In this document: piece after piece, positions 1-64,000 of the stretch | Numbering within the stretch: the stretch's first letter is position 1 | Layout of the letters: every line of letters begins with the position of its first letter | From: Armatimonadota bacterium | Lineage (GTDB): Bacteria; Armatimonadota; Fimbriimonadia; Fimbriimonadales; Fimbriimonadaceae | Assembly: GCA_020161505.1 (NCBI GenBank) | Contig: JAIUNY010000009.1 | Location: 1-64,000 of the forward strand | Reading direction: 5' to 3' | DNA: 64,000 bases | Notes under the pieces: generated by a model | Told to the model about the DNA's origin: nothing | Databases searched by the model: none | What the model saw: only the letters and a program-made list of their open reading frames with translations | Position numbers and translations under genes: made by a program

Positions 1-189
1 GACGCACTGACTGCGCCAATCCCTGCCATCAAAGGAGTGCTCGCCTAGGGTTTTGAACTGATCCATCCAGCGATCCATCATGCCATTGGAAATCCCATGC
101 TCGCGGCATGCTTGGCTCTTCGCGATTCCGCCCTCAGCAATCCGGCGACACAGCTCTAACTTGAATTCGCGGGTGTGATTACGACGCAT
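1..189 (-). CDS. IS3-family transposase OrfA, helix-turn-helix part (partial)
   Basis: The first 63 codons are visible and run off the left edge in frame. The translation starts MRRNHTREFKLELCRRIAEG and continues with the Q-A-C-R-E-H-G-I-S turn and W-x-x-Q-F, the arrangement of the IS3 OrfA helix-turn-helix that binds the element ends. In this family OrfA is normally joined to the DDE transposase by -1 frameshifting, but that part is outside the window. The start is the only ATG near the inverted repeat. Confidence 0.8.
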   Translation of the reverse strand, partial: MRRNHTREFKLELCRRIAEGGIAKSQACREHGISNGMMDRWMDQFKTLGEHSFDGRDWRSQCV

Positions 190-242
190 TGGTACACCTC
201 ACAAAGTGTAGATGACGTGTCCACAATTTGGGGCGCACTCCA
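1..242 (-). mobile_element. IS3-family insertion sequence, left end only
   Basis: Read leftward, the element starts with a terminal inverted repeat at 218-242 (TGGAGTGCGCCCCAAATTGT, then GGACA). This has the TG start and the late GTGGACA block usual for IS3-type ends. About 28 bases inside it an orfA reading frame starts at 189. The rest of the element, including the DDE transposase orfB and the other end, lies left of the window, so completeness cannot be judged. Confidence 0.75.
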
Positions 243-272
243 ACGGAGCCCCCTCCTGCCCCCTCGGGGCAT

Positions 273-302
273 CCTCCCCGAAATAGGGAGATTTTGGGGA
301 GG
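273..302. repeat. near-perfect hairpin, 12-bp arms
   Basis: Arms at 273-284 and 291-302 pair completely, allowing one G-T wobble, around a six-base loop (CCTCCCCGAAAT against ATTTTGGGGAGG). No T-run follows, so a standard terminator is unlikely. It sits next to the palindrome at 323-354 and may be part of the same dispersed repeat unit. Confidence 0.6.
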
Positions 303-322
303 ACGTCGATTGAGAGTCTGTG

Positions 323-354
323 GTTCCCGACCCTGAAGGGTCGGGGCACCCATA
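323..354 (+). repeat. dispersed palindromic repeat, copy 1
   Basis: The core CCCGACCCTGAAGGGTCGGG is a perfect palindrome flanked by GTT and GCACCCATA. A copy with a single inserted base lies on the opposite strand at 21260-21290 and a more diverged one at 21210-21241. Short palindromic units in intergenic DNA resemble REP/BIME elements. Confidence 0.7.
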
Positions 355-414
355 CATTTGGGTGTGTGCCCAGCGTGAGGAACCAGGTTGGATTTGGTTA
401 AAGGAACTGAAACC

Positions 415-789
415 TTATCGACCGACGCGAATCCGCTCGACCGAGCGCTCGCAGAACGTGTGCTGAGGAGCCAAAACGTGGATCGGGCCGCTCAGGCGAT
501 TCCACACCGATGAGTTCCGGGCAAGAAAGGTGTAGAAGTAGTGGTAACCCTCGTCGTGAACCCACCGGGGGCTGCCAGAACCAGAGCGAACCACCGCGTA
601 ATGTCCCGCCGGCAACGAGACATCGTCCCGGATCACATAAACTTCCTGAAGACCCGAAGGCTCGTCCACCGAAGCCTCGGCAACGAGGGCGTAGCCGCGC
701 AGATTGACGCGCATGTTGCCCTGGTTTTGCAACACGATGAACTCTTGGTTCAAGTCCTCGCTTCGCTGAACACCGACGATCCGGATCAT
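415..789 (-). CDS. lamin-tail-like domain protein
   Basis: A 124-residue protein with no visible signal peptide or membrane segment. Residues 8-36 read QEFIVLQNQGNMRVNLRGYA and onward. This matches the lamin tail domain pattern, in which E/F-V-x-L-x-N-x-G precedes V-x-L-x-G-y-x-L. The middle part (VSLPAGHYAVVRSG) matches the LTD motif of an L-P-a-G strand followed by v-R-t-G. Bacterial LTD proteins are usually secreted or bind surfaces or DNA, so the lack of a signal is notable. It lies alone between the repeat region and a MarR gene on the same strand. Function unknown. Confidence 0.6.
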   Translation of the reverse strand: MIRIVGVQRSEDLNQEFIVLQNQGNMRVNLRGYALVAEASVDEPSGLQEVYVIRDDVSLPAGHYAVVRSGSGSPRWVHDEGYHYFYTFLARNSSVWNRLSGPIHVLAPQHTFCERSVERIRVGR

Positions 790-888
790 GGTCTTACTGG
801 TCCTAGACGAACCGATGGTCCGAAGAGTCGCGCCTAGACTTATACTTTTACCAGCAAATGTCGCCGAACACGAGGGCCCCGGAGATGA

Positions 889-1332
889 CTAATCCCCGAG
901 CTTTTCCAGATTCTCGATGATCTGATCCAAAACCAGAGCGCATCGAGCGGTTTCGGTTCCTCCGAGACCCGCCAACATGTGCCCTTCGAGCTCGCGCATG
1001 AACACCGCCACACGGGCCATCACTTTCTCACCCTGCGCGGTGAGTTTCAAAATCTTCACCCGGCGGTCGTGGTCAGAGGGGATCTGCTCCAGCCACCCCT
1101 TTTGGACGTGGCTATGAACCGACTCACTCAGAGTCGCGGGCGCAACACCCAAACGACGAGCCACCTCAGCTTGCGAAGCCTCGGAACCTGCCCCCATGAC
1201 AGTCGCGAGCAACTGGAACGTCGTCCAGCGCACGCCAATCTGCCGAAGCCGGGGCTCCAGCCAAGCCGACTGCAACTCATAAACCGTTGCAATCCTTGCA
1301 CTCAGCTGCGAATCAGCCATATCACTCAGCAT
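889..1332 (-). CDS. MarR-family transcriptional regulator
   Basis: A protein of about 147 residues with the MarR winged helix-turn-helix. The core Q-A-E-V-A-R-R-L-G-V-A-P-A-T-L-S-E-S-V is followed by K-G-W-L-E-Q and the wing D-H-D-R-R-V-K-I-L-K-L-T-A-Q-G. Helices at both ends should form the dimer interface. MarR proteins repress nearby or divergent genes in response to small ligands, and no divergent target is evident here. ATG at 1332 is preferred because TAGAAA lies six bases upstream, a position seen before other starts in this window. GTG 1338 and ATG 1320 are alternatives. Confidence 0.85.
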   Translation of the reverse strand: MLSDMADSQLSARIATVYELQSAWLEPRLRQIGVRWTTFQLLATVMGAGSEASQAEVARRLGVAPATLSESVHSHVQKGWLEQIPSDHDRRVKILKLTAQGEKVMARVAVFMRELEGHMLAGLGGTETARCALVLDQIIENLEKLGD

Positions 1333-1358
1333 ACACACTTTCTACGTCTAACGAAGGA

Positions 1359-1583
1359 TCAGGCGACAATATCCAGGACTTGACCCAGATTCTGGTCGAG
1401 AGAGCGGATCACCTTGGCATTGGCTTTGTGTTCCAATTTCGCCAAGTGGAGCTGAGTCGAGGCCTCGGGGAGGGCATCCGCGCCCCCTTTGGCAATCGTG
1501 TGCGCGGCCTCTACCGTGCGGAGTTCCGTGCGCCGAAGCGCATTCAGGGCGGTGAATAATCCGCCGTTGATCGACGATGACAT
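1359..1583 (-). CDS. small protein resembling a minimal flagellar rod/hook protein
   Basis: A 74-residue protein starting at an ATG preceded by a strong GGAGGTG site. The N-terminal half (INGGLFTALNALRRTELR, then A-H-T-I-A-K-G-G) resembles the conserved N-terminal helix of FlgB/C/G proteins (L-S-G-L-x-A-x-x-x-R-L, then N-N-I-A-N). The C-terminal half (KLEHKANAKVIRSLDQNLGQ) resembles their C-terminal helix (Q-R-A-Y-E-A-N-A-K-V-I-x-T-A-D-E-M-L). The whole middle of a rod protein is missing. The gene upstream (1682-1888) looks like a paralogue. The similarity was judged by eye and no other flagellar genes are in the window. Confidence 0.55.
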   Translation of the reverse strand: MSSSINGGLFTALNALRRTELRTVEAAHTIAKGGADALPEASTQLHLAKLEHKANAKVIRSLDQNLGQVLDIVA

Positions 1584-1681
1584 GGCGTCACACCTCCGGA
1601 TGTGAGGGGTCAGGAGCTTGAGCATGGGAGGCCGCCAGAGATGCGATACATCTCTCAGCCATGCTCGAACTTGGAGCGTGC

Positions 1682-1888
1682 CTAAGCGAACAGATCAAGA
1701 TCTGAGAGAACGGATTCCGCTCTCTTCATCTGGGTCTGTGCTTCGACCTGAACTTGTTTTGGCTCGGCTTTCTGCGCCGGCTGGGGTGCCTGACCGCCCG
1801 CATCCAAAAGGGCTCTCTGGATTTGCGCTTCCAGGCGTCTCAGTCCGGCCAAAGTCGACACCATTGAATAGCTTGTCGGGTTGACCAT
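1682..1888 (-). CDS. small paralogue of the rod-like miniprotein at 1359-1583
   Basis: A 68-residue protein. The start at 1888 is supported by GGAGG eight bases upstream, so a longer frame reading back to 1951 is unlikely. The pattern S-T-L-A-G-L-R-R-L-E-A-Q-I near the N-terminus matches T-A-L-N-A-L-R-R-T-E-L-R-T in the downstream neighbour, and both end with a hydrophobic L-D-x-x-A. The middle is rich in Q, A, P and E. It lies 98 bases upstream of the neighbour on the same strand, so the two are probably cotranscribed. Function unknown. Confidence 0.5.
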   Translation of the reverse strand: MVNPTSYSMVSTLAGLRRLEAQIQRALLDAGGQAPQPAQKAEPKQVQVEAQTQMKRAESVLSDLDLFA

Positions 1889-1975
1889 ACGAGTACCTCC
1901 ATGCACTCTAGTTACATTGTTCCGTTTCGCTTTCCCTTCATTCCTGGGCAAGATACTTGAACTTGCACCGAAAAA

Positions 1976-2893
1976 TTATCGGGATTGCTGAGCCGCTCCG
2001 CTCGGCTTTGACTTGAGAATCAGATCGCGCACGTCATTCCATTGAGTGCGGGCTCGATCGCGGAGGACACGAACCGCACGAACCTCATGCGGCTGCGGTC
2101 CCGAAGCGGGACGGTTCAAATCCATCGGCCCCATCAAATGACCGACGTACTCCACATCGGCCAACCCAATCAGGTGGCCGAGTTCATGACAAACAATCTC
2201 AGCAAGGTGAGCTTCGCCCAAGGCCTCGCCTTCAAAATGGCGCTGGACGTGGATCACACCCGTGTTGCTGACCTCAAATCGGCTACGGTTCCAGCGATAC
2301 TCCTTACGCAGCTCGATGAGGCCGAGCGCATCCGCGGAGCCTTCCGGAACCTTATCCGTGAACTTGATCACGATATCCGCAGGCTTGCCGATGCCCAGGT
2401 AGCGCACCGGATTGTCCTGACCCAGCGACTGATTCCAGGTCGCGATTCCGCGCTCGGCCGATTTCACGCCGAGCGCACGCATTCCGCTCAGGCTGGCTTC
2501 CTCGATCGAAACCGTCACGCCATCCGGGTAGAGAACGCCGGCAATCAAGGCCAGAGCTTGCTGAAAATCCTGCTTCTCACTGACCCGATCCGCTTTCGCC
2601 AAAGCCTCCATGAACGAGGGATGAACCTCGAGCGGCAGAGGTGGCCGCTGCTTCGCCACCCTTCGCTCTTCCGTAAGCGTCTGGCTGGCTGTGCTGAGCG
2701 AGAGTGTCGGAGCAAGACCAAAAGGCTCCTGCTCATCAACATCGACATGCGCGTGGCAATCGCTGCCGCACGAGATTTTGAAGCTGTGGGTATGGACGCT
2801 CGTCTCGCCGCACGATGAATCGTGCACGTGAGTCGATTGAGCCTGGGCAAAAGTAAAAGAAACAGCGAAAGCCGCTGCCAAGAGAATCCGCAT
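1976..2893 (-). CDS. secreted zinc metalloprotease, HExxHxxGxxD type
   Basis: A 305-residue protein with a clear signal peptide (MRILLAAAFAVSFTFAQA) and an SD site GAGGT. The motif C-H-E-L-G-H-L-I-G-L-A-D at about residues 235-246 gives zinc ligands His and His plus a probable third ligand Asp. This is the HExxHxxGxxD form seen in snapalysin-like and some matrixin-like clans. A methionine follows in H-L-M-G-P-M, a plausible Met-turn. After the signal comes a His/Cys-rich stretch (about residues 20-55) that could bind metal or be a propeptide. Probably an extracytoplasmic peptidase. The substrate is unknown. Confidence 0.75.
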   Translation of the reverse strand: MRILLAAAFAVSFTFAQAQSTHVHDSSCGETSVHTHSFKISCGSDCHAHVDVDEQEPFGLAPTLSLSTASQTLTEERRVAKQRPPLPLEVHPSFMEALAKADRVSEKQDFQQALALIAGVLYPDGVTVSIEEASLSGMRALGVKSAERGIATWNQSLGQDNPVRYLGIGKPADIVIKFTDKVPEGSADALGLIELRKEYRWNRSRFEVSNTGVIHVQRHFEGEALGEAHLAEIVCHELGHLIGLADVEYVGHLMGPMDLNRPASGPQPHEVRAVRVLRDRARTQWNDVRDLILKSKPSGAAQQSR

Positions 2894-2968
2894 TCTTGAC
2901 CTCAGCGGGCTTGTTCCACGCCGAGGTCAAGGTCAGCCTCGTAATTCGCCCTGAGTTGGGCGAACCCC

Positions 2969-3829
2969 TCAAGAACCTAGTGATCCAAACGGGAGAGCCC
3001 CTTGACCGAGCTCATACAAGGCCGGGGTCAGGTAGCTCATTGCGACATGGGTGTGCTCTCCAGTCGGCCATGAGGAGGGAAGCGCCTCCCGCTTGCCCCC
3101 CCAGACAAAAGCCGAATATCCTCCAAACGAGGGCACGAGGCACCAATACATCCCCGAGTTTCCGAACACGTCGCGGTAGAGATCCAAAATCGGCTCCGCC
3201 GAATAGGGGCAGAACACCGGGTTGTCGCCCTGAGTCACGACCAGACCATTCTCGGAGAGCCGTTTTGCACAGTCGCCATAGAACTCCTGAGTGAAGAGGT
3301 TCTCGCTCAGGCTGCCGTCTTCCTCTTCGTAAACGTCAGTCGCATCCACCAAGATCAGATCAAAGGTCTCCGCCGAGTGTTTGACATAGGCAAAAGCGTC
3401 TTCGATCAACAGCTCAACGCGGGGATCGTCGAACGCGCCATTGCTGATCTCAGGAAGGTGCCGCTGGCACGTGCTCACCACGAGATCATCAATCTCGACC
3501 ATCGTGATCTTCTCCAGTCGCTCGTGCTTGACGAGCTCGCGCAGAACTCCACCATCACCGCCCCCGACGACCAGGACGCGCTTGGCTTCTGGGAGAGCCG
3601 CCAAGGGAACCTGCACAAACGACTCATGGTACGCCGCTTCATCAAACGTGGCGAGTTGGATGTGGTTGTCGAGCAACAACGCGCGCCCGAACTCCTCCGT
3701 GTCGTAGATATCAATCTGCTGGAACGGCGAAGCGACGGATGCAACATGCCCCACAATCCCGACCGACATGGTCAAGCGGTCGCTGCGGATCGGGAAGGTG
3801 AGGGTTGGCTTGCTGGAGGGCGTGCTCAC
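2969..3829 (-). CDS. speE: spermidine synthase (polyamine aminopropyltransferase)
   Basis: A 286-residue protein with the spermidine synthase layout: an N-terminal beta domain with E-E-F-G-R-A-L-L-L-D-N, then Y-H-E, and the Rossmann-like core G-G-G-D-G-G-V-L-R-E that binds decarboxylated S-adenosylmethionine. It continues with M-V-E-I-D, D-D-P-R-V, I-E-D-A and the catalytic region L-I-L-V-D-A-T-D. It transfers an aminopropyl group to putrescine. GTG at 3829 is the start that includes the whole N-terminal domain. No speD or other polyamine gene lies nearby. The family is clear, but the exact polyamine specificity is not readable. Confidence 0.9.
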   Translation of the reverse strand: MSTPSSKPTLTFPIRSDRLTMSVGIVGHVASVASPFQQIDIYDTEEFGRALLLDNHIQLATFDEAAYHESFVQVPLAALPEAKRVLVVGGGDGGVLRELVKHERLEKITMVEIDDLVVSTCQRHLPEISNGAFDDPRVELLIEDAFAYVKHSAETFDLILVDATDVYEEEDGSLSENLFTQEFYGDCAKRLSENGLVVTQGDNPVFCPYSAEPILDLYRDVFGNSGMYWCLVPSFGGYSAFVWGGKREALPSSWPTGEHTHVAMSYLTPALYELGQGALPFGSLGS

Positions 3830-3935
3830 CGCTCTATTTCACCAGATTTTATGAATTCTTGAGCCGCCGAGCCTGGGGATCGCCCGGCCTGGTCGCGCAT
3901 CGTGAACGCAGCATCCGCCATACTGGAGGGCATCA

Positions 3936-4631
3936 ATGGTGCCACGATTGATGGTGTTTGATATGGCGGGGACGACGGTGGCGGATTCGGGCCACGTCGC
4001 CGGAGCAATGGCCGAGACTCTCAAGGAAGCGGGCATTCCAGCACGAGCACCAATGCTGACCAAGTACCTCGGGCTTCCCAAGCCCACCGCTCTCCGCAAT
4101 GCACTCAAGGATTTCAGCGATCCGCGCCACGAGGAGCCAGCTTTCATCAAGCAGCTCCACGATCAATTCACCCAGCGCATGATTGCCCACTTTGAGGAGG
4201 ATCGAGGCGTCTCCGAGGTGCCTGGTGCTATGCGCACCTTCGACTGGCTCCACCAAAACGGATGCATGGTCGCCCTGGATACCGGATTCAGCCGACCCAT
4301 CGCAAACGCGATTCTCAAGCGCCTGAATTGGGTCGGGGGAGCGATCGACTTCACCGTCACCAGTGACGAAGTCAACCGGGGTCGGCCCATGCCGGACATG
4401 ATTTTCGAGGCAATGAAGAGGTTCTCCATCGAGTCTCCGCAGCATGTCGGGAAAATCGGCGACACTCCCAACGATCTGATCCAGGGCCACGCCGCCGGGT
4501 GCAAGTGGATCATCGGCGTCACCGAGGGTTCGCACATCCGCGAGCAACTTTCCGCCTACCCTCACACCCATCTCATCAACAACGTCGGCAAACTCCCCCA
4601 GGTGTTCCTCGAAGACGAGGACTATCAGTAA
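3936..4631 (+). CDS. phosphonatase-like HAD hydrolase
   Basis: A 231-residue HAD-superfamily protein. Motif I is L-M-V-F-D-M-A-G-T-T-V (residues 5-15), where the second acid of the usual D-x-D is replaced by Ala, as in phosphonoacetaldehyde hydrolase and its PhnX-like relatives. Motif II lies in V-A-L-D-T-G-F-S, and motif III/IV in K-I-G-D-T-P-N-D. The family would cleave a C-P or phosphoester bond using the nucleophile Asp9. No phosphonate uptake genes are adjacent, so the substrate is unknown. GGAGGG seven bases before the ATG supports the start. It diverges from speE. Confidence 0.8.
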   Translation: MVPRLMVFDMAGTTVADSGHVAGAMAETLKEAGIPARAPMLTKYLGLPKPTALRNALKDFSDPRHEEPAFIKQLHDQFTQRMIAHFEEDRGVSEVPGAMRTFDWLHQNGCMVALDTGFSRPIANAILKRLNWVGGAIDFTVTSDEVNRGRPMPDMIFEAMKRFSIESPQHVGKIGDTPNDLIQGHAAGCKWIIGVTEGSHIREQLSAYPHTHLINNVGKLPQVFLEDEDYQ

Positions 4632-4885
4632 GCCAGGCCGCCGCGATCGGTGATCGGTCTCCTCTTACGCGATGAGGCTAGTCGGTCGGTGTTAAGGGAG
4701 GGCTATCGAAGATGTGGAGTCGCCTCGCCTGCTGTCGATCTTCACTCTCATGACGCCGCCTAAACTTTATCACGGAAGCTAATAATTGTCTTCGGTGCAC
4801 CGCTTTCATCTCAAAACACGACGTTTCTTATCATAAACAATAACAATCCATGTATTTCCATCGCGGCACGGCAAAAAGATGCCAT
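4632..4885. other. intergenic region, AT-rich toward hipB
   Basis: No gene was found between the HAD gene and hipB. Composition becomes clearly AT-richer from about 4755 onward, in contrast to the flanking genes. This fits a promoter region of a mobile toxin-antitoxin operon. The hipB start could be read further upstream (ATG 4850), but the GGAGG before 4910 argues against that. Confidence 0.5.
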
Positions 4886-4903
4886 TATCTATCATGGAGG
4901 ATA
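4886..4903. promoter_or_regulatory. candidate HipB operator
   Basis: TATCT, eight bases, GGATA: one mismatch from the E. coli HipB operator TATCC-N8-GGATA, with identical spacing. It overlaps the GGAGG ribosome-binding site of hipB, so a bound repressor would block the start of the operon. No second well-matched copy was found upstream. Confidence 0.6.
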
Positions 4904-4909
4904 AATTTA

Positions 4910-5197
4910 ATGTCAAAGTTAGAAGAGCAACGATTGATCCGCCAAGCGGAAATAGGAGCAACCATCCGAATGAGGCGAAAACAGCTCAGGATGACGCAGG
5001 AGAGTCTGGCTCTTTACTGTGGCCTTGGCAAAATTGCGATCACACGCATTGAGACGGGCAAAACGAACCCAAGTCTCCATACCCTCGCGGAGATCGCTCA
5101 AGCTCTCGGACTCCGCTTGAGCCTTGGCGAGTACGTGATCGCTCCGAGACATTTCGCGACAGGAAACGATGAACCAGAGAACGAGGATTCGGAATGA
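4910..5197 (+). CDS. hipB: HipB-like antitoxin, XRE helix-turn-helix
   Basis: A 95-residue protein with one XRE-type DNA-binding domain. The core L-R-M-T-Q-E-S-L-A-L-Y-C-G-L-G is followed by R-I-E-T-G-K-T-N-P-S-L-H-T-L and A-Q-A-L-G-L-R-L. The acidic tail may contact the toxin. ATG 4910 is chosen for its GGAGG seven to eleven bases upstream. The gene overlaps hipA by ATGA, so the two are translationally coupled. It should neutralise HipA and repress the operon through the site at 4886-4903. Antitoxin-first order and size fit HipB. Confidence 0.85.
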   Translation: MSKLEEQRLIRQAEIGATIRMRRKQLRMTQESLALYCGLGKIAITRIETGKTNPSLHTLAEIAQALGLRLSLGEYVIAPRHFATGNDEPENEDSE

Positions 5198-6399
5198 AAT
5201 CTGCATGGATTCTGCAGCAAGGTGTGCGAGTTGCGCGGATTGCGGCCACCGCGAATGGCTATCGGATTGAGCAGTCAGATGGACTCGGAGCCCCCCCTGA
5301 ATTCCCAGGTTTGCTTGCGACAACGATCCCCTGGTCTGCACTGCCGCTCGATTACAGCGAGGCGGCATTCCCGCGCTTCTTCCTCAACATGCTGCCAGAA
5401 GGGAGCCGATTGTCGGCTCTCATGGAATCGAGCCATGTATCAAACGATGATCCACTCGGACTCCTCCTTGCCACCCAAGGCGAGCCCCCAGGAGATGTGT
5501 CGCTGGAATCGGAAGAACCCAGACCGAACCCATCGTCGGGAGATGCGCAGCTGGAGAATTTGCTCTCGTCGGCAGATTTTGCCTGGCCTGACCTCAATCG
5601 ACAACTCCTTGCGAAGGCATCCATCGATTCGATCAGCGGCGTCCAAGACAAGATCTCGCGCGGGAGTTTGACCTTCCGCCTCACGGGATCCAGAGCGGCA
5701 AAGATTCTTAAGATCCCGACGGAAAGATTCCCACGAATCGCCGAGAACGAGTTCTTCGTCTTGAGCCTCGCGAAGAAATGTGGATTCGACGTTCCTCGTC
5801 TCGAACTCGTGCCAGATGTGAATGGACTGAAAGCCTTCGGGATCGAGCGATTTGATCGAGTGACCCACCATGGGATTGTGCGAGAACGGTTCCACTTAGA
5901 GGATGGCTGCCAACTGATGAACCTGTCGCCATCGCGTAAGTACGAAGTTCGGCTCCAGGATCTCACGGCGAAGATGCTCGAGTGGGCGTCCTCAGTGCCG
6001 CAAACTCTTGAACAAGTTTGTGCCCTCATCGCGTTCTCCTACATCATCGGGAACGCCGATATGCACGCGAAAAACATCAGCCTGATCTGGCGGCGGGGAA
6101 TCTGCGACCTGTCCCCTGCCTATGATCTTCTGACCACGCTCCCCTATCGCGATCACCCTCAGCAGATGGCTCTTCAGTTGTATGGTCGAGACAATCGACT
6201 TCGCCTCAGAGACGTCCTGGACCTCGCCCGAAACAACGATGTTCGAACAGAGGCCTTGGCAATGGCTCTCCGCAAACGCCTCGCCCCCATCCCGCGCGAG
6301 ATCCAGAACTTCGGCGTGGTCGGATTCGATGAGAAGACCACCGAATACGTCATCGGCCAGGTGCTCCGACGCTACGAGAGCTTCTTTGCCCCAGACTAG
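5194..6399 (+). CDS. hipA: HipA-family serine/threonine kinase toxin
   Basis: A 401-residue protein. The N-terminal couple_hipA-type domain (F-F-L-N-M-L-P-E-G, about residues 66-74) is followed by the HipA kinase domain. S-G-V-Q-D-K-I-S corresponds to the flexible loop holding the regulatory serine, G-N-A-D-M-H-A-K-N (286-294) is the catalytic loop, and L-S-P-A-Y-D-L-L holds the metal-binding Asp. HipA kinases phosphorylate aminoacyl-tRNA synthetases (GltX in E. coli) and induce growth arrest. The key residues are intact, so it is probably active. It is slightly shorter than E. coli HipA (440). Confidence 0.88.
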   Translation: MKSAWILQQGVRVARIAATANGYRIEQSDGLGAPPEFPGLLATTIPWSALPLDYSEAAFPRFFLNMLPEGSRLSALMESSHVSNDDPLGLLLATQGEPPGDVSLESEEPRPNPSSGDAQLENLLSSADFAWPDLNRQLLAKASIDSISGVQDKISRGSLTFRLTGSRAAKILKIPTERFPRIAENEFFVLSLAKKCGFDVPRLELVPDVNGLKAFGIERFDRVTHHGIVRERFHLEDGCQLMNLSPSRKYEVRLQDLTAKMLEWASSVPQTLEQVCALIAFSYIIGNADMHAKNISLIWRRGICDLSPAYDLLTTLPYRDHPQQMALQLYGRDNRLRLRDVLDLARNNDVRTEALAMALRKRLAPIPREIQNFGVVGFDEKTTEYVIGQVLRRYESFFAPD

Positions 6400-6412
6400 G
6401 GCAAAGAAGCTC
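6378..6412 (+). terminator. hairpin over the hipA stop codon
   Basis: A perfect 14-bp inverted repeat (GAGCTTCTTTGCCC at 6378-6391 against 6399-6412) with a seven-base loop containing most of the TAG stop. It has no clear T-run. It lies between convergent genes and probably ends or stabilises both transcripts. Confidence 0.55.
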
Positions 6413-6438
6413 CCAACTCCACGAACTCCCGAGTCAGC

Positions 6439-7368
6439 TTAGAAGTCGTCGCACCAGCGGTAGGCGTTGACGAGCTTCTCCTCGCCCTCGCGACCGCCCT
6501 GACTGACCCCGTGCTCCATCCCAATGATGAGCTCAGGATCCTTCTTGGCGATGTGCTTGAAGATGTTGCGGTAGTTCATCTCACCCGTCAGAGGCTCCTG
6601 ACGGCCCGGGTTGTCTCCGCATTGGAAGTACGCCACTTCGCTCCATGCCAGATCAATATTCGGAATGATGTTGCCCTCCGTGATCTGCTGGTGATACATG
6701 TCGAAAAGAATCTTGCACGCCGGAGAACCGACGGCTTTGCAGATCTGGAACGCTTGCGGAATCCGGCTGAGGAACATGCCCGGGTGATCTCGGTACGGGT
6801 TCAGCGGCTCGAGCACCATCACGAGTCCGTGCGGTTCAAAGACGCCCGCCATCACCTTGAGACACTCCACCACATTCGCGGTTTGGTAGTCCCATGCGAG
6901 GCGCAGGTCGTAGGGGCCTGGCACCACGGTCATCCACTTCGCGTTCACCCGCTTCGCGACTTCGACGGCAGCTTCGGCTTTCTTCTTCAGAGAAGCCTTC
7001 GCATCCTCGCCGCCCAAAGCGTAAACCGGTTTGCCCCACTCGGCATCCGCGACAAACACGCCCATCTGGATCCCCAGTTGGGTCATTGCCTTGGCGCAAC
7101 GCTCCTGGTCCGCCACGCTCCGGCCCATCATGCCGTTGTCTTCCCAGGCATGGAATCCTTGATCCGCCGCGTATTTCAGCTGATCCACCAGGTCTCCACC
7201 CGCCGAATCTCCGAACATGCCGAAGTGCGGCGCGTACTTGAGCTTAAACTTTCCAGCGGCCGACGAAGAGGATGCAGAAGAGGAAGACATGGCGAATCCG
7301 GTTGCCGTCATCATGCCGGTCGCAGCGACTGCGCCAGCTTTCAGGAGATCACGTCGTGATGATTTCAT
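6439..7368 (-). CDS. Tat-exported TIM-barrel protein, sugar isomerase/epimerase family
   Basis: A 309-residue protein beginning with a twin-arginine signal (S-R-R-D-L-L-K-A-G-A-V-A) and a serine-rich linker. The body matches AP endonuclease 2-like TIM barrels, close in pattern to hydroxypyruvate isomerase: A-W-E-D-N-G-M-M, M-V-L-E-P-L-N-P (metal-binding Glu), I-L-F-D-M-Y-H-Q-Q (Asp and His), and I-G-M-E-H-G at the end. The acids and histidines expected to bind a divalent metal are present. It probably isomerises a small hydroxy-acid or sugar outside the cytoplasm. It follows a Gfo/Idh gene on the same strand, a common pairing. Confidence 0.8.
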   Translation of the reverse strand: MKSSRRDLLKAGAVAATGMMTATGFAMSSSSASSSSAAGKFKLKYAPHFGMFGDSAGGDLVDQLKYAADQGFHAWEDNGMMGRSVADQERCAKAMTQLGIQMGVFVADAEWGKPVYALGGEDAKASLKKKAEAAVEVAKRVNAKWMTVVPGPYDLRLAWDYQTANVVECLKVMAGVFEPHGLVMVLEPLNPYRDHPGMFLSRIPQAFQICKAVGSPACKILFDMYHQQITEGNIIPNIDLAWSEVAYFQCGDNPGRQEPLTGEMNYRNIFKHIAKKDPELIIGMEHGVSQGGREGEEKLVNAYRWCDDF

Positions 7369-7388
7369 AGCGTTGAGCGAGAATGAAA

Positions 7389-7419
7389 GCGGCCCGGATC
7401 AAACCTCGATCCGGGCCGC
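7389..7419 (-). terminator. intrinsic terminator downstream of the Gfo/Idh gene
   Basis: A 12-bp perfect GC-rich stem (GCGGCCCGGATC against its complement) with a seven-base loop, followed on the minus strand by TTTCATTC. It lies 15 bases after the Gfo/Idh stop and 21 bases before the TIM-barrel start. It therefore probably reduces read-through between the two genes. Confidence 0.7.
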
Positions 7420-7433
7420 AAGGGTCAGGAAGC

Positions 7434-8684
7434 TTAGAGGAACATCTCCAGCTTCGTCAGGCCCGGCATCGAAACCGGGGGAACAGGGATGCTCATGTCG
7501 AACGAAAGATCCTTCGGCATCAGCGACTTCGTCGCCAGGGCCTGATCTCGGGTGATTTCTTGGCCCGTATAGGCGGCAAGTCGACCCATGAGCGCGGCAA
7601 GAGTGGATTCGGCAACCTGTCGGCCTTCGTTCAGCAGATTCCCGCTGCGAATGCTTTCGACCAAGTGCTTGTGCTCTTGCACGTACGGGTTGGTGTTCTC
7701 ACCTTCGTATCGGAAGCTGTTTTCACCCCAGATGCGACCGCCGCCATTGCTTTGGCCCTTCGTCCCTTGGATGAACTCACTGACGTTGGCGACCGTGCCA
7801 TCTTGCTGACGGCAGTAGGTGTGCATCACCACGTTGTTCTCAAAATGGAGCTCCGTGGCGAAGTGGTCATAGATATGGCCATACAGAGGATCCGTTCGGG
7901 TCTGTCGACCGCCATGGCTGACCGCCTTGATCGGAAGCTTTTGGCAAGCCCACAGGCACACGTCGATGTTGTGGATGTGCTGCTCGATAATGTGGTCGCC
8001 ACTGATCCAGGTGAAGTAGAGCCAGTTGCGCAGCTGCCATTCCAGATCGCTCATGCCATCCTTGCGGGTCACCGCCCAGAGACCGCCTTGGTTCCAATAG
8101 GCGCGCATGCTGGTGACGTCGCCAATCGCGCCATCGTGGATGCGCTTCATGACTTCGCGGTACTTGAATTCGTGGCGTCGTTGCGTTCCGGCGACAATCG
8201 CCAGACCCTTGTCTTTGGCAAGGTCGGCGAGCTCCATGACTTTTCGGACACCCTCGCCATCGACGGCCACCGGCTTCTCCATAAAGACGTGCTTGCCTGC
8301 CTTGACGGCAGCTTCCAGGTGGATCGGTCGGAAGCACGGCGGAGTCGTGAGAATCACGAGATCCACGCCGGCGTCGAGAACCTTTTTGTACGCGTCTAGC
8401 CCGACAAACATCTTCTCAGGCTTCACGTTCACGCCTTTCGGCTTCCATTCCTGAAGATTCTTGTACGAACTCTCCAGGCGGTCTTGGAACACATCGCCCA
8501 TAGCGACAAGCTCCACGCCTTCACTTGCGGTGAGGGCATCGTTGGCGGCGCCCGTTCCTCGTCCACCACAACCGATCAATCCGATGCGGATGGTTTCTTG
8601 AGGTCGAGCAAAAGCAAAGCTAGGCATCGCGGCACTCAGGCCAGCGGCAGAGGATGCGGCAAGAAAATCACGGCGAGTCATCAT
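7434..8684 (-). CDS. Tat-exported Gfo/Idh/MocA-family oxidoreductase
   Basis: A 416-residue protein with a Tat signal (T-R-R-D-F-L-A-A-S) and then the Rossmann motif I-G-L-I-G-C-G-G-R-G-T-G (about residues 33-44). This is followed by the E-K-P-V-A-V-D-G segment whose Lys is catalytic in this family. The C-terminal part is the usual alpha/beta substrate domain (G-D-H-I-I-E-Q-H-I-H-N-I-D, with a His-rich active site). It would oxidise a sugar or inositol using tightly bound NAD(P). TAGAAT at 8697-8702 is a likely -10 box, with GAGGA before the ATG. The start could be either of two adjacent ATGs (8684 or 8681). Confidence 0.85.
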   Translation of the reverse strand: MMTRRDFLAASSAAGLSAAMPSFAFARPQETIRIGLIGCGGRGTGAANDALTASEGVELVAMGDVFQDRLESSYKNLQEWKPKGVNVKPEKMFVGLDAYKKVLDAGVDLVILTTPPCFRPIHLEAAVKAGKHVFMEKPVAVDGEGVRKVMELADLAKDKGLAIVAGTQRRHEFKYREVMKRIHDGAIGDVTSMRAYWNQGGLWAVTRKDGMSDLEWQLRNWLYFTWISGDHIIEQHIHNIDVCLWACQKLPIKAVSHGGRQTRTDPLYGHIYDHFATELHFENNVVMHTYCRQQDGTVANVSEFIQGTKGQSNGGGRIWGENSFRYEGENTNPYVQEHKHLVESIRSGNLLNEGRQVAESTLAALMGRLAAYTGQEITRDQALATKSLMPKDLSFDMSIPVPPVSMPGLTKLEMFL

Positions 8685-8766
8685 CGTCCTCGGCCTATTC
8701 TAGCCACATCCGGAACCTAAAACGTACGATTTGGGCGAACGTTCTCGTAAATCTGTGTGCAGTCCG

Positions 8767-9540
8767 TTACGGAAGCTCGCAGACCACCCTCATTCCGATC
8801 ATTTCCCCGTTGCTCAGCCACCATTTGCTCTTCGGGATTTGCGCATCGCTTTCTTGCCACGAAGGGTCGTATTTCTCGCGCATTCCAAAGCTGAATTCGT
8901 CTGGCTTGTTGTAGAAATGGCCGCCTTTCACGACCGCAGTCCCATCCGCGGCGATGCTCCATTCCGCCGCGTTGCCGAAGGTATCAAAGAGCCCCCAGGC
9001 ATTTGGCTTTTTCGATCCGGTTTTGTGGGCGACATCATCGGCGTTGTCCCAGTGCCAGGCATAGTCGTCGATCGGCTTCGGCATCTCCTTGGCTCCCGCG
9101 CGCGCCGCGTACTCCCACTCGGCTTCTGTTGGGAGGCGATATTTCTTGCCCGTCTTCTTGCTCAGCCATTCGCAAAACACGATCGCGGATTGGCTGGTCA
9201 TACCGAGAGCCGCGAAGCCCTTATGGCCAAAACCGCGATCCGGCGCGCCATAGGGCTTGCTCGGTCGGGCCTTGATGACAGCGTCGGTTGCCGCTTCCGC
9301 TTGGCTGAGGTCGAGCCGGAGGAAGAAGATGTCGTAGATGTCCCAATGGAGTTCGGTAACCCCGATGGCAAACGGCTTGATCTCCACCTTTTTCCCGCCG
9401 ATCTCGACCGATCCGGCCGGTAGCTTGGCCATCTTGATCACCGGCAGATGCCCGGGGATCTTCTCCTCGAAGGTTTCAACCTTGGCCTGAGCGGCGGGAT
9501 TGGCGAGCAGAGCCCCCATCAAAGCAATCGAAGTCAACAT
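8767..9540 (-). CDS. secreted FGE/SUMF1-fold protein
   Basis: A 257-residue protein with a signal peptide (MLTSIALMGALLANPAAQA) and the formylglycine-generating-enzyme sulfatase-modifying fold. Recognisable segments are V-T-E-L-H-W-D-I-Y, A-I-V-F-C-E-W-L-S-K-K-T-G-K-K-Y-R-L-P-T-E-A-E-W-E-Y-A, N-A-W-G-L-F-D-T-F-G-N-A-A-E-W and the closing M-R-V-V. The typical R-G-G-S before the last strand is K-G-G-H here. Many such secreted proteins are not true FGEs, and the paired active-site cysteines are not seen. Role unknown. It lies 82 bases upstream of the Gfo/Idh gene, same strand. Confidence 0.75.
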   Translation of the reverse strand: MLTSIALMGALLANPAAQAKVETFEEKIPGHLPVIKMAKLPAGSVEIGGKKVEIKPFAIGVTELHWDIYDIFFLRLDLSQAEAATDAVIKARPSKPYGAPDRGFGHKGFAALGMTSQSAIVFCEWLSKKTGKKYRLPTEAEWEYAARAGAKEMPKPIDDYAWHWDNADDVAHKTGSKKPNAWGLFDTFGNAAEWSIAADGTAVVKGGHFYNKPDEFSFGMREKYDPSWQESDAQIPKSKWWLSNGEMIGMRVVCELP

Positions 9541-9603
9541 ATCTCTTCTGAATATTCTGACGAATTTCCGGCTCGCATGCTACGCGTCGGGTACATCTGA
9601 GGC

Positions 9604-10527
9604 GTGATTTCTTCACTCAGTGCACTGGTCATCGGCGCGATGGGGATGACCTCTTCGAGGGAGCTTCGGGAGTTCCGATTCACTGAAGTTCACATGGGGG
9701 GTGCCGTCGAGATTCGCCTCTATGCGGATTCCCAGGAGCGAGCGGAGTCAGCTGCGCGATCTGCCTATCAAAAGATTGCCGATCTTGAACAAATCATGAG
9801 CGACTACCGCCCCTCTAGTGAGGTGCGGCTGAAAACCGCCGAGGCGGCCGAGCGGGAAGTGAAGATTTCGCGCGATCTCGCTGTGGTCTTGCATCGAGCC
9901 CATGAGGTTTCAAGCCTCAGTGACGGGGCATTCGACGTCACCGCGGGCCCCGTCGTCGCTCTCTGGCGAGAGGCCCGCAAGACGCAGGTGTCTCCCCGCT
10001 GGCGCGATCTTTCGGCGGCGTTAGACCTAGTTGATTACAAGTTTGTCCAAGTTTACTTGAATCGATCCGCGCTCCGGGTGACGAAAAGCGGAGTGAAAAT
10101 CGACCTCGGCGGAATCGCCAAAGGGTATGCCTGCGACGAGATGATCCGGGTTCTCTCCCGTGCGGGGATTCGGTCTGCGATGGTGCAAGCGGGAGGTGAT
10201 CTCAAGGTCAGCGGGCCACCGCCTGGCACCAAGGGCTGGCCGATCGAGTTGCCTCACGAATCTGCCCCACGCTTTCTCTCGCATCGAGCCGTCAGCACGA
10301 GCGGAGATACCGAGCAATTCGTCGAGCTGCACGGAAAACGCTATTCTCACATCGTCGACCCTCGCACGGGGTTTGGCGTGACCAACCGGCTGATGGTGAG
10401 CGTCATCGGCGGCTCCGGCCTCTGGACAGACCCCGTCGCCACGGCTGTGTGCGTGATGGGTGAGAAGGAGGGCCGCCAGGCGTTCCGTCGCCAAGGGCTG
10501 GAGATTGTCGTAAGGACGAGCCCGTAG
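9604..10527 (+). CDS. apbE: FAD:protein FMN transferase (ApbE family)
   Basis: A 307-residue protein with a hydrophobic N-terminal segment fitting a signal peptide, without a lipobox Cys. ApbE features are present: the early strand with M-G-G-A-V-E-I-R-L (M-G-T in the classic motif), S-D-Y-R-P-S-S-E-V, D-G-A-F-D-V-T-A-G-P-V, I-D-L-G-G-I-A-K-G-Y, A-G-G-D-L, S-H-I-V-D-P-R-T-G and T-D-P-V-A-T-A. The enzyme attaches FMN to a threonine of extracytoplasmic flavoproteins such as NqrB/RnfG-type subunits. The start is GTG 9604, with the near -10 sequence TACATC six bases upstream. It diverges from the FGE-like gene across 63 bases. Confidence 0.9.
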   Translation: MISSLSALVIGAMGMTSSRELREFRFTEVHMGGAVEIRLYADSQERAESAARSAYQKIADLEQIMSDYRPSSEVRLKTAEAAEREVKISRDLAVVLHRAHEVSSLSDGAFDVTAGPVVALWREARKTQVSPRWRDLSAALDLVDYKFVQVYLNRSALRVTKSGVKIDLGGIAKGYACDEMIRVLSRAGIRSAMVQAGGDLKVSGPPPGTKGWPIELPHESAPRFLSHRAVSTSGDTEQFVELHGKRYSHIVDPRTGFGVTNRLMVSVIGGSGLWTDPVATAVCVMGEKEGRQAFRRQGLEIVVRTSP

Positions 10528-10533
10528 CTGGTT

Positions 10534-10881
10534 CTAAAGGTCGTCGGGAGTCATCAACCGGGGCTCCAGGATGGTCAGCTTCCCAGGCTCGAGGTGGGGA
10601 AGACTAGCGAGAATATGATCCCGCATGGGCAGGAGCCCTCCGAGCGTGAAGGGGTGCACGCGGATGAGAATGATCCCGAACGGGAATTGCGAGAAGTTTT
10701 GCTGGAACTGCATATCGCGATCCCCCGTCATGAAGACTTCAAATCCGGCTTCCGCAGCCGCGCGCAACAGAGCCCCATTCTTGACGCTGAGCCAGCCGAG
10801 CCCTCTCACGGTCTGCACATCGTGTGGCGCCAGGTGACTCGCGAACTTGGGGTCAATGTTCTCGTCGAGCAGGATTTTCAA
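10534..10881 (-). CDS. DUF5615 PIN-like toxin, module A
   Basis: A 115-residue protein typical of the DUF5615 PIN-like family. The N-terminus M-K-I-L-L-D-E-N-I-D carries the first acidic residues, K-N-G-A-L-L-R-A-A lies mid-protein, and M-T-G-D-R-D-M-Q-F-Q-Q carries further acids. PIN-like folds suggest an Mg-dependent RNase. It starts at TTG 10881, overlapping the antitoxin stop as TTGA, so synthesis is coupled to the upstream antitoxin. Three other copies occur in this window (30790, 55190, 55856). It is convergent with apbE with only six bases between the stops. Confidence 0.8.
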   Translation of the reverse strand: MKILLDENIDPKFASHLAPHDVQTVRGLGWLSVKNGALLRAAAEAGFEVFMTGDRDMQFQQNFSQFPFGIILIRVHPFTLGGLLPMRDHILASLPHLEPGKLTILEPRLMTPDDL

Positions 10882-11120
10882 GATGCGGTATCCAGGTTGA
10901 TCAGCTGGCGAGAGGCTTTCGCCAGCCAGCTCAGCACGGCGGCCGTCTGTTCGCTCGTGACTCTCGGGAAGCTTTCATGAAAATCGCTTAACGAAACCCC
11001 CGATTCAAGATGATCCAGGAAGACCCAAAGCGGAACGCGTGTGCCGACAAAGCTCGGAGCTCCACTCATGATTTCTGGGTCTGAAGCGATCACCCCGTCA
11101 AGTTCCTTTGGGATCGTCAT
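10878..11120 (-). CDS. DUF433 antitoxin, module A
   Basis: An 80-residue DUF433 protein: M-T-I-P-K-E-L-D-G-V at the start, then D-P-E-I-M-S-G-A-P-S-F-V-G-T-R-V-P, L-D-H-L-E-S-G-V-S-L and F-P-R-V-T-S-E-Q-T-A-A-V-L-S-W-L. These small helical DNA-binding proteins pair with DUF5615 or VapC-like toxins. The promoter is unusually clear: GGCGTAGAAT, six bases, ATG. The transcript should therefore begin at or next to the start codon with no leader. The same GGCGTAGAAT block precedes module C at 54920-54929. Confidence 0.82.
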   Translation of the reverse strand: MTIPKELDGVIASDPEIMSGAPSFVGTRVPLWVFLDHLESGVSLSDFHESFPRVTSEQTAAVLSWLAKASRQLINLDTAS

Positions 11121-11128
11121 GCCTTTAT
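11113..11128 (-). promoter_or_regulatory. -10 box of the module A antitoxin (leaderless)
   Basis: TAGAAT at 11127-11132 on the minus strand is followed by AAAGGC and then the ATG at 11120. The distance of -10 box to start codon (six bases) predicts a leaderless mRNA. No good -35 box is visible. Coordinates given cover the box-to-start junction. Confidence 0.5.
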
Positions 11129-11180
11129 TCTACGCCAGATACGGCCTGAGTCCGGCCGGGGGCCGCATCTGGCTGCGACC

Positions 11181-12707
11181 TCAACTCAACTCGGCCCGGG
11201 GCCAGTCGGGGTGTTCGGCGAGCCAAGCGTCGAGGAACTCCTCGACCTCCTCGCTTGCATCGACCACATCCGGAACCGGCGAGCCTGCCTCCAAGAACAC
11301 ACGGGCTACCTCGACGTGCCGCCCGACTCCGGCATCCGCCCCCAGATTCCGCGACGCCCAGTAGATCGATCCCCAAGCATCGCCGCCGTAGGCGTTCTTC
11401 TCCGCCCAGTTCGCGCCAAAGTCTAGCAGAAGCTTCGCCATCTCAGGATCACCCGAAAAGGCTGCGTGGTTCAGCGCCGTGCCCAGCGAGGGCTCGCTGG
11501 CATCGGCGGGCCAGCCGGCTTCGAGGAGACGCCGAACCGCGACCAAATCACCGTGTCGAGCAAGCATCGGAAGAACATGCACCGCCTTCCCGGAAAGGGG
11601 TTCGGTCGGGCGATGCGCAGGGCGACCGTTCATCACCGCCAGCACATAAGCCTCTTCCTTCGATCGAGTTGGCTCTTTGCTTGCTCCCTGATGCTGATCA
11701 ATCAAATCCACGACATCGTTGCGATGGAGCCAGATCGCCAGCTCCCGGGCAGAGTTCCCGTGACCATCCTGGCTCGTCGGATCTGCGCCTGCTTCGAGCA
11801 GGAGCCGGAACACCTCGAGAGGGCACTTGCTCTTGAGACCCCAGTGCATCGGCGATTGGTCGTGCCCGCGGGCATTGGGATCGGCGCCGTGATCGAGCAG
11901 TACATGGATGCGCGCTGGGTCGGCGAAGTCGAGAGCCCGGAAAATCACCATCGAAAATGGCTCGGCACCGGCTTTGAGAAGCAATCCCGTGCACCGGGTG
12001 TCGGCAAACTCCATCGAGTGATAAAGCGACTCGTTGTCGTTCGGCTCGGCCCCTCGGGCGAGCAATTCGGCGGTCAGCTCGGGCGAGTTGGCCACTCCGG
12101 CCGCGTAGTACAGCGGCGGCATCGGAACCCCCTCAAACATCGGCGCGCCGCTGGTGCGATTCACCGCGAATCCTCGGTCGAGCAACCATTGAGCGCATGC
12201 CGTGGCGCGCGGAGTTTGCTCCTCCGACAGTCCGGGTAAGGCGCAGGCGACGCACAGCAAATCGACCTCGTACTTGCCATCGGGGGCTGGGTTGAATCGC
12301 TTGAGCGCATCTAGATCCGAACACAACACCGCGCCCAGCGGGCTGTGGTTGGCGAGTTCGGGGCGGAGAGGGATCATTGATCCGGCGCGCTTCGGTTGGG
12401 GGCGCTCCCACCCTTCACCGTGGAGCTTCTTCACAATCTGCCGCGCCCACTCATCGAGCGGAGTCAGCCTCGCGGTTTGCGCCAGGTAAGAGATCTTCAG
12501 GGCCGCCCAGGTCGCGAATCCGTAGTGCTTGGCGATGGCATGCTGCACCTCGGCCAGCTTGGCAGGGGTCGGTTCGGCACCACCGGAGACCTGATTCCAG
12601 ATCTCCATGGCCTCCGATTCGGAGAGGCGAACGCCTTTGAGGAGAGATTTCGCCGCGCGGCGAAGGGTTTCGTAGCTCTCGGGGAGCTTAGCAAAGTTCG
12701 GTTTCAT
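11181..12707 (-). CDS. ankyrin-repeat protein
   Basis: A 508-residue cytoplasmic-looking protein. The first 80 residues form a helical domain ending in the motif A-I-A-K-H-Y-G-F-A-T-W-A-A-L-K, which recurs at the N-terminus of many bacterial ankyrin proteins. About seven to nine ankyrin-like repeats follow. They are recognisable from L-L-A-R-G-A-E-P-N, L-L-D-H-G-A-D-P-N-A-R, L-L-L-E-A-G-A-D-P-T-S-Q-D-G-H-G-N-S-A and L-L-L-D-F-G-A-N-W-A. No catalytic domain is seen, so it is probably a protein-binding scaffold. It is monocistronic, with AGAAG before the ATG. A second ankyrin gene lies at 42540-43313. Confidence 0.85.
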   Translation of the reverse strand: MKPNFAKLPESYETLRRAAKSLLKGVRLSESEAMEIWNQVSGGAEPTPAKLAEVQHAIAKHYGFATWAALKISYLAQTARLTPLDEWARQIVKKLHGEGWERPQPKRAGSMIPLRPELANHSPLGAVLCSDLDALKRFNPAPDGKYEVDLLCVACALPGLSEEQTPRATACAQWLLDRGFAVNRTSGAPMFEGVPMPPLYYAAGVANSPELTAELLARGAEPNDNESLYHSMEFADTRCTGLLLKAGAEPFSMVIFRALDFADPARIHVLLDHGADPNARGHDQSPMHWGLKSKCPLEVFRLLLEAGADPTSQDGHGNSARELAIWLHRNDVVDLIDQHQGASKEPTRSKEEAYVLAVMNGRPAHRPTEPLSGKAVHVLPMLARHGDLVAVRRLLEAGWPADASEPSLGTALNHAAFSGDPEMAKLLLDFGANWAEKNAYGGDAWGSIYWASRNLGADAGVGRHVEVARVFLEAGSPVPDVVDASEEVEEFLDAWLAEHPDWPRAELS

Positions 12708-12870
12708 AGGGTCTTCTCACGATTTCCCATGGGCCTGCAAACACGGGGCGCAGAAGATCCTTCTGACTTTGGCTTTTCAATCCGAGTGAACAACGCTCTT
12801 TCCGCAGGCCGGGCGGCGACTCGGGATCGCCAGAGCTATGATACGCCAATCTCGGCGGATTTGCCACCGG

Positions 12871-13479
12871 TCAGTCGCCGGAAGTCTGGCTATTGGCCCA
12901 CTGCATCGCGGAGTCGATCCCATCGGTCAGCCAGCGCTCGCAGGCGTCCGCGCTCATCGAGACGGATTTGTCGATTGTCGCGCGCTCTTCCGGAGTGAAA
13001 CGACTCAGTACATGGCTGATCGTCTCATCTTGCCCTTTTCCGATCCCGATCCGGATTCTCGGATACTCCTCGGTGCCCAGAAGCTGGATGAGATGTTTGT
13101 GCCCGTTGTGACCGCCGGAACCACCTTTGCCGCGCACCCGCACCCTCCCTGTAGCCAGGTCGAGGTCGTCGGCGACGACGAGAATATCCTCCGGCTTGAT
13201 CCCGTAGTGGTTGGCCAGAGCTTTCACCGCCGTGCCGCTACGATTCATGAAAGTGACAGGTTTGACCAAGAGAACTTCTACTCCTTGGATCAAAAGCTCG
13301 GCAATCATTGCTTGGTGACGGTTGGTTTTGAGCTGGTTCTTCTGCCGCGTCGCGAGCAGATCAACGACATCAAACCCCACGTTGTGCCGTGTCCCTTTGT
13401 ATTCCGCGCCGGGATTCCCAAGGCCGACGATCATCTTTTTGGGATAGAGCTTCGGGGTGTTTTTCTTGAAGAATCCCAT
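12871..13479 (-). CDS. pth: peptidyl-tRNA hydrolase
   Basis: A 202-residue protein with every Pth hallmark: I-V-G-L-G-N-P-G-A-E-Y-K-G-T-R-H-N-V-G (catalytic His in R-H-N), P-V-T-F-M-N-R-S-G, D-D-L-D-L and G-K-G-G-S-G-G-H-N-G-H-K. It releases tRNA from stalled peptidyl-tRNA. There are about 15 extra basic residues at the N-terminus compared with E. coli. GGGAGG upstream of ATG 13479 supports this start, although an internal ATG at residue 16 is possible. It is the last gene of a leftward operon, 12 bases after uppP. Confidence 0.95.
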   Translation of the reverse strand: MGFFKKNTPKLYPKKMIVGLGNPGAEYKGTRHNVGFDVVDLLATRQKNQLKTNRHQAMIAELLIQGVEVLLVKPVTFMNRSGTAVKALANHYGIKPEDILVVADDLDLATGRVRVRGKGGSGGHNGHKHLIQLLGTEEYPRIRIGIGKGQDETISHVLSRFTPEERATIDKSVSMSADACERWLTDGIDSAMQWANSQTSGD

Positions 13480-13491
13480 AGGCGGCCTCCC

Positions 13492-14370
13492 TTATCGCAG
13501 GACAATCAATTGCCGGACGACATCAATGGATTGTGCAACTTCCGTCGTGTCAAATTGAACGATTCCTTGAGTCACCAGCACGACAATCACGGCGGCCAGC
13601 ACTACCCGATAGACAACGAACACCATCGTGCTCTTGGTCTGAAGGAACTTCATCAGGAACGCAATGGCGATCCAGCCACTGATGAACGCGACTCCCGTCG
13701 CGATCAAGGTTGGCATCAGGCCTTCTGAAAGCAGAACATCGCGCTCTTTGATGAGTTTATAGAGCCCCGATGCAAGAACGCTCGGCACGCTCAGGAGGAA
13801 CGAAACCCGCGCCGCCACCGCGCGATCAAACCCGCCAAACAAGCCTCCGGTGATCGTGCACCCGCTTCGGCTTGATCCAGGAATCAGGGCTAAACATTGC
13901 CATAACCCCATGATGACGCCGTCCTTCACCTGGAAGTCTTCAAGGGTTTTGCTCCGCTTTCCTTTGAGATCGGCGATGCCCATGAGGATGCCGAAAAACG
14001 CGAGCGTTCCCGCAACCACAAACGGCGAGCGGAATGCCGTGTCGATCTGCTTCTCCAGGGTCAAGCCGACAATGGCGATCGGCACCGAGCCAGCGATGAT
14101 CCCCCAAGCGAGCTTCCATTCCTGCGTCCCGCGAGCAGAGGAATCGCGCAGACCCTTCGCCCATCCGCCAAGAATCGAGGTCAGATCCTTCCAGAAATAG
14201 AGGAAAACGGCGAGCAGGGTGCCGAGTTGGATGACCGCAGTGAAGCCGGAGCCCGCGTCGTCCCATCCGAAAAGCGCAGGAACCAGATAGACGTGTCCAC
14301 TGCTGCTGATCGGCAGAAACTCGGTCAGGCCCTGCACCAAGCCGAGAATGATCGCTTCAATTACGCCCAC
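13492..14370 (-). CDS. uppP: undecaprenyl-diphosphatase UppP/BacA
   Basis: A 292-residue integral membrane protein with about eight membrane segments. It has both family motifs: Q-G-L-T-E-F-L-P-I-S-S-S-G-H near the N-terminus and L-I-P-G-S-S-R-S-G-C-T-I near residue 170. It dephosphorylates undecaprenyl diphosphate so the lipid carrier can be reused for peptidoglycan and exopolysaccharide. The start overlaps the 3' end of the WecB gene by ten bases, so the two are probably coupled. Its placement with a WecA/MraY-like transferase suits a shared lipid-carrier role. Confidence 0.93.
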   Translation of the reverse strand: MGVIEAIILGLVQGLTEFLPISSSGHVYLVPALFGWDDAGSGFTAVIQLGTLLAVFLYFWKDLTSILGGWAKGLRDSSARGTQEWKLAWGIIAGSVPIAIVGLTLEKQIDTAFRSPFVVAGTLAFFGILMGIADLKGKRSKTLEDFQVKDGVIMGLWQCLALIPGSSRSGCTITGGLFGGFDRAVAARVSFLLSVPSVLASGLYKLIKERDVLLSEGLMPTLIATGVAFISGWIAIAFLMKFLQTKSTMVFVVYRVVLAAVIVVLVTQGIVQFDTTEVAQSIDVVRQLIVLR

Positions 14371-15494
14371 ATCGATACCTCATCGGTTTCGATTCCCAGG
14401 CTGCGCAGGGTGATGTACCGAATCCGGGACGAGGCGAGACCATCGCCGTAGGGACTGACGGCTTTGGCCATCTCGGCATGGGAGGCTGGATCGCTCAACA
14501 AGCGATTGCCCTCGAAAAAGACAACCTCCTCATCCGTGCCGATGAGCTTGGCCGTTCCAGCATCGACCCCCTCGGGGCGCTCGGTCGTGGTGCGCAGAAC
14601 CAGCACGGGAACCCCGAAACTTGGCGCCTCTTCCTGAACTCCGCCGGAGTCGGTGAGGATCAGGTTAGCGCGTTGCATCAGCTTTACGAAGTCTGCGTAA
14701 TCGGGCGGCTCGATCAGGTCGATCCGCTCGTGCCCGCTCAAAATCCCGGTCAAAGTGGCCCGCACATCGGGGTTCCTATGCATCGCGACCACGAGTTTGG
14801 TGTCGGGATGAGTCTCGACAAGGCGCAACGCTGCCCGGGCGATCTGCTCCTGCGGCGCCCCCCAGTTTTCCCGACGGTGGGTGGTGAGCAATACAATCCG
14901 CCCCGCCCAATTCTCGTACCACGACTTCTTATGGATCTGCGCCGTGTGCTTCACCGCGTCGATGCCGGTGTTGCCGGTGACAAACACGCTCGCGGGATCG
15001 ACGTTCTCTCGAAGCAGATTTTTCGCCGACCACTCGGTCGGGGCAAAGTGGAGTTTGGCGAAGAGACCAACCGCGCGACGATTGAACTCCTCCGGAAAAG
15101 GATTCCAAATCGACTCGGTGCGCAATCCAGCCTCGACATGGGCGAAAGGGATTTGTCTATAAAAACTCGCCAGACCTGCCACAAATGTCGTCGTTGTGTC
15201 GCCTTGGGCGAAGACCATATCTGGCTGATGAGCGGCAATCTGCTCATCGAGCCCGGCGAGAATCTTCTGAGTCACGCCGGCAAGAGTCTGACCATGAGTC
15301 ATCACTCCGAGATCAGCATCTGGGGTCAGGCCGAAAGCGGCGAGAGCTTGAGTCAGCATCTCTTTGTGCTGCCCCGTCGAGATCAACACCGTTTCGACCA
15401 CCTCGGAATGCCGCAAAAACTCCGCGACCACCGGGGCACTCTTGATCGCATCGGGGCGGGTGCCCACGACAAACATCACCTTGGGACGACTCAT
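14361..15494 (-). CDS. wecB: non-hydrolysing UDP-N-acetylglucosamine 2-epimerase
   Basis: A 377-residue protein of the WecB family: G-T-R-P-D-A-I-K-S-A-P-V, I-S-T-G-Q-H, V-F-A-Q-G-D-T-T-T-T, H-V-E-A-G-L-R-T, T-T-H-R-R-E-N and L-T-D-S-G-G-V-Q-E-E-A-P. It interconverts UDP-GlcNAc and UDP-ManNAc in the cytoplasm, supplying ManNAc for surface polysaccharides. The length is normal. It lies 13 bases after the WecA/MraY-like gene and overlaps uppP. The usual catalytic acids and His are present, so it should be active. Confidence 0.93.
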   Translation of the reverse strand: MSRPKVMFVVGTRPDAIKSAPVVAEFLRHSEVVETVLISTGQHKEMLTQALAAFGLTPDADLGVMTHGQTLAGVTQKILAGLDEQIAAHQPDMVFAQGDTTTTFVAGLASFYRQIPFAHVEAGLRTESIWNPFPEEFNRRAVGLFAKLHFAPTEWSAKNLLRENVDPASVFVTGNTGIDAVKHTAQIHKKSWYENWAGRIVLLTTHRRENWGAPQEQIARAALRLVETHPDTKLVVAMHRNPDVRATLTGILSGHERIDLIEPPDYADFVKLMQRANLILTDSGGVQEEAPSFGVPVLVLRTTTERPEGVDAGTAKLIGTDEEVVFFEGNRLLSDPASHAEMAKAVSPYGDGLASSRIRYITLRSLGIETDEVSMWA

Positions 15495-15507
15495 GGTTTC
15501 TCGCTTC

Positions 15508-16530
15508 TTAGCCCCACGTTCTTACCAGAAACAGCACGACACCCGACAGGGCGATGGCGACGAGATAGAGAATCCACACCGTCTGACGCTGCGTGAACCC
15601 CTGCCCGAGCAGCGTGTGGTGCACGTGGCGCTTGTCGGGTTGGGTGAGGGGAGTCCGGCTCAGCAGTCGCCTGGTCACGACGAAAAAGGCATCGAAGATA
15701 GGAATCCCGAAAACGAGTAAAGGCACGATGAGGGCGACGGCCGCCGCAGTTTTCATCGCTCCAACGATGCTCAACGCGGCGAGCAAGAACCCGAGCGTTT
15801 GAGCCCCGCCGGTGCCCATAAAGATCTTCGCCGGATGGTAGTTGTAACGCAGGAAGCCGAGACTCGCCCCGGCAATCGCCATCGCCACCAGAGCCACGCG
15901 GGGCTGGCCGCTCAGCGTCGCGATGATCCCGAGCGTGGTCGCGGCGATCGTTGCGATTCCTGAGGCCAGGCCGTCGATCCCGTCAATCGTGTCCATCGTC
16001 TTGCTGACCACGAACAGGTAGATCGCGGTGAGAGGAATGCCCACCCATCCGAACGCCACCCATTGACCGCCCCAACTGAATCCCTGCACCTGAATCCGGC
16101 CGATCGGGTCGAAGGCAAACTGGATCCCGATCCCCAGAATCACCATATAAGCAAGCTGAATCTTGGCGGAATATTGGTAGAGATCATCCAGCGCCCCCGC
16201 GATGACCAGCACGATCCCCGCAACCAGCAGGCCGATCAAATAGGGAGGAAACGGCTTCGTGGGGTACGCAAACGGGAGCACGAGCAAGACGGCGAAGAGA
16301 ATCCCTGCGAAGATGCCGATTCCGCCCCATCGGGGGGTGATCTTCGAGTGGACGCGCCGTTCATCGCGGGTGGGGTCATCGACCGCGCCGAATTTGTGGG
16401 CCAGCTTGATCACCCACGGGGTGACGAGCAGCACGATCAGACAGCTCACCGCCGCTGTAAGCAGGGGAAATCGGAAGCCTGGCAGGAAGTTCTCCCACCC
16501 TCGGGGCATGATCTCGGCGAGGAGGTTCAT
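15508..16530 (-). CDS. polyprenyl-phosphate GlcNAc-1-phosphate transferase (WecA/MraY superfamily)
   Basis: A 340-residue membrane protein with about ten or eleven membrane helices. It shows the WecA-type pattern D-D-P-T-R-D-E-R-R-V-H-S-K-I-T-P-R-W-G-G, D-T-I-D-G-I-D-G-L-A-S-G, I-P-I-F-D-A-F-F-V-V and a C-terminal cytoplasmic loop with P-D-K-R-H-V-H-H-T-L-L-G-Q-G. The H-x-H-H loop is characteristic of the WecA/TagO branch rather than MraY. It would load a sugar phosphate onto undecaprenyl phosphate to start a surface polymer. It overlaps the dCMP deaminase stop by four bases. Confidence 0.9.
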   Translation of the reverse strand: MNLLAEIMPRGWENFLPGFRFPLLTAAVSCLIVLLVTPWVIKLAHKFGAVDDPTRDERRVHSKITPRWGGIGIFAGILFAVLLVLPFAYPTKPFPPYLIGLLVAGIVLVIAGALDDLYQYSAKIQLAYMVILGIGIQFAFDPIGRIQVQGFSWGGQWVAFGWVGIPLTAIYLFVVSKTMDTIDGIDGLASGIATIAATTLGIIATLSGQPRVALVAMAIAGASLGFLRYNYHPAKIFMGTGGAQTLGFLLAALSIVGAMKTAAAVALIVPLLVFGIPIFDAFFVVTRRLLSRTPLTQPDKRHVHHTLLGQGFTQRQTVWILYLVAIALSGVVLFLVRTWG

Positions 16531-17012
16531 TCAACCACCCCGACTGCCTCCAGCTTGCCATCCACGTATCGCAGAAGTTCCATCTCGGCTTCCCGGAAAA
16601 GCTCCAGGGAGAAATCGTCCGGGTAATCCCCTTCATAAATGACGGTGCTGATGCCTGCGTTGATGATCATTTTTGCGCAGGTGTTGCAGGGCAGGCAAGT
16701 CACGTAGATGCTCGATCCCTCGCACGCCACTCCGATCATCGCGGCTTGGAGGAGCGCATTTTGCTCGGCATGGAGCGAGCGGATGCAGTGCCCGGCCCTC
16801 ATGCATCCCCGCGGCCAATCGTGCTTTTCGCCGTCTTCGGGGCAGTGGCTCAGGCCGCGCGGGGCCCCGTTGTAGCCGGTCGCCAGGATGCGGCGGTCTT
16901 TGACGATGACGGCTCCCACTTGTCGCCGCGGGCAGGTCGCCCGGGTCTTCACCAAGTGGGCGATCTGCATGAAATATGCATCCCAACTCGGGCGCGTCAC
17001 CATAGCTGGCAT
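16527..17012 (-). CDS. deoxycytidylate (dCMP) deaminase
   Basis: A protein of about 161 residues of the cytidine/deoxycytidylate deaminase fold. H-A-E-Q-N-A-L carries the zinc-binding His and the catalytic Glu, and P-C-N-T-C-A-K carries the two zinc cysteines. The insertion H-C-P-E-D-G-E-K-H-D-W-P-R-G-C, with extra Cys and His, is typical of ComEB-like dCMP deaminases. It makes dUMP for thymidylate synthesis. ATG 17012 (M-P-A-M-V-T) is chosen, and ATG 17003 is equally possible. No strong ribosome-binding site decides between them. First gene of the leftward operon. Confidence 0.88.
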   Translation of the reverse strand: MPAMVTRPSWDAYFMQIAHLVKTRATCPRRQVGAVIVKDRRILATGYNGAPRGLSHCPEDGEKHDWPRGCMRAGHCIRSLHAEQNALLQAAMIGVACEGSSIYVTCLPCNTCAKMIINAGISTVIYEGDYPDDFSLELFREAEMELLRYVDGKLEAVGVVE

Positions 17013-17172
17013 TATGACGGGTAAGCCCCCCCTCCGTCCCGGACGCTGGGGCAATGCCTGACATTGCACGGATTCTCGGTGGGCGAAAGGAATCGTGACG
17101 AAAAGAAGTATTTTCGCTCACGCCGCTTTGTGCGCAAGATAAGGATGAGGGGATTCATTCCCGGGAGAAAAA

Positions 17173-17796
17173 ATGAAAAGTGGGTTTGTGGTCGCCTGCG
17201 CGGCGATCATGGGTTGCAGTTGGGCTGGCTCATACCAGCCATTACAAGGGCAGGGTATCAAAAACCCGCAAGGGGGCGCTTTCACGAGCGCCATCGGAAC
17301 CGTCGCATACGGAGGCACCATGATGGGCTATGGAGGTACGGTCGAAGACGACCACCTTGTGACCATGTCCGGTGAGATCACCGCCACATGGGTGTGGGTG
17401 CGCGACCGGGTGCCGAATCCCGATCCGGGTGCACTCACCGACGGGAATCCAAATAATGATACCGTCGAGGATCCCTTAGACGTCCCTCCAGAGGAGGTCA
17501 TTGTGGTGCAGTACTGTCGGGTAACTTACATGGGAGCCTACTTTTTGACTGGCTCCGGGCTTGACGATGGTGAGGGAACCTGTTCGAATGGCCTCGGATC
17601 GCCGATTCAATCCGAGTACACACCTTTCTATTATACGGACGCATCAGGCAATCAGATTCTCTGGGGGACGGATTCTCAGGTGAGTCGGAAGGCCACAAGT
17701 CTGAAAAGCAGGCTGGTGGTCAGATCATTGAAGTTGACTGCTCACCTGCCGTTTTTAGCACGATTTGGGAATATGGGCTTGTTGGCGGGAGCGTGA
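17173..17796 (+). CDS. N-terminal part of a secreted protein, probably frameshifted
   Basis: Starts with a signal peptide (MKSGFVVACAAIMGCSWAGS, in which I-M-G-C may be a lipobox) and a ribosome-binding GGGAG. Residues 20-165 look like a secreted beta-rich domain (G-G-T-M-M-G-Y-G-G-T-V, T-A-T-W-V-W-V-R-D-R-V-P). From about position 17670 this frame turns into an unlikely sequence rich in K, R and L and stops at 17796. The -1 frame continues sensibly from there into the next entry. A G-run at 17663-17667 is a likely site of the lost base. No family recognised. Confidence 0.55.
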   Translation: MKSGFVVACAAIMGCSWAGSYQPLQGQGIKNPQGGAFTSAIGTVAYGGTMMGYGGTVEDDHLVTMSGEITATWVWVRDRVPNPDPGALTDGNPNNDTVEDPLDVPPEEVIVVQYCRVTYMGAYFLTGSGLDDGEGTCSNGLGSPIQSEYTPFYYTDASGNQILWGTDSQVSRKATSLKSRLVVRSLKLTAHLPFLARFGNMGLLAGA

Positions 17797-18878
17797 CGTA
17801 CTCGTGCGGAATTGTCACACCTGGAGTTTTGTTGGAAGGGACGACCGACTTCTTCGAACCACGCTCTATTGGAGTGATTGCCGGACAGCAAATGAAAGCG
17901 AGCCTAGGCATTCAAGCGTCGCCAGAGGCAGCCATGATTCTTCAAGTCGCTGGAGATTTTGGGGTGCGTGAAAACAGTCATGTTTGGCTTCTACCTGCAG
18001 ATCTCGATCCTTTCAAGGACTTCCAATATTCCCAGACCAGAGGAGAAAAGGTTAAGTTCGAAAGCTCAGATCTTAATGGATTCGAGGCTAAATTCTACTG
18101 CAACAAAGATGGAAGCGATGTCGTTGAGGTCAGCTTTGATGTCCTGTTGCCTTCTACGCAAGGCGGCGTTCAGGTCATCGGATGTCGATCGGTTTCAAAG
18201 GTATTCAAGGTCTATCGACCAACAGGACGGTTTGATGTTGATACGGGCGAGGTCGGTCATGCGATATTTGACGGCGTCGCAGGATTTGGGTTCCATGGTA
18301 ACTCGGAATCGACGAATGGGCAAGTTTGGCACTCCATTGAAATCACCAAACCTGGCCCTTTCCCTCTGGCTGGGCGAGGATTCTTCTGTCAGTTGATCAC
18401 CGCAAAACGAGAGTTCCGCCGAGACCTTTCTCCAACAGCACCTACCGGAGCTTATCGGATGTGGCGAAATATTCATTTCGGCGAAGAAGCCCTCGATGCT
18501 GGGGCCCCATATCCGTTTGCTTCAGATTGGCAGGTGCCAGATGCAAGTGCTCGTGGTGTGGATTCACCATGGCAGGCGTATTCCCTTGCGATCAATGATT
18601 CGGTTTCTCGGCTGGCATGGCATAGCGAGGCGACGGATACTTTTCGTACATGGCTGATGTACGAGCCGCCGGCAAAGGCTGGTTTCAAGACAGTACCAAT
18701 CCCTTTGGCAAGTTATCAATGGCATTGGTCATGTATATCGACTTGGACTCTTACGAATCCAAGTCCTTCCGTCCGACCAGGTCGTTACGGAAAATTTTCA
18801 AACCCATCGAGTACGTATGATTTTCCGTCATGGAACAAGTTCTCCAAAGGCAGGATCGACTATATACCAATAGGATGA
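17793..18878 (+). CDS. C-terminal part of the same secreted protein
   Basis: A 361-codon frame whose formal start is GTG 17793. The same frame is open upstream back to at least 17670, reading E-V-D-C-S-P-A-V-F-S-T-I-W-E-Y-G-L-V-G-G-S-V-T-Y-S-C. The true protein was therefore probably one polypeptide from 17173 to 18878 (about 568 codons). Beta-rich, no membrane segment, no recognised domain. Base composition is clearly AT-richer than in neighbouring genes, suggesting acquired DNA. The stop TGA overlaps the ATG of the next gene (ATGA), so the two are coupled. Confidence 0.6.
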   Translation: MTYSCGIVTPGVLLEGTTDFFEPRSIGVIAGQQMKASLGIQASPEAAMILQVAGDFGVRENSHVWLLPADLDPFKDFQYSQTRGEKVKFESSDLNGFEAKFYCNKDGSDVVEVSFDVLLPSTQGGVQVIGCRSVSKVFKVYRPTGRFDVDTGEVGHAIFDGVAGFGFHGNSESTNGQVWHSIEITKPGPFPLAGRGFFCQLITAKREFRRDLSPTAPTGAYRMWRNIHFGEEALDAGAPYPFASDWQVPDASARGVDSPWQAYSLAINDSVSRLAWHSEATDTFRTWLMYEPPAKAGFKTVPIPLASYQWHWSCISTWTLTNPSPSVRPGRYGKFSNPSSTYDFPSWNKFSKGRIDYIPIG

Positions 18879-19768
18879 TAGCTAAGATGATTACAACCTT
18901 AATTTTGACAACGATTCTAGTAAGTCTACCGCATAGTGAACACGGGTTTTCCCAAACCGCTGGAGGCACGACTTCATTTCCGCCCAATCCCGTGCAGGAC
19001 GAAAAGCGGGCCAGGCTGAACGCCAAAATCCAGCAAGCCCGTGAACACGAGGAGGCTAAGCGTTGGTCGGAAGCCGAAACTGCCTATCGAGAGGCAATCA
19101 TCATCCGTTCGCAGGAGGGTCTACCCTTCGGGTCGCGCGAAAGTTTTGGTCTTTCCCGCGTACTCAAGGCTCAAGGCAAAATGGTTGCGGCGATGCAAGC
19201 ATGTAAAGCTGCTTTGGCATGGAGTTCCAAAACAGAAAAATGGACGGTCAATGGCGTCTCGCTTTGCCAAGTTACTGCGGAGCTTGCGATTTTGGCCTCG
19301 GAAAACGGGTACCAGGATCTTGCGCTCGAAATGTATTATGCTGGACTTAGTTCGTTTCAGCGACGTGGCACGATTGAGACGGTACCGATCCTTGTCGCTT
19401 TTCAAGCCTCCCCCGGCATGACCCATTGGACATATTCTGTGGATCGTATGAAGGCGGCGTCTCTTGCTCTCCTCATCGCAGATGGTTCCTTTGAATCATC
19501 GGAAAGAGAGAATGCTCTTGACAGGATCATCTCCATTGCTCCGGAATGGTACTGGCCACACGCGTACCGAACCTACGCTCAGGATGATCCGAGCTACCCG
19601 ATGGCCATTTCGCTGTGCAAGAACGATCAAGAGCGCGAATGGCTCCGTCGTAAGATTGACCGCGACGAAGCGATATTCAGGGAGGCGGATGAGATTCGCA
19701 AGAATTGTGCTTTTATCCACGTACGAAACCGCAATCTGCTCCCGGAAGCCGAAGTCGTCGACTGGTGA
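18875..19768 (+). CDS. secreted helical-repeat (TPR-like) protein
   Basis: A protein of about 297 residues. ATG 18875 is chosen because it overlaps the upstream stop as ATGA and begins a signal peptide (MIAKMITTLILTTILVSLP). After the signal there are helical hairpins with TPR-like spacing (A-R-E-H-E-E-A-K-R-W-S-E-A-E-T-A-Y-R-E-A, then G-L-S-R-V-L-K-A-Q-G-K-M-V-A-A-M-Q-A-C-K-A-A-L-A). The last 90 residues are not repeat-like and contain W-Y-W-P-H-A-Y. Together with the preceding gene it forms a two-gene secreted unit of unknown role with atypical base composition. Confidence 0.65.
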   Translation: MIAKMITTLILTTILVSLPHSEHGFSQTAGGTTSFPPNPVQDEKRARLNAKIQQAREHEEAKRWSEAETAYREAIIIRSQEGLPFGSRESFGLSRVLKAQGKMVAAMQACKAALAWSSKTEKWTVNGVSLCQVTAELAILASENGYQDLALEMYYAGLSSFQRRGTIETVPILVAFQASPGMTHWTYSVDRMKAASLALLIADGSFESSERENALDRIISIAPEWYWPHAYRTYAQDDPSYPMAISLCKNDQEREWLRRKIDRDEAIFREADEIRKNCAFIHVRNRNLLPEAEVVDW

Positions 19769-19814
19769 TGCTTCGCAACCCATCCGTCGGGATCGCGTAT
19801 GCTTCTCCCGGCGG

Positions 19815-20579
19815 ATGGAGATCTTTGTGGCTCAGATTTGGAGTGTCCTCCCGTTTCCGCTTTTCTTCTGCGGCTTTCCGATCCTCGTGATCATCCTGAT
19901 CATCTGGACAAGTCAGGCGGAGAAGGCGAAGCTGGAGCGGTTCATGCGCTTTGCCTTGGAGCGCGAGATGACGTTTATGCCCGCGCTCAGCACCGGATTT
20001 GGCCCGAACGTGGGCTTTTTCGGCAATCTCTTCGCCACGGCAACCGCGAGCAGTGCCTTTCTCGCCAAATATGAAGGATTCCAGCCGGTCTCGCGCCTCA
20101 ACGGAGCCACGGTCAAATACATCTTTGAAGGCCAGCTGGGTGGACACGAGTACGAGGCATTTCAGTACCAGTACACCACCAGCAACGGGAAGAGCTCCAC
20201 TACCCACTACTTCCAAATCGCGAGCATCGTGCTGCCGATGTGTGCACCCCATGTCAAGGTGAGCGAGCACGGTTTCCTCGATGGCCTCGGCAAGATTATG
20301 GGGATGCAGGATATCCAGCTCGAAAGCGAGGAGTTCAACAAGCGTTTCCTCGTGCAGGGCCAGGACGAGAAGTTCGTCTTCGATCTGCTGCATCCCGAGA
20401 TGATGGAGATGCTGATGAGGAATCACTCCGTGGATTTTCAGCTCAATGGGAATCGGTTGCTCGTCTACCGAACCGGGCAGATTGATGAGGAGTTCGTGAT
20501 GATGTCGCGGGCGTACCTCTCGGCCTTCTGGGAGAAAGTTCCCGGCTACGTCCGGCAAGATCGGGGGGCGGGGAGTTGA
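19815..20579 (+). CDS. membrane-anchored DUF3137-like protein
   Basis: A 254-residue protein with one N-terminal membrane helix (W-S-V-L-P-F-P-L-F-F-C-G-F-P-I-L-V-I-I-L) and a soluble region. The latter contains T-V-K-Y-I-F-E-G-Q-L-G-G-H-E-Y-E-A-F-Q-Y and Y-F-Q-I-A-S-I-V-L-P, a layout that fits DUF3137. The following gene is lemA, and LemA and DUF3137 proteins are often neighbours, which supports the call. Function is unknown, probably in the envelope. ATG 19815 was chosen because the frame upstream of it is unlike protein. GTG 19827 is an alternative. Confidence 0.6.
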   Translation: MEIFVAQIWSVLPFPLFFCGFPILVIILIIWTSQAEKAKLERFMRFALEREMTFMPALSTGFGPNVGFFGNLFATATASSAFLAKYEGFQPVSRLNGATVKYIFEGQLGGHEYEAFQYQYTTSNGKSSTTHYFQIASIVLPMCAPHVKVSEHGFLDGLGKIMGMQDIQLESEEFNKRFLVQGQDEKFVFDLLHPEMMEMLMRNHSVDFQLNGNRLLVYRTGQIDEEFVMMSRAYLSAFWEKVPGYVRQDRGAGS

Positions 20580-20625
20580 GGGGCGCGCTTATTTCACCTT
20601 GCGGATCGTCTGAGAGAGTGGCCCC

Positions 20626-21177
20626 GTGATTCAACTCGTCTGGTTCTTCGTCATCCTCGCCCTGATCCTGCTGATCTGGGGGATTTCCACCTACAACCGG
20701 GGCATCACCGTTCGGCAGAACATCCGCGAGTGTCGGGCGAATATTGATGTCCAACTCAAGCGGCGGCACGACTTGATCCCGCAGCTCGTCGCCGTGGTGC
20801 GGGGATATGCCCAGCACGAGCAGGAACTCTTCGAATCCATCGCGGAAGCCCGGGCAAAGGCCATGGTTGAGATTGAGAGCGCGCGGCACCAATATGCCTC
20901 CGAAGGGCCGCTGGTGCGGGAGCTCAAACGGATGATCGCTCTGGCCGAGGCGTACCCGCAACTCAAAGCAAACGACCAGTTTCTCGCTCTGCAGAAGGAG
21001 CTTGCGAACACCGAGGATCGCATTGCGGCGGCGCGGCGGTTTTTCAATGCCAATGTTCGGTCGTGGAACACCCTCCGGGCCTCTTTCCCGTCATCCATGA
21101 TCGTGAGTGGGGAAGAGGTGGACTACTTTGAAGTTGATGGCGTCCTCTCCGCTCCCTCGATTGACTTGAGCCGGTGA
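20626..21177 (+). CDS. lemA: LemA-family membrane protein
   Basis: A 183-residue protein with one N-terminal membrane helix (L-V-W-F-F-V-I-L-A-L-I-L-L-I-W) and a four-helix soluble domain. The conserved LemA features are Y-N-R-G-I-T-V-R-Q-N-I, V-Q-L-K-R-R-H-D-L-I-P-Q-L-V, A-L-Q-K-E-L-A-N-T-E-D-R-I-A-A-A-R-R-F-F-N and the late F-P-S-S. The start is GTG 20626. The N-terminus is predicted outside and the helical domain probably inside or peripheral, as for relatives. Role unknown. Paired with the DUF3137-like gene upstream. Confidence 0.9.
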   Translation: MIQLVWFFVILALILLIWGISTYNRGITVRQNIRECRANIDVQLKRRHDLIPQLVAVVRGYAQHEQELFESIAEARAKAMVEIESARHQYASEGPLVRELKRMIALAEAYPQLKANDQFLALQKELANTEDRIAAARRFFNANVRSWNTLRASFPSSMIVSGEEVDYFEVDGVLSAPSIDLSR

Positions 21178-21209
21178 CTTGGGAGCTGTCTTCTCCGTGC
21201 CAAGCCCCT

Positions 21210-21290
21210 GCTCCGGCCCCTGAAGGGAGCCGGGCACTCATAGTCTTTTGCCGAGCGAGGGTGCCCCGATCCCTTCAGGGTCGGGAACAC
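21210..21290. repeat. dispersed palindromic repeat, two copies in inverted orientation
   Basis: The minus-strand copy at 21260-21290 reads GTTCCCGACCCTGAAGGGAT followed by CGGGGCACC. It differs from the copy at 323-354 by one inserted A. A diverged plus-strand copy at 21210-21241 keeps CCCTGAAGGG and GGGCACTCATA. Head-to-head pairs of a palindromic unit between genes are typical of BIME-like structures. The unit lies between lemA and the carbonic anhydrase gene, whose 3' ends face each other. Confidence 0.7.
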
Positions 21291-21320
21291 GAAACATCTC
21301 GGCCGGGATGAATGCATTCC

Positions 21321-22097
21321 TCAGTGATCGGCTTTCGCTGGAGCCGTGCCCTCGTGAACCCTCACGAAGCCCGACTTCGGTGCCGGGGCTTCCCAGAGAT
21401 CGGCGTGACCGGAATCGAGGTCATAGACCCCGCCCAGGAACTGCACATCTCCGGTGAGAGCCATCCGGCGGAGCATCGGCGACTTTTCGTAGCTCGTCAG
21501 AATTGTTCGGTTCACATTCGCCTGGATTGCCCCGTCCAAGACGCTGACTGCGGAATTCTTGGAATGGAGCTCGGTGGCTTCACCAACCGCAGGGAAGATC
21601 GCGTGCAGCAGAGCCGAAAGATTCGCGTGCTCGTCGTTTGCATCGTGCTTGGCTCCCGTCGTATGGTCGTGTCCGGAGGACTTGGCGTAGGCATCGCAGG
21701 CCGCTGCAACCGCGCCACATCGCTCGTGCCCAAGAACCAAAACAAGTCGGGCTCCCAGGTGCTCAGCCGCGTACTCCATGCTGGCCAGCGCGTGGGTGTC
21801 CACGATATTTCCCGCCACCCGGACGACGAACAGATCGCCCAAGCCTTGGTCGAAAATCAACTCCGGCGAGAGCCGGGAGTCGGCGCAGGTCACGACAATC
21901 GTGTGAGGAGTCTGCCCCCCAGCGACAACGCGGCGCGTTTCAGCATCGCGATGCGGCCCTTCGGCCAAGTTCGAGACAAATCGGGCATTTCCTTCCACCA
22001 GGCTGCGAAAAGCGGCCAGCGGCGTGCGCGGCGAGGGACTCGCAGCAGGCTTGGGTTGATCGGCGAAAAGAACAGCGGCAAGAAACGTGGAAACCAT
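21321..22097 (-). CDS. secreted beta-class carbonic anhydrase
   Basis: A 258-residue protein with a short hydrophobic N-terminus (MVSTFLAAVLFA) fitting a signal peptide. The beta-carbonic anhydrase core follows: V-V-T-C-A-D-S-R-L (zinc Cys and the Asp-Arg dyad), F-V-V-R-V-A-G-N-I-V and L-G-H-E-R-C-G-A-V (zinc His and Cys). An insert rich in His, Asp and Lys (about residues 140-165, H-D-H-T-T-G-A-K-H-D) is unusual. It would interconvert CO2 and bicarbonate in the periplasm. An SbtA-type bicarbonate permease gene is 4.5 kb away. Confidence 0.88.
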   Translation of the reverse strand: MVSTFLAAVLFADQPKPAASPSPRTPLAAFRSLVEGNARFVSNLAEGPHRDAETRRVVAGGQTPHTIVVTCADSRLSPELIFDQGLGDLFVVRVAGNIVDTHALASMEYAAEHLGARLVLVLGHERCGAVAAACDAYAKSSGHDHTTGAKHDANDEHANLSALLHAIFPAVGEATELHSKNSAVSVLDGAIQANVNRTILTSYEKSPMLRRMALTGDVQFLGGVYDLDSGHADLWEAPAPKSGFVRVHEGTAPAKADH

Positions 22098-22285
22098 GAT
22101 CTCAGCTCAGAGCAAATGTGCTGATTCAATCATCGGCATCGGAGCACCTTCTGCTTCAATGCGGCAAGACGATTGTGCTCACTTCAACAATTTTTCGGAA
22201 TGTGAGTGATGAAACAACCAGTTCCTACGCAGAATCTTCTAAGCTTTTGCCAACAGGTCGTGCCAAAAGCACGCGAGGGGAATCC

Positions 22286-23980
22286 ATGCCCAACCGACCA
22301 CAAGACCGATATCTGCGCTACGCCGAACTTACGGAGCTCCTGCAATCCTACGCAGCCGAGCATCCGGATCTGATCCAGATTTCTTCGATTGGCCAATCAT
22401 TCGAAGGCCGTGAGATCTGGATGGCCACCGTCACCGATTTCGAAACTGGACCCCCGGAGAACAAGCCCGGATTTTGGATGGATGGAAACATCCATGCCAC
22501 CGAAGTCAGTGCGTCATCCGCGGTGATGAAGGTGCTGGAAGAGGCGGTCACCACCCAGCGAGCCTTGCTCGTGGATCGTGTTCTCTACCTTGTTCCTCGA
22601 CTGAATCCCGATGGAGCCGAGTGGGCGCTGGCCGATAACCCGAAGCACATCCGATCCTCCACCCGGCCCTATCCCTACGACGAAGAGGATCCCTACGGTT
22701 TGGAACGGATGGATATTGATGGCGATGGGCGCATCCTCTCCATGCGTGTCCCGGATCCCAGCGGAGCCTGGAAAATCTCGGAGGTCGAACCGCGGCTGAT
22801 GCAGCGGCGCGAACCAGGCGAAACCGGAGGCCACTACTACCGATTGCTCCCGGAAGGACTCTTCCACAACTTCGATGGCCTCACCATGCGGGGACGCAAA
22901 ATCAAAGAAGGACTCGACCTGAACCGGAATTTCCCCGGTGGTTGGCGCCCTGAGAACGAGCAATACGGTGCAGGCCCTTTTCCCACCAGTGAGCCGGAGG
23001 TTCGGGCTGCCGTCGAGGCGATCACCCAGAGGCCGAACATCTGCGGCGGAATCACCTTCCACACTTTTAGCGGCGTGATTCTTCGGATCCCGGGTCGGTG
23101 CCCGGATGACGAACTTCCCCCCGAGGATGTCTGGACGATGAAGACCCTCGGCAAGAAGGGCACGGAGCTCAGCGGCTACCCCTGCATCAGCGTTTTCCAC
23201 GACTTCAAGTACCACCCCAAGGAGGTCATCACCGGCGTGTTCGACGATTGGCTCTACGACCACCTCGGGATCTACGGCTGGACGGTTGAGATTTGGTCTC
23301 CGCAAAAGCAGGCTGGAATCGAGGACTACAAGCCGATCGACTGGTTCCGCGAGCATCCGTTTGAAGACGATCAAAAGCTCCTTGCCTGGTCGGACGAGAA
23401 GTTGGACGGACAAGGGTATCTGCCCTGGACGAAGTTCGAGCATCCGCAGCTTGGCGAGGTCGAGATCGGTGGATGGGATTCTCAGCTCGCCTTCCGCAAT
23501 CCTCCTCCGAAATTCTTGGAGTCAGAGATTGCCCCCCTCGTTGAATGGGGGCTCTGGATGGCGTCCACTACCCCGTGTCTCAAACTACGCGATGTCCAGA
23601 TTGAGTTCATGGGGGGCAACGCTCGCGTGCGGCTTGCCGTACAGAACGCGGGATATCTGCCGACTTGTGTCACCGAACAAGGGAAAAAGAAGAACGTTGT
23701 GCGCGGCGTGGTTGGCGAAGTGTTCCGGCAAGGAGATGATTCCAGCAGTCAGGGCAGGGAAGAGCCGGAGTGGTTGATCGCGGGCAAAATCCGCCAGATC
23801 GGGCCCCAGCTCAAGGGCTGGTCTCATGTCCCAAGTGCGACGTTTGGATGGGGGCTGGACGCCACCGAAGACCTCCATGTGTTCGAATGGGTGCTTGAAA
23901 CCGGACATGCCTATAAGATCGTCGCTCACCACCCAAGAGCGGGGCGAATTGAGACGGAAGTCGATCTGAGTGCTCAGTAG
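22286..23980 (+). CDS. M14-family zinc carboxypeptidase
   Basis: A protein of about 564 residues starting at ATG 22286, preceded by GAGGGG. The M14 catalytic domain occupies roughly residues 5-370: I-G-Q-S-F-E-G-R-E-I, the zinc pair in N-I-H-A-T-E, L-N-P-D-G-A-E, L-N-R-N-F-P, the third ligand His in G-I-T-F-H-T-F-S-G and the catalytic Glu in T-V-E-I-W-S-P. A C-terminal beta-type domain (residues 400-564) resembles the accessory domains of M14 carboxypeptidases. No signal peptide is visible, which is odd because most relatives are secreted. An upstream extension to 22118 is open but looks non-coding. Confidence 0.87.
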   Translation: MPNRPQDRYLRYAELTELLQSYAAEHPDLIQISSIGQSFEGREIWMATVTDFETGPPENKPGFWMDGNIHATEVSASSAVMKVLEEAVTTQRALLVDRVLYLVPRLNPDGAEWALADNPKHIRSSTRPYPYDEEDPYGLERMDIDGDGRILSMRVPDPSGAWKISEVEPRLMQRREPGETGGHYYRLLPEGLFHNFDGLTMRGRKIKEGLDLNRNFPGGWRPENEQYGAGPFPTSEPEVRAAVEAITQRPNICGGITFHTFSGVILRIPGRCPDDELPPEDVWTMKTLGKKGTELSGYPCISVFHDFKYHPKEVITGVFDDWLYDHLGIYGWTVEIWSPQKQAGIEDYKPIDWFREHPFEDDQKLLAWSDEKLDGQGYLPWTKFEHPQLGEVEIGGWDSQLAFRNPPPKFLESEIAPLVEWGLWMASTTPCLKLRDVQIEFMGGNARVRLAVQNAGYLPTCVTEQGKKKNVVRGVVGEVFRQGDDSSSQGREEPEWLIAGKIRQIGPQLKGWSHVPSATFGWGLDATEDLHVFEWVLETGHAYKIVAHHPRAGRIETEVDLSAQ

Positions 23981-24002
23981 GATTGCCGAAATTTGAACCT
24001 AA

Positions 24003-24038
24003 ATCGCCGGTTTCCCTCAGGAGACCGGCGACTTTTTT
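24003..24038 (+). terminator. intrinsic terminator after the M14 gene
   Basis: Stem TCGCCGGT (24004-24011) with ACCGGCGA (24024-24031), a 12-base loop, then CTTTTTT. It lies 23 bases after the M14 stop and isolates the lacI promoter that follows. Confidence 0.88.
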
Positions 24039-24078
24039 CGGATTTTTTGCGAACAGGGGTCCAGTTTGGCGCGTAGTT

Positions 24079-24118
24079 TGTTATACTTGAGAAACGGTTC
24101 GCGAAACGTTTCGCGAAC
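24079..24118 (+). promoter_or_regulatory. lacI-type operator and extended -10 promoter
   Basis: TGTTATACT at 24079-24087 is a good extended -10 box. Starting ten bases later, 24097-24118 is a perfect 22-bp palindrome with centre GAAACGTTTC, the classic core bound by LacI/GalR-type repressors through a central CpG. The operator lies over the predicted transcription start. The regulator encoded 31 bases downstream therefore almost certainly represses its own operon. Confidence 0.85.
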
Positions 24119-24148
24119 ACGTTCGGAAGACGAGGCTCAAAGACGAGC

Positions 24149-25174
24149 ATGGCAACAATCAAGGACATCGCAAAAAGGCTGAACATCTCGGTTTCCACCG
24201 TGAGCTACGCGCTGAATGGTGGCCCGCGAAGTGTTCCGGAACACATCAAAGAGCAGGTGTGGGCCGTCGCCCAGGAGCTCGATTACCGCCCCAACCGTGT
24301 CGCTCGCCAACTGGTGACGCGATCCAGCGACACCATCGGGATCGTCCCCGACCATCCGTCCGAAGACGCGATGCTCGGCCCGTATCTCCAACAGATCTTC
24401 AACGCCGTTCTCAACGTCGCCGAGCGACGAACCCAGGACGTGCTCTTCCTCTCCAGCCACTCAGGTAGCGATCCCAACACGTATCTCAACACGTTGCTGG
24501 ATGGTCGTGTCGACGGCGTGATCCTGATTGCAGACAACCGATCCAAGCTCCGCGAGCTCCTGGTCAGCCGCAAGTTTCCTCACGTGATGATCAGCGCTCC
24601 CAACGATGGAGAATCCCCCACGTTTGGAGTCAACAACATCTCTGGGATGATCATGCTCGTCGATCACCTCGCCGAACTGGGTCACAAGAAGATTGGCTAC
24701 CTGCGAGGACTCAGCCGACAGCCAGACTCCCAATTCCGGGAAGCGGCTCTGCTCGAACGAGCCGCCCATTACGGCATGGAAATCCGGCCGGAATGGGTCC
24801 GAGATGGCGATTTTTATTCCGAAACCAGCCACCGAGTTGGCCTCGAAATTCTCGACCAGCGCGATCTCCCGACGGCGATGATTTGTTTCAACGATGAATC
24901 GGCCGTCGGCTTTATGAACGCCTGTCGAGATCGGGGACTCAAGATCCCCGAGGATATGAGCGTCGTCGGTTTCGACAACGTCCCGTGGATCGGTTACATC
25001 ACCCCGAAACTCACGACCGTCCGGCAGCCAACCGGCGAGATCGCCCACGCCGCCGCCGCTGCCTTGCTCGAACTCGTTGCAGGCAACCCCGTCACCAGTC
25101 AGCTTTTTGAACCGGAACTCATAGTCCGAGATTCCACATCACGTCCGAAGGAGGACAAATTCCCTCATGCGTAA
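24149..25174 (+). CDS. LacI/GalR-family transcriptional regulator
   Basis: A 341-residue protein. The N-terminal LacI helix-turn-helix (M-A-T-I-K-D-I-A-K-R-L-N-I-S-V-S-T-V-S-Y-A-L-N) is followed by the hinge helix (Y-R-P-N-R-V-A-R-Q-L) and a periplasmic-binding-protein-like sensor domain that ends with V-V-G-F-D-N-V-P-W and L-T-T-V-R-Q-P. The ligand is probably a sugar but is not readable. The palindromic operator upstream implies autoregulation. It is cotranscribed with a pseudopilin gene whose ATG lies eight bases inside its 3' end, so the sugar-like signal may control surface pilin production. Confidence 0.93.
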   Translation: MATIKDIAKRLNISVSTVSYALNGGPRSVPEHIKEQVWAVAQELDYRPNRVARQLVTRSSDTIGIVPDHPSEDAMLGPYLQQIFNAVLNVAERRTQDVLFLSSHSGSDPNTYLNTLLDGRVDGVILIADNRSKLRELLVSRKFPHVMISAPNDGESPTFGVNNISGMIMLVDHLAELGHKKIGYLRGLSRQPDSQFREAALLERAAHYGMEIRPEWVRDGDFYSETSHRVGLEILDQRDLPTAMICFNDESAVGFMNACRDRGLKIPEDMSVVGFDNVPWIGYITPKLTTVRQPTGEIAHAAAAALLELVAGNPVTSQLFEPELIVRDSTSRPKEDKFPHA

Positions 25175-26024
25175 AAATAATGCATTCACTCTCATCGAAC
25201 TGCTCGTCGTGATCGCGATCATCGCGATCCTGGCGGCCATTCTCTTCCCTGTGTTCGCTCAAGCCAAGGCCGCAGCAAAGAACATCAAGACCGTCAGCAA
25301 CATGAAGCAAATTGGTACCTCTCAGCAGCTGTACCTGGCCGACTACGATGACGTGTATCAACAAGCTGGCACCATGAACGGAAACGGCGCCTCCTGGGGC
25401 ACCGGAGCCTGCAACGCGCAGCAAGGATGCCCGAGCTGGGACAGCCTGCTGATGCCGTACATGAAGTCCTTCGAGATGTTCTCCAGCGACTTCGACCGCG
25501 CTCCGCGAACCCTGAGCCCCTGGGGCCAGCACAAGCGCAGCTTCCGAGCTGCCGCCAACGTGATCAACGGTTGGGCTGGCGTCAACACTTGGGATGGTGG
25601 CGACTACGGTTTCACTCCGCTGAACGCAACGGCTGTTCCCGCAGTCGCGTCCACGATTCTGTTTACCGAGCAACGAAATGCTGCTTCCGTGAGCTGCACG
25701 TGGTGGGCCGGTGCTGCATTCTTCGAGTGCGGTGTCTGGAATGCCCGATCGTCCAACACTCTGGCAAACGACGATCCGATCGCCGTTGGTAGCTCGACCG
25801 GACTCGAAGCCTACGCAAGTGGCATCGACTTTGGCAGCCGAAACCGAGCCAACTACGTCTTCGCCGACACCCACACGAAGAGCCACGCGAAGGGCTACAT
25901 CTTCCCGGGTTATGAGCAACGACGTGCCGCCGGTCAACCGATCGACACGACCCTCAAGGGTGTTTGTCTGGACGCAGGTCCGTTTGGTCGCAGCGCGACC
26001 GACTGCCCGCTGCCTCCGCAGTAA
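25167..26024 (+). CDS. type II/IV pseudopilin-like protein (prepilin signal, DUF1559-like)
   Basis: A 285-residue protein with a class III prepilin N-terminus: M-R-K-N-N-A, then F-T-L-I-E-L-L-V-V-I-A-I-I-A-I-L-A-A-I-L. The residue before the cleavage site is Ala instead of the usual Gly. The helix is followed by F-P-V-F-A-Q-A-K, a signature very common in Armatimonadota, and the C-terminal part has F-A-D-T-H-T-K-S-H, as in DUF1559-type secreted pilin-like proteins. Only one such gene is in this operon. It overlaps lacI by eight bases with GGAGG upstream, so translation is coupled. Probably surface-exposed. Confidence 0.85.
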   Translation: MRKNNAFTLIELLVVIAIIAILAAILFPVFAQAKAAAKNIKTVSNMKQIGTSQQLYLADYDDVYQQAGTMNGNGASWGTGACNAQQGCPSWDSLLMPYMKSFEMFSSDFDRAPRTLSPWGQHKRSFRAAANVINGWAGVNTWDGGDYGFTPLNATAVPAVASTILFTEQRNAASVSCTWWAGAAFFECGVWNARSSNTLANDDPIAVGSSTGLEAYASGIDFGSRNRANYVFADTHTKSHAKGYIFPGYEQRRAAGQPIDTTLKGVCLDAGPFGRSATDCPLPPQ

Positions 26025-26092
26025 GAACCCTTTGAATTCCGGTGGTGGGGGTTTGCACGTCCCTCGCCACCGGATTTCTGTCTGAAAGAACT

Positions 26093-26419
26093 ATGAAGAA
26101 ACCGCTCCCGCTCCCCGCCATCATCGGCATTGTTGCCGTCGTGTTGGCTATCGGCATTTTCGTTTTGATGCAGGCAGGTGCCCAAGGGCCTGACTTTAAG
26201 GCACCGCCAGTCACGGGCAAAACTCCCCAACATATCCTTGATCAAATGTCGCCGGAGCAGCGAAAGAAGATCGAAGAAGAGGAGGCACGGCTGGGGCTCA
26301 CCGACGCACCGGAAGGCAAGCCGGTTGCTGGCGTTCCCGGAGCGCCCGTCCTCGATGAGGCTGCCCAGCAAAAGCAGCAGTCTCAACAGCCTTCGCAGAA
26401 TCCGTACAGCGGAAAGTAA
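26093..26419 (+). CDS. small single-span membrane protein after the pseudopilin
   Basis: A 108-residue protein: M-K-K-P-L-P, then one membrane helix (A-I-I-G-I-V-A-V-V-L-A-I-G-I-F-V-L), then a charged and Gln/Pro-rich tail (Q-Q-K-Q-Q-S-Q-Q-P-S-Q) predicted outside. The topology is the signal-anchor type. It follows the pseudopilin by 68 bases and is followed by a terminator, so it is the third gene of the lacI operon. Function unknown. ATG 26093 was preferred because the frame upstream of it is not protein-like. Confidence 0.7.
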   Translation: MKKPLPLPAIIGIVAVVLAIGIFVLMQAGAQGPDFKAPPVTGKTPQHILDQMSPEQRKKIEEEEARLGLTDAPEGKPVAGVPGAPVLDEAAQQKQQSQQPSQNPYSGK

Positions 26420-26434
26420 GCCGACAGTCACGCC

Positions 26435-26457
26435 CATTCGAGACTGAGTCTCGAATG
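26435..26457. repeat. perfect hairpin after the small membrane gene
   Basis: Ten-bp arms (CATTCGAGAC and its complement) with a TGA loop, 16 bases after the stop. There is no T-run, so it may protect the mRNA 3' end. A true terminator follows at 26484. Confidence 0.6.
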
Positions 26458-26483
26458 AGTGTGAAGGCTTGTTTGAACCTTTG

Positions 26484-26520
26484 CCGAGCGACGCCGATGG
26501 GTGTCGCTCGGTATCTTTTT
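26484..26520 (+). terminator. intrinsic terminator of the lacI-pseudopilin operon
   Basis: Stem CCGAGCGAC (26484-26492) with GTCGCTCGG (26503-26511), a ten-base loop, then TATCTTTTT. It lies between convergent genes and acts in the plus direction. Confidence 0.88.
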
Positions 26521-26554
26521 GTGAGCTGCCGGGCCCGGTTCGGGAGCGAGCGCG

Positions 26555-27523
26555 CTACGCCCCGAAGAACATCTGCGAGAGGGTGAAGTAGAGCGGAATC
26601 CCGATGCTGAGATTGAAGGGGAAGGTGATCCCGACCGCAGCCGTCAGGTAGAGACTCGGATTTGCCTCGGGCAAAGCCACTCGCACCGCCGCAGGAGCCG
26701 CGATGTAGCTCGCGCTCGCGCTGAGCACGCCAAGAACGGTTGATCCGCCGAGCCCCAGCCCGCACAGGTTCCCGACAAACACTCCCAGAGCCCCCAGCGC
26801 AAGCGGAGCCCCGATCCCGAGGCCCACAATGAAGAGGCCCACCTTCTTGACCTCGCTGAGCCGAGCCACCGCGAGCAAGCCCATGTCGAGCATGAACAGA
26901 CACAGCGCGCCTTGGAAAGGCTCCTTGAAGAACGGCTCCACGCTCTTGTAGCCCGCTTCCCCGGTGAGGGCACCAATCGCCATCCCGCCCGCGAGGAGCA
27001 GAATCGACTTGCCGGTCACGATCTCCCGCAGGGCTTCGCCAAGATGGCCTTCCTCGGTGCTCGCGCGGCGGACCAGGAGCAGAGCGATGACGATCCCCGG
27101 GATCTCCATGACGGCCACCAGGGCTGGGCTGAACAACGGGTACTCCACCTTGATCGCAGAGAGGAAGGTGAGGCAGGCGATGAACGTCACCGCCGAAACC
27201 GATCCATAGTGGGCGGCAAGCGCGGCCGAGTTCGCCGAATCCAGCTTGCCCACCCGGCGGCACACGTTGTAAATCAGCACGGGGATCGCGCTGCCTAAGA
27301 TGATCGTGCCGAGGATCGGGAGGGCAATCTCGTTCGGGCTGACCTGGCTCAGGGCGACGCCTCCTTTCAGACCCACGGCAAGGAGCAGGTAGATCGAAAG
27401 CGCGTTGTAGACCCCGTTCGGCAGCTTCAGGTCGCTGCGGAAGAACTGGGCGAGGGCTCCGAGAACGAAGCAGAGCACCATCGGGCTCACCAAGTTCAGT
27501 CGCACCAGCTCCAGCGGATTCAT
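26555..27523 (-). CDS. SbtA-family sodium-dependent bicarbonate permease
   Basis: A protein of about 322 residues with ten membrane helices, in two inverted halves as in SbtA. Typical segments are F-V-L-G-A-L-A-Q-F-F-R-S-D-L-K-L-P, Y-L-L-L-A-V-G-L-K-G-G, A-A-H-Y-G-S-V-S-A-V-T-F, M-L-D-M-G-L-L-A and S-A-S-A-S-Y-I-A-A-P-A-A. The A-H-Y-G-S-V-S and A-S-Y-I-A-A-P-A motifs are where SbtA binds bicarbonate and sodium. ATG 27523 is preferred to an upstream TTG. A carbonic anhydrase gene is in the same region. The SbtB regulator is not in the window. Confidence 0.87.
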   Translation of the reverse strand: MNPLELVRLNLVSPMVLCFVLGALAQFFRSDLKLPNGVYNALSIYLLLAVGLKGGVALSQVSPNEIALPILGTIILGSAIPVLIYNVCRRVGKLDSANSAALAAHYGSVSAVTFIACLTFLSAIKVEYPLFSPALVAVMEIPGIVIALLLVRRASTEEGHLGEALREIVTGKSILLLAGGMAIGALTGEAGYKSVEPFFKEPFQGALCLFMLDMGLLAVARLSEVKKVGLFIVGLGIGAPLALGALGVFVGNLCGLGLGGSTVLGVLSASASYIAAPAAVRVALPEANPSLYLTAAVGITFPFNLSIGIPLYFTLSQMFFGA

Positions 27524-27608
27524 TCCCCCGTAACTTACCCCAGGGGACAAAAATCCGCTTGACTCAGCAAGGTGCGATGTTGCTCTTTGAGTCAGTAAAC
27601 TGGATCGT

Positions 27609-27929
27609 ATGGGAGAAAAACGGGAACTGGGTCAGGTTCGCTCGTCCGGCTGGTTGCCTGGACTGATCTTGAGCGCTGTATTTCTGGTGCTCGGGCTTGC
27701 GTTTGGGGCGGCCCTTCTTTGGCTCGGGGTGCCCGTTCGCTCCTTGATCCCTCTCTCTGTGATTCCCCCGTTGATTGCCTCGTTGATGCTCTTCATCAAT
27801 CGGCGCATTCTTCCTTCTGGGGACCTCGATAAGGTGGGGCCAGCGGTTCTCATCCCCTATTTGCTTCTTGTCTCGAGCTGGGCCGGATGCATCGGGGGTT
27901 ACTTCGGGCTGGCCGAGGTGCTGGGATGA
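27609..27929 (+). CDS. small membrane protein, three or four helices
   Basis: A 106-residue hydrophobic protein with helices at about residues 14-39, 43-62 and 80-104 and a basic N-terminus. No family recognised. TAAACT lies seven bases before the ATG, so the message is probably leaderless. The stop overlaps the next start (ATGA), so both small proteins are made together and may form one complex. The neighbours (SbtA permease, FtsK) do not suggest a role. Confidence 0.65.
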   Translation: MGEKRELGQVRSSGWLPGLILSAVFLVLGLAFGAALLWLGVPVRSLIPLSVIPPLIASLMLFINRRILPSGDLDKVGPAVLIPYLLLVSSWAGCIGGYFGLAEVLG

Positions 27930-28204
27930 GTACCGCCCCCAGATCTTCCCCGCTGGTCGGTCATTTTGCGTCTTGGCTGTTCGGACTAGGGTGTGGTGCG
28001 TCTCTCGCACAACTCCCGGTCTCGGATACTCAGGTTCGATTCATTGCGTTGACGGTGCCCTTAGCTATGGTGGTTCTCGCATGCATCCCCTTCTTCACTA
28101 GGGATCGGACGGCTCGGTTGACTCTGTTTGTAACGGCGATGACCTGGATCCTCGGGGTTTTCATCGGGCATCTTGCTGGACACGCTCTCGCGCGAGCGGG
28201 ATAG
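27926..28204 (+). CDS. small membrane protein coupled to the previous gene
   Basis: A 92-residue protein starting at ATG 27926 inside the previous stop. Three probable membrane helices: G-H-F-A-S-W-L-F-G-L-G-C-G-A-S-L, F-I-A-L-T-V-P-L-A-M-V-V-L-A-C-I and L-F-V-T-A-M-T-W-I-L-G-V-F-I-G-H-L. No family recognised. A longer frame reading back to 27887 lies inside the neighbour and is unlikely to be used. Confidence 0.6.
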   Translation: MSTAPRSSPLVGHFASWLFGLGCGASLAQLPVSDTQVRFIALTVPLAMVVLACIPFFTRDRTARLTLFVTAMTWILGVFIGHLAGHALARAG

Positions 28205-28266
28205 TTCCTGGCAATCTTTCAACCGTCTGGGTGAAAGGCACTCACAAGTTGCAAGGATAAGGGCCC

Positions 28267-30537
28267 TCAATCGTCATCCAGATACGCACCGTCGGGCATG
28301 GGGGTGTCGTATTGGGTGTTGCCGAGGAGACTCTCCGCCGCCATGGGATCCACCAGAATCTCGCGCGGCCGTGGGCCGTCGCGCGGGCCGACGACGCCTC
28401 GTTCTTCCATCATGTCCAGCAACCGCGACGCCCGCTGGAACCCGATCGAGAACCGTCGCTGGAGCATCGAAGTCGAAGCAGACCCCTTCTCCACGACAAA
28501 CCGGACCGCATCTGCCCACAGCTCGTCGCTCTCGCCCGAATCGCGCATCTGCGATTCCTTGTCCTGAATCGCGACCTCCACCGGATTAATGAGATAGCTT
28601 GGCTTTTCTTGCTCGCGCCAGAAATTGCAGACCTGCTCGATCTCCTTTTCGCTGACGTAGCAGCCCTGAATCCGCACCGGCTTGTTGGCGTCAATTGGCA
28701 TGAAGAGCATGTCGCCCTTGCCGATCAGATCCTCCGCGCCGACGCCGTCGATGATCGTGCGGCTATCAATCCCGCTCGAAACCGCGAAGGCAATCCGGCT
28801 GGAAATGTTGTTCTTGATCGTTCCGGTGATGACATCCACGCTGGGGCGCTGGGTAGCAATAACGAGGTGAATCCCCGTCGCCCGGGCCAGCTGCGCGAGG
28901 CGGCAGATGCTGGTTTCCACTTCGTTCCGGCACTGAATCATCAGGTCGGCGAGCTCATCGACGATGACCACGATGTAGGGAAGTCGCTCCTGGAAATTCG
29001 CCTTCGCGTTCCAGCCGTCGATGTTCCGCACGCTGGCTTCGCTGAACATATCGTACCGACGATCCATCTCGCGCACCACCGCGCGCAGAACCCCCGCCGC
29101 TTCCTTGACATCCTTCACCACGGGGCAGAGAAGGTGGGGCAGCCGCTCAAACAGCGTGAGTTCCACCCGCTTCGGGTCAATCATCACAAGGCGAAGATCT
29201 TTGGGGGTCAGGCGCAGGATCAGGCTCATGATGAGCGTGGCCAGACAAATCGACTTGCCCGAGTTCGTGGCCCCTCCGACCAAAAGGTGGGGCATCCGGG
29301 TGAGATCGGTGTAGGTCGCCACTCCCGCGACGTCCTTGCCGAGGGCAATGGTGAGCTTGTTTTGCGCGTCGTGGAATTCCAGGCTGTCCACCATCTCTCG
29401 TAGGGTCACCATTTGGCGCTGAGCGGTGGGGATTTCGATGCCGATCGCGCTCTTGCCCGGGATCGGAGCTTCTACCCGGACATGGCTGGCGGCGAGGCTC
29501 AGCGCGATGTTGTCGGCCAGATTCGTGATCCGGCTGACCCGAATCCCTGCGCCGAGTTGGATCTCGTATCGCGTGATCGTCGGGCCATTGGCGACTTCGA
29601 CCACATTCGATTCGATGTTGAACTGCTCCAGCGTTTCCTCAAGAATCTCGATGTTCTTCTGGACTTCTTTCGGATCGCGCTTCTTACGCTCGGGAGGATC
29701 GGCGAGCAGGTTCAGTGGAGGCAGAACGTAGCCGTCTTTGGGCTCGTTGCTCTTGCTGTCCAGGGTGATCTCGCTCTTGCTCGGCCCGCCCGTGATCACG
29801 GCGCGCGGCTTGGGCTTGGCGGCTTCGTCTTCCCGATCCGCCGAGGCTTCGAGCATCTTCATCGTCGCTTCGCGACGAGCGGCTCGGGCGTCTTCTTTGG
29901 TCAGGACCTCGGCGCGAGCCGGAAGCTCCTCATCGGATTCCGTGAGAACCTTTCGGGCTTTGGCGGTAACGGTTTTGACGCCTTCCTCCTCGCGCCGACC
30001 AGGAACCATCTTGACGAGCAGTTCGCGGATCGGCTGGTCAAAACACAGAACTGCACCCGTGAACACGAGAGCGAAGATCGCAACGCCTTTGGCTCCGCCG
30101 AGGAGCCCGCTCAAAGCCCATCCGATCAGGGCGCCCAGATAGCCACCGCTCGACTGCATGGCGGTGTCGATGAAGTAGTCGCCCGTGGCATCCGGCCGAG
30201 CGATCCCGGCGATGACTCCGGCGAACATCAGGAGCCCGCCCCAGGTTACCCGGGTGAGCTGAAATCGCGCGTTCCCGAAGATGAGAGCAAGGCCAGAGAC
30301 GAACAAGACCAGGGGAATCACCCACGCCCCTTGACCGACCATCAAGCGGAAAAATCCGGCCAGGGAATCGCCGAGGAGGCCGCCATTATTCATCGCGAGG
30401 GCAATCAGCAACACCGCCGAGAGGGCCACCAGGCCAATACCGATGAGGTCAGCGCGGCGGTTGAAGTCGTCCGTGCGGGAGGAGGTTTGGCGTCTTGCCA
30501 TGGTCGTTCGTTGAGCTGTCCGCCCGTCCGTGGGCAT
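28267..30537 (-). CDS. ftsK: DNA translocase FtsK/SpoIIIE
   Basis: A 756-residue protein: four N-terminal membrane helices (residues 30-170), a short charged linker, then the RecA-like motor. Walker A is V-G-G-A-T-N-S-G-K-S, Walker B is Y-I-V-V-I-V-D-E-L-A-D-L-M, and the C-terminal gamma winged helix (F-S-I-G-F-Q-R-A-S-R-L-L-D-M-M-E) reads KOPS/SRS polarity sites. It pumps chromosomal DNA through the division septum. The linker is far shorter than in E. coli. TATACT stands six bases before ATG 30537, so the message is probably leaderless. An internal start at 30501 is the alternative. Confidence 0.95.
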   Translation of the reverse strand: MPTDGRTAQRTTMARRQTSSRTDDFNRRADLIGIGLVALSAVLLIALAMNNGGLLGDSLAGFFRLMVGQGAWVIPLVLFVSGLALIFGNARFQLTRVTWGGLLMFAGVIAGIARPDATGDYFIDTAMQSSGGYLGALIGWALSGLLGGAKGVAIFALVFTGAVLCFDQPIRELLVKMVPGRREEEGVKTVTAKARKVLTESDEELPARAEVLTKEDARAARREATMKMLEASADREDEAAKPKPRAVITGGPSKSEITLDSKSNEPKDGYVLPPLNLLADPPERKKRDPKEVQKNIEILEETLEQFNIESNVVEVANGPTITRYEIQLGAGIRVSRITNLADNIALSLAASHVRVEAPIPGKSAIGIEIPTAQRQMVTLREMVDSLEFHDAQNKLTIALGKDVAGVATYTDLTRMPHLLVGGATNSGKSICLATLIMSLILRLTPKDLRLVMIDPKRVELTLFERLPHLLCPVVKDVKEAAGVLRAVVREMDRRYDMFSEASVRNIDGWNAKANFQERLPYIVVIVDELADLMIQCRNEVETSICRLAQLARATGIHLVIATQRPSVDVITGTIKNNISSRIAFAVSSGIDSRTIIDGVGAEDLIGKGDMLFMPIDANKPVRIQGCYVSEKEIEQVCNFWREQEKPSYLINPVEVAIQDKESQMRDSGESDELWADAVRFVVEKGSASTSMLQRRFSIGFQRASRLLDMMEERGVVGPRDGPRPREILVDPMAAESLLGNTQYDTPMPDGAYLDDD

Positions 30538-30543
30538 GCGTCT

Positions 30544-30573
30544 AGTATAGCACCTGCTTTAGGTTCGCGTGAA
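30544..30573 (-). promoter_or_regulatory. ftsK promoter
   Basis: On the minus strand TTCACG (30568-30573), 18 bases, TATACT (30544-30549), then AGACGC and the ftsK ATG. The box-to-start distance predicts transcription starting at or very near the start codon. Confidence 0.65.
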
Positions 30574-30594
30574 TCTGGCCGTGGGGGTGGGCTT

Positions 30595-30642
30595 CTATTC
30601 GCACTGGTCGAGTAATCCGACGGCTGCTATGCACATCGACGA
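30595..30642 (-). pseudogene. displaced, diverged copy of the rodA 3' end
   Basis: Read leftward this segment encodes M-C-I-A-A-V-G-L-L-D-Q-C-E-stop, the same as the last residues of RodA (M-C-M-A-A-V-G-L-L-D-Q-C-E-stop at 31569). The 48 bases match the real gene at 41 positions, and most differences are at synonymous third positions. No further upstream rodA sequence is attached. Module B lies between this fragment and the intact rodA, so it may mark an insertion into the rodA 3' end or a decayed second rodA. Confidence 0.75.
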
Positions 30643-30789
30643 GTCCTGAGCTTTACCGATTCGGAGTAGAGCCCCTCTTCCCCATAGAAGCGGAGGTAAC
30701 TATGTTCGAGTGTGTTGTTTTTGACCAGTGTGCAATGAGGCTCTGCAAACTCTTCCGAGAGCTCAAAACATCTACTTTTGTCCGTTCGT

Positions 30790-31128
30790 TCAGCGGATCT
30801 TGCGTTTCGAGTGGGGGCCCTCGACTAAGTAAACCTGACCAGGTTTGAATTCGCCGAGTCGGGCTTCCACTATTGGAACGCAGGCCGATTGGTTGGCGAG
30901 AATGTTGGGATGGATGTCAAGGGCAAAGCTTCTTCCCTTCATGCTTTGTTGGTAGGGCATGTTCTTGTCGGCTGTAATGAACAACTCGAAGCCTGCCTCT
31001 TGCGCTTTGCCCAGCAACTCACCGTTTTTGGTGCCTTGCCAGCCCATTGTTTTGACATGATAAACGTCATGGGAGGGCATGAATTCTGGGAGTTCTTCGT
31101 CAGTGTTTTCGTCAACCAGAATCTTCAT
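30790..31128 (-). CDS. DUF5615 PIN-like toxin, module B
   Basis: A 112-residue protein of the DUF5615 PIN-like family: M-K-I-L-V-D-E-N-T-D at the start, G-W-Q-G-T-K-N-G-E-L-L-G-K-A and I-T-A-D-K-N-M-P-Y-Q-Q-S. Closest to module A within this window. ATG 31128 overlaps the antitoxin stop as ATGA. It is probably an RNase-type toxin. Base composition is somewhat AT-richer than ftsK and rodA on either side, in line with the idea that the module was inserted. Confidence 0.8.
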   Translation of the reverse strand: MKILVDENTDEELPEFMPSHDVYHVKTMGWQGTKNGELLGKAQEAGFELFITADKNMPYQQSMKGRSFALDIHPNILANQSACVPIVEARLGEFKPGQVYLVEGPHSKRKIR

Positions 31129-31367
31129 GAAGCGTATTCAAGCCCAATGGTCTTACGGCTTTCATGGCCAAGCCACTCCAACACGGCGGTGGCCTGTTCT
31201 CTTTGCACGCTGGAATATCCTCTGAGAAACTGATCAAGTGAGAATCCAGCCTCGACGTGGTCAAGGAAAGTTGCGACCAGAACGCGTGTCCCGATGAAGC
31301 ATGGCGTACCCCCTAGGATTTCGGGATCCATGGCGATGACACTTTGCAGTTCTTTGGGGATTGTCAC
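31125..31367 (-). CDS. DUF433 antitoxin, module B
   Basis: An 80-residue DUF433 protein starting at GTG 31367 (V-T-I-P-K-E-L-Q-S-V), which lines up exactly with the M-T-I-P-K-E-L-D-G-V start of module A. Later segments are D-P-E-I-L-G-G-T-P-C-F-I-G-T-R-V and L-D-H-V-E-A-G-F-S-L. TATAAT at 31389-31394 is a consensus -10 box, giving a leader of only about 14 bases. A TTG start seven codons upstream is possible. It should bind its toxin and repress its own promoter. Confidence 0.8.
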   Translation of the reverse strand: MTIPKELQSVIAMDPEILGGTPCFIGTRVLVATFLDHVEAGFSLDQFLRGYSSVQREQATAVLEWLGHESRKTIGLEYAS

Positions 31368-31394
31368 AGGTCGGCCTCTTCTGGACAAATTATA

Positions 31395-31568
31395 CGCTGG
31401 AAATGCAAGAACCGCCTCTCATTTGAACCTGCCCTCACTTTCCGTTTCCCACGTTACCTCCTACCATGTTCAAGGGGGTAGCGGGGAATTCGCTTGATCT
31501 CTGCGCAAACCGTTCTTGCGTGTGCATGGAAGCAGAGACCTGGTTCAACCTATCGAGATTCCGGGAAG
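31395..31568. other. spacer between module B and rodA
   Basis: No gene was seen. It holds the module B promoter at its left end. It is the left boundary of intact rodA and does not resemble the DNA next to the displaced rodA fragment at 30595-30642. Confidence 0.5.
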
Positions 31569-32684
31569 CTATTCGCACTGATCGAGCAATCCGACCGCCG
31601 CCATGCACATCCACAAGGCGGTGCCGCCCGCGCTCATGAAGGGCAGCCACAAGCCAATGACTAACCCAATGCCCAGAACCATCGACATATTGACGAGAAA
31701 GTGGAAAGCAAGGACAGCAAACAGACACGAGCCCGTCACGATTCCCATCACGGTTTTGGCCTGCCACACCCGCAGCCAAACTCGGTAGAAGAAGAAAGCA
31801 AACAGGCACAGCACCAGACTGGATCCCACCAGCCCGCCCTCTTCACCGATGACCGTGAAGATCAGGTCGTTTTGTTGCTCCGGAATCACGCCTGATTCCT
31901 TCTGATCGCCCTGGAAGAATCCTGCCCCCATCACGCCTCCGCTGCCAATCGCGAGAGTGCCCTGGTGGATTTGGTAGTCGTCGCCACGGATATCTTTCTT
32001 GCCGGTTTTCACCGCCGAGAGCTTGGTTTCAAAGCGTTTGAGCTGGTACTCGGGAATGAGCTTGAAAGTGAAGAGGAGTCCGCCGAGAACGGCAATGCCG
32101 AGGATGGTGGCGGGGAAGTATTTCCACGGCACGCCGATGTGGATCGCCCCCATGATCGCCATGAAGAGCAGAGAAAGCGTCGCTCCGGTGTGAGGTTGCA
32201 TGTAAACCAGCGCCAAGATCGGCGCGATGTGCCCCAGCGCCCCGAGCCACGTCCCCAGCTCCTTGATCCGATCTTCTCGATTGGCGAAATAGGCGGCGAG
32301 CGTCAGGGCGAGCAGAACTTTTGTAAGTTCGCTCGGTTGAAATTGCATGAATCCGAGATCCAGCGCGCGTTGTGTGATCCCTCGTCCACGCCCAATGACC
32401 AAGGTTGCAGCGAGCAGCAGGATGTTGATGATGTAGAGCGGCGTGGCGAGCACGCGAAAGGTTTCAAGCCGGATTCGGTTGAAGAAAAGGAACACGATCA
32501 ACCCGAGGGCGGCGAAGATGAGCTGACGGGTGAAAAAGTTCGTGTCTTGCCCGGCATCCAGGCTCGCCAAGGAGAAGAGACCGACCCCGATCAACCCCGC
32601 CGCGCTTGCGAGGAACCAGTAGTCGTGAGATCGTCCGCGGGGCCGCTCCACGACCATCGATTGGTCGGCAGCGGTCAAACTCAT
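31569..32684 (-). CDS. rodA: rod-shape/peptidoglycan polymerase RodA (SEDS family)
   Basis: A 371-residue SEDS protein with about ten membrane helices. Conserved segments are L-G-F-M-Q-F-Q-P-S-E-L-T-K (family signature), Q-P-H-T-G-A-T-L, D-Y-Q-I-H-Q-G-T-L-A-I-G-S-G-G, G-V-I-P-E-Q-Q-N-D-L-I-F-T-V-I-G-E-E and L-P-F-M-S-A-G-G-T-A-L-W. It polymerises lipid II glycan strands and needs a class B PBP partner, which is not here. The start overlaps the stop of the upstream lipoprotein gene (ATGA), so it is part of the operon beginning at 36659. Its last 16 codons are duplicated at 30595-30642. Confidence 0.93.
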   Translation of the reverse strand: MSLTAADQSMVVERPRGRSHDYWFLASAAGLIGVGLFSLASLDAGQDTNFFTRQLIFAALGLIVFLFFNRIRLETFRVLATPLYIINILLLAATLVIGRGRGITQRALDLGFMQFQPSELTKVLLALTLAAYFANREDRIKELGTWLGALGHIAPILALVYMQPHTGATLSLLFMAIMGAIHIGVPWKYFPATILGIAVLGGLLFTFKLIPEYQLKRFETKLSAVKTGKKDIRGDDYQIHQGTLAIGSGGVMGAGFFQGDQKESGVIPEQQNDLIFTVIGEEGGLVGSSLVLCLFAFFFYRVWLRVWQAKTVMGIVTGSCLFAVLAFHFLVNMSMVLGIGLVIGLWLPFMSAGGTALWMCMAAVGLLDQCE

Positions 32685-33370
32685 GGTGATTCAGGGGTCG
32701 CTGGATCGTCAACGCGAGGCTCTCGGGTGGAGCTTTGCCAGAACTCGCGGCGGATCAAGCCCTTCTCAGGTTGGAACCAAAACTTGAGATTGCGTTTGGT
32801 CGCGACCGCACCGGCGCTCGTCTTCACCTCCGCCGTCACGAGCAATGCGGGAAACTTCCCGGAAGCGAGGTTAAGGGCGTCGGATGAGGTGGAAATCGTG
32901 GCGGAGGCAGGGTAGACATTCACCCCGCTCTGAATCGTGCCGCTCCACTCCCAGGTATCTCCGACCTCCAGAGGATATCGAATCAGGCGAATCGGCGGAT
33001 CGTACGTCTCATGGGGCGCGCGGGCAATGCTGAAGCCTTCGTCACCAGAGAGGTAAACCTCGGTTTCCACCTCGACCGGGTCTCCCGATTCCTTCGCGGC
33101 ATCGGTGATCCATCTCAGCACAATTTTTTCACCGGATCGCTTGGCGTCCAGCACGACGGGGATTTGCGCCCCGGTCAGGATAACCGTCGCCTCTTTCGGC
33201 GGGAGTTCGCCAGGTTTGAGGTCATCTTGGGTCTGGAACGAACTGCTGATCGGGTCAACGGCCTCCGGCACGTCCGGGGCGTCCGTTCCAGAAGGAGAGA
33301 TCACAAGCTTTTTGTCGCAACCGATGAGCGCTAAGCTCAGTACCGCCACCACGAGGGCTCCCCACTTCAC
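32681..33370 (-). CDS. lipoprotein 4 of a paralogous set, next to RodA
   Basis: A 229-residue protein with a lipoprotein signal (V-K-W-G-A-L-V-V-A-V-L-S-L-A-L-I-G-C; lipobox L-I-G-C). The body is beta-rich with Y-P-L-E-V-G-D-T-W-E-W-S-G-T and ends with L-K-F-W-F-Q-P-E-K-G-L-I-R-R-E-F. The pattern W-F-x-P-x-x-G-L/I-V-R near the end recurs in the three genes upstream. GTG 33370 overlaps the previous stop (GTGA), and the stop overlaps rodA. A longer frame upstream to 33658 lies in the neighbouring gene and is rejected. Function unknown, probably envelope-linked. Confidence 0.72.
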   Translation of the reverse strand: MKWGALVVAVLSLALIGCDKKLVISPSGTDAPDVPEAVDPISSSFQTQDDLKPGELPPKEATVILTGAQIPVVLDAKRSGEKIVLRWITDAAKESGDPVEVETEVYLSGDEGFSIARAPHETYDPPIRLIRYPLEVGDTWEWSGTIQSGVNVYPASATISTSSDALNLASGKFPALLVTAEVKTSAGAVATKRNLKFWFQPEKGLIRREFWQSSTREPRVDDPATPESP

Positions 33371-33993
33371 CGAGCGGCCTCCCGGAACCGGGCGAGCTTG
33401 CGAACCTTTTGGTTCTTCTGGTTGCCAAATGATCCCACTTCTTTGAACTCGATCAGTCCGATTCCCTTGCCGTAGAGAGAGGTGTGGGTGGCGGTGATGG
33501 TTTGATCTTCCGAGTAGAAGATCTTCATGTCCATCACGACTTCGATCACAGGGACTTTGCGACCGACCACCTCTCGGGTTCCCAGAGGCTTCAATCGCGC
33601 CTTGATCTCCGCCGGAGCCTCGCCCGTACCGACGATTACGCCGCCGGTGAACTCCCACTCGTGCGCCTTCGTGGGGTCGCCTTGGAGAATGGTGAACGGC
33701 AGCGGCAGCAGGGCCGTCTCCGTCATTCCCGCGAAGCCGATCTGATCTTCGGTGACTTCGTAAAAACTCCGCGAGGCAACTGAGTTCACGCCTCTGCTCT
33801 CAATGACCGAGTAGGTCACGCCATCCAACGACACAGGCTCGAGGACGGTGTCGGAATCGGTCGAGAACGACTTCCGCCCGTTGACTTCCGCGTTGCTTTG
33901 ATACACCCAGGTGGTGCCGGGCTTCACAGGGAAATAGTCCGAAACCGTTTCCGGTTCGGACATCAGCAACAGGGCGAGGGTGGGAACGATCAT
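33367..33993 (-). CDS. secreted protein 3 of the paralogous set
   Basis: A 208-residue protein with a short signal peptide (MIVPTLALLLMSEPETVS) and no lipobox Cys. After it, D-Y-F-P-V-K-P-G-T-T-W-V-Y-Q is a motif typical of a widespread secreted beta-sandwich family (TapB/DUF3108-like in style). The end has L-Y-G-K-G-I-G-L-I-E-F-K-E, matching the W-x-x-x-G-x-G-x-V element of the paralogues. It overlaps the next gene by four bases and lies 18 bases after the previous one. Function unknown. Confidence 0.7.
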   Translation of the reverse strand: MIVPTLALLLMSEPETVSDYFPVKPGTTWVYQSNAEVNGRKSFSTDSDTVLEPVSLDGVTYSVIESRGVNSVASRSFYEVTEDQIGFAGMTETALLPLPFTILQGDPTKAHEWEFTGGVIVGTGEAPAEIKARLKPLGTREVVGRKVPVIEVVMDMKIFYSEDQTITATHTSLYGKGIGLIEFKEVGSFGNQKNQKVRKLARFREAAR

Positions 33994-34011
33994 ACGATCT
34001 CCGCGAGGAAA

Positions 34012-34734
34012 TTAACCTCGCTTGATGAGCGTGACCGAATAAGACGTGGGTTTGCCGTCAGCGTCTTTGCTGGTCACGGTGAGCTTCACCGTTCCTACGC
34101 CAGAGGCGTACCAGCTAGTGCCCGTGACTGGACTTTTCTTATCCCCGGAGGTGAGTTCGCCGCTCATCGTGACGACGAGGCAATCGAAGTCACCCGCTTT
34201 GGTCGTGAGCTTCTCTTGTTTGGTCACCTTTTGGGTGGCCTTGATCGAGACCTTTTCGCCCGTCGGGCCGGTGAACTGCGCGGAGACCGGCCACGAATCG
34301 CCAACCTTCGGATCCTTGGGGAGCGAAAGAACTGCCGGATCGACCGTATTCTCTCCGCTCTTCACCAAGTAGATGCCGTCTTCGCGCACCTCCAGAGTCT
34401 CGTTGCCGAGATCACTCAGGCCAGCGCTTCGCTCGATCGTGAAGGTGGCTTTGCCATCCACCATTCCCGCGAACACGGCCTTTTGGGCGCCTTCGAGCTT
34501 CACGCCGTTGCGGTCGAGTTCGTAGGTTTCTTCGGCGGTGCTATCCAGGCCGTAGAACTTAAATCCACCGTGCTTCAGGTTCTCCGGGATCTCGCTCGGA
34601 TCCGGAGCCTTCGTCGCTTGCTCCTCTGGTTTGGTCTCCGCATCCTTCGGAGCTTCGGTCGGTTTGGGGCCGCAACCCATCAGCAGGGCGGCACTCAGGA
34701 GGGCAAACCAGGGAGCGAGCGTACGGACTTTCAT
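34012..34734 (-). CDS. lipoprotein 2 of the paralogous set
   Basis: A 240-residue lipoprotein: signal M-K-V-R-T-L-A-P-W-F-A-L-L-S-A-A-L-L-M-G-C, then a low-complexity linker rich in Pro, Lys and Glu (residues 24-50). The beta-rich domain contains P-K-V-G-D-S-W-P-V and T-K-A-G-D-F-D-C-L-V-V-T and ends with T-S-W-Y-A-S-G-V-G-T-V-K-L. The last element is the shared signature of the four genes. Probably anchored to a membrane, facing the periplasm. Role unknown. Confidence 0.72.
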   Translation of the reverse strand: MKVRTLAPWFALLSAALLMGCGPKPTEAPKDAETKPEEQATKAPDPSEIPENLKHGGFKFYGLDSTAEETYELDRNGVKLEGAQKAVFAGMVDGKATFTIERSAGLSDLGNETLEVREDGIYLVKSGENTVDPAVLSLPKDPKVGDSWPVSAQFTGPTGEKVSIKATQKVTKQEKLTTKAGDFDCLVVTMSGELTSGDKKSPVTGTSWYASGVGTVKLTVTSKDADGKPTSYSVTLIKRG

Positions 34735-34751
34735 GGATCGTTTCTACTTCC

Positions 34752-35489
34752 TTACTTCCCAGAGAAGTTCTTCAATTTCAGGATCAGACTGGTGTTGGCA
34801 CCGTCGTTCCGTTGAATTTGCTGGGTAACTCGGACGATACCGTATTTCGGGGCAAACCAAGTGGTCGAGCGGACTCGGTAGATGCTCTTGCCCGCCTGAT
34901 ATCCACTGACGCTGGTCACCGCAACCGCCTCGATTTTGCCCAGCTCGGTGTCGATGACTTCGACGCCTCGGACGCGGCTGACTGCTTCAAGCTTTCCGCT
35001 CGTCGGTTCGCCGGTGGCCACGGACGTGTAGGGTCCAGTGCCAGCGAACTTGAACTCCTTGAACTCCATATCCTTCTTGATCGGGAAGGGCAGAACGCTC
35101 TGGGGAGGATTGAATGCGACCCCGTTGCGGGCAGAGGTTTGGGTGATGCCCTTGGCATCCGCCCGGTAGGTCGAGACATCGGTGACCTTGCGATTCTGCA
35201 GAACCTCCATCGTGATGGAAGTCGCGTCGCCATTCTTCACCACCTTGCTGTAGCGCAGAACGAATTCTTGAGAGTTGTTGCCTTCGGTCACAAATGTCCC
35301 TTGCGCACCCGAGGTCGTAGGGAAGAAGTCGGCAGGCTGCAGCTTGGCCAAGTCGCCGATCTCAACGATCTTCGCCGACTTGGTGCTCGATTTGGCGGTA
35401 GCTTCATCTTTATTGCAACCGGTGACAAAAACGAGCGAACTTGCGAGGGCAACGGTGGTCACGAAAGCCAGAGGGCGGGGAAATTTCAT
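34752..35489 (-). CDS. lipoprotein 1 of the paralogous set
   Basis: A 245-residue lipoprotein starting at ATG 35489 (M-K-F-P-R-P-L-A-F-V-T-T-V-A-L-A-S-S-L-V, lipobox V-T-G-C). The body has D-F-F-P-T-T-S-G-A-Q-G-T-F, similar to D-Y-F-P-V-K-P-G-T-T-W-V in the third copy, and E-A-V-A-V-T-S-V-S-G-Y followed by T-T-W-F-A-P-K-Y-G-I-V-R-V. It lies 33 bases after the SecD-head-like gene and 17 bases before the next copy. Function unknown. Confidence 0.72.
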   Translation of the reverse strand: MKFPRPLAFVTTVALASSLVFVTGCNKDEATAKSSTKSAKIVEIGDLAKLQPADFFPTTSGAQGTFVTEGNNSQEFVLRYSKVVKNGDATSITMEVLQNRKVTDVSTYRADAKGITQTSARNGVAFNPPQSVLPFPIKKDMEFKEFKFAGTGPYTSVATGEPTSGKLEAVSRVRGVEVIDTELGKIEAVAVTSVSGYQAGKSIYRVRSTTWFAPKYGIVRVTQQIQRNDGANTSLILKLKNFSGK

Positions 35490-35522
35490 AGGGTGTGTGC
35501 TCCGATTGGGTTCCAAACTGAT

Positions 35523-36659
35523 CTAATCACTTGAAGAAGCAGGTTTTGTGCCTGCAACCTCTGAAATGGCCTTAACAGCTTCTTCGACAAGGGTTTTGTC
35601 GCGCAATCCGCTGATCGAGACCTCGCTCTGGGCAAGTTCGGTCGAGATACGCGGTGCGGCGATCGCAATTCCATCGACGACGACTAAGAGCGCAAATCCC
35701 TTGGTGTTGCGGCTGTATTTCCACATCCGCTTCCGCCCTTCGTCGGTCAGACCGATTTGAAGCGAATAGAGTTCTTTCTCTTTGTCGTCCTTGTAACTGC
35801 GATAACTTGCCTTCGTCAGCATGCTGTCGTTGACCAAGACTTCTGCTCCCAGCAAGATTTGTTCCGGCTTACTGGCGAGGGACTTTTGCCTGTTCTCCGA
35901 AATGATCTGCTCGATCGCGGCTTTCACATTTTCCTTGCTCGTCTCGCCCCGACTGATCTTCATCGCCAACTCTTGATAGTTGCCCACGATGAACTGCTGG
36001 GTCGGCTGGAACTTCTTTTCGATGACTTCGGAAACCTGCTTGGCGAAAGCAGGCTGGAAGATCTGCCTCACGCGGGCGGTGATTGTTTTGGTTTCACCCT
36101 CGATAGGCACCTGCAAGGGAACCGGGAAGTCGATGACAATTCCGTTCAGCAGGCTCCTCAACCGGACTTCCGGGAGCGGTGTGCCATCGAGTTCCACATT
36201 CAAATCTTCGCGCAGCTTTTGAGAGAGTGCGGGGTCGCCGGCAAGGGCCTTCTGCAAATCCTCGGATGTCCACACCGTCAGATCGGGCGTGATCTGGCTG
36301 TCGTCGATCCGGTTGAGCCGGGTGACGAGCACGCCGAGTGCTTTCGCGTCGCCTTGGAGCGATTCGAACAGCTCCTTCACGGGGATTCGGCGCGCGTCTT
36401 CGCCTTCTTCTTGACTGCTGGCCCGTTGATTGCCGCCGCTGGACTCATTGACCTGCACCAGTTGGGCAACCGCATTCGCCACCTGGACTCGGAACCCTGC
36501 ATCGGTGTTCATCGCCACCATCGTCACGCGGCCCGGTTGGATCGGCGCTGGGTTGAAGTTGCGCACCTGCATTTCGCCCCAACCCCAGTACCCACCGTAG
36601 AGGGCACCGCCAACGGCAAGCGCGATCAGGCTTGCTTTGAAAGAAGCGTTGAGTTTCAT
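35523..36659 (-). CDS. membrane-anchored protein with a SecD-head-like C-terminal domain
   Basis: A 378-residue protein: one N-terminal membrane helix (A-S-L-I-A-L-A-V-G-G-A-L-Y-G-G-Y-W-G-W) and a long extracytoplasmic region. Residues about 275-365 resemble the SecD P1 head: L-Q-I-G-L-T-D-E-G-R-K-R-M, then F-A-L-L-V-V-V-D-G-I-A-I-A-A-P-R-I, then S-I-S-G-L-R and a closing helix. SecD reads S-F-T-L-T-x-E-G, I-V-L-D-G-x-V-x-S-A-P, I-x-G. The six-helix translocon part of SecD is absent. It is the first gene of the operon that includes four lipoprotein-like genes and rodA. A frame reading upstream to 36932 is antisense to moxR and rejected. Confidence 0.7.
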   Translation of the reverse strand: MKLNASFKASLIALAVGGALYGGYWGWGEMQVRNFNPAPIQPGRVTMVAMNTDAGFRVQVANAVAQLVQVNESSGGNQRASSQEEGEDARRIPVKELFESLQGDAKALGVLVTRLNRIDDSQITPDLTVWTSEDLQKALAGDPALSQKLREDLNVELDGTPLPEVRLRSLLNGIVIDFPVPLQVPIEGETKTITARVRQIFQPAFAKQVSEVIEKKFQPTQQFIVGNYQELAMKISRGETSKENVKAAIEQIISENRQKSLASKPEQILLGAEVLVNDSMLTKASYRSYKDDKEKELYSLQIGLTDEGRKRMWKYSRNTKGFALLVVVDGIAIAAPRISTELAQSEVSISGLRDKTLVEEAVKAISEVAGTKPASSSD

Positions 36660-36789
36660 GAGAGCGATATGGGCAGGCTCGAATCGACGCGAACGACTCG
36701 AACAGAAACAACAGTTTACCGTTCGCGAGGGTTCCCATCCTGGACCGACGATGGTGACCACAGACCTGCGAGGGTACGATGGAACCAGT

Positions 36790-37737
36790 ATGTCGGTGGC
36801 AGAAGTCGCGGCCCGCGTTGCGCAAGAAGTCGGGAAAGCGGTGGTAGGGCAAAACAAGGCGGTAGAGCAATCGTTCATCGCCCTGCTTGCCGATGGACAC
36901 GTTTTGTTGCAGGGCGTCCCTGGCCTGGGCAAAACCCTCCTCGTCCGGACTCTCGCTCAGGTGATGCAACTCGAGTTCAAACGCATCCAGTTCACCCCCG
37001 ACCTGATGCCGAGCGATGTGACGGGAACCAACATTTTCGATCCCCGAACCGCCGAGTTTTCCCTCCGTAAGGGCCCGATTTTCACTTCGGTGCTCCTGGC
37101 CGACGAAATCAACCGCACCCCGCCGAAAACCCAGGCCTCTCTGCTCGAAGCCATGGAAGAGCGGCAAACCACAATTGACGGCGTCCGCTACCCGCTGCCG
37201 TCGCCCTTTATTGTTTTTGCTACGCAGAACCCGATTGAATACGAGGGAACCTATCCTCTCCCAGAAGCCCAGCAAGACCGGTTTCTTTTCAAAGTCCTTC
37301 TCGACTATCCCGCCGAGAATCAGGAAGTTGATGTGTTGCGACGGTTCCACGAAGGCTTCCGCGCAAACCGACTCGACGAGGCCCAAATCGTGCCTGTGCT
37401 GACCGCGGAATTGCTGCACGAACTGAGAAAGGAAGTTGCCGCGATCACGATGGAGGACAAGATTTTCCTCTACATCCAACAGATTGTCGGGGCGACCCGT
37501 CGGAGCAGCGATCTTCTCGTCGGAGGCAGTCCGCGCGCGGGCCTCGCCCTGGTCGCCACCTCAAAGGCTTTGGCGGCGATCCGTGGGCGGACTTTTGTCA
37601 TCCCCGATGACGTCAAGGAACTCGCCATGCCGGTGCTCCGGCACAGAGTCATCATGCGGCCCGAGGCGGAAATCGAGGGCTACAGCGTGGATCAAGTGCT
37701 CCAACGGCTCCTGGATGTGCAAACCGTTCCGCGATGA
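36790..37737 (+). CDS. MoxR-family AAA+ ATPase
   Basis: A protein of about 315 residues. Walker A is L-L-Q-G-V-P-G-L-G-K-T-L, Walker B is L-L-A-D-E-I-N-R-T-P-P-K-T-Q, sensor 1 is F-A-T-Q-N-P-I-E-Y-E-G-T-Y-P-L-P-E-A-Q-Q-D, and the lid domain is at the C-terminus (S-P-R-A-G-L-A-L). MoxR ATPases act as chaperones that mature enzyme or envelope complexes, often with a DUF58 and a VWA protein, neither of which is present here. ATG 36790 (M-S-V-A-E-V) is chosen, and ATG 36751 is an alternative. It diverges from the SecD-head-like gene. Confidence 0.9.
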   Translation: MSVAEVAARVAQEVGKAVVGQNKAVEQSFIALLADGHVLLQGVPGLGKTLLVRTLAQVMQLEFKRIQFTPDLMPSDVTGTNIFDPRTAEFSLRKGPIFTSVLLADEINRTPPKTQASLLEAMEERQTTIDGVRYPLPSPFIVFATQNPIEYEGTYPLPEAQQDRFLFKVLLDYPAENQEVDVLRRFHEGFRANRLDEAQIVPVLTAELLHELRKEVAAITMEDKIFLYIQQIVGATRRSSDLLVGGSPRAGLALVATSKALAAIRGRTFVIPDDVKELAMPVLRHRVIMRPEAEIEGYSVDQVLQRLLDVQTVPR

Positions 37738-38732
37738 AGATTCTCCTCCTGCGCAGGCAACGGCTGGGGGGAACCGCGACGCTCAGCAACCTCATTCAGC
37801 AGACGCTGCCTGAGTTTGGACTTTCGGTCGATATCCTGGATGCCGACGACTGGATCCCGGATCGTACTGGCGGCAAAACGGATAAAGAGGTCTCGAAGAA
37901 GCTCCGCGAAGTCGCCAAAGGCTATCACCTGGTTCACGCCTTCGGCTACCGCTGCGCCTGGGCGTGCAGCGTTGCTTTCGGACTCAAGGCACCCTGGATC
38001 TACACCGCTCACGACATGCCTCGCACGACCATCCCGGTCTTCATCGAGAAGCTGGGCGCGGCTCGAACCGGGATCTGCAGTTCCCGGGCGGTGAAGCGAG
38101 CCTTGCAAGAAGGCGACGCCACGAACCTCGATGTGATCCTGCCTGGCACCCCGACGGTTGAATCGGAAATCGGGGCCGAAGCCATGAAGCAAGCCAAGGA
38201 AGCCCTCGGATTCGATCCCGAAGGGCGCCTTGTCCTCGGTTTGGGGCGTCTGGTGATGGATCATGGATTCGATGCCTTGGCCAATGCCGCTCAGAACCTG
38301 ACGGCTGATGTGCCCGGACTGCGTGTGGTCATCGCCGGAGAAGGGCCAGAAGCGGAGTCACTTCGCCAGCCAGGCTGCGAAGTCGTCGAGGGGAAAGTGG
38401 ATGCTCAGCAGTGGCTCACCGCCGCCGACGTGGTGGTCGTGCCTCATCGACGATGTGGATTCAGCATGGTGGCGGCTGAGGCGATGGCGCTTGGGAAACC
38501 AGTCCTCGCCCGGGAGACCGGAGGCCTCGCTGAGATGGGCGTCCGAGACGTGAGTGTTGACCTCTTTGAAGCAGACGAAGATCTCCCCTACGCCGTCATG
38601 GATCTCCTCGGATCCTCGATTCTGAGAGAGTCGCTGGGACTTGCCGCCCGGGCGCGGGCATACGAGCGCTTTTCGCTCAAAGACAGTGTGCGCGCCTATT
38701 CCGAGCTCTATCACGACCTCGGGATACGTTGA
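37734..38732 (+). CDS. glycosyltransferase family 4-like protein
   Basis: A 332-residue GT-B fold protein that overlaps the moxR stop by ATGA. The N-terminal domain binds the acceptor (H-L-V-H-A-F-G-Y-R-C-A, Y-T-A-H-D-M-P). The C-terminal donor domain has L-V-L-G-L-G-R-L-V-M-D-H-G-F and A-A-D-V-V-V-V-P-H, then G-F-S-M-V-A-A-E-A-M-A-L-G-K-P-V-L-A, the family E-x7-E region in slightly altered form. It would transfer a hexose from a nucleotide sugar to a glycan. Its pairing with MoxR is unusual. The substrate is not readable. Confidence 0.85.
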   Translation: MKILLLRRQRLGGTATLSNLIQQTLPEFGLSVDILDADDWIPDRTGGKTDKEVSKKLREVAKGYHLVHAFGYRCAWACSVAFGLKAPWIYTAHDMPRTTIPVFIEKLGAARTGICSSRAVKRALQEGDATNLDVILPGTPTVESEIGAEAMKQAKEALGFDPEGRLVLGLGRLVMDHGFDALANAAQNLTADVPGLRVVIAGEGPEAESLRQPGCEVVEGKVDAQQWLTAADVVVVPHRRCGFSMVAAEAMALGKPVLARETGGLAEMGVRDVSVDLFEADEDLPYAVMDLLGSSILRESLGLAARARAYERFSLKDSVRAYSELYHDLGIR

Positions 38733-38822
38733 GGTTTTGTCGAAAAGACCTAGCAATTCTCGCGGTGCTGAAATAATCGAATTCTGCCTTGATAAAGGAC
38801 ATTCCCGTTAGGTGAAGCACTT

Positions 38823-39311
38823 ATGGTAACCCTCATTGCTGTCCTGGCTGTGGCGACAACGCCCGGCGAAGGCGTCTCCAACGTCCACGCGAATGGCCCG
38901 AGTCGGCATTTCGACACTGTCCGCGATGTCGCTCGTACCCTCGGTCGAGATCTCTACGCTCCCGATGACACGGCGCGCGGCTTCAGCCTCCGCAATGTCG
39001 AATCCGCCAAGATCGGCAAGCACAAGGAATTCTCCGGACTCGGCGAGCGCACCGCCGTCCGCATGACTTTCATCAACAAAACCACCTCGACCGCGTTCGA
39101 CATCTACCAAGTCCCCAGCGGTGCGAAAATCGACGCCGCCAAGCACCTGCGATGGATCATCGGCGGCAAGAACTTCGAGGCGGGAATCAGCAAGCACGAC
39201 ACCTTTGTCGCCGTCAAGCGAGGCGATGTCGATCTGTGCTTCGTCGGTGGATTGGTCAGCGAACCCTCGGCGAAAGAGCTCCTCAGCCGCTTGGTTCTCA
39301 TCAAGCAATAA
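38823..39311 (+). CDS. secreted hypothetical protein
   Basis: A 162-residue protein with a short hydrophobic N-terminus (MVTLIAVLAVATTPGEG) that may be a signal peptide. AGGTGAAG before the ATG supports the start. The remainder looks like one small mixed alpha/beta domain with I-G-K-H-K-E-F-S-G-L-G and F-D-I-Y-Q-V-P-S-G-A-K-I-D. It resembles secreted regulatory domains of the DUF4367 kind, but only weakly. No partner genes are adjacent. A hairpin terminator follows at 39384. Confidence 0.55.
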   Translation: MVTLIAVLAVATTPGEGVSNVHANGPSRHFDTVRDVARTLGRDLYAPDDTARGFSLRNVESAKIGKHKEFSGLGERTAVRMTFINKTTSTAFDIYQVPSGAKIDAAKHLRWIIGGKNFEAGISKHDTFVAVKRGDVDLCFVGGLVSEPSAKELLSRLVLIKQ

Positions 39312-39383
39312 GCGATTTTCCTCCCCTGATCCTTGAGTCACATAACCTCCGTGGATGAGGGTGGCCCACCCGAATCCTCGCAT

Positions 39384-39421
39384 GATGCCCTGCGATCTTT
39401 CGAGATCCGCGGGGCATCTTT
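39384..39421 (+). terminator. probable intrinsic terminator
   Basis: GATGCCCTGCGATCT (39384-39398) pairs with AGATCCGCGGGGCATC after a four-base TTCG loop, with one bulge or mismatch near the middle, then TTT. The loop is the stable UUCG tetraloop. It separates the secreted gene from the SDR operon. Confidence 0.7.
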
Positions 39422-39458
39422 GCGTTCCGAGGCCTGGGCTCAGCCGCTACAATGAAGC

Positions 39459-40232
39459 GTGACGTGGACACTCATCACTGGAGCTTCGGGGGGCATCGGC
39501 GAGGCGATTGCTCGGGAATTTGCCCGCAACGACCATTCGCTGATCCTCACCGCAAGGAGCGAGGACAAGCTCCAAACCCTCGCTGAGGAACTGCGCGCGA
39601 AGCACAAGATTGACGTCCAGGTCATTGCATGCGATCTCGGCGCGCCTGAGGGAGTGAATCAGTTGCTTGCCGAGTGCCATCGCCGAGCGTTGAAGCCAGA
39701 CATCCTGATCAACAACGCGGGATTTGCCAACTACGGGCCTTTCCATGAGATTCCGATCGAGCAGCACCTGGCCTTGATCCAACTCAACATCCGAGCACTC
39801 ACCGAACTCACCTACCGACTCCTCCCGATGATGCTCGCTCGGGGAAGCGGAAAGATTGTCAATATCGCGAGCACCGCAGCGTTCGTCCCCGGGCCTCTGA
39901 TGGCGGTCTACTATGCAAGCAAAGCCTACGTCCTGAGTTTCAGCGATGCCATCGCCGAGGAGGTCACGACGACCGGCGTTACTGTGACCTGCGTCTGCCC
40001 TGGTCCAACAACGAGTGGGTTCCAGAAGCGCGCCGACATGGCCAAGAGCCGGCTGATGCAGGGAAAGATGATGACATCGGAGGAAGTCGCCCGAGCCACG
40101 CTGATCGGTACGCTCGATTCAGATCGTCTCGTGATTCCAGGTTGGCAGAACAAGATGACCGTCCTCATGTCCCGCTTTGCGCCACGAGCGCTGCTTGCCA
40201 AGGTGGTTCTGGGCGCGCAGGAGCCGGTCTGA
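39459..40232 (+). CDS. short-chain dehydrogenase/reductase (SDR)
   Basis: A 257-residue classical SDR: T-G-A-S-G-G-I-G-E-A-I-A (NAD(P) binding, residues 7-18), I-L-I-N-N-A-G, I-V-N-I-A-S-T-A-A-F (catalytic Ser region) and Y-Y-A-S-K-A-Y-V (catalytic Tyr and Lys), then P-G-P-T. The segment A-R-S near residue 30 suggests NADPH preference. The substrate is unknown. GTG 39459 is five bases after TACAAT, so the message is probably leaderless. The DUF2207 gene begins on the base after the stop codon, so the two form an operon. Confidence 0.88.
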   Translation: MTWTLITGASGGIGEAIAREFARNDHSLILTARSEDKLQTLAEELRAKHKIDVQVIACDLGAPEGVNQLLAECHRRALKPDILINNAGFANYGPFHEIPIEQHLALIQLNIRALTELTYRLLPMMLARGSGKIVNIASTAAFVPGPLMAVYYASKAYVLSFSDAIAEEVTTTGVTVTCVCPGPTTSGFQKRADMAKSRLMQGKMMTSEEVARATLIGTLDSDRLVIPGWQNKMTVLMSRFAPRALLAKVVLGAQEPV

Positions 40233-42116
40233 GTGGCAACCTGGCGGCTCAGGAATCCGTCTCTCCCAGTGGTGAAGCTTCTTCGGCTGATTTTCTGCGC
40301 GTGCCTCTGGCTGGGGGTGGTCTCGATCAGCTTGGCTCAGGGTGGCTACCGGATCACCAACATGGACGTTCAGATCCGGCTGAATCCCGACCGCTCGCTG
40401 GATGTCACGGAGAACATCTCGATCCTGTTCACCGAGTCCAGGCAGGGGATTTTCCGCGAGATTCCTGAGGTCTATCCGGGCGCGGGCAAGGAGCGCCGAA
40501 TTCGAGTGGATCGTATCTCCGTGGCCGGGTTTGAATCAAAAGTCACTCGTGCGGGCTCCGATGTGCGGATCCGCATTGGCACAAAAGGGACGTTCCTTGA
40601 GCCAGGAACTCAGCTCACGTATCCCATTCGATACCGCGTGACCGGTGCCCTGAACTTCTTTGAAGCCCGCGAAGCGTGGGAGCCCTGGACAGAGCTTTAC
40701 TGGAACCTGACCGGGGATCGCTGGACGGCTCCGGTCGAAAAGGCAAGCTTTCTCGTGGTCTATCCAGAATCGGGCGAGAAGGCTCAAGCTCAGCTCTACT
40801 ACGGCGCGAGGGGCAGTAATTCCTCGCTCCGCCTAACCCACAGCGACCAGATTCAAGTGAGCGAGGACGGCCTGGTGAAAGCGCGGTTTTCGGGAAGCCA
40901 GGTGTCGGGAGAAGTCACCCAACCCCTTGATCTGGGCGCGGGCATCACCCTGGTGCTCGGGGTTCCGCAAGCCGTGGTTCCGCCGCCCACCCAGTTTGAG
41001 AAAATCATGGAGGCAGCCTCCGAGGCGTGGGGTTTCCTGATTCCTCTGGTTGCGATTGTCATCCTTTTCCCCGTCTGGTTGGTGAAGGGGCGTGACCCCA
41101 AACTCGGGCCAGCGGGCGTGCGATTCGAGCCTCCCGAGGATGTGGCCCCCGCCTTTTGCGGCGTGCTCATCGACGACCGAGTGGATGGTCGCGACCTGAG
41201 TGCCGGGATCATGGGGCTGGCGGTGAAGGGCTATCTTAAGTTCGGCACCACGCAGCGTGATGGTCGGTTTTCGCCGGATACCAGCTACATTCGATCGACC
41301 GATAAGCCAGTGGGGAAGGATCTGACCCCTTGGGAGCAGGATTTGCTTCATGCGCTCTCGCCGCCGTTCGATAAACTCTCGATGACAGATTTGCAGAATC
41401 GGCTGCGCTACGAAGTCCCGAGCCTGGCCAGGAAACTCCGAGCGAAACTAGTCGACCGAGGCTATTACCGCCGAGATCCTCAGGAGACAAAAAGCGCGAT
41501 TTGGGGTGCCGTTTTCACCGTCGGCATGATCGCTTTCTTCTTCGGCGGAGCCCTCATCAATCTTTTGTTCACTCGACTGGCCTCGACAAATGTCGCGGCG
41601 ATTTCGGTTGGCCTCGGGATCGTGGGGACATTGATCGTGATCGCGATTTTCGCTCACCTCATGCCTGCCCGAACCTACTTGGGCGCGAAGAAGCATCAGG
41701 AAGCGAAGGCGTTCTTCGAAGCGATGCGGTACCGGGGACACTACATGACCTGGGTCAGCAAGACCAATCTGGATCTGGCGAAGTACGAGGAATATCTGCC
41801 TTACGCGGTGGCCTTTGGTTTGGTGAAAGAGTGGTCGTCGATTTGCGGGAGTGTGCTCACCGAGATGCCGTCTTTTTTCGATTCACCGGGCGTAGGCTTT
41901 GATTGGAACACCTACTGGTTCGTGAGTTCGCTGGACAACAGCCTACATTCGATCAGTCGTTCGCTGGACGCTTCGTCCCTCAATGCACGCGGCAGCGATG
42001 GATCGTGGGGCGGCGACGGCAACTCTGCATGGAGCGGAGGCTCCGGGTTTGACTTCGGCGACGGCGGCGGATTCAGCGGCGGAGGATTCGGCGGCGGTGG
42101 CGGCGATAGCTGGTGA
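40233..42116 (+). CDS. DUF2207-domain membrane protein
   Basis: A 627-residue protein with a signal peptide (L-L-R-L-I-F-C-A-C-L-W-L-G-V-V-S-I-S-L-A-Q-G). An extracytoplasmic beta-rich DUF2207 N-terminal domain follows (I-R-L-N-P-D-R-S-L-D-V-T-E-N-I, then G-I-F-R-E-I-P). Membrane helices lie near residues 270-288 and 425-480. A cytoplasmic part holds a winged-helix-like region (G-L-A-V-K-G-Y-L-K-F). The C-terminus is glycine-rich (G-G-G-F-S-G-G-G-F-G-G-G-G-G-D-S-W), a hallmark of the family. Function unknown. It starts at GTG right after the SDR stop. Confidence 0.88.
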   Translation: MATWRLRNPSLPVVKLLRLIFCACLWLGVVSISLAQGGYRITNMDVQIRLNPDRSLDVTENISILFTESRQGIFREIPEVYPGAGKERRIRVDRISVAGFESKVTRAGSDVRIRIGTKGTFLEPGTQLTYPIRYRVTGALNFFEAREAWEPWTELYWNLTGDRWTAPVEKASFLVVYPESGEKAQAQLYYGARGSNSSLRLTHSDQIQVSEDGLVKARFSGSQVSGEVTQPLDLGAGITLVLGVPQAVVPPPTQFEKIMEAASEAWGFLIPLVAIVILFPVWLVKGRDPKLGPAGVRFEPPEDVAPAFCGVLIDDRVDGRDLSAGIMGLAVKGYLKFGTTQRDGRFSPDTSYIRSTDKPVGKDLTPWEQDLLHALSPPFDKLSMTDLQNRLRYEVPSLARKLRAKLVDRGYYRRDPQETKSAIWGAVFTVGMIAFFFGGALINLLFTRLASTNVAAISVGLGIVGTLIVIAIFAHLMPARTYLGAKKHQEAKAFFEAMRYRGHYMTWVSKTNLDLAKYEEYLPYAVAFGLVKEWSSICGSVLTEMPSFFDSPGVGFDWNTYWFVSSLDNSLHSISRSLDASSLNARGSDGSWGGDGNSAWSGGSGFDFGDGGGFSGGGFGGGGGDSW

Positions 42117-42119
42117 GGC

Positions 42120-42530
42120 CTAGCCTTCTGGATTGGGCTTGAACTTGATGCTGACGCTGTTGATGCAGTAGCGCTGTCCCGTCGGAGTCTTGGGGGCATC
42201 GTCGAAGACGTGACCCAAGTGGGATCCGCACTTCGCACACATCACTTCGATTCGGCGCATGCCGTAGCTGAGGTCTTCCTTGTACTCAATCGCGTCGGTG
42301 TGCCCGCGGAAAAAGCTCGGCCATCCGCAGCCGGAATCGAACTTCGTATCGGAATCGAACAGCTTCGCCCCGCAAGCGCGGCAGGAGTATTCTCCTTCGC
42401 CTTTGAAATCCCAATACTCCCCCGCGAAGGCGCGTTCGGTGCCCTTGAGCCTCAGAACTTCATACTCCTGGGCGCTGAGTTCTGCCTTCCACTCCTCTGG
42501 TGACTTTTCGACTTCGTACTGCTTGCTCAT
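42120..42530 (-). CDS. msrB: peptide-methionine (R)-S-oxide reductase
   Basis: A 136-residue MsrB: zinc cysteines in C-R-A-C-G and C-A-K-C-G, substrate motif S-G-C-G-W-P-S-F, H-L-G-H-V-F-D-D and the catalytic Cys in R-Y-C-I-N-S-V-S. It repairs oxidised methionine in proteins using thioredoxin. Length is normal and it has no signal peptide, so it is cytoplasmic. It starts nine bases after the ankyrin gene stop and is probably the last gene of the sigma-factor operon. Confidence 0.95.
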   Translation of the reverse strand: MSKQYEVEKSPEEWKAELSAQEYEVLRLKGTERAFAGEYWDFKGEGEYSCRACGAKLFDSDTKFDSGCGWPSFFRGHTDAIEYKEDLSYGMRRIEVMCAKCGSHLGHVFDDAPKTPTGQRYCINSVSIKFKPNPEG

Positions 42531-42539
42531 GAATCTTCT

Positions 42540-43313
42540 TTATGACGTTGGGGTGCTTGGGTTTGTTGGCGCATCTGGGTCGTTGGCGAGGGCTTCCTCA
42601 ATGGCGGGCTTCATATCCAGGCCTTGCCATGCCACATCCGTGATCGCTCCGGCTTCGATGAGAGCCCGCAGAACCATGGGTTGACTGATCGCCAGGACGA
42701 CCAACGGAACGCCGTCCTTGCTGCGAGAGTTCGGGCTGGCTCCATTCTCGATGAGCACATGGATGACCTGAATGAACTCCTCGCGCTTGGACTTTTTGTT
42801 CTCGGCCACCGCCATCGCCACGACGCCGGAGAGGAGTTCTTCGCCAACCCGATCAACGCTGCGGACGTCGGCGCCATGCTTGAGCATGACGAGCGCGGCT
42901 TCAAGATGCCCGCCTTCGCATGCTTCTTCAAAGGCGGATCGGTTGAGGAATCCGGGGAGGTTGGGGTCGGCGCCTGCTTGCAGGAGATCTTCCATGATGT
43001 CCCAGTTTTGGTGCTCCATGCACTGGCTCAGATGGCTCATTTTGCCCTTGGCTCTGTTGGGTTTCGCGCCCCGTTCGAGGAGGATTTTGACGTTCTCACG
43101 CCGACCCTCGAGGATCGCTCCCATGAGGGGGGTGAGCCCGAACCAGCCTTCCGCGCTCGGATCCGCCCCGGCATCGAGCCTTTCGATCAGCTTCGTTGGA
43201 TCTTCCTTGCCCGCGATGTCCACCAGCCGGTTCTTGCCGGGCAGCTCGACCACGATCACGAAGAGCAGGACGAGAACCGCAAAGACAATCAGAACAATGA
43301 GCCAGGTCGGCAT
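42540..43313 (-). CDS. membrane-anchored ankyrin-repeat protein
   Basis: A 257-residue protein: one N-terminal membrane helix (W-L-I-V-L-I-V-F-A-V-L-V-L-L-F-V-I-V-V) and then about five ankyrin repeats, visible as L-D-A-G-A-D-P-S-A-E-G-W-F-G-L-T-P-L, L-L-E-R-G-A-K-P-N, L-L-Q-A-G-A-D-P-N, M-L-K-H-G-A-D-V and L-I-E-N-G-A-S-P-N. The repeats probably face the cytoplasm or periplasm and bind a partner protein. ATG 43313 was chosen because the frame upstream overlaps the neighbouring gene antisense-like and is Arg/Ser-rich. It lies 37 bases after the 601-residue membrane protein. Confidence 0.8.
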   Translation of the reverse strand: MPTWLIVLIVFAVLVLLFVIVVELPGKNRLVDIAGKEDPTKLIERLDAGADPSAEGWFGLTPLMGAILEGRRENVKILLERGAKPNRAKGKMSHLSQCMEHQNWDIMEDLLQAGADPNLPGFLNRSAFEEACEGGHLEAALVMLKHGADVRSVDRVGEELLSGVVAMAVAENKKSKREEFIQVIHVLIENGASPNSRSKDGVPLVVLAISQPMVLRALIEAGAITDVAWQGLDMKPAIEEALANDPDAPTNPSTPTS

Positions 43314-43350
43314 GAGTGGCGGGTTTATACCACTTGCCTTGCTGAGAAAC

Positions 43351-45156
43351 CTATCTTTTCCATGCTGGATTGTTGGCGGCGGGCGAGGGATAGTCGGCTT
43401 TGCGCAGGGCTTCGCCGAGTTGGGCTTCGAGGTAACGGGTTTCGGACGTGAACTGCCGTATCGCGTCCCGAGATTGCGCCTCCATGACACCGGTGTAAAC
43501 CACCGAACTCGCAACCAGGATCGCGGTGAACGTCGCGACGGACTTCGCTTGGGCGAGCGCAGCAACTCGCTCCTTCTGGAGACAAGCGAGCGTGGCGAGC
43601 ACCGTGAATCCCAGGCTCCAGAAGAGGACCGGCGTGAACGTCGGTTCGGACATGGTCCTGATTGGCCATTCGCCATACACGTTGGTTGGCTGGAAGCTGA
43701 CGTATCCGCTTACTTTCATCTCGGCAAAGATGGTGAGGGTCAACAAGATGAGGGGAAACCAAGGGGCCATCCACGTACTTGCCTTCAGTTCGGGCTTCCA
43801 GGCTAGCAGATAGCCTCCGATTGCAAGAAGGCTTCCAAAGATGCCCACCAAGATGTACTCAATTCGAGCGGATCCGGTCTGGATGATGATCTGTGGGAGT
43901 GCGAGGGCGATGAGGGGGAACAAGATGTGGGCGCGCTTGTAAATGAGGCATGCCGCAGACACGAGGCAAAGAGCGATGATTGTTTCTGGAACGCCTTTGC
44001 CTCCGCTTCTGCCGGTGAGCGTGAGCAGATAGGCAAAGAGAGGCGCGACGGCAAAAGCCGGACGCAGGAGTCCGAGCCAGCCTGATTCAGCCCACTTCCG
44101 CGCCCACCACAGTCCGGCAGCCATCAAAAGTCCGCAGAGCAAGGCTCTCCACGTAGTCGCATAGCCCATCGTCGGGCCGAACAGGACGAGGCGGTGCAGA
44201 TCGGCGAGAGCTCCCTGAGGGAGACTGAGTGCCTTTCGATCGAGCAAAATTCTCCACGAGCGGTCATCTGCATGGCCTGCTTCCGCGAATAGCCTCTCCG
44301 CCTCGGCAACGGAGAAATACTGCGGGTTCCGTGGGAGCCGCGTCTCACCTGCGGAGGTCTTCACGAGACTCAGCCGATGGGTGGAGGACCCCACAAGTTG
44401 ACCGATGAGGCTCTGGGAATCATCGGCCATCAGAAGCCCGAGGCGCGCGAGAGCGAGTCGAAGTTTCGCCGTTTCGGCGAAGGATCGCCCCACGAGTACG
44501 CCTCGAGTGACCCACCGATGAGAGGCGAAATGAGGGAAGAGAATGGCTGTGGACTCCGCCACCATTTCGTTCTCGGTTGCTTGCCCAACAAGTTGTTGGA
44601 AAACGCGGCGGCGAACATCGATCTCGACCCAGCCGAAGTCATTGTAGGCACTGCAGGAGCTGGCTCGTAACACGAGGTTTTCGGCAGCGACAGTGTCGCC
44701 GCGACTCAAGGAGTCGGTCGCGAGTTCCAGCCACCAAAAAGCGTTGTTTGGGTCGAGTTCGCTTCCTTGGGTCAGGAGCCTCTTTCGGGCTTCGGTCAGG
44801 GCAATCCGCTCGGCGGATTCAACCGGTTGGTTTGGGCGCGGTTCGCTTGATACCATGCTCGAAGCACGGGCGGCAATTCCCTTGAGATCCAAATCATCGG
44901 ATTGGATCGCTGCCGCCACCGCAGATGATCTCCAGTTGAGAGCCTCTGACTTACTCTCCGCCGGGAAGCTTCCCAAATTGTAGATGACCTTTGCCTCTAA
45001 GCTCACCGCATCGGGATCGACACCTTTCAGAGTCTGCTCCATTGAGACTCGCCAACCAGCGAGGAGGCCGGTCCGGGTATCGGGGTGGATCATGCCGGCG
45101 ACGAGGCTCACGACGACCAGGGCCGCCGCGAGCTTGAGCGACTTCAGATCACCCAC
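43351..45156 (-). CDS. large membrane protein of an ECF sigma operon
   Basis: A 601-residue protein: a first membrane helix (A-A-A-L-V-V-V-S-L-V-A-G-M), a region of helical repeats up to about residue 330 (A-T-D-S-L-S-R-G-D-T-V-A-A-E-N-L-V-L-R-A is TPR-like), then about eight or nine membrane helices to residue 560. No family recognised. The TPR-plus-membrane arrangement resembles polysaccharide polymerase or ligase proteins. It starts at GTG 45156 inside the 3' end of a tiny membrane protein gene, which itself overlaps the sigma factor gene, so all three are coupled. Confidence 0.7.
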   Translation of the reverse strand: MGDLKSLKLAAALVVVSLVAGMIHPDTRTGLLAGWRVSMEQTLKGVDPDAVSLEAKVIYNLGSFPAESKSEALNWRSSAVAAAIQSDDLDLKGIAARASSMVSSEPRPNQPVESAERIALTEARKRLLTQGSELDPNNAFWWLELATDSLSRGDTVAAENLVLRASSCSAYNDFGWVEIDVRRRVFQQLVGQATENEMVAESTAILFPHFASHRWVTRGVLVGRSFAETAKLRLALARLGLLMADDSQSLIGQLVGSSTHRLSLVKTSAGETRLPRNPQYFSVAEAERLFAEAGHADDRSWRILLDRKALSLPQGALADLHRLVLFGPTMGYATTWRALLCGLLMAAGLWWARKWAESGWLGLLRPAFAVAPLFAYLLTLTGRSGGKGVPETIIALCLVSAACLIYKRAHILFPLIALALPQIIIQTGSARIEYILVGIFGSLLAIGGYLLAWKPELKASTWMAPWFPLILLTLTIFAEMKVSGYVSFQPTNVYGEWPIRTMSEPTFTPVLFWSLGFTVLATLACLQKERVAALAQAKSVATFTAILVASSVVYTGVMEAQSRDAIRQFTSETRYLEAQLGEALRKADYPSPAANNPAWKR

Positions 45157-45392
45157 GTCCGAGACTCCCTCTGCGACTGATCATCTTCCTGGGCGAGCTG
45201 TTGGAGCTCCCTCTCGCCGGGAGCCACCGCGCCGACCGAGGCCCCGCCGAGGGCGCTGAGCCACCACACGCACAGAGACCCCAACGCCAGAGTCATCACC
45301 ACACCCGTCGATGCATCGCCTTTCTCCCCTTGAGAACAAGCGAGTCCGTCGTAGTGGCTTTGGAGCAGTCGGGTGAGTTCGCGGTCGGTCAT
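45144..45392 (-). CDS. small membrane protein, candidate anti-sigma factor
   Basis: An 82-residue protein: cytoplasmic N-terminus (M-T-D-R-E-L-T-R-L-L-Q-S-H-Y-D-G-L-A-C), one membrane helix (V-V-M-T-L-A-L-G-S-L-C-V-W-W-L-S-A-L) and a Gln-rich tail. Overlap with the sigma factor stop as ATGA is the usual arrangement of ECF sigma and anti-sigma genes. The canonical H-x3-C-x2-C zinc motif is absent, although a H-x5-C is present. The anti-sigma role is inference from position and topology. Confidence 0.65.
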   Translation of the reverse strand: MTDRELTRLLQSHYDGLACSQGEKGDASTGVVMTLALGSLCVWWLSALGGASVGAVAPGERELQQLAQEDDQSQRESRTWVI

Positions 45393-45871
45393 TCGGTGAT
45401 CTCCCATTGCGCGCGGAAGGCGGCCTTGGCGGCATGGAGCCGGCTCGCCACGGTCCCCATCGGGATCTCCATTGCAGCGGCGATTTCCTTGTAGCTCAGC
45501 TCCTCGCCGATCGCAAGGGCCAAGATGGTCTGATGTTCGGGAGAGAGTCGGGCCAGGGCGTCGCGCACTTCCAGGCGCTCCTGCGTTCGGCTGGGCGTGC
45601 TTGGCTCGGTGAGGGTTTCCCACTCATACTTACGCTGGAGCGCGTCCATCGCGCTGCGGATCACCGCTCGCCGAATATAAGCTGTCACCAGCGGGGCCAG
45701 TTGGGGCACGTTGGGAGCCTGCAGGATCTTGACGAATGCCGTCTGAACCGCGTCTTCCGCCGTCGAGCGGTTGCCCGTGATGCGCAGAGCGAGCCGCAAG
45801 GATTCCGCTCGGAACGATTCCAGTTCCGCAATCCTCCCGTTCTCCAGCCTCATCGTCGTCGCGTCCGTCAT
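45389..45871 (-). CDS. ECF-type RNA polymerase sigma factor
   Basis: A 160-residue sigma-70 family protein. Region 2: R-A-E-S-L-R-L-A-L-R-I-T-G-N-R-S-T-A-E-D-A-V-Q-T-A-F. Region 4: L-A-R-L-S-P-E-H-Q-T-I-L-A-L-A-I-G-E-E-L-S-Y-K-E-I-A-A-A-M-E-I-P-M-G-T-V-A-S-R-L-H-A-A. Only the two domains are present, as in ECF factors. It heads an operon with two membrane proteins, an ankyrin protein and MsrB, so the regulon may deal with envelope or oxidative stress. Its own promoter was not identified with confidence. Confidence 0.9.
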   Translation of the reverse strand: MTDATTMRLENGRIAELESFRAESLRLALRITGNRSTAEDAVQTAFVKILQAPNVPQLAPLVTAYIRRAVIRSAMDALQRKYEWETLTEPSTPSRTQERLEVRDALARLSPEHQTILALAIGEELSYKEIAAAMEIPMGTVASRLHAAKAAFRAQWEITE

Positions 45872-45928
45872 TGCCTGACTCTCTGATGACTATGACCGGA
45901 GCGGGGCACCATTTCTTCGGCGGCCGTT

Positions 45929-46258
45929 TCAAAAACTCTTCGGATCAAGGAATCGCGTTCGACTGGACATCTGCGAGGCTGGGTAGACCCGAAGCACGAT
46001 GACTTCTGCCGGATCGTCGCTCACTGAGTAGAACACGAGGTGTGAGTGGTAGACGGTTTGGCGAATCTCCATGTCGAACCGATGCGGGTCATCGATCGCC
46101 CTGAACCGGCGCGGCATTGTCTCAAGAGACTCAATCTGTTCCTGAAGACCGGATATCCACCGCTCTGCTGGGGGCTCCGCTTTCTCCTGAAGCAGGATGT
46201 AGCTGGCATAGTCGTCGATGTCTCGCGCCGCTTGCGCGGAGATCCTCACCTCATACAT
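45929..46258 (-). CDS. RelE/ParE-family toxin
   Basis: A 109-residue protein with the RelE/ParE fold: I-S-A-Q-A-A-R-D-I-D-D-Y-A-S-Y-I, P-A-E-R-W-I-S-G-L-Q, M-P-R-R-F-R-A-I, R-Q-T-V-Y-H-S-H-L-V-F-Y-S-V and V-I-V-L-R-V-Y. Charge and loops fit ParE-like toxins (gyrase or ribosome inhibition). It starts eight bases inside the antitoxin gene (8-bp overlap). The toxin-second order fits a type II module. No terminator is clear before the sigma factor gene. Confidence 0.85.
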   Translation of the reverse strand: MYEVRISAQAARDIDDYASYILLQEKAEPPAERWISGLQEQIESLETMPRRFRAIDDPHRFDMEIRQTVYHSHLVFYSVSDDPAEVIVLRVYPASQMSSRTRFLDPKSF

Positions 46259-46532
46259 CGAGTTTCGATCGAATGTCTCGGAAGACGTCAGCCGCTGGTC
46301 TCGCCGGTGCCTCGTTCAGCGAATCGATGCCTTCCTGGATGGCGCGTGCAAGTTCGGCACGCTCGTAGGCTTCCGCCATTTTCTGATAGTGCTCCACGTT
46401 GACGATGACCCCCTCTGCTTTGCCATTCACCGTGAGGACTTCCGGCTCCCCCGTCTCGCGGATCCGGTTCAGAAACTCGCGGTAATTGCGGACGAAGTCG
46501 GTGACAGGGTGGATTCGATCAGCGCGAATCAT
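46251..46532 (-). CDS. Phd/YefM-family antitoxin
   Basis: A 93-residue protein with the Phd/YefM DNA-binding N-terminus (I-H-P-V-T-D-F-V-R-N-Y-R-E-F-L-N-R-I-R-E-T-G-E-P-E-V-L-T-V-N-G-K-A-E-G-V-I-V) and a helical C-terminus that wraps the toxin. ATG 46532 is preferred: TTGGCT, 17 bases, TATATT ends nine bases before it, so the transcript would be almost leaderless. The frame open further upstream (to 46583) runs through this promoter and is rejected. Confidence 0.87.
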   Translation of the reverse strand: MIRADRIHPVTDFVRNYREFLNRIRETGEPEVLTVNGKAEGVIVNVEHYQKMAEAYERAELARAIQEGIDSLNEAPARPAADVFRDIRSKLDV

Positions 46533-46541
46533 ATAGGTAAG

Positions 46542-46570
46542 AATATAGCATAGAATTCTTTGCGAGCCAA
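46542..46570 (-). promoter_or_regulatory. promoter of the Phd/ParE module
   Basis: On the minus strand TTGGCT (46565-46570), exactly 17 bases, TATATT (46542-46547), then CTTACCTAT and the antitoxin ATG. The spacing is ideal, and transcription would start two or three bases before the start codon. Confidence 0.75.
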
Positions 46571-46584
46571 ACTCGAGCCACAAG

Positions 46585-46612
46585 AAAGGCCAGTCGCGTT
46601 CGACTGGCCTTT
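46585..46612. terminator. bidirectional hairpin between sod and the Phd/ParE module
   Basis: Twelve-bp arms (AAAGGCCAGTCG and complement, 46585-46596 and 46601-46612) with a four-base loop. Short T-runs follow on each strand (TTTCC and TTTCTTG). It is 24 bases past the sod stop. Confidence 0.8.
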
Positions 46613-46636
46613 CCGAGGAGGATTCCTCCCTGAATC

Positions 46637-47242
46637 TTACTTAGGCAAGCGAGCGTTGACGGCGTCCCAGTCGATGACTTCGGCGTAGGCGTCGATGTAC
46701 TTCATCCGAGCCGTTTGGAAGTCGAGGAAGTACGCATGCTCGTAGACGTCCATTGCCAGCAACAGGGTGTGGTTCCAAGCAGGGAAGGTGTCTTGGGCAT
46801 CGCCGATGTAGGTGTGGACGCGCTGCTCAGCGTGATCATAGCCCAGGAACACCCAGCCCCGACCCGCCATGCCAGTGGCCTTCCAGTCCGCAAGCCAGCG
46901 CTCGAAGCTGCCGTAGGATTCGTTGATCAGCGTGGCCACATCGCCGGTTGCCGGGCCGCCCTCGCCGCCGAGAGTCTCGAAGTAGACCTGGTGGTTGATG
47001 TAGCCGCCGTAGGCGAACGCATAGTTCACCTTGAGGGCGCGCATTTCGCTGTAGATTTGGTTCGCCTTCGCGGGGTCGATCTCCATGTTCGCCAGAGCGG
47101 TGCGAATTTCGTTGGTCTTGTTGGCATAGCCCTTATAAAGGCCCAGGTGAGCCTCGTGGGTGGCGCGGCTGATGCCAACGCGCTCGGTAGTGAAGACCTT
47201 CTCCGGAAGGGCATCGGGGACAACAACGAGCTTGGGATCCAT
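46637..47242 (-). CDS. Fe/Mn-type superoxide dismutase
   Basis: A 201-residue protein of the Fe/Mn superoxide dismutase family: Y-A-F-A-Y-G-G-Y-I-N-H-Q-V-Y-F-E-T-L-G-G (second His ligand), G-S-F-E-R-W-L-A-D-W, R-G-W-V-F-L and M-D-V-Y-E-H-A-Y-F-L-D-F (Asp and His ligands). The N-terminal helix reads T-H-E-A-H-L-G-L-Y-K-G-Y-A-N-K, not the classic H-H-x-K-H-H-x-x-Y-V. It belongs to a variant subfamily, and the first ligand is probably His32. AAAGGAG precedes the ATG. No signal peptide, so it is cytoplasmic. Confidence 0.88.
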   Translation of the reverse strand: MDPKLVVVPDALPEKVFTTERVGISRATHEAHLGLYKGYANKTNEIRTALANMEIDPAKANQIYSEMRALKVNYAFAYGGYINHQVYFETLGGEGGPATGDVATLINESYGSFERWLADWKATGMAGRGWVFLGYDHAEQRVHTYIGDAQDTFPAWNHTLLLAMDVYEHAYFLDFQTARMKYIDAYAEVIDWDAVNARLPK

Positions 47243-47438
47243 AACTTTCGGTACTCCTTTCGCGGGTTGTGCGCGCGGCCCAACCCTGGCCCTGGGGCCG
47301 TTCTCTTCATCTTACGGGGTTGGGGCGGTGCCTGTCACGGTCGCTGGGCCGCCTGCCCGAAAATGTATTGTTCGGTGAAGTTGGAAAAAGTGCCTGGAAC
47401 CCCTTTCGATTCAAGCCGAGAATGTGTAACCTAAGACT
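47243..47438. other. intergenic region upstream of sod and dinB
   Basis: No gene or RNA recognised in this divergent promoter region. A GC-rich imperfect repeat of GGCC blocks lies near sod. The dinB promoter is at the right end: TAACCT six bases before ATG 47439, with TTTCGA 17 bases further upstream. Confidence 0.5.
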
Positions 47439-47912
47439 ATGAACGAATCACTGATTCGAGCTCTCGCCTCCGCTCCTCATATTGTGGAGCGGCTGTTGCG
47501 TGTTTTCCCTCACGACCGACTGGACGATCGGATTGAAGCCGACCGGTTCACTGCTCGGGAAGTGATTGCCCACCTCGCGGACTACGAGCAGGTCGTTCTG
47601 GATCGGATTCGCGCCGCGAACGAAAAACCCGGACGCGAAGTTCCGTTCTACAACCCCGATCAGCGCGCCGCCGATCACCACTTCGACAAGAAGGAAGTGT
47701 TCCACGAGGCCGAAGTCTTTGAATCCCGCCGAGGCATGACGATTGACTATCTCCGAGACATGACTCCGGAAGATATGAAGAAGACCATGAAGCGCCCGGA
47801 TGGCGTGGAGTTCGAAATCGGCGAGTACGTTCAATACACTCTGATGCACGATCTGGAGCATCTGGAGCAGTTGAGCGCCTACCTGGCCACCGAAGTGGCC
47901 ACGATTAGCTGA
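47439..47912 (+). CDS. DinB-family protein
   Basis: A 157-residue four-helix bundle of the DinB/YfiT family. Three histidines, as in the metal site, are visible: V-I-A-H-L-A-D-Y-E, H-H-F near residue 79 and M-H-D-L-E-H-L-E-Q-L. Relatives include thiol transferases (bacillithiol or mycothiol-dependent), but most have no known activity. TAACCT with six bases to the ATG predicts a leaderless mRNA. A terminator follows at 47938. Confidence 0.88.
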   Translation: MNESLIRALASAPHIVERLLRVFPHDRLDDRIEADRFTAREVIAHLADYEQVVLDRIRAANEKPGREVPFYNPDQRAADHHFDKKEVFHEAEVFESRRGMTIDYLRDMTPEDMKKTMKRPDGVEFEIGEYVQYTLMHDLEHLEQLSAYLATEVATIS

Positions 47913-47937
47913 ACCCAGCCCGGTCATTTCAAAAGAG

Positions 47938-47970
47938 AAACGAGCCTGAGCAGATCGCTCGGGCTCGTTT
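47938..47970. terminator. bidirectional terminator between dinB and the PEP-CTERM array
   Basis: AAACGAGCC (47938-47946) pairs with GGCTCGTTT (47962-47970), and inner arms GAGC/GCTC extend the stem. T-rich sequence follows in both directions (GTTTGC and GTTTCTCTTTT on the minus strand). It serves both the DinB gene and the last PEP-CTERM gene. Confidence 0.85.
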
Positions 47971-47999
47971 GCTTTGAAGAGGAGATGAGTTAAGGCGGG

Positions 48000-48668
48000 T
48001 TAGGCCTTGCGTCGCTTGCGGGCAGCCATCGCAGCACCCAGGCCAAGAGCGATCATCGTGCCCGGCTCCGGAACTGCTTCCAGGCTGGTGAGGGTGAGGT
48101 CGCCGCTGGCACCGGTGTCGAACCGAACCACCATCTGGTCGATGTCGTTGAAGTTGATACCGCTGAACTCGTTGAATCCGACCGTCATCATGAACGGGGT
48201 ATTCACTTGGTTGCCTGGGATCGACTTGGTCACCGTGGCGTAGTTTCCGCCGTTGCTCGAGCTGCTGCGCACCGAGACGATGAGGCTGCCCGGAGCATCG
48301 CTGCTCTCGAAGTTGAACTTGAACGCGTTCTCGGTGGAGAGGTTCAGATTCAGGTTTTGATTCGTGGTGCCCGATCCGCTGGAAGCGAAGCCATAGCCAA
48401 TTTCGCCGAAGCCGTTGACTTGGCCTTGGGAGGAGAGGGAATAGCTGCCGCCGGCAATGTCAGTTTGGATTTCCAGACCGAACGGGTTGGATTGCACGCC
48501 GGTGAGGGCGTAGCGGTCTCCGCCAACCATCGATCCGGTTTGGAATCCGAGGCTGGTGCCTGCGTTGATGGTTTGGCTGACGTTGCCGGTGCTGAAATCG
48601 TCCAGCATGATGGCAGCGTGTGCCAGGCCACTGACCGCGGTGAGGATGAGCAAGATGGGGGTTCGCAT
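48000..48668 (-). CDS. PEP-CTERM surface protein 1 of 5
   Basis: A 222-residue secreted protein: signal MRTPILLILTAVSGLAHA, then I-M-L-D-D-F-S-T-G, G-S-M-V-G-G-D-R-Y, N-E-F-S-G-I-N-F-N-D-I-D-Q-M, G-D-L-T-L-T-S-L-E-A-V. It ends with the sorting signal V-P-E-P-G-T-M-I-A-L-G-L-G-A-A-M-A-A-R-K-R-R-K-A. PEP-CTERM tails are cut by exosortase in exopolysaccharide-producing bacteria. The exosortase is not in the window. The same family motifs occur in all five array members. Probably a beta-sandwich matrix protein. Confidence 0.9.
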   Translation of the reverse strand: MRTPILLILTAVSGLAHAAIMLDDFSTGNVSQTINAGTSLGFQTGSMVGGDRYALTGVQSNPFGLEIQTDIAGGSYSLSSQGQVNGFGEIGYGFASSGSGTTNQNLNLNLSTENAFKFNFESSDAPGSLIVSVRSSSSNGGNYATVTKSIPGNQVNTPFMMTVGFNEFSGINFNDIDQMVVRFDTGASGDLTLTSLEAVPEPGTMIALGLGAAMAARKRRKA

Positions 48669-48810
48669 GATTTTCAGGTAACTCCGTGGATGTGGGCCTT
48701 GGCCCTCCGTGAGCTTTCAGCTTGCACTCGCTGTGCCACGAAAAGAAGTCGGGGCGATTTCTGGTAGTCCTACGGGGCAGGTGAAATTGAAGGAGCGAGA
48801 CGCGAAAAAG

Positions 48811-48842
48811 CCCAGGAGTGAGGTGGCCCCTGCACTCCTGGG
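48811..48842 (-). terminator. intrinsic terminator of PEP-CTERM gene 2
   Basis: Ten-bp arms CCCAGGAGTG (48811-48820) and CACTCCTGGG (48833-48842), followed on the minus strand by CTTTTTCG. It lies 26 bases after the stop of the gene at 48869. Confidence 0.85.
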
Positions 48843-48868
48843 ATTGTGTGACGCCGAAGCGCTCGACT

Positions 48869-49540
48869 TTACTTACGTCGTCGACGAGCGGCGAAACCAG
48901 CTGCTGCGACGGCCAGCAGGCTCATCGTTGCCGGTTCGGGAACGGCCTTAAAGGAGTCGATGGTGACATCGCCGCTGGTGGCGGGGTCGATTTCGACATA
49001 GATTTGATCAAGGTCGCTGAAGTTGAACCCAGTGAACTCCGAGAAGTTGTAGGTCAGCAGGGTCGGGGTGTTGACGTTGCCGCCGGGCAGACTCTTCGTC
49101 ACCGTGATCAGAGTGCTCGGGTTTTGTTGCGCGCTGCGCACCGAGATCGTGATGTTGGTTGGCTCGTCGTTCGACAGAACCAGGATCTCGAAGGCGCTTT
49201 CCGCCGACGCATCGAAGTTCATGTCTTGGAAGCCGAAGGTGCTGCCGAGATCTTGGTATCCATAGCCCAGCTGAGCGAAACCATTCACGCCCGGTTGGCT
49301 AGAGACGCTGAGGCGACCGGTGATCGCATCAACTTCAAATTCCAGACCGAAGGCGTTCGATTCCACTTGCGAGCGCATGAGGCGATCGCCACCGAGCATC
49401 GAGCCAGCCTGGAAGGCATAGCCCGTACCGGAGACCGAGCCAGCGCCCGTATCATAGTCGTCATAAACGAGGGCCGCTTGCGCCACGCCTGCCACCACCG
49501 ACAGACCCGCAAGAGTAGACAAAGTAAGGATGTTCTTCAT
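48869..49540 (-). CDS. PEP-CTERM surface protein 2 of 5
   Basis: A 223-residue secreted protein: signal MKNILTLSTLAGLSVVAGVAQA, then L-V-Y-D-D-Y-D-T-G, G-S-M-L-G-G-D-R-L, Y-N-F-S-E-F-T-G-F-N-F-S-D-L-D-Q-I and S-G-D-V-T-I-D-S-F-K-A. The sorting signal is V-P-E-P-A-T-M-S-L-L-A-V-A-A-A-G-F-A-A-R-R-R-R-K. The start is 28 bases after the stop of gene 3, so genes 3 and 2 are probably cotranscribed, ending at the terminator 48811-48842. Confidence 0.9.
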   Translation of the reverse strand: MKNILTLSTLAGLSVVAGVAQAALVYDDYDTGAGSVSGTGYAFQAGSMLGGDRLMRSQVESNAFGLEFEVDAITGRLSVSSQPGVNGFAQLGYGYQDLGSTFGFQDMNFDASAESAFEILVLSNDEPTNITISVRSAQQNPSTLITVTKSLPGGNVNTPTLLTYNFSEFTGFNFSDLDQIYVEIDPATSGDVTIDSFKAVPEPATMSLLAVAAAGFAARRRRK

Positions 49541-49568
49541 TCTTTCTCTCCAAATTCAGTTGTGAGTC

Positions 49569-50225
49569 TTAGGCCTTGCGACGTCGCGCAGCCAGGGCAG
49601 CGGCACCAAGGCCGAGAGCGATCATCGTGCCCGGCTCAGGAACAGCTTCGAACGAATCGAGAACCAAGTCGCCCGAGGTCGAGGTGTTGATGTTCGCGAC
49701 AATCGTGTCAATGTCGGCGAAGTTGATTCCGGCAAACTCGGAGAAGTTGAAGGTCACCGATTGCGGAGTCGTCACCATGTTCGGCATCACAGCCTTAGCC
49801 GCCGAAGAGACGGTCGTGCTGCCGGATCGGAGAACCACCGTGATGGTCGCCGGGTTGTCGTTCGAGAGAACGTTGAACTTGAGCTGCGTGAAGCTGCTCA
49901 GATTGGCGTTCAAGTCGTTGGCAATGTTCACGGAACCGGTCGAGTCCACGCCCCAGGCGATCGTCGTGTCGGCATCGACTTCGTTCTTCGACGAGGTCGA
50001 GAAAATGCCATTGACGACCGTGGTCGAGTGGGACAGGCTGAACGGGTTCGCCGTGATGTTGTGCATCACATAGCGGAATCCGCCGGGAACCGTCGCTGCC
50101 GTGTAGGTTGCGTTCGATCCGCTGAAAATCTTGTCATTGATGTTGCCATCAGTGAAATCGTCAAGCACCAAAGCGTGCGCAAAAACGCCCGCAGTGGCAA
50201 GGGCCACCAAGAGAATTGCTCTCAT
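49569..50225 (-). CDS. PEP-CTERM surface protein 3 of 5
   Basis: A 218-residue secreted protein starting at ATG 50225 (signal MRAILLVALATAGVFAHA). It carries V-L-D-D-F-T-D-G, V-P-G-G-F-R-Y in place of the usual G-S-M-V-G-G-D-R, F-N-F-S-E-F-A-G-I-N-F-A-D-I-D-T-I and S-G-D-L-V-L-D-S-F-E-A. The signal V-P-E-P-G-T-M-I-A-L-G-L-G-A-A-A-L-A-A is almost identical to gene 1. It is the most diverged member in the middle. A frame reading to 50261 would cross the promoter and is not used. Confidence 0.88.
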   Translation of the reverse strand: MRAILLVALATAGVFAHALVLDDFTDGNINDKIFSGSNATYTAATVPGGFRYVMHNITANPFSLSHSTTVVNGIFSTSSKNEVDADTTIAWGVDSTGSVNIANDLNANLSSFTQLKFNVLSNDNPATITVVLRSGSTTVSSAAKAVMPNMVTTPQSVTFNFSEFAGINFADIDTIVANINTSTSGDLVLDSFEAVPEPGTMIALGLGAAALAARRRKA

Positions 50226-50287
50226 ATACTTTTTCCTCTGCAAGAAATGTGGTCGGGGCAAATGCCTCGCCCAACAGAAAAAGTATA
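50226..50287 (-). promoter_or_regulatory. promoter and inverted repeat before PEP-CTERM gene 3
   Basis: TATACT (50282-50287) is a good -10 box. It is part of ATACTTTTTC (50277-50286), which is repeated inverted as GAAAAAGTAT at 50226-50235, immediately before the start codon. The 5' end of the transcript could pair with the translation start region, or a dimeric regulator could bind both halves. Confidence 0.5.
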
Positions 50288-50480
50288 GACCCCGAACTGT
50301 TAAGAAATGTGGGGAATTGCGGGAATCGACGCAAGACTGGCAACCCTACCAGGGTAGACCCTTGACAAAGCGATAGTTGCGTGTGCACAGAAACCGCGCT
50401 TTAGGTTCAAAAGTGGGACGGGGCCAGGGTGAACCGCTCAACTGATTCGATTCCCCCTGGATCACTGTTCTGCGATTGAA

Positions 50481-51155
50481 CTAGGCCTTCTTGACCCGCT
50501 TGCGCCGTGCCAATGCCGCCGCACCAGCCAGCAGAGCCATCGTTGCCGGCTCAGGAACCGCCTCGACGCTCGTGATCACCAAGTCGCCCTCACCCAGAGG
50601 ATCGATCTTGACCAGCACCCGGTCAATGTCGCCGAAGTTGATGCCGGTGAATTCGCTGTAGTTGAACACCACTTGGGTCAAGCTGCTTGTGTTCTGCCCC
50701 GTCAGAGTCTTGGTGACTGAGGACGTGTTGCCCGTGGTGCTGCTGTAGAGCTCGATCTTAAATTCGGTGTCCAGGTCGTAGCTCAGCACGTTGATCACAA
50801 ACTGATCCGGAGCCGAGAGGTCAAGATTCATGTCGTCTGCCACCGGAGCCGAGCTCGGGGCCGCAACGCCGTAGGTGAGACAGGCAAAACCATCGACCTG
50901 AGCCTGCGAGCTGAGAGCGAGGATTCCTGCAACCGCATCAATCTGGATGCTGAGACCCGTGCTGCTCTGGACTTCCAAGTGGGTGTGGCGATCTCCGCCC
51001 ACCATGGTGCCAGCTTGGAAAGACTTCAGCGATCCGGTATTGATGGACCCGCTGTAGACACCGGTACTGAAATCGTCGATGATGGCCGCCTGAGCCGAAC
51101 TGGCGGCAAGAGCCAAAAATGCAAGACCTGCAACGCTAAACGTGAACTTATTCAT
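50481..51155 (-). CDS. PEP-CTERM surface protein 4 of 5
   Basis: A 224-residue secreted protein: signal MNKFTFSVAGLAFLALAASS, then A-I-I-D-D-F-S-T-G, G-T-M-V-G-G-D-R-H, F-N-Y-S-E-F-T-G-I-N-F-G-D-I-D-R-V and E-G-D-L-V-I-T-S-V-E-A. The sorting signal is V-P-E-P-A-T-M-A-L-L-A-G-A-A-A-L-A-R-R-K-R. One extra Cys (C-L-T-Y-G) appears mid-protein. A -10 box TATACT lies at 51214-51219, giving a leader of about 55 bases with a small hairpin (GGTCA-TTTT-like stem) just before the ribosome-binding AGGAG. Confidence 0.9.
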   Translation of the reverse strand: MNKFTFSVAGLAFLALAASSAQAAIIDDFSTGVYSGSINTGSLKSFQAGTMVGGDRHTHLEVQSSTGLSIQIDAVAGILALSSQAQVDGFACLTYGVAAPSSAPVADDMNLDLSAPDQFVINVLSYDLDTEFKIELYSSTTGNTSSVTKTLTGQNTSSLTQVVFNYSEFTGINFGDIDRVLVKIDPLGEGDLVITSVEAVPEPATMALLAGAAALARRKRVKKA

Positions 51156-51331
51156 CTCTTCTCCTGATGGTCAAAAGTGACCTCTCAAACGAATCCCGTT
51201 CGAGAACAGGGAGAGTATAGCGCGCACGTCACCAACGTGAACCTGAATCGGGCTAATTTTGAATCAAACTGGTATTTCTGCCGAGCCGAGCACCCAGGGG
51301 CAAATCGGCGAGGGCCCGCGACAAACGAAAA

Positions 51332-51359
51332 ACCGGCGGAGACAAGAGTCTCCGCCGGT
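51332..51359 (-). terminator. intrinsic terminator of PEP-CTERM gene 5
   Basis: A perfect 12-bp stem (ACCGGCGGAGAC, 51332-51343, with 51348-51359), four-base loop, followed on the minus strand by TTTTTCG. It ends the transcript of the gene at 51395 and separates it from gene 4. Confidence 0.9.
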
Positions 51360-51394
51360 AGGTTGGGCGCGAACAACAAGCGCCGAGGGGATGC

Positions 51395-52066
51395 TTAGCT
51401 GTTCTTCTTGCGACGAGCAGCCAGGGCCAGAGCGCCCGCCAGCAGGGTCATGGTCGTCGGCTCAGGAACCGCCTCGATCGAGTCGAGGGTCAGGTCGCCG
51501 CTGACTTGCGTGTTGAACTCCACCAGAATCTGATCAACATCGGCGAAGTTGATGGTGCTCCACTCGCTGAAGTTGTAGGTCAGAGTCGTGGGGGTGTTGA
51601 CCATGTTGCCCGGAAGATTCTTCGTCAGCATCTCCGTGACGCCAGCCGAGCGCAGGCTCATGGTCACGCTCACCGGCTGGTCGTGGGAAAGAACGTCGAT
51701 TTCGAATCGGTTCTCCGCGCTCAGGTTCAGGTTCATATCCTGGAACGCAAACGCTCCCGAGTTGTTGAAATAGCCATAACCGATTTGCGTGTAGCCATCC
51801 ACTCCGGCTTGGGAGGAGATGTTGAACGTTCCGGTCACGGTGTTCACCTGATAGCTCAGGCTGAACGCATTGCTGGTCACTTCCATCTTCAGGCCGCGGT
51901 CGCCACCGGACATGCTGCCATTTTGGAAATCAAGAAGCGAGCCCGACGTGATGCTTTGAGCAACTGCGCCGGACGAGAAGTCATCGATCACGACAAGAGC
52001 GGAAGCGGGAACCGCCGCCAGGATGCTCAGGCTAAGTGCTGAGCTCACCAAAAGAGCTTTTCTCAT
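51395..52066 (-). CDS. PEP-CTERM surface protein 5 of 5
   Basis: A 223-residue secreted protein: signal MRKALLVSSALSLSILAAVP, then V-V-I-D-D-F-S-S-G, G-S-M-S-G-G-D-R-G, Y-N-F-S-E-W-S-T-I-N-F-A-D-V-D-Q-I and S-G-D-L-T-L-D-S-I-E-A. The sorting signal is V-P-E-P-T-T-M-T-L-L-A-G-A-L-A-L-A-A-R-R-K-K. It has its own promoter (TATACT at 52210-52215) and an unusually long structured leader, described separately. First gene of the array next to rfbC. Confidence 0.9.
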   Translation of the reverse strand: MRKALLVSSALSLSILAAVPASALVVIDDFSSGAVAQSITSGSLLDFQNGSMSGGDRGLKMEVTSNAFSLSYQVNTVTGTFNISSQAGVDGYTQIGYGYFNNSGAFAFQDMNLNLSAENRFEIDVLSHDQPVSVTMSLRSAGVTEMLTKNLPGNMVNTPTTLTYNFSEWSTINFADVDQILVEFNTQVSGDLTLDSIEAVPEPTTMTLLAGALALAARRKKNS

Positions 52067-52203
52067 TTTTCTTCTCCAACCTCCGATCTCCCCAAGGGCG
52101 AATCAGAGCCATGGATTCAGAAAAGGCCCACCGGTAACCTCCAGATTACCAACGCACAACCTCACCGAAATCCAATCGGGTGCCTCCAAACGAGGCGAAC
52201 CAC
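52067..52203 (-). ncRNA. structured 5' leader of PEP-CTERM gene 5 (candidate cis-RNA)
   Basis: The RNA from the TATACT box to the start would be about 140 nt and can form four successive hairpins. Arms in plus-strand coordinates are 52182-52186/52192-52196, 52163-52166/52179-52182, 52133-52137/52146-52150 and 52100-52104/52114-52118. Other genes of the array have leaders of about 55 nt or less. No known riboswitch class was recognised. Confidence 0.4.
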
Positions 52204-52215
52204 GATCAAAGTATA

Positions 52216-52354
52216 GAAGTGTGCTCACAAGAAGTGCGTGCCATTGCACAAGTTTTAACAAGAAACAAGTAGCCCTAACAGGGTCAGTCCCTGTAAAGAT
52301 ACGAGTATTCTCGGTTCAAATACCTGGGCATGGCCTAGGGACGAGCGAGACCAC
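52216..52354. other. intergenic remainder between PEP-CTERM gene 5 and rfbC
   Basis: No gene seen. It includes the region upstream of the gene 5 promoter and the 3' flank of rfbC. No clear terminator for rfbC was found. Confidence 0.4.
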
Positions 52355-52918
52355 CTACTCGCCAAAATACTGGGGTCTCTTGTGAGGAGGAAGTTCGCCC
52401 AACATGGGCTGATTTTGATCTTTCTCCGAGAGGAAAACATCATCAAGCGGCCACTCAATCGCCAGAGCGGGGTCGAGATAGTGAATCCCGCCGTCATCCT
52501 CTTTACTAAAGAAATCTGTGCACTTGTAAGTGACCAACGCCTCTTCGCTGAGCGTGCAGAACCCATGAGCAAATCCTTTCGGCACGAAGAGCATACGGTG
52601 GTTTTCTTCACTCAAAATGACCGCGTGCCACTGACCAAAAGTGGGTGATCCTTCTCGAATATCCACCGCAACATCAAAGATTTCTCCCCGGAGAGCGGAA
52701 ACCAGCTTGCCCTGCGGATTCGGCCACTGAAAGTGCAAACCTCTCAAGATTCCCTTTCTCGTGCTCAAGGAGACATTGTCCTGAACAAAGCGATCGGTGA
52801 ATCCTTGCTGCTGGTACTTCGCCCAGTTATAAGCCTCGAAGAAGTAGCCACGAGAATCGCCAAACACGTCCGGCTCGACAACCAAAACTCCGGGCAAGGG
52901 GGTTTCGATGAGCTTCAT
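52355..52918 (-). CDS. rfbC: dTDP-4-dehydrorhamnose 3,5-epimerase
   Basis: A 187-residue cupin-fold protein: G-Y-F-F-E-A-Y-N, F-V-Q-D-N-V-S-L-S, G-I-L-R-G-L-H-F-Q (catalytic His), G-E-I-F-D-V-A-V-D-I-R-E-G-S-P-T-F-G, F-V-P-K-G-F-A-H-G-F and Y-K-C-T-D-F-F (catalytic Tyr region). It makes dTDP-4-keto-L-rhamnose. It starts at ATG 52918, two bases after the rfbA stop. A frame open upstream lies inside rfbA and is rejected. Third step of dTDP-sugar synthesis in the rfbB-rfbA-rfbC operon. Confidence 0.95.
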   Translation of the reverse strand: MKLIETPLPGVLVVEPDVFGDSRGYFFEAYNWAKYQQQGFTDRFVQDNVSLSTRKGILRGLHFQWPNPQGKLVSALRGEIFDVAVDIREGSPTFGQWHAVILSEENHRMLFVPKGFAHGFCTLSEEALVTYKCTDFFSKEDDGGIHYLDPALAIEWPLDDVFLSEKDQNQPMLGELPPHKRPQYFGE

Positions 52919-52920
52919 GG

Positions 52921-53802
52921 TTAAACCGCTCCCTCCGCCACCTGAATCAGATAGCGACCATAGCGGTTCTTGCTCATGGCTTCGCCTTGCTGCATCAAAT
53001 CTTCTGCCGTGATCCAGCCCATCCGGAAGGCGATTTCCTCCAGGCAAGCGACCATCAGCCCCTGCCTTTCCTCAACGGCCTGGACAAAGTTGGACGCTTG
53101 AAGCATCGATTCCGCTGTTCCCGTGTCGAGCCAGGCGAATCCGCGGCCGAACCGGGTGACGTGCAAGGAACCCTGCTCCAGATAGAGTCGGTTGAGGTCG
53201 GTGATCTCCAGCTCTCCGCGCGGCGAGGGCTTGAGAGCCTTGGCGAGCTCCACGACTTGCTGGTCATAGAAGTAGAGCCCGGTGACGGCAAAGTTGGACT
53301 TTGGCTCTTTGGGCTTTTCCTCGAGTGTCTCTGCACGGCCCTCGGCATCGAAACTCACGACCCCATAGGCCTCTGGATGTTCGACTTGCGTCGCGAAAAC
53401 GGTGGCCCCGGTTTCGCGCGCATGGGCTTCGCGCACCAGGCCGGTGAGGTTTTGACCGTAAAAGATGTTGTCTCCCAGCACGAGGGCGGCCGGATTCCCG
53501 CCGAGGTACTCGTCTCCAATCAAGAAAGCCTGCGCCAGCCCCTCTGGCTTCGGTTGGACTTCGTAGGTGAACCGCACCCCGAACTGCTCGCCATTGCCCA
53601 ACAGCCGCTGGAAGGCCTCTTGCTCGTGCGGCGTGGTGATGATGAGAATCTCGCGGATCCCCGCGAGCATCAGCACGCTGAGCGGGTAATAGATCATGGG
53701 TTTGCTGAAGACCGGGATCAGCTGCTTGCTAACGCCGAGCGTGATGGGATGAAGCCGAGTGCCGCTCCCTCCGGCCAGTACAATGCCCTTGCGGTCGCTC
53801 AC
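52921..53802 (-). CDS. rfbA: glucose-1-phosphate thymidylyltransferase
   Basis: A 293-residue nucleotidyltransferase: [16 protein letters not shown] (nucleotide binding), [34 protein letters not shown] and A-W-L-D-T-G-T. It makes dTDP-glucose from dTTP and glucose-1-phosphate. GTG 53802 overlaps the rfbB stop as GTGA, and the N-terminal V-S-D-R-K-G-I-V fits the family start. The usual start is near the first strand, so longer versions are rejected. Confidence 0.95.
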
Positions 53803-54857
53803 GAGTTCACTCCCTTGCCATAGTGGGTGTCGATCCATTCGCGGTAGGCACCAGTCTTCACACTGTTGATCCACTCCGGGTTCTGGAGATACCACTCCAC
53901 CGTCTGGTGGAGTCCTTCTTCAAACGTGACGCTTGGCTCCCAGCCGAGCTTCTCCCGGATCTTGCTGGCATCAATCGCGTACCGGAAATCGTGCCCGGGT
54001 CGGTCGGCGACGAACGAGATGAGTTGCAGATACTGATCTTCGGAGCTGTTGGTCAGTTGGGCCAGGCTTCGACAGATGCCCTCCACCACCTGGAGGTTGG
54101 TGCGCTCGCTGTTCCCGCCAATGGCGTAGGTTTCTCCAATCTCTCCCCGTTCGAGAACCGTCCAGATTGCATCAACATGGTCGTTCACAAAGAGCCAGTC
54201 GCGGATGTTGGCTCCTTTGCCATACACCGGAAGCGGCTCCATTGTCAGCCCCTTGAGCACCATCACCGGAATCAGCTTCTCGGGGAACTGATAGGGGCCG
54301 TAATTGTTGCTGCAGTTCGTGATCTTCACCGGGAGCCCATAGGTGTGATTCCACGCCCTCACCAAATGGTCACTTGAGGCTTTGCTCGCGCTGTAAGGGC
54401 TGCTGGGGTCGTAGGGAGTGGTTTCGGAAAAAGCCCCTGTCTCACCGAGCTCGCCGAAAACCTCATCGGTTGAGACGTGGTGGAAGATGCGCCCCTCAAA
54501 CTGGTCCGACCAAATGGTTCGGCAGGATTCAAGCAGATTGTATGTGCCAATGATATTCGACTGAATGAAGTCGCCAGGGAACTTGATGCTCCTGTCGACG
54601 TGGGTTTCTGCAGCGAAGTGAATGACCCAGTCTGGTTGAAAGGCTTCCACCACTTGGTGAGTATCGGCGGAATGCGCGAGGTTCACCTTGGCGAAGTCGT
54701 AGTTGGGCAAATCCTCGATCTCTTGGAGACTCAGCGGATTCCCCGCGTAGGTGAGGGCATCGAGGTTCAGAAACTGATGCTCGGGGTGCCGGGGCACCAT
54801 GCGCCGCAGAAAGTTCGCGCCAATGAACCCGCAGCCTCCGGTCACCAGGATATTCAT
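53799..54857 (-). CDS. rfbB: dTDP-glucose 4,6-dehydratase
   Basis: A 352-residue extended [17 protein letters not shown] (NAD binding), [24 protein letters not shown] (catalytic region), [15 protein letters not shown] (Tyr-x3-Lys) and [17 protein letters not shown]. Makes dTDP-4-keto-6-deoxyglucose. First gene of the operon. TAAACT ends seven bases before ATG 54857, so the mRNA is probably leaderless. rfbD for the last step is not in the window. Confidence 0.96.
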
Positions 54858-54935
54858 GCGGTCTAGTTTACTGCCTCGCTCTCCCCCACCGCCCCACGAT
54901 CCCGGTTCCGAGTGAATTCGGCGTAGAATAGGAGA

Positions 54936-55190
54936 GTGAGTAAGCTTCCGACCATTCCAGAAGAGCTCAAGCATGTTCTGGTCGCGACTCCAGAAGTCCT
55001 CAGTGGGGGCATTCGCTTTGTCGGGACTCGAATTCCCGTGGAGGCTCTCATCGACACGCTCCTTGCCGGTCAGGGCTTAGATGTTTTCCTCTACGAGTGG
55101 CCAGACGTGACGGAAGAGCAGGCGATTGCGGTCGCGAACTGGGTGCGTGGTCAGGCCCTAGATCGCCTGGGGATCGAGCGTGCGAGCTGA
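54936..55190 (+). CDS. DUF433 antitoxin, module C
   Basis: An 84-residue DUF433 protein beginning at GTG 54936. Segments: P-E-E-L-K-H-V-L-V-A-T-P-E-V-L-S-G-G-I-R-F-V-G-T-R-I-P, L-I-D-T-L-L-A-G-Q-G-L-D and W-P-D-V-T-E-E-Q-A-I-A-V. The promoter has GGCGTAGAAT, six bases, GTG, matching module A exactly in the ten-base block. The stop overlaps the toxin start (TGATG). It is close to module D (same strand, 400 bases away). Confidence 0.82.
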   Translation: MSKLPTIPEELKHVLVATPEVLSGGIRFVGTRIPVEALIDTLLAGQGLDVFLYEWPDVTEEQAIAVANWVRGQALDRLGIERAS

Positions 55191-55534
55191 TGAGGATTCT
55201 CTTGGACAACTGTGTGCCTCGTACCCTCGCGGCGGCCCTCCTTGGTCACGAGGTGACTCATTGCCGCGCAATCGGTCTTCACGAGTTCGAAAACGGGAAA
55301 CTTCTGAAAGCTGCTGAGGAAGGGGGCTTTGACGTCCTTCTCACGGTGGATCGTGGGTTTCAGCATCAGCAATCCTTGGCTGGTCGAAGCCTCTCTCTGA
55401 TTACGGTGCAGGGAAATGGGACAACTGTTCCCGCACTGATGGTTCATGTGCCGGCGATTCTCCACGCTCTCGCGGATTTGGAGACAAACAAGGAAACCGG
55501 GCGGAGCATCGTCATTGCCCCGCCGACATCGTAG
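55190..55534 (+). CDS. DUF5615 PIN-like toxin, module C
   Basis: A 114-residue PIN-like protein: M-R-I-L-L-D-N-C-V-P-R, H-E-V-T-H-C-R-A-I-G-L-H-E-F-E-N-G-K-L-L, L-L-T-V-D-R-G-F-Q-H-Q-Q-S-L. It ends with E-T-G-R-S-I-V-I-A-P-P, shared exactly with module D. The second acid of modules A and B (D-E-N) is replaced by D-N-C in modules C and D. The start is ATG 55190 within the antitoxin stop. A longer frame from 55097 lies in the antitoxin gene. Confidence 0.8.
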   Translation: MRILLDNCVPRTLAAALLGHEVTHCRAIGLHEFENGKLLKAAEEGGFDVLLTVDRGFQHQQSLAGRSLSLITVQGNGTTVPALMVHVPAILHALADLETNKETGRSIVIAPPTS

Positions 55535-55598
55535 CTTGGCTATTCGAAGCTCTCAAGACCGGGTGATTCAGATATCAAGGAACACAACGTAAAATAGC

Positions 55599-55856
55599 AT
55601 GATGATCCCGCAAACGATCCCTCCTGAACTTCAGGGAGTTCTGGTCGCGACTCCGGACACTCTCAGCGGGAGCATCAGGTTCCGGAACACGCGAGTACCC
55701 CTCAAGGCCCTCCTAGATACGCTCCATGCAGGCGAGGGCGTGGAAGAGTTTTTGGAAGGCTGGCCCGATGTATCGCGAGACGACGCCCTGGTTGTACTCC
55801 GCTGGATACATGACTATGCTGTGCAAGGAATGAGCGGCGTCGAGCAGGCATCTTAG
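55599..55856 (+). CDS. DUF433 antitoxin, module D
   Basis: An 85-residue DUF433 protein: P-P-E-L-Q-G-V-L-V-A-T-P-D-T-L-S-G-S-I-R-F-R-N-T-R-V-P, L-L-D-T-L-H-A-G-E-G-V-E, W-P-D-V-S-R-D-D-A-L. Very similar to module C, evidence of tandem duplication. Two ATGs occur at 55599 and 55602. TAAAAT (55590-55595) leaves six bases to the second, so a leaderless start at 55602 is likely. The stop overlaps the toxin GTG by one base. Confidence 0.8.
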   Translation: MMIPQTIPPELQGVLVATPDTLSGSIRFRNTRVPLKALLDTLHAGEGVEEFLEGWPDVSRDDALVVLRWIHDYAVQGMSGVEQAS

Positions 55857-56212
55857 TGAAAATCCTGCTCGACAACTGCGTCCACGGCCGATTCGGCATT
55901 TTCCTCGCAGGCCATGAGGTCGTCCACTGCTCCCAGGTTGGCTGGGGTGCCCTGCAAAACGGCAAGCTTCTGCGGGCGGCTCATGCAGAAGGATACGACG
56001 TGCTGATCACCGTTGATCAGGGGATTCGTTCTCAGCAGGATGCTCGAAATTTGCCCCTTCACCTCCTTACCTTGGAGACGCCCGATATTCGCCTCCCGTC
56101 GCTGGCCGAGCTTGTCCCATCCATCCTCGAAGTCCTTGCCCAACTCGAAACAGAAAACGAAACCGGGCGGAGCATCGTCATTGCCCCGCCCGGTCGAGAT
56201 TCCGGCGAATAG
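55856..56212 (+). CDS. DUF5615 PIN-like toxin, module D
   Basis: A 118-residue PIN-like protein starting at GTG 55856: V-K-I-L-L-D-N-C-V-H-G, H-E-V-V-H-C-S-Q-V-G-W-G-A-L-Q-N-G-K-L-L, L-I-T-V-D-Q-G-I-R-S-Q-Q-D and the C-terminal E-T-G-R-S-I-V-I-A-P-P shared with module C. It ends ten bases before the stop of the convergent E1 gene. Probably an RNase-type toxin. Confidence 0.8.
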   Translation: MKILLDNCVHGRFGIFLAGHEVVHCSQVGWGALQNGKLLRAAHAEGYDVLITVDQGIRSQQDARNLPLHLLTLETPDIRLPSLAELVPSILEVLAQLETENETGRSIVIAPPGRDSGE

Positions 56213-56222
56213 TTCGCGCCGC

Positions 56223-58193
56223 CTACTCCATCGTCACCCGAACCGCCGCGACGACTTCTTCAACGCTCGGCAGAGCGGCATACTCATAGATCGGGTTGTA
56301 GCCGATGTGAACATCGCCCCGGCTCACCAACTGAGGAGAAGCCAAGAACAGGCTAAACCGATCCGCATCGCTCACCATTTCGCTGATCACGTTTTGACCA
56401 AAACCGCAGGTCTTGGTGTCTTCTTGAATCACCACCAGACGCCCGGTTTTCTCGACCGATGCAGTCAGGGTCTCGATATCCAGGGGGACGATGCTGCGCA
56501 GGTCAATGACCTCAATGCTGACTTCACCCGCGAGCTTATCGGCGGCTTCATGGGCGAGTTCGAGCGTGTTGCCGTAGGTGGCAATCGTCACATCGCTGCC
56601 TTCGCGCACAACTTTGGCCTTACCGAAACCGAGCGGCTCAATGGACTTCACGTCCACCCGCTTGCGGAAGATGTGCTTCGGAACCAGGATGAAGCAGGGA
56701 TCATCACTGTGCATCGCCGTCCAGAAGAGGCCCGCCGCATCTTCCGGCGTGCTCGGAATCGCCAGCTTGATCCCCGGCGTGTGAGCCAAATAGGCCTCGT
56801 TCGCCTGGCTGTGCCAGAGAGATCCGCCCGGCAGATAAGCCCCATACGGCGCGTAAATGCACATCGGGGTCTTCCAGTGACCAAAACTGCGCCAGCGCGT
56901 GGTGCTGATGTTCGTCATGATCTGGTTCCACGCGGGAGCCATGAAGTCGACGAATTGAAGCTCAAACACCGGCTTCTTGCCGTACATCGCCATGCCGACG
57001 GCGACACCAATCACGGTGGCTTCGGCGAGCGGCGAGTTGAACACTTGCTTCGGGAAGTTCGCGCTCAAGCCTTCGGTCAGCTTGAACACGCCGCCCTTGG
57101 GATCTTCGATGTCCTCGCCAAAGAACACGACATCGGGGTCGGATTCGACGGCTTTGTGGAACACCTTGTTGATCGCATCCACCATCGTCTGAGGGCCAGC
57201 TTCGATCGGCGGCTTCTCGGGACGATCCGGCGTACCCCAGCAGTGATCCTCGACTTCCTCCGCCTTCGGATCCTCCGCCAGTTCGGCTTTACGATACTCC
57301 TCGTCGACCAGGGTAATGATCTCCTCCTGCATCTTCTCGAACTGCTCCATAGTCAGTTCGCCAGATTCGATGAGTTCGTCGCGCAGCAGCTTGATCGGGT
57401 CGCGATCCGCCATCTCTGCGATGTCATCGAGGTCTCGATAAACGCGGTGGTCATCCGAGCTTGTGTGGCTGCTCAGTCGGTCCAGATCAAACCAAATCAG
57501 AGTCGGGCCATCGCCTCGGCGAGCCTTGCCGACCGCTTCCAGAGTTGTCTGGAGAACCAGCTCCGGCCGGCGGCCATCGCACTTCACCACATAGTCCTCG
57601 GCGATGATGCCGGGGATGTTCAAGGCCATGAAATGGGCGGTCGGGGTCGAGATTCCGTATTTGTTGTCTTCAATGCAGAAGATCACCGGAAGCTTTTCCT
57701 GCACGGCAAATGCCCAGGCTTCGAAGAACTCGCCCTGACGCATCGCGGCATCGCCGACGGTTGCGACGACAACGCTGTCCTTGCCATCCAGTTTCATCGC
57801 CCAGCCAACACCTGCTGCGGGAATCAATCCGCCGCCGGTGGGAGTGCAGACACTGCCGACATTGAGTTCGCGGCTCGAATAGTGGCCTGGCATCTGCCGA
57901 CCACCCGAACTCGAATCACGCTTGGCCAGATAAGCCAAGGCCAGCTCGTAGCTGCTCATGCCGCGAGCCATCATCAAGCCACGGTCGCGGTAGTAAGGGA
58001 ACAGCCAGTCGTCGGGGCGCAAAGCGTGGGCCATCGCTCCGATAGCTTCGTGACCCATGCCACTCACCTGGAACCAGCCTTTGCTTTGGCGGAGGAGGAT
58101 GCCTTCTCGGCGGTCACCTTCCCGGCTGATCATCATCATGCGCAGGAAGTCGAGTTTGACGAGGGGTTTTGTCGGCGCAGGAATCACGGACAT
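56223..58193 (-). CDS. fused 2-oxoacid dehydrogenase E1 (alpha and beta in one chain)
   Basis: A 656-residue protein. The alpha half (about 1-330) has G-M-G-H-E-A-I-G, D-W-L-F-P-Y-Y-R-D-R-G and the thiamine diphosphate motif V-G-D-A-A-M-R-Q-G-E-F-F-E-A-W ending in I-E-D-N-K-Y-G-I-S-T. The beta half has V-V-F-F-G-E-D-I-E-D-P-K-G-G-V-F, P-L-A-E-A-T-V-I-G and V-I-D-L-R-S-I-V-P-L-D. This is the branched-chain/2-oxoisovalerate type, found as separate or fused genes. It decarboxylates 2-oxoacids and passes acyl groups to E2, which is not in the window. ATG 58193 with GGAG upstream was chosen; a -10 box TATACT lies further upstream. Confidence 0.9.
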   Translation of the reverse strand: MSVIPAPTKPLVKLDFLRMMMISREGDRREGILLRQSKGWFQVSGMGHEAIGAMAHALRPDDWLFPYYRDRGLMMARGMSSYELALAYLAKRDSSSGGRQMPGHYSSRELNVGSVCTPTGGGLIPAAGVGWAMKLDGKDSVVVATVGDAAMRQGEFFEAWAFAVQEKLPVIFCIEDNKYGISTPTAHFMALNIPGIIAEDYVVKCDGRRPELVLQTTLEAVGKARRGDGPTLIWFDLDRLSSHTSSDDHRVYRDLDDIAEMADRDPIKLLRDELIESGELTMEQFEKMQEEIITLVDEEYRKAELAEDPKAEEVEDHCWGTPDRPEKPPIEAGPQTMVDAINKVFHKAVESDPDVVFFGEDIEDPKGGVFKLTEGLSANFPKQVFNSPLAEATVIGVAVGMAMYGKKPVFELQFVDFMAPAWNQIMTNISTTRWRSFGHWKTPMCIYAPYGAYLPGGSLWHSQANEAYLAHTPGIKLAIPSTPEDAAGLFWTAMHSDDPCFILVPKHIFRKRVDVKSIEPLGFGKAKVVREGSDVTIATYGNTLELAHEAADKLAGEVSIEVIDLRSIVPLDIETLTASVEKTGRLVVIQEDTKTCGFGQNVISEMVSDADRFSLFLASPQLVSRGDVHIGYNPIYEYAALPSVEEVVAAVRVTME

Positions 58194-58295
58194 CGTCTTC
58201 TTGTTTCTCCATTGAAACGGACGAACCATCGCGGTTCGCCGACTCCCAGTATAGCTGGAGTCGTGCCACACGCACGGGGATGGTCGAAACCGGGC

Positions 58296-58862
58296 CTACT
58301 TCTTGAGCAAATCGCTCAGTTTCACCACGCTGCCGCTCGCCGTCAAGGCAAGGTTTCCATCCTCCCGCGGAGGATCCGGAACCAACTGCGCCGGGTTGCC
58401 GTGGGCATTCCAGGTGAGGTCGCTGCTGCTGAAAACAAGGGCTGTCGTGTCAGGACTCTCGATCTCGCTCGTCAACTTGGCTGAAAAAAGTTCGTTGAAC
58501 CCGTAGCCATAGGCTTGCCTGTTGGTTTCCCAAAGCGAGGGGGAGCGGAGCTTTTTCTTGGCTTCCTCCTCCGTGAGATCTGCCGTCTTCAAACGAGGCC
58601 ACACCGCATCCATCCAGCCCTCGGCATAGGGCAGCTGACCCTCAGACGCCTCGTAGAGCCCAATGGCGGTGTGGATCGCCTTTAGGTTATCCATCGACGT
58701 CCCGGTGTACTCGCGCTTTTCCGGTTGCTCAAAAGCGCCGACTTTGTTCGCCGCACTGACCAGAGGGCCAAGCCAAACCCACAACGCAATAATCACCCCG
58801 GCAAAAACGCCAAGGCAACCGAGCATCATGCGACGCCCCCGAGGATTGCGATCGTCAACCAT
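58296..58862 (-). CDS. signal-anchored pseudopilin-like protein
   Basis: A 188-residue protein: basic N-terminus (R-N-P-R-G-R-R), one long hydrophobic helix (M-L-G-C-L-G-V-F-A-G-V-I-I-A-L-W-V-W-L-G-P-L), then M-D-N-L-K-A-I-H-T-A-I-G-L-Y-E-A-S-E-G-Q-L-P-Y-A and a region with Y-G-Y-G-F-N. The pattern after the helix is that of pilin-like proteins of this phylum (K-A-I-x-x-A-I-x-L-Y-x-x-D-x-G-x-Y-P), but no F-T-L-I-E cleavage site is present. Function unknown. It diverges from the desulfhydrase-like gene. Confidence 0.65.
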   Translation of the reverse strand: MVDDRNPRGRRMMLGCLGVFAGVIIALWVWLGPLVSAANKVGAFEQPEKREYTGTSMDNLKAIHTAIGLYEASEGQLPYAEGWMDAVWPRLKTADLTEEEAKKKLRSPSLWETNRQAYGYGFNELFSAKLTSEIESPDTTALVFSSSDLTWNAHGNPAQLVPDPPREDGNLALTASGSVVKLSDLLKK

Positions 58863-58927
58863 GCAACTACTTCCTATAAACGTCGGTCGTCTCCCGCAGT
58901 TCCGCAGGGAGCCGGTACTCTAGAAGG

Positions 58928-59905
58928 GTGGTTATACCGGACCGAATACCGCTCTGCATCTTACCAACCCCGATTGGGACGTTGAGCCGTGTTTCGTCTG
59001 ATTTTGGGACTGAGATCCTTATCAAGCGAGATGATCTCACTGGATTTGCTGGAAATGGAAACAAAGGGCGCAAACTCGAGTATTTGATCTCGGAAATTGT
59101 TACTCAAGGTATCGATACGGTTGTGAGTAGCGGAGCGACACAGTCCAATTTCCTCCGCCAGTTGGGTGCGGCTTGCGCCGTCGTCGGCATTCGGTGCCTT
59201 GCCGCCACCATGCACGCCCCCTACGAAGAAGCAGACCGCAAAGCCACGGGAATCCTCACCCAAGGGGGCAACCCGGCTCTCGATGAGATCTTCGGACTCG
59301 AACGCACCCTGTACCCAGATGGCACCTGGGCCGAGCTTGATGCCCATGCCGAAGCTCTTGCCGAATCCGAGCGGGCTCGAGGAGCCAAGGTTCATGTGAT
59401 TCCCCTCGGCGGAAGCGGTCCACTCGGAGTCCTCGCCTTCTACCGCGCAGCCGAGGAACTCGCGAGCCAACTGACAGCCCCCGTCGATTTCATCGTTTGC
59501 CCCAGCAGCAGTGGCAGCACCCACATTGGCCTGACGTCATCCTTCCTGGGCACTTCCACCAAGGTGATTGGCATCGGCTGCGACCCCGAGCCCGAAATGC
59601 TCGATGACTTGGTCGATCTCAGCCGATCCTTTTCTGATGCCTACGGCTTGGCCCCCGCACTGAGCCCTCATCAAATTGATCTGCGCCTCGACTACGTCGG
59701 CCCCGGATATGGCGTGCCGTCACCCGAGGGAACCGAGGCTCTGCGGTACCTCGCCAGGCGCGAAGGGATCCTTCTTGACCCTATCTACAGCGCCAAAACA
59801 TTCGCGGGAATGCTCGACCTTCTGCGCAAGAAAAAAATTGGGGGAAGGGTGCTCTTTTGGCACACCGGCGGCATGCCGGCCCTCTTCGCCCGACCCAGCG
59901 ACTAA
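58928..59905 (+). CDS. PLP-dependent enzyme, D-cysteine desulfhydrase/ACC deaminase family
   Basis: A 325-residue fold II PLP enzyme: P-T-P-I-G-T-L, I-K-R-D-D-L-T-G-F-A-G-N-G-N-K-G-R-K-L-E-Y-L (Lys for Schiff base in N-K-G-R-K), S-S-G-A-T-Q-S-N-F-L-R, the phosphate-binding S-S-S-G-S-T-H-I-G and L-F-W-H-T-G-G-M-P-A-L-F near the end. It would eliminate H2S and ammonia from D-cysteine or open ACC; specificity is not readable. GTG 58928 stands six bases after TACTCT, so it is probably leaderless. It is convergent with the DUF2752 gene (4-base overlap). Confidence 0.85.
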   Translation: MVIPDRIPLCILPTPIGTLSRVSSDFGTEILIKRDDLTGFAGNGNKGRKLEYLISEIVTQGIDTVVSSGATQSNFLRQLGAACAVVGIRCLAATMHAPYEEADRKATGILTQGGNPALDEIFGLERTLYPDGTWAELDAHAEALAESERARGAKVHVIPLGGSGPLGVLAFYRAAEELASQLTAPVDFIVCPSSSGSTHIGLTSSFLGTSTKVIGIGCDPEPEMLDDLVDLSRSFSDAYGLAPALSPHQIDLRLDYVGPGYGVPSPEGTEALRYLARREGILLDPIYSAKTFAGMLDLLRKKKIGGRVLFWHTGGMPALFARPSD

Positions 59906-60399
59906 CGTTGCGTCGGGGCCTGCTCGAGCGCGGCCCTGGTTTGTTGCCACACCACGTGCTCTTGGGAGTTCATCGTCACGGTCAAGAACCGCACGACTCC
60001 AAATCCCGAGAAAATCAGAATCGCCGCAACCAAGCTTCGGGTCGCGAACTTCGACTCGGTGATCAGCCTCTGACCGCGAATGTAGCCGTAAAGGCACATC
60101 AGAGCGGTGAGGGTGAAGAGCATGTAGACAATCGGGCCCAGCGGGTGCGGGCGAAAACTCTCGGCAAAGTGACCGTGGATGAAGTGCGTCCAACTCGTAG
60201 TCATGCCGCATCCAGGACAAGGGCGATCGAACATCACGACGCTCCCACAAGGCGGCAAGCCCAGCTGGCGATGTGTGCCGTGGCCTTCCGCGCTCGGATT
60301 CAGCAGAAAAGCCCCGATCCCCGTGCCCAGCACCCACAAGCCGAACCAGATCAACTGTCCGATCAGGAACTTACGGGGGACATTGCGTTCAAAGAACAT
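59902..60399 (-). CDS. DUF2752 membrane protein
   Basis: A 165-residue protein with three membrane helices (F-G-L-W-V-L-G-T-G-I-G-A-F-L-L, L-G-P-I-V-Y-M-L-F-T-L-T-A-L-M, S-L-V-A-A-I-L-I-F-S-G-F) and the DUF2752 signature F-D-R-P-C-P-G-C-G-M-T-T-S-W. The cysteine motif probably binds something in the periplasm. Unknown function. It starts 11 bases inside the 3' end of truB and so is the last gene of an nrnA-truB-DUF2752 operon. Confidence 0.85.
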   Translation of the reverse strand: MFFERNVPRKFLIGQLIWFGLWVLGTGIGAFLLNPSAEGHGTHRQLGLPPCGSVVMFDRPCPGCGMTTSWTHFIHGHFAESFRPHPLGPIVYMLFTLTALMCLYGYIRGQRLITESKFATRSLVAAILIFSGFGVVRFLTVTMNSQEHVVWQQTRAALEQAPTQR

Positions 60400-61261
60400 C
60401 GCTCATCGCCTCGACGGGCAACACACACTCAGGATGCACGGTTGATCCTTCCACGCGTCCCACCCCGACCACGTTGCCATCCAAATCCATAAGTCCGACC
60501 ATTTTTGTCGGCACTTCATGTTTCAGTGGAACCGGACGTCCGTTGCGGATGTAATCGACATGCCCGACGTTCAGCGTGATCAAGGGCATGGGGTGCAGCG
60601 CTTCGGCGAGCGGGATCAGCTTTTCCGGGCTCGCTTCGTCGAGCTCCAGCGCATCCTCAATCCCAAATTGCCCGACGCCTTCTCGGGTCAGGGAAGTCAC
60701 AATCGCCCCGCATCCCACTGCCTGACCGAGATCGTGGGCAAGCGTGCGCACATAGGTACCTCCCGAGCATACAATTACCGCCTCCAGTTCATCTCCGTTC
60801 CACGAATCCACACTGAACTGCTCGATAAAAACGCGCCGGGTTGTCCGTTCGACCTCAATCCCCTTCCGCGCATAGTCGTAGAGAGGCCGACCATCCTTCT
60901 TGACCGCGCTGTAGAGCGGCGGCAGCTGGTCGATTTCTCCCTGGAACTGAGGCAACGCCTCGGCAACTCGCGCCTCCAGATCACCCGGAACAGGTTTTTC
61001 TGCCACGATCTGACCATCTGCGTCGTAGCTGTCCGACTCGACGCCGAACTTCATCACCACGCGGTATTCCTTCGGCTCCAAATCCAGATACTGCAGGAAT
61101 CGAGTGGCTGGGCCAACCGCAACGACGAGCAATCCCGTGGCGAGCGGATCCAGGGTTCCCGCATGACCAATGCGCCGAGTGTTCAGCCTGCGTCGAAGCC
61201 GGGCGACGACATCATGAGATGTGATTCCTTGAGGTTTGTCAATCAGGAGGAAGCCAAGCAC
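60389..61261 (-). CDS. truB: tRNA pseudouridine-55 synthase
   Basis: A 290-residue TruB: F-L-L-I-D-K-P-Q-G-I-T-S-H-D-V, R-I-G-H-A-G-T-L-D-P-L-A-T-G-L-L (catalytic Asp), Y-L-D-L-E-P-K-E-Y-R, P-P-L-Y-S-A-V-K-K-D-G-R-P-L-Y and G-T-Y-V-R-T-L-A-H-D-L-G. Modifies U55 in the T loop of tRNAs. Its start overlaps nrnA by 19 bases. The nrnA-truB pair is conserved in many bacteria, usually downstream of rbfA, which is not present here. Confidence 0.95.
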   Translation of the reverse strand: MLGFLLIDKPQGITSHDVVARLRRRLNTRRIGHAGTLDPLATGLLVVAVGPATRFLQYLDLEPKEYRVVMKFGVESDSYDADGQIVAEKPVPGDLEARVAEALPQFQGEIDQLPPLYSAVKKDGRPLYDYARKGIEVERTTRRVFIEQFSVDSWNGDELEAVIVCSGGTYVRTLAHDLGQAVGCGAIVTSLTREGVGQFGIEDALELDEASPEKLIPLAEALHPMPLITLNVGHVDYIRNGRPVPLKHEVPTKMVGLMDLDGNVVGVGRVEGSTVHPECVLPVEAMSDVL

Positions 61262-62235
61262 TTTTCCATTGCCTCCACAAGCAGCTTCTCCGCCTCATCA
61301 ATGTCACCATCGTACGAGGCGCCCGAGGCATTTTTATGCCCGCCCCCGCCGAACTCCCGCGCCACCAGAGTCACGTCCACACTCCCTCGCGACCTCAAAC
61401 TGATCTTCACTTTGCCGGGTTTGACCTGTCGCAAGAGCGCGGCAATCTTCACGCTTTCAATAGACAGGAGATCATTCACAAATCCTTCCGTGTCCTCTTC
61501 CCGTGCCCCCGTCGCTTCAAAATCTGGAAGCCCCACTTTCGACCACGCCACCTGATCGCCCGAGCTCAGGCGCATGTTCGCCAGGAATCGGCTCGAGAGC
61601 TTCACGGCAGGGAGGCTCCGGGTCATGTAGACCGCATCGACAATCGCGCGCAAATCGGCTCCGGCCTCCAGCAACTCTGCGGCCACATGGAGCGAGTGAG
61701 AGGTCGTGTTCGGGAACCGGAAATTGCCCGTATCCGTGAGGATCCCGGTCAGCAGGCAGGTCGCCATCTGAGGTGTCATCGTGATGGGCGAGGGCTTGAT
61801 AATGTCCGCCAGGATCGCCGCGCACGCCGGGGAGTTCACTGAGATCACCCGCAGATCACCCGGCATCTCATGCGGCTCATGGTGGTCGATCACGATCATC
61901 CGATTGGCTTGCTCAAACGCCGGCCGGAGCGACCCCAGGCGGTCGAGGGCCTCAAGATCAAGGACGATCGCCAGATCGGCTGGTTCCTCCGGAACACTCA
62001 GCTGGAGTCGATCCAGGTGAGGAATGAAGCGCAAGTAGCTCGGCGGCTCGTGATGACACGCCACCACGTGGGTTTTGCCCAGTTGATCCAGCACTTGCGA
62101 AAACGCGAGGGCCGACCCGAGTGCATCGCCATCCGGGTTCACGTGGGTGCCGACAATGATCGACTCGGCGGCGAGGATCTCGCGCTCTAGTTCAGGCCAG
62201 AGAGCCCCAAGCTCTGCGGGAGAAAGTGCCGCCAT
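61243..62235 (-). CDS. nrnA: DHH-family phosphoesterase NrnA (oligoribonuclease/pAp phosphatase)
   Basis: A 330-residue protein: H-V-N-P-D-G-D-A-L-G-S-A-L (metal-binding Asp), L-A-I-V-L-D-L-E-A, I-V-I-D-H-H-E-P (DHH), I-L-T-D-T-G-N-F-R-F and the DHHA1 domain ending in F-G-G-G-G-H-K-N-A-S-G. It degrades short RNA fragments and 3',5'-pAp. ATG 62235 was chosen; TACACT ends eight bases before it. The open frame upstream to 62352 is rejected as it would precede the promoter and runs into the wcaF region. Confidence 0.93.
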   Translation of the reverse strand: MAALSPAELGALWPELEREILAAESIIVGTHVNPDGDALGSALAFSQVLDQLGKTHVVACHHEPPSYLRFIPHLDRLQLSVPEEPADLAIVLDLEALDRLGSLRPAFEQANRMIVIDHHEPHEMPGDLRVISVNSPACAAILADIIKPSPITMTPQMATCLLTGILTDTGNFRFPNTTSHSLHVAAELLEAGADLRAIVDAVYMTRSLPAVKLSSRFLANMRLSSGDQVAWSKVGLPDFEATGAREEDTEGFVNDLLSIESVKIAALLRQVKPGKVKISLRSRGSVDVTLVAREFGGGGHKNASGASYDGDIDEAEKLLVEAMEKCLASS

Positions 62236-62341
62236 GACCCGGGAGTGTACCGCTCCAATCCACCCTCTACCGGGCGGAAATCGCCCCGAAACTCTGCGCT
62301 CGTCCCGCTTCTCAGCCACAATAAACAAGGGGAACAATCCT

Positions 62342-62962
62342 ATGGAAGCCAAACCACCTGCCGATCACGATCTTGATGCCGATCTCGGTCGGGAAGGAAT
62401 CCCCGACAAAGGAGAGCTGAATCTTGCCGCCAGCCGGACTCAGTGGTCGAAAAAGATTCTCATCAAACGAGTGCTCTGGGGCACGGTCTGGACGCTCCTT
62501 TTCCGGCCATCCCCGCGATTGTTCTTCGATGGATTTCGGTGCGCTCTGCTTCGGGCGTTCGGTGCCAAGATCGGATCGGGCGTGAAAATCGCCAACACGG
62601 TCAAGGTCCTCTATCCCTGGGAGCTCGAAATCGGCGATGGGAGTTGGGTGGGCTGGAACGCGGATATCTACAACTATGCGCGTGTGAAGATTGGCAAACA
62701 AGCCGTCGTGAGCCAGTACAGTTACCTTTGCACCGGCACCCACGATTACACCGACCCGAAGTTTCCGCTCATTTTCTTCCCGATCACGATTGGCGATCAA
62801 GCCTGGGTGGCAGCCGACTGCTTCGTGGCTCCCGGAGTCACGATTGGCGATGGAGCAATCGTTGCCTCACGCAGCGTGGTCACCAAAGATCAGCCAGCTT
62901 GGATGATCTGCGCCGGCCACCCCTGCAAGCCAATCAAAGAGCGGCCCGCGATCAAAAGCTAA
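62342..62962 (+). CDS. WcaF-type acetyltransferase (left-handed beta helix)
   Basis: A 206-residue protein with a 60-residue N-terminal helical part (R-V-L-W-G-T-V-W-T-L-L-F-R-P-S-P-R-L-F) and a hexapeptide repeat region (I-G-S-G-V-K-I-A-N-T-V-K-V, I-G-D-G-S-W-V-G, I-G-D-Q-A-W-V-A-A-D-C-F-V-A-P-G-V-T-I-G-D-G-A-I-V-A). Matches colanic acid acetyltransferase WcaF and relatives. It would O-acetylate exopolysaccharide sugars. AAGGGGAA precedes ATG 62342. It is convergent with ugd (4-base overlap). Confidence 0.9.
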   Translation: MEAKPPADHDLDADLGREGIPDKGELNLAASRTQWSKKILIKRVLWGTVWTLLFRPSPRLFFDGFRCALLRAFGAKIGSGVKIANTVKVLYPWELEIGDGSWVGWNADIYNYARVKIGKQAVVSQYSYLCTGTHDYTDPKFPLIFFPITIGDQAWVAADCFVAPGVTIGDGAIVASRSVVTKDQPAWMICAGHPCKPIKERPAIKS

Positions 62963-64000
62963 ACCCCAACCGTGTAGTAGCGCAGACCCGCTTTCTTCGC
63001 ATCTTCGGATCGAAACGCCCGCCGGCCATCGAACAGGAGGTCACCCGCCATCCGGCGAGCGACTTCATCGAGGTCAAGGCCCGTGAATTCGTCCCATTCC
63101 GTGACAAGGATCGTGGCATCCGCCCCCTCCACCGCGTGCAGCGCGGAATCCCTGAAGTCGAGCTCCGGGTGTATTTTCCGCACGTGATCGATGGCGACCG
63201 GATCGTATGTCTGGATAGACGCTCCCATCGACTGAAGCAGCGCAATCATTTCCAGCGATTTGGCATCGCGGATATCATCCGTGTTGGGCTTGAAGGCGAG
63301 GCCAAGAATGGCGATTTTCTTTCCGTCAAAACTCCCCAATTCCATGCGCAATCGATCAAGGAAGTGGGCGACTTGCTCGTTATTCACCTTCTCCGCAGCC
63401 TTCAAAAGCTCAAAGTCATAGCCCATGGTCTGGCCGACTTTCGTCAGGCCTTGCACATCTTTCGGGAAGCAAGAGCCTCCCCAACCCAATCCGGCTTGCA
63501 GGAACTGCTTTCCGATCCGGCTATCGAGCCCCATGCCTTTGGAGACATCGGCGACATCCGCACCGCACTCTTCGCAAATCCGAGAAATGGCGTTGATGAA
63601 GCTGATTTTCACTGCCAAGAACGAGTTGCTGGCGTACTTGATCAGCTCCGCGCTTGTCCGGTTGGTGACCAAAATCGGGCACCCGTAGCGTCCGTAGAGT
63701 TCCAGTAACTTCAACTCCGCGCCCGGCCGATTCACCCCGATCACAATCCGATCTGGATTCAGCGTGTCGTGGACCGCCGAGCCTTCGCGAAGGAACTCCG
63801 GATTGCTCACGACATCCACCAGATCGCTCTCCACTCCCAACTGGTGCAGAGTGTTCTCAATGAGCTCGCCGGTTCCGACGGGAACCGTGGATTTGGTCAC
63901 CAAGGTGATGTGCTTGCGGATCGCCGGAGCGAGTTGATGCACCACCTGGAGCACGTAGGTGAGGTCAGGTGTGCCATCGGCGCTCGGTGGGGTTCCAACG
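62959..64000 (-). CDS. UDP-glucose 6-dehydrogenase (partial, runs off right edge)
   Basis: 347 codons of the C-terminal part are visible. The frame continues through the edge, reading V-G-T-P-P-S-A-D-G-T-P-D-L-T-Y-V. Then come T-K-S-T-V-P-V-G-T-G, V-S-N-P-E-F-L-R-E-G-S-A-V-H-D, A-S-N-S-F-L-A-V-K-I-S-F-I-N (catalytic Lys region), G-W-G-G-S-C-F-P-K-D (catalytic Cys) and L-G-L-A-F-K-P-N-T-D-D-I-R. Makes UDP-glucuronate for exopolysaccharide. The N-terminal Rossmann domain lies outside the window. The linkage with WcaF and rfb genes suits polysaccharide synthesis. Confidence 0.95.
   Translation of the reverse strand, partial: VGTPPSADGTPDLTYVLQVVHQLAPAIRKHITLVTKSTVPVGTGELIENTLHQLGVESDLVDVVSNPEFLREGSAVHDTLNPDRIVIGVNRPGAELKLLELYGRYGCPILVTNRTSAELIKYASNSFLAVKISFINAISRICEECGADVADVSKGMGLDSRIGKQFLQAGLGWGGSCFPKDVQGLTKVGQTMGYDFELLKAAEKVNNEQVAHFLDRLRMELGSFDGKKIAILGLAFKPNTDDIRDAKSLEMIALLQSMGASIQTYDPVAIDHVRKIHPELDFRDSALHAVEGADATILVTEWDEFTGLDLDEVARRMAGDLLFDGRRAFRSEDAKKAGLRYYTVGV

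Follow-up and report, generated by a model that had tools for sequence, protein, structure and literature searches.

A conserved Fimbriimonadales operon combines a stand-alone SecD-type head protein, four half-barrel paralogs and RodA

Background

In SecD/SecDF a P1 head (PF22599; solved structures 3aqo and 5yhf) lies on the periplasmic side of the inner-membrane anchor, and in E. coli contact with the BAM complex depends on the periplasmic domain P1 of SecD (PMC7695460). A quite different fold, the YmcC (GfcB) half-barrel, characterizes the DUF3108/DUF3108_like/YmcC family (PF11306, PF21347; 3fzx, 4fvs, 2in5), whose members are mostly lipoproteins, and GfcB binds GfcC with an affinity of about 0.1 µM (PMC8592465). 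Given these two contacts, both folds can be seen as known protein-docking modules. In the E. coli group 4 capsule set gfcBCD the genes overlap and their products interact, the YmcC-fold lipoprotein binding a soluble periplasmic partner (PMC8592465).

RodA belongs to the Rod complex, or elongasome, and is usually encoded beside PBP2 or mreBCD. In the mrdA-mrdB-rlpA cluster of E. coli, rodA lies beside a lipoprotein gene.

Fimbriimonadales are little-studied soil and water bacteria of the phylum Armatimonadota. The operon that we describe from this order, in which five genes (A to E) precede rodA, resembles mrdA-mrdB-rlpA in that rodA adjoins a lipoprotein gene, although RlpA belongs to another family, and neither a SecD head nor a quartet of related proteins is encoded there. 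It resembles gfcBCD in its overlapping genes and in encoding YmcC-fold lipoproteins, but no GfcC, GfcD or OPX-type partner was recognised, and RodA, DacB and SurA-like genes are linked instead. What sets the half-barrels here apart from the DUF3108/YmcC family is that four diverged paralogs are encoded one after another, following a SecD-head gene.

Every part of the operon thus comes from a known family, whereas the combination appears to be undescribed. An earlier reading of the same DNA, made from the sequence only, had proposed an undescribed envelope module; this agrees with the conserved gene order reported below and with our finding no description of the A-E-RodA combination in the open-access papers searched, a scope outside which most subscription journals fall. 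The operon is probably an envelope-building module, and it points to an unrecognised link between the handling of envelope proteins or lipids and the growth of the cell wall in a phylum that has received little study.

Results and discussion

Layout of the operon

The window, by which we mean the whole stretch of 64,000 nucleotides that was analysed, holds at 31569-36659 six genes on the minus strand in the order A-B-C-D-E-RodA, all of them where the sequence-only reading had placed them. These genes, and two neighbours on the other strand, are:

35523-36659, minus strand: gene A, one N-terminal anchor helix and a SecDF P1-head fold (PF22599, predicted model, 3aqo_C)
34752-35489, minus strand: gene B, lipoprotein with a YmcC/DUF3108-type beta half-barrel (predicted model; 3fzx, 4fvs, 2in5; invariant lipobox cysteine)
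34012-34734, minus strand: gene C, lipoprotein, DUF3108_like (PF21347)
33367-33993, minus strand: gene D, secreted paralog with no lipobox (hhalign to B, C and E)
32681-33370, minus strand: gene E, lipoprotein paralog whose GTG start overlaps the stop of D (hhalign to B, clade support)
31569-32684, minus strand: RodA-type SEDS protein, ATGA overlap with E (TIGR02210, PF01098, P268/D273)
36790-37737, plus strand: MoxR-type AAA+ ATPase, divergent neighbour of A (PF07726, E 1.3e-64)
37734-38732, plus strand: group 1/4 glycosyltransferase, after MoxR (PF13692, E 2.1e-18)

The intergenic distances at A/B, B/C, C/D, D/E and E/RodA are 33, 17, 18, -4 and -4 bp. The ATGA and GTGA overlaps claimed earlier therefore hold at two of the five junctions (GTGA at D/E and ATGA at E/RodA), the other three being gaps of 17-33 bp.

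Conservation of the gene order

Our comparison confirmed that the operon is real and strongly conserved in Fimbriimonadales. Gene A was found with a high score in all 20 sampled genomes of the window's family, and the order A-(B)-C-(D)-(E)-RodA recurs in the 19 others of this sample as well as in about 40 named Fimbriimonadia records. Conservation of gene order in relatives had been set as a test by the earlier reading, and the linkage is indeed kept: A and RodA share a strand, with A first and a distance below 6 kb, in 74 of the 77 family genomes that hold both, and in the three exceptions they are on different contigs of fragmented assemblies. Over 45 loci (a count that includes one contig twice, as L036 and L065), A, C and RodA are always present (45/45), B and E occur in 39 each and D in 33, D being the member most often lost and B, D and E each being lost in some genomes.

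This order is kept across about ten genera, at protein identities down to 20-36%, and the flanking genes vary (among 20 genomes, FtsK is found downstream in 10, MoxR upstream in 11 and a glycosyltransferase in 6). Since the order is kept though the flanks vary, it cannot simply reflect recent common descent of the whole region. A chance gene cluster was rejected on the grounds of this conservation. One may also consider co-transcription of genes that share no function, i.e. hitch-hiking within an operon, in line with which the partner genes of the core differ between families (see below); however, the core order A-B-C-D-E outlasts deep divergence while flanking genes do not, and we hold this explanation to be very unlikely.

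Gene A encodes a stand-alone SecD head

The product of gene A matches the Pfam model SecDF_P1_head (PF22599) above its cut-off (E 1.2e-8; 35.3 bits against a cut-off of 27), and this model matches 18 of the 20 A orthologs in the window's family at E <= 0.01. Its predicted structure (pLDDT 83) has one N-terminal helix (residues 5-33) and a P1 head in two separated parts, with strands at about 44-69 and 272-370, split by a mostly helical insertion of about 160-200 residues. In a fold search the head aligned to SecDF 3aqo_C (Z 9.8, rmsd 2.5 Å over 108 residues), and the same search, using the whole A model, gave no solved-structure match specific to the insertion, which may nevertheless have a known fold. 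As in SecD/SecDF, the head of A sits in the periplasm next to an inner-membrane anchor, but A differs from SecD/SecDF in having one anchor helix, in lacking SecF and an RND-type membrane domain, and in having its head interrupted by a large helical insertion. The RND-type transmembrane domain with its proton pathway is absent from A, the model showing one helix, and TIGR01129 reaches 29 bits on A against a cut-off of 244. The Pfam match, the 3aqo_C alignment and the one helix thus bear out the earlier description of A as a SecD P1-like fold on a single anchor, with no translocon.

Because the genome encodes a complete, separate SecDF (open frame of 854 aa), A comes in addition to it. Conservation of the A family and the presence of this intact SecDF led us to reject the view that A is a degraded SecD.

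The half-barrel quartet

Genes B to E are mutually homologous by hhalign profile comparison, with E-values of 4e-18 (B-C), 1e-16 (B-D), 4e-16 (B-E), 4e-12 (C-E), 1e-10 (D-E) and 6e-9 (C-D). In the predicted model of B (pLDDT 86.6) the chain forms a twelve-strand YmcC/DUF3108 half-barrel, and its homology to B predicts the same fold for each of C, D and E, so that this fold would be common to the quartet. The closest solved folds to the B model are 3fzx (Z 14.6) and 4fvs (Z 14.2), followed after a gap by a Brucella DUF1849 protein (Z 9.1) and E. coli YmcC/GfcB, 2in5 (Z 8.9), whereas LolA, RseB/MucB and LmcA appear only at Z 6-7, values that for LolA and RseB are at the level of common arrangements. 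By sequence, only C passes the cut-off of a Pfam model of this family (PF21347, DUF3108_like; E 1.7e-10, 41.5 bits), a model that matches 18 of 20 C family members, B and E match DUF3108 models weakly and below cut-off, D has no Pfam match, and a PDB sequence search with the profiles gave only weak matches, so that the comparison of folds was required.

Three of the four proteins had been claimed to carry lipoboxes, and these are present in B, C and E, as seen by eye and by conservation of the cysteine, which in B is invariant in 18/18 sequences. The shared C-terminal motif, read earlier as W-x-x-x-x-G-x-V in all four, is found in B, C and E, in a region that they have in common with the DUF3108/YmcC family, but its form is W-x5-G-x-[VI]; D, which has no lipobox, has Y in place of the W. 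In a tree of the paralogs C (support 99), E (98) and B (85) each form one clade spanning f1, the window's family, and f38, its sister family, and D forms one clade apart from the f40 row. Judging from these sequences, the duplications that produced B-E predate the f1/f38 split.

As modelled, the fold of B-E would be as compatible with a sensor or a scaffold as with a ligand carrier. One reading is that A-E form a path that carries lipids or glycolipids across the periplasm, with half-barrels similar to LmcA, LppX or LolA acting in series on, for example, undecaprenyl-linked or outer-membrane lipids. The presence of four tandem half-barrel paralogs, three tethered to the membrane and one soluble, would fit such a path, as would a glycosyltransferase neighbour and the occurrence of LolA and the lipid-binding LmcA among the fold neighbours; nevertheless, the Z values of these carriers are low, and the module includes no ABC transporter or outer-membrane component, so that we regard this reading as unlikely. 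We are more sceptical still of a polysaccharide-export accessory module of the GfcB/YmcC kind that merely shares a promoter with RodA. YmcC ranks among the nearest solved structures, a glycosyltransferase gene often lies close by, and overlapping genes with interacting products are known from gfcBCD itself (PMC8592465), but B is markedly nearer to 3fzx and 4fvs than to YmcC, the module has no recognisable OPX, Wza-like or GfcC/GfcD-like gene, and the recurrent neighbours identified likewise include no GfcC, GfcD or OPX partner.

RodA and its link to the core

The last gene had been named as the SEDS polymerase RodA, and the assignment stands. Its best NCBIfam model is TIGR02210 (rodA_shape; E 1.4e-72), although the 244.8 bits are under that model's cut-off of 336.7, it scores 212 bits with PF01098, above cut-off, and P268 and D273 are invariant in 20/20 sequences. 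These two residues lie where the SEDS loop with the catalytic aspartate is expected, and in this the window's gene is like RodA of the Rod complex. A second SEDS gene in the genome (C23:66793) is separated by about 6.4 kb from a PBP_dimer gene, the arrangement expected of FtsW and FtsI; the SEDS gene in the window, the only non-FtsW SEDS match found in this genome, is therefore most likely the elongasome RodA. It is apart from its usual genetic partners, since it is encoded with A-E and not beside PBP2 or mreBCD, and MreC and a second PBP_dimer gene are on other contigs of this genome.

Outside the window's family the link with RodA is different. In the sister family f38 the five-gene core A-B-C-D-E is intact, yet in six of the seven genomes with A, RodA is on another contig, and in the remaining one (G151) it is 6.5 kb from A with several genes between; the genes after the f38 core encode MoxR, a SurA-like PPIC isomerase and/or DacB (an S13 D-Ala-D-Ala carboxypeptidase). 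A, B, D and E also occur in f40, where RodA is not nearby. Fragmentation of some assemblies in f38 and f40 means that a longer-range linkage of A and RodA would not always be visible in these counts. Conversely, RodA occurs with no quartet in f39, no A-E were found near RodA at 14 loci from other Armatimonadota classes, and nothing matching A was found in G208 and G209, two reduced genomes of 1.5 Mb from the window's own family that retain RodA, MreC and PBP2. MoxR recurs beside A-E in both the window's family and f38. Since the f38 core lies apart from RodA and the reduced genomes have RodA with no A, RodA is not an obligate partner of A-E.

These observations bear directly on the possibility that A-E serve RodA specifically, as accessory subunits or regulators, A contacting RodA in the membrane and the half-barrels gating or recruiting the Rod complex. 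RodA is last in the operon in 74/77 genomes, often with 4-bp overlaps, MreC and PBP2 are on other contigs or hundreds of kb from the operon, and another peptidoglycan enzyme, DacB, is found beside the core in the sister family, all of which speaks for this view. Against this, the core or its A is unlinked to RodA in f38 (apart from the loose link in G151) and in f40, and f39, other classes and the reduced genomes all have RodA but no quartet. The dedicated elongasome role suggested in the earlier reading is thus not supported, and we consider the RodA-accessory explanation improbable. Delivering lipoproteins to the elongasome, or testing them for it, as that reading also put forward, might still be a task of A-E, although the data give no sign of it. 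More doubtful again is a bolder version, in which a repurposed SecD head would have gained a docking insertion and four half-barrel lipoproteins, A-E thus forming a novel complex auxiliary to the Rod system. This complex would license or feed RodA in response to how far envelope assembly has come and, if it exists, couple outer-envelope growth to wall growth.

A putative periplasmic assembly anchored by A

The explanation that we favour, albeit tentatively and with a probability of roughly 0.4, is that A-E make up a periplasmic complex, anchored by A, whose lipoproteins bind ligands and which serves envelope assembly, its genes being co-expressed with those of peptidoglycan enzymes. In such an assembly A would hold the complex at the inner membrane, its P1 head would be the docking or client-contacting part, and its insertion would be the likely platform for B-E. 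The half-barrels, which arose by duplication (B, C and E tethered to the membrane, D soluble), would take up a ligand of the envelope that is hydrophobic or unfolded, much as LolA/LolB, RseB or relatives of GfcB do, and the whole might aid envelope components to mature or to cross the periplasm. Co-expression with peptidoglycan enzymes (RodA here, DacB in the sister family) and with folding factors (the SurA-like isomerase and MoxR) could serve to let wall growth and envelope assembly keep pace. What we infer here, beyond the operon, homologies, folds, conservation and neighbours observed, i.e. complex formation, a ligand and the link with wall growth, draws on the folds, on two kinds of neighbour in two families (peptidoglycan enzymes and periplasmic folding factors) and on the SecD and GfcB literature.

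That B, D and E are dispensable in some genomes is awkward for a rigid complex, and the two reduced genomes that lack A count against the A-anchored assembly as well. Covariation of evolutionary rates across 17 genomes gave r 0.62 for A-C, but 0.69 for the unrelated pair C-SecDF and only 0.11 for the expected pair RodA-MreC, i.e. the positive control failed.

The insertion of A and the quartet

The always-kept core (A, C and RodA) and the insertion of A, found with the lipoprotein quartet, are defined targets for further work. Both the insertion and B-E are present in f1, f38 and f40, and both are missing in f39, f41 and other classes. The A proteins of f39 and f41 measure only about 245-295 residues, and B-E are not beside their genes; in f39 the profile segments 4-102 and 265-346 directly adjoin, so that roughly 160 residues of insertion are missing, and A of f41 has no stretch similar to the insertion missing in f39. 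Short forms of A occur in other classes too, the quartet not being nearby. The insertion probably arose together with B-E, and their co-occurrence suggests that it docks the quartet, although this correlation may reflect a single evolutionary event. In f39, the short A is adjoined by an mqnD-like gene.

Gene neighbourhoods and related loci

Between RodA and FtsK, the window holds an overlapping pair of genes encoding an antitoxin-like DUF433 protein and a toxin-like DUF5615/PIN-like protein, the latter scoring slightly below the Pfam cut-off.

30790-31388, minus strand: DUF433 and DUF5615/PIN-like genes

In several genomes of the sister family f38, A comes after genes for a protein with a LON substrate-binding domain and for a PhoPQ_related (PF10142) protein. 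In f39, a family with a short A, the short anchored SecD-head gene abuts or overlaps an mqnD-like gene at four loci.

L122:3270-5268, L123:12755-14759: LON substrate-binding-domain and PhoPQ_related genes before A (f38)
L138:6516-8161, L140:7396-8960, L141:6876-8461, L144:7145-8721: short SecD-head and mqnD-like genes (f39)

A record titled Methanoregulaceae archaeon contains the whole Fimbriimonadia operon (L074:9004-13921), and this contig is therefore probably mis-binned or mislabelled.

The window's own genome encodes a fifth DUF3108-like lipoprotein on contig C22, immediately downstream of a UvrD/PcrA-type helicase gene.

L137:8271-9128: fifth DUF3108-like lipoprotein

Relatives also lie downstream of uvrD in two further genomes of the genus and in family f40, where additional paralogs stand in tandem.

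Follow-up and report, generated by a model that had tools for sequence, protein, structure and literature searches.

The window analysed here, a 64,000-nucleotide stretch of DNA from a Fimbriimonadaceae genome, carries an array of five tandem minus-strand ORFs of 218-224 amino acids. These are PEP1 (48000..48668, 222 aa), PEP2 (48869..49540, 223 aa), PEP3 (49569..50225, 218 aa from its ATG), PEP4 (50481..51155, 224 aa) and PEP5 (51395..52066, 223 aa), and in the alignment PEP2 to PEP5 were 42-47% identical to PEP1. All five proteins exceeded the cut-off of PF07589 (PEP-CTERM) and likewise that of TIGR02595, which confirms the five tandem PEP-CTERM paralogues proposed by a first-pass annotation made from the sequence alone. 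The common motifs that it had listed held up. The DDF/DDY..G motif and AVPEP were present in every copy, and the [FY].E[FW]..[IF]NF.D[ILV]D block was also found in all five, although with substitutions. G[ST]M.GGDR was present in four copies, PEP3 displaying ATVPGGFR instead, as had been claimed. Since VPGG[FN]R is common to 8/8 orthologues of PEP3, this altered motif does not represent decay. By inspection of the alignment, the N-termini are hydrophobic with A-x-A-like ends, and the PEP1 model, a predicted beta-sandwich, shows a C-terminal transmembrane helix at residues 202-221.

The tree disclosed three orthologous lines recognisable throughout the genus, namely alpha (PEP1), beta (PEP2, with PEP5 as a second beta-like copy) and gamma (PEP3). 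The beta clade had a support of 89/82, and the position of PEP2 inside it one of 90/76. PEP4 could be assigned to none of the three lines; its position is unsure, and so are those of several long-branch rows, G002c and G000b among them. Between the five genes, pairwise dS was at least 1.2, close to saturation, and this, together with the lines shared across the genus, led us to reject a recent duplication or expansion of the array. Five close orthologue pairs yielded dN/dS values of 0.03-0.11, indicating strong purifying selection; the positive selection raised in the first-pass annotation was thus not seen in these whole-gene averages, which can hide single sites. Gene conversion, raised there as well, was not apparent at the whole-gene level, but in some pairs an exchange seems to have affected just the sorting tail: tail and body DNA identities were 77 and 51% for PEP1-PEP3, 72 and 52% for PEP4-PEP5, and 77 and 47% for the beta-gamma pair of the genome G001, the difference being smaller in the remaining 18 of 21 within-genome pairs.

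Upstream of PEP1, 70 nt before its start, there is a sigma-54-like -24/-12 element (TGGCAC...TGC, 48723..48738, minus strand); GG-N10-GC was found at -69/-70 in four of the five alpha orthologues, and TGGCAC in all five. The gamma line carries a different element, TATACT (50282..50287, minus strand), at -59 to -65 in 8/8 orthologues. It is the likely -10 element of a likely PEP3-PEP2 operon, with PEP3 first and PEP2 second and a gap of 28 bp between the two genes. TATACT was also observed on the same strand upstream of PEP4 (51214..51219) and 149 nt upstream of PEP5 (52210..52215), in both cases with no orthologue to compare. The hairpin scan detected terminator-like structures on the minus strand after PEP2 (48813..48832) and, with 12 pairs of which 9 are G-C, a strong one after PEP5 (51332..51359); because the scan returned nine sites against a mean of 5.2 in shuffled sequences, a scan hairpin is weak evidence by itself. 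The hairpin after PEP1, read by eye, is terminator-like, and none was found after PEP3 or PEP4. The suggestion that each copy has its own promoter and terminator therefore needs to be narrowed: distinct conserved elements do stand upstream of several copies, but PEP2 follows PEP3 too closely to fit it, and PEP3 and PEP4 are not followed by hairpins.

RpoN was found in 8/8 genomes of the genus (285 bits in the present one), and its combination with a -24/-12 element, here a putative one, was seen for the alpha copy only. When sigma-54-like sites were scored genome-wide with a -24/-12 scheme, they were weakly commoner before PEP-CTERM genes (9/64) than before control ORFs (3/95), the control stretches being longer (310 versus 220 nt) and one of 65 genes having been dropped for short upstream DNA. 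A first pass on fewer genes had given 7/38. One of the nine sites, that of PEP2, falls in the coding end of PEP3 and is probably spurious. In the genome G006 the counts were 2/54 before PEP-CTERM genes and 3/161 before controls. A general sigma-54 control of PEP-CTERM genes is unsupported, the excess being weak in these counts.

The first-pass annotation held that its reading would fail if the genome lacked an exosortase, or if the paralogues were ancient and scattered in relatives, with no link to polysaccharide genes. The outcome is not clean on either side. The genome has a single exosortase (C31:86467-87375; PF09721, 143 bits), so that the former objection falls away, and the copies are ancient yet clustered. 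The exosortase gene lies 34 kb from the array on the same contig, next to an EpsI-like DUF3485 gene and exopolysaccharide (EPS) genes; the distance to the array is 169-172 kb in two congeners, and in two others the genes are on separate contigs. An exosortase was present in 8/8 genomes of the genus. Of 37 further genomes, 36 had one, and G036, which did not, was also devoid of PEP-CTERM proteins; thus, the two co-occur in relatives. A PrsK histidine kinase, which characterises the XrtA/PrsK-PrsR regulated subtype and which the first-pass annotation had suggested looking for, was not recovered over the cut-off, the best TIGR02916 match reaching 102 bits against a cut-off of 300, and matches below the cut-off were also obtained in 13/14 control genomes. 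The description of the PEP-CTERM/exosortase (EpsH) system (Haft 2006, PMC1569441) agrees with the present one in the signal peptide, here a putative one judged by inspection, AVPEP followed by a transmembrane helix and a basic end, the many copies per genome, and an exosortase with an EpsI-like partner near EPS genes. The present system differs in that its exosortase reached no NCBIfam exosortase subtype cut-off, in that no PrsK match passed the cut-off, and in that the region before the sorting tail had no full-length Pfam or NCBIfam match over cut-off.

On its upstream side the array is followed by rfbC/rmlC (52355..52924), rfbA/rmlA (52921..53850) and rfbB/rmlB (53799..54857), all on the minus strand and over the cut-offs of TIGR01221, TIGR01207 and TIGR01181, respectively. 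A nearby UDP-sugar dehydrogenase passed TIGR03026 and a WcaF-like gene passed NF007797, so that the dTDP-sugar flank and the wcaF and ugd genes reported by the first-pass annotation are correctly identified. These neighbours, with EPS genes spread over the next 40 kb past rfbCAB, could suggest that the array is specifically coupled to dTDP-sugar synthesis and that all copies are separately expressed. We consider this improbable. In 7/7 congeners enolase and sdhC separate the array from rfbCAB; in the present genome this pair is found 55 kb off, at C31:107-110 kb, PEP4 and PEP5 standing in its place, and PEP2 has a mere 28 bp upstream. Moreover, rfb genes were beside the family at 0/15 loci outside the genus. 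Therefore, the rfb neighbourhood, on which the first-pass annotation had relied, is weak evidence of function. An older neighbour is the Fe/Mn superoxide dismutase gene (46637..47242, minus strand), found near the array in 7/7 congeners and also in two other genera (G009 and G015), whereas rfb has no such neighbourhood outside the genus. With an ECF-type sigma gene also near the array within the window, one could propose that the array belongs functionally with the dismutase in an envelope stress response and not with the polysaccharide genes. This is equally improbable in our opinion, for the dismutase was near only 2 of the 15 loci outside the genus and, in the congeners, is separated from the array by a DinB gene.

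Structure prediction gave a beta-sandwich for both PEP1 and PEP3, and the best Foldseek match was CBM11 (E 4.6e-8 and 1.7e-8, respectively), closely followed by CIA30/NDUFAF1, with TM-scores of 0.4-0.5. Many beta-sandwiches score alike, VIA-align Z values being 9.7-11.5 among the 50 matches listed, and a viral fold library returned a generic beta-sandwich list of phage tail-fibre and CenC-like proteins. The models resemble the CBM11 of Clostridium thermocellum (6r31, 6r3m, 1v0a) in the predicted beta-sandwich, the N-terminal DDF and the matching C-terminal strand region, but they differ in the lack of significant sequence similarity and of a conserved tryptophan, and in the membrane sorting tail. 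They also resemble CIA30/NDUFAF1 (7zkq, 7zkp; VIA-align Z 11.5), although the relative of solved structure acts as an assembly factor in mitochondria and the array protein is bacterial and carries a sorting tail; at the sequence level, Pfam gave no hit to CIA30 in 33 family members at E up to 10. The GG motif of the family may resemble one in CIA30. It is possible, if rather doubtful, that the exosortase sorts the array proteins to the envelope, where they would bind other proteins, metal or only each other, the beta-sandwich being a structural brick and the likeness to carbohydrate-binding modules existing at the fold level only. Scores similar to those of the carbohydrate-binding modules were indeed obtained by CIA30/NDUFAF1, by MAM domains, by the turret of a haloarchaeal virus and by a FlaA sheath protein. 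In addition, no Pfam carbohydrate-binding model matched any of the 33 family members at E up to 10, the family has no conserved tryptophan (PEP1 has none at all), and the conserved positions are mostly acidic or glycine (D23, G49, G50, R52, D124, D177, D190). Against this stands CBM11 as the best match of both modelled copies, in the same register as the profile matches with solved CBM11 chains, which were not significant (E 1.4-1.6).

We believe that the best explanation, with a probability of about 0.6 as a whole, is an array of exosortase-processed matrix proteins, similar to carbohydrate-binding modules and deployed under different promoters, in which the copies are old and separately maintained, PEP4 and PEP5 being extra ones in this species. 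The first-pass annotation had proposed a matrix-protein family linked to exopolysaccharide; the exosortase, the distinct upstream elements and the predicted folds, which fit such a role by their likeness to carbohydrate-binding modules, are in its favour, but the rfb neighbourhood is not. The N-terminal signal peptide would export each protein, whose exported domain would fold outside the inner membrane into the beta-sandwich. The PEP-CTERM helix would hold the protein until the single exosortase cut the helix off and sent the protein onward, probably in the direction of the exopolysaccharide matrix and the outer surface. Alpha would be switched by a sigma-54-type promoter, and gamma and beta would be made together from a housekeeping-type one. 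We infer in this way the function of the family, that is, its export, cleavage, surface location and polysaccharide binding, and the actual use of the promoters. More tentatively, these could be lectin-like building blocks whose sugar-binding part lies in the protein and is delivered by the exosortase; they would then form a CBM11/CIA30-like family of exosortase substrates in Fimbriimonadales that has not been described before. The three old versions might differ in their ligands or partners, one under sigma-54 and two under the housekeeping promoter, and through its choice of promoters the cell might alter the composition of the matrix.

There are many PEP-CTERM proteins, and most of them lack recognisable domains. 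The present family, which is conserved, has a predicted fold like that of carbohydrate-binding modules and is kept across the genus in separate lines bearing different upstream elements, provides a small testable set for matrix roles. This kind of system is known, but the family, with its ancient and differently switched copies, seems not to have been described. In the literature searched we found no paper joining PEP-CTERM with Fimbriimonas or exosortase with Armatimonadota, and the match for PEP-CTERM and Armatimonadetes was a LuxI/LuxR survey. According to the report on Aquincola (PMC9850573), pepA depends on RpoN and has TGGCAC/CTGCTT motifs, and overexpressing it turned soluble exopolysaccharide into bound. 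The alpha copy is alike in being a PEP-CTERM gene with a putative RpoN-type promoter, so that the link between sigma-54 and such genes, reported for Proteobacteria, is extended to a single line in Armatimonadota; the array differs from the Aquincola case in its tandem arrangement, its old lines and the restriction of the element to one of them. The profile of the PepA floc proteins (NF033554) disclosed a weak similarity, the best of the five copies being PEP2 with 34.2 bits against an equivalog cut-off of 80.

The five genes PEP1 to PEP5 encode members of a new protein family inside a known kind of system, and the lines and upstream elements of this family are unusually well kept. They form an array of tandem minus-strand ORFs of about 220 codons each, from PEP1 (48000-48668) to PEP5 (51395-52066), and each protein ends in a PEP-CTERM tail above the Pfam and NCBIfam cut-offs; the first-pass annotation had rightly described five tandem PEP-CTERM paralogues. 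In full-length alignment, the other four copies were 42-47% identical to PEP1. The motifs described as shared were present, with variants: that of PEP3 is ATVPGGFR, an alteration that is a hallmark of its line (gamma), VPGG[FN]R being common to all eight gamma orthologues. Outside the tail, conservation was highest at D23, F25, G28, G49, G50, R52, N61, G74, Y92, G93, D124, D177, G189 and D190, and the aligned family members had no conserved tryptophan.

AlphaFold2 models of PEP1 (mean pLDDT 84.0, pTM 0.78, 23 sequences) and PEP3 (83.3, 0.77 and 21, respectively) predicted a beta-sandwich with a C-terminal helix. CBM11 was the top Foldseek match for both (E 4.6e-8 and 1.7e-8), with CIA30/NDUFAF1 and other CBM families, including CBM4, CBM22, CBM29 and CBM61, ranking lower. 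In VIA-align many structures were nearly tied, NDUFAF1 scoring Z 11.5 and CBM11 10.6. When the PDB was searched with a sequence profile, CBM11 chains ranked second and third, but at E 1.4-1.6, and the Pfam scan matched the tail alone in every family member, with zero CBM matches. We conclude that the predicted fold belongs to the broad CBM-like beta-sandwich group and is not placed in CBM11 itself.

The tree of 43 family members disclosed three lines within the genus: alpha (PEP1; 5/8 genomes, support 98/93), beta (PEP2 and PEP5; 8/8, 89/82) and gamma (PEP3; 8/8, 98/87). PEP5 grouped with the beta copy of the congener G001 (96/87), and PEP4 had no place in any of the three. The gene order in congeners is alpha, beta, gamma, shortened to beta, gamma in those that lack alpha. 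Synonymous sites among PEP1-PEP5 were near saturation; dN/dS of five close orthologue pairs (0.027, 0.039, 0.114, 0.044 and 0.061) was much like that of SOD, DinB and rfbB (0.030-0.044). We searched 61 genomes with a five-row profile of the array proteins. Among the matches listed by E-value, those that were nearly full-length and had E 1e-9 or better came from 21 genomes: the whole genus (eight) and 13 from elsewhere, of which G048 and G049 carry an in-frame stop in the match. A wider scan of 84,980 species, one genome each, gave 48 loci, seven of them with E below 1e-10 over the greater part of the query; the record titles were mostly Armatimonadetes or Fimbriimonadaceae, and one labelled Methanoregulaceae is suspected to be a mislabelled bin. 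The seven congeners also carry an additional family line at a separate locus (L090-L095 and L097; 8 rows, support 100/100), whose sole trace found in the window genome was a partial match on another contig, C23.

All seven congeners share the gene order SOD, DinB, array, enolase, sdhC, rfbC, rfbA, rfbB (the names enolase and sdhC were assigned by reading the congener sequences, and the G006 enolase was not listed as a single full frame). In the window genome, enolase and sdhC lie together at 107494-109603 of the array contig, C31, and PEP4 and PEP5 occupy the gap left at the congener position. Direct contact of the array with the rfb genes is therefore a trait of the window species, and rfbA, rfbB and rfbC were found at none of 15 family loci examined outside the genus (13 genomes; several loci end early because the contigs are short); the rfb neighbourhood is accordingly weak evidence of function. 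SOD accompanied the family at two of these loci (G009 and G015). Beside the SOD gene of the window lies a minus-strand pair of ParE-type toxin (PF05016) and Phd/YefM antitoxin (PF02604) genes (45929-46583). A small two-gene unit, presumably DUF433/DUF5615, stands in two tandem copies on the plus strand (54936-56212), and a pair resembling it at about 38% identity is on C23 (L101:6640-7229).

Upstream of PEP1, 70 nt from the start, we found TGGCAC followed by TGC at -24/-12 spacing. GG-N10-GC stands at -69 or -70 in four of the five alpha orthologues; in the fifth, that of G001, TGGCAC lies at -89 and TGA replaces TGC. Four of the five real stretches score 7, and in 5000 single-base shuffles a score of 6 was reached by at most two of five, a comparison that gives no formal probability because the orthologues are kin. 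RpoN is encoded in all eight genomes of the genus. In all eight gamma genes TATACT lies between -59 and -65 and a GCAGAGGAAA leader is present; TATACT also precedes PEP4 and PEP5. The gamma-to-beta gap is 28 bp in the window genome and 0-40 bp in congeners (longest-ORF starts). From these distinct elements and the short gap, the most likely reading of the array is four or more putative transcription units, including one two-gene operon; the separate promoters previously proposed fit in part, given the conserved elements of the alpha and gamma lines, but not within the gamma-beta pair.

The first-pass annotation had made its reading depend on an exosortase in the genome (3.14 Mb, 38 contigs, 61 PEP-CTERM matches), and one was found, the only one, at C31:86467-87375 (L011:2467-3375), 34 kb from the array. 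It contains ACSG, NGLR and HDYG, taken here to include the exosortase residues Cys, Arg and His, and exceeds the PF09721 cut-off and the TIGR04178 signature. Since it fell below every NCBIfam subtype cut-off (best, the XrtD model, 103 of 400 bits), it may represent an unnamed subtype. Next to it is an EpsI-like (DUF3485) gene, and nearby are a polyprenyl sugar transferase and a chain-length/tyrosine-kinase protein, the latter scanned over its first 606 residues; PrsK had no match over cut-off in the genome search. One exosortase is present in each of the eight genomes of the genus, and 36 of 37 further genomes have the enzyme. G036, a 1.5 Mb genome of the same family, has neither exosortase nor PEP-CTERM matches; the other relatives searched for both have both. 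Linkage to the array is loose: the distance is about 12 kb in G001, 25 kb in G002, 23 kb in G004, 169 kb in G005 and 172 kb in G006, and the two are on separate contigs in G003 and G007.

Because they belong to the PEP-CTERM family, and by work on other organisms, the array proteins would be exported, processed by exosortase and delivered to the matrix, a basis found in Haft 2006 (PMC1569441). Two further sources report that cyanobacterial CrtB loss altered PEP-CTERM proteins in the exoproteome, with poorer adhesion to polysaccharide (PMC12188702), and that overexpression of the RpoN-dependent Aquincola pepA turned soluble polysaccharide into bound (PMC9850573). Overall, what had been observed at this locus stands, and its interpretation as matrix proteins beside sugar genes is upheld in part. 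A PEP-CTERM-like tail also occurs at the end (residues 503-527) of PDB 8s6c_A, a chain named lactoperoxidase.
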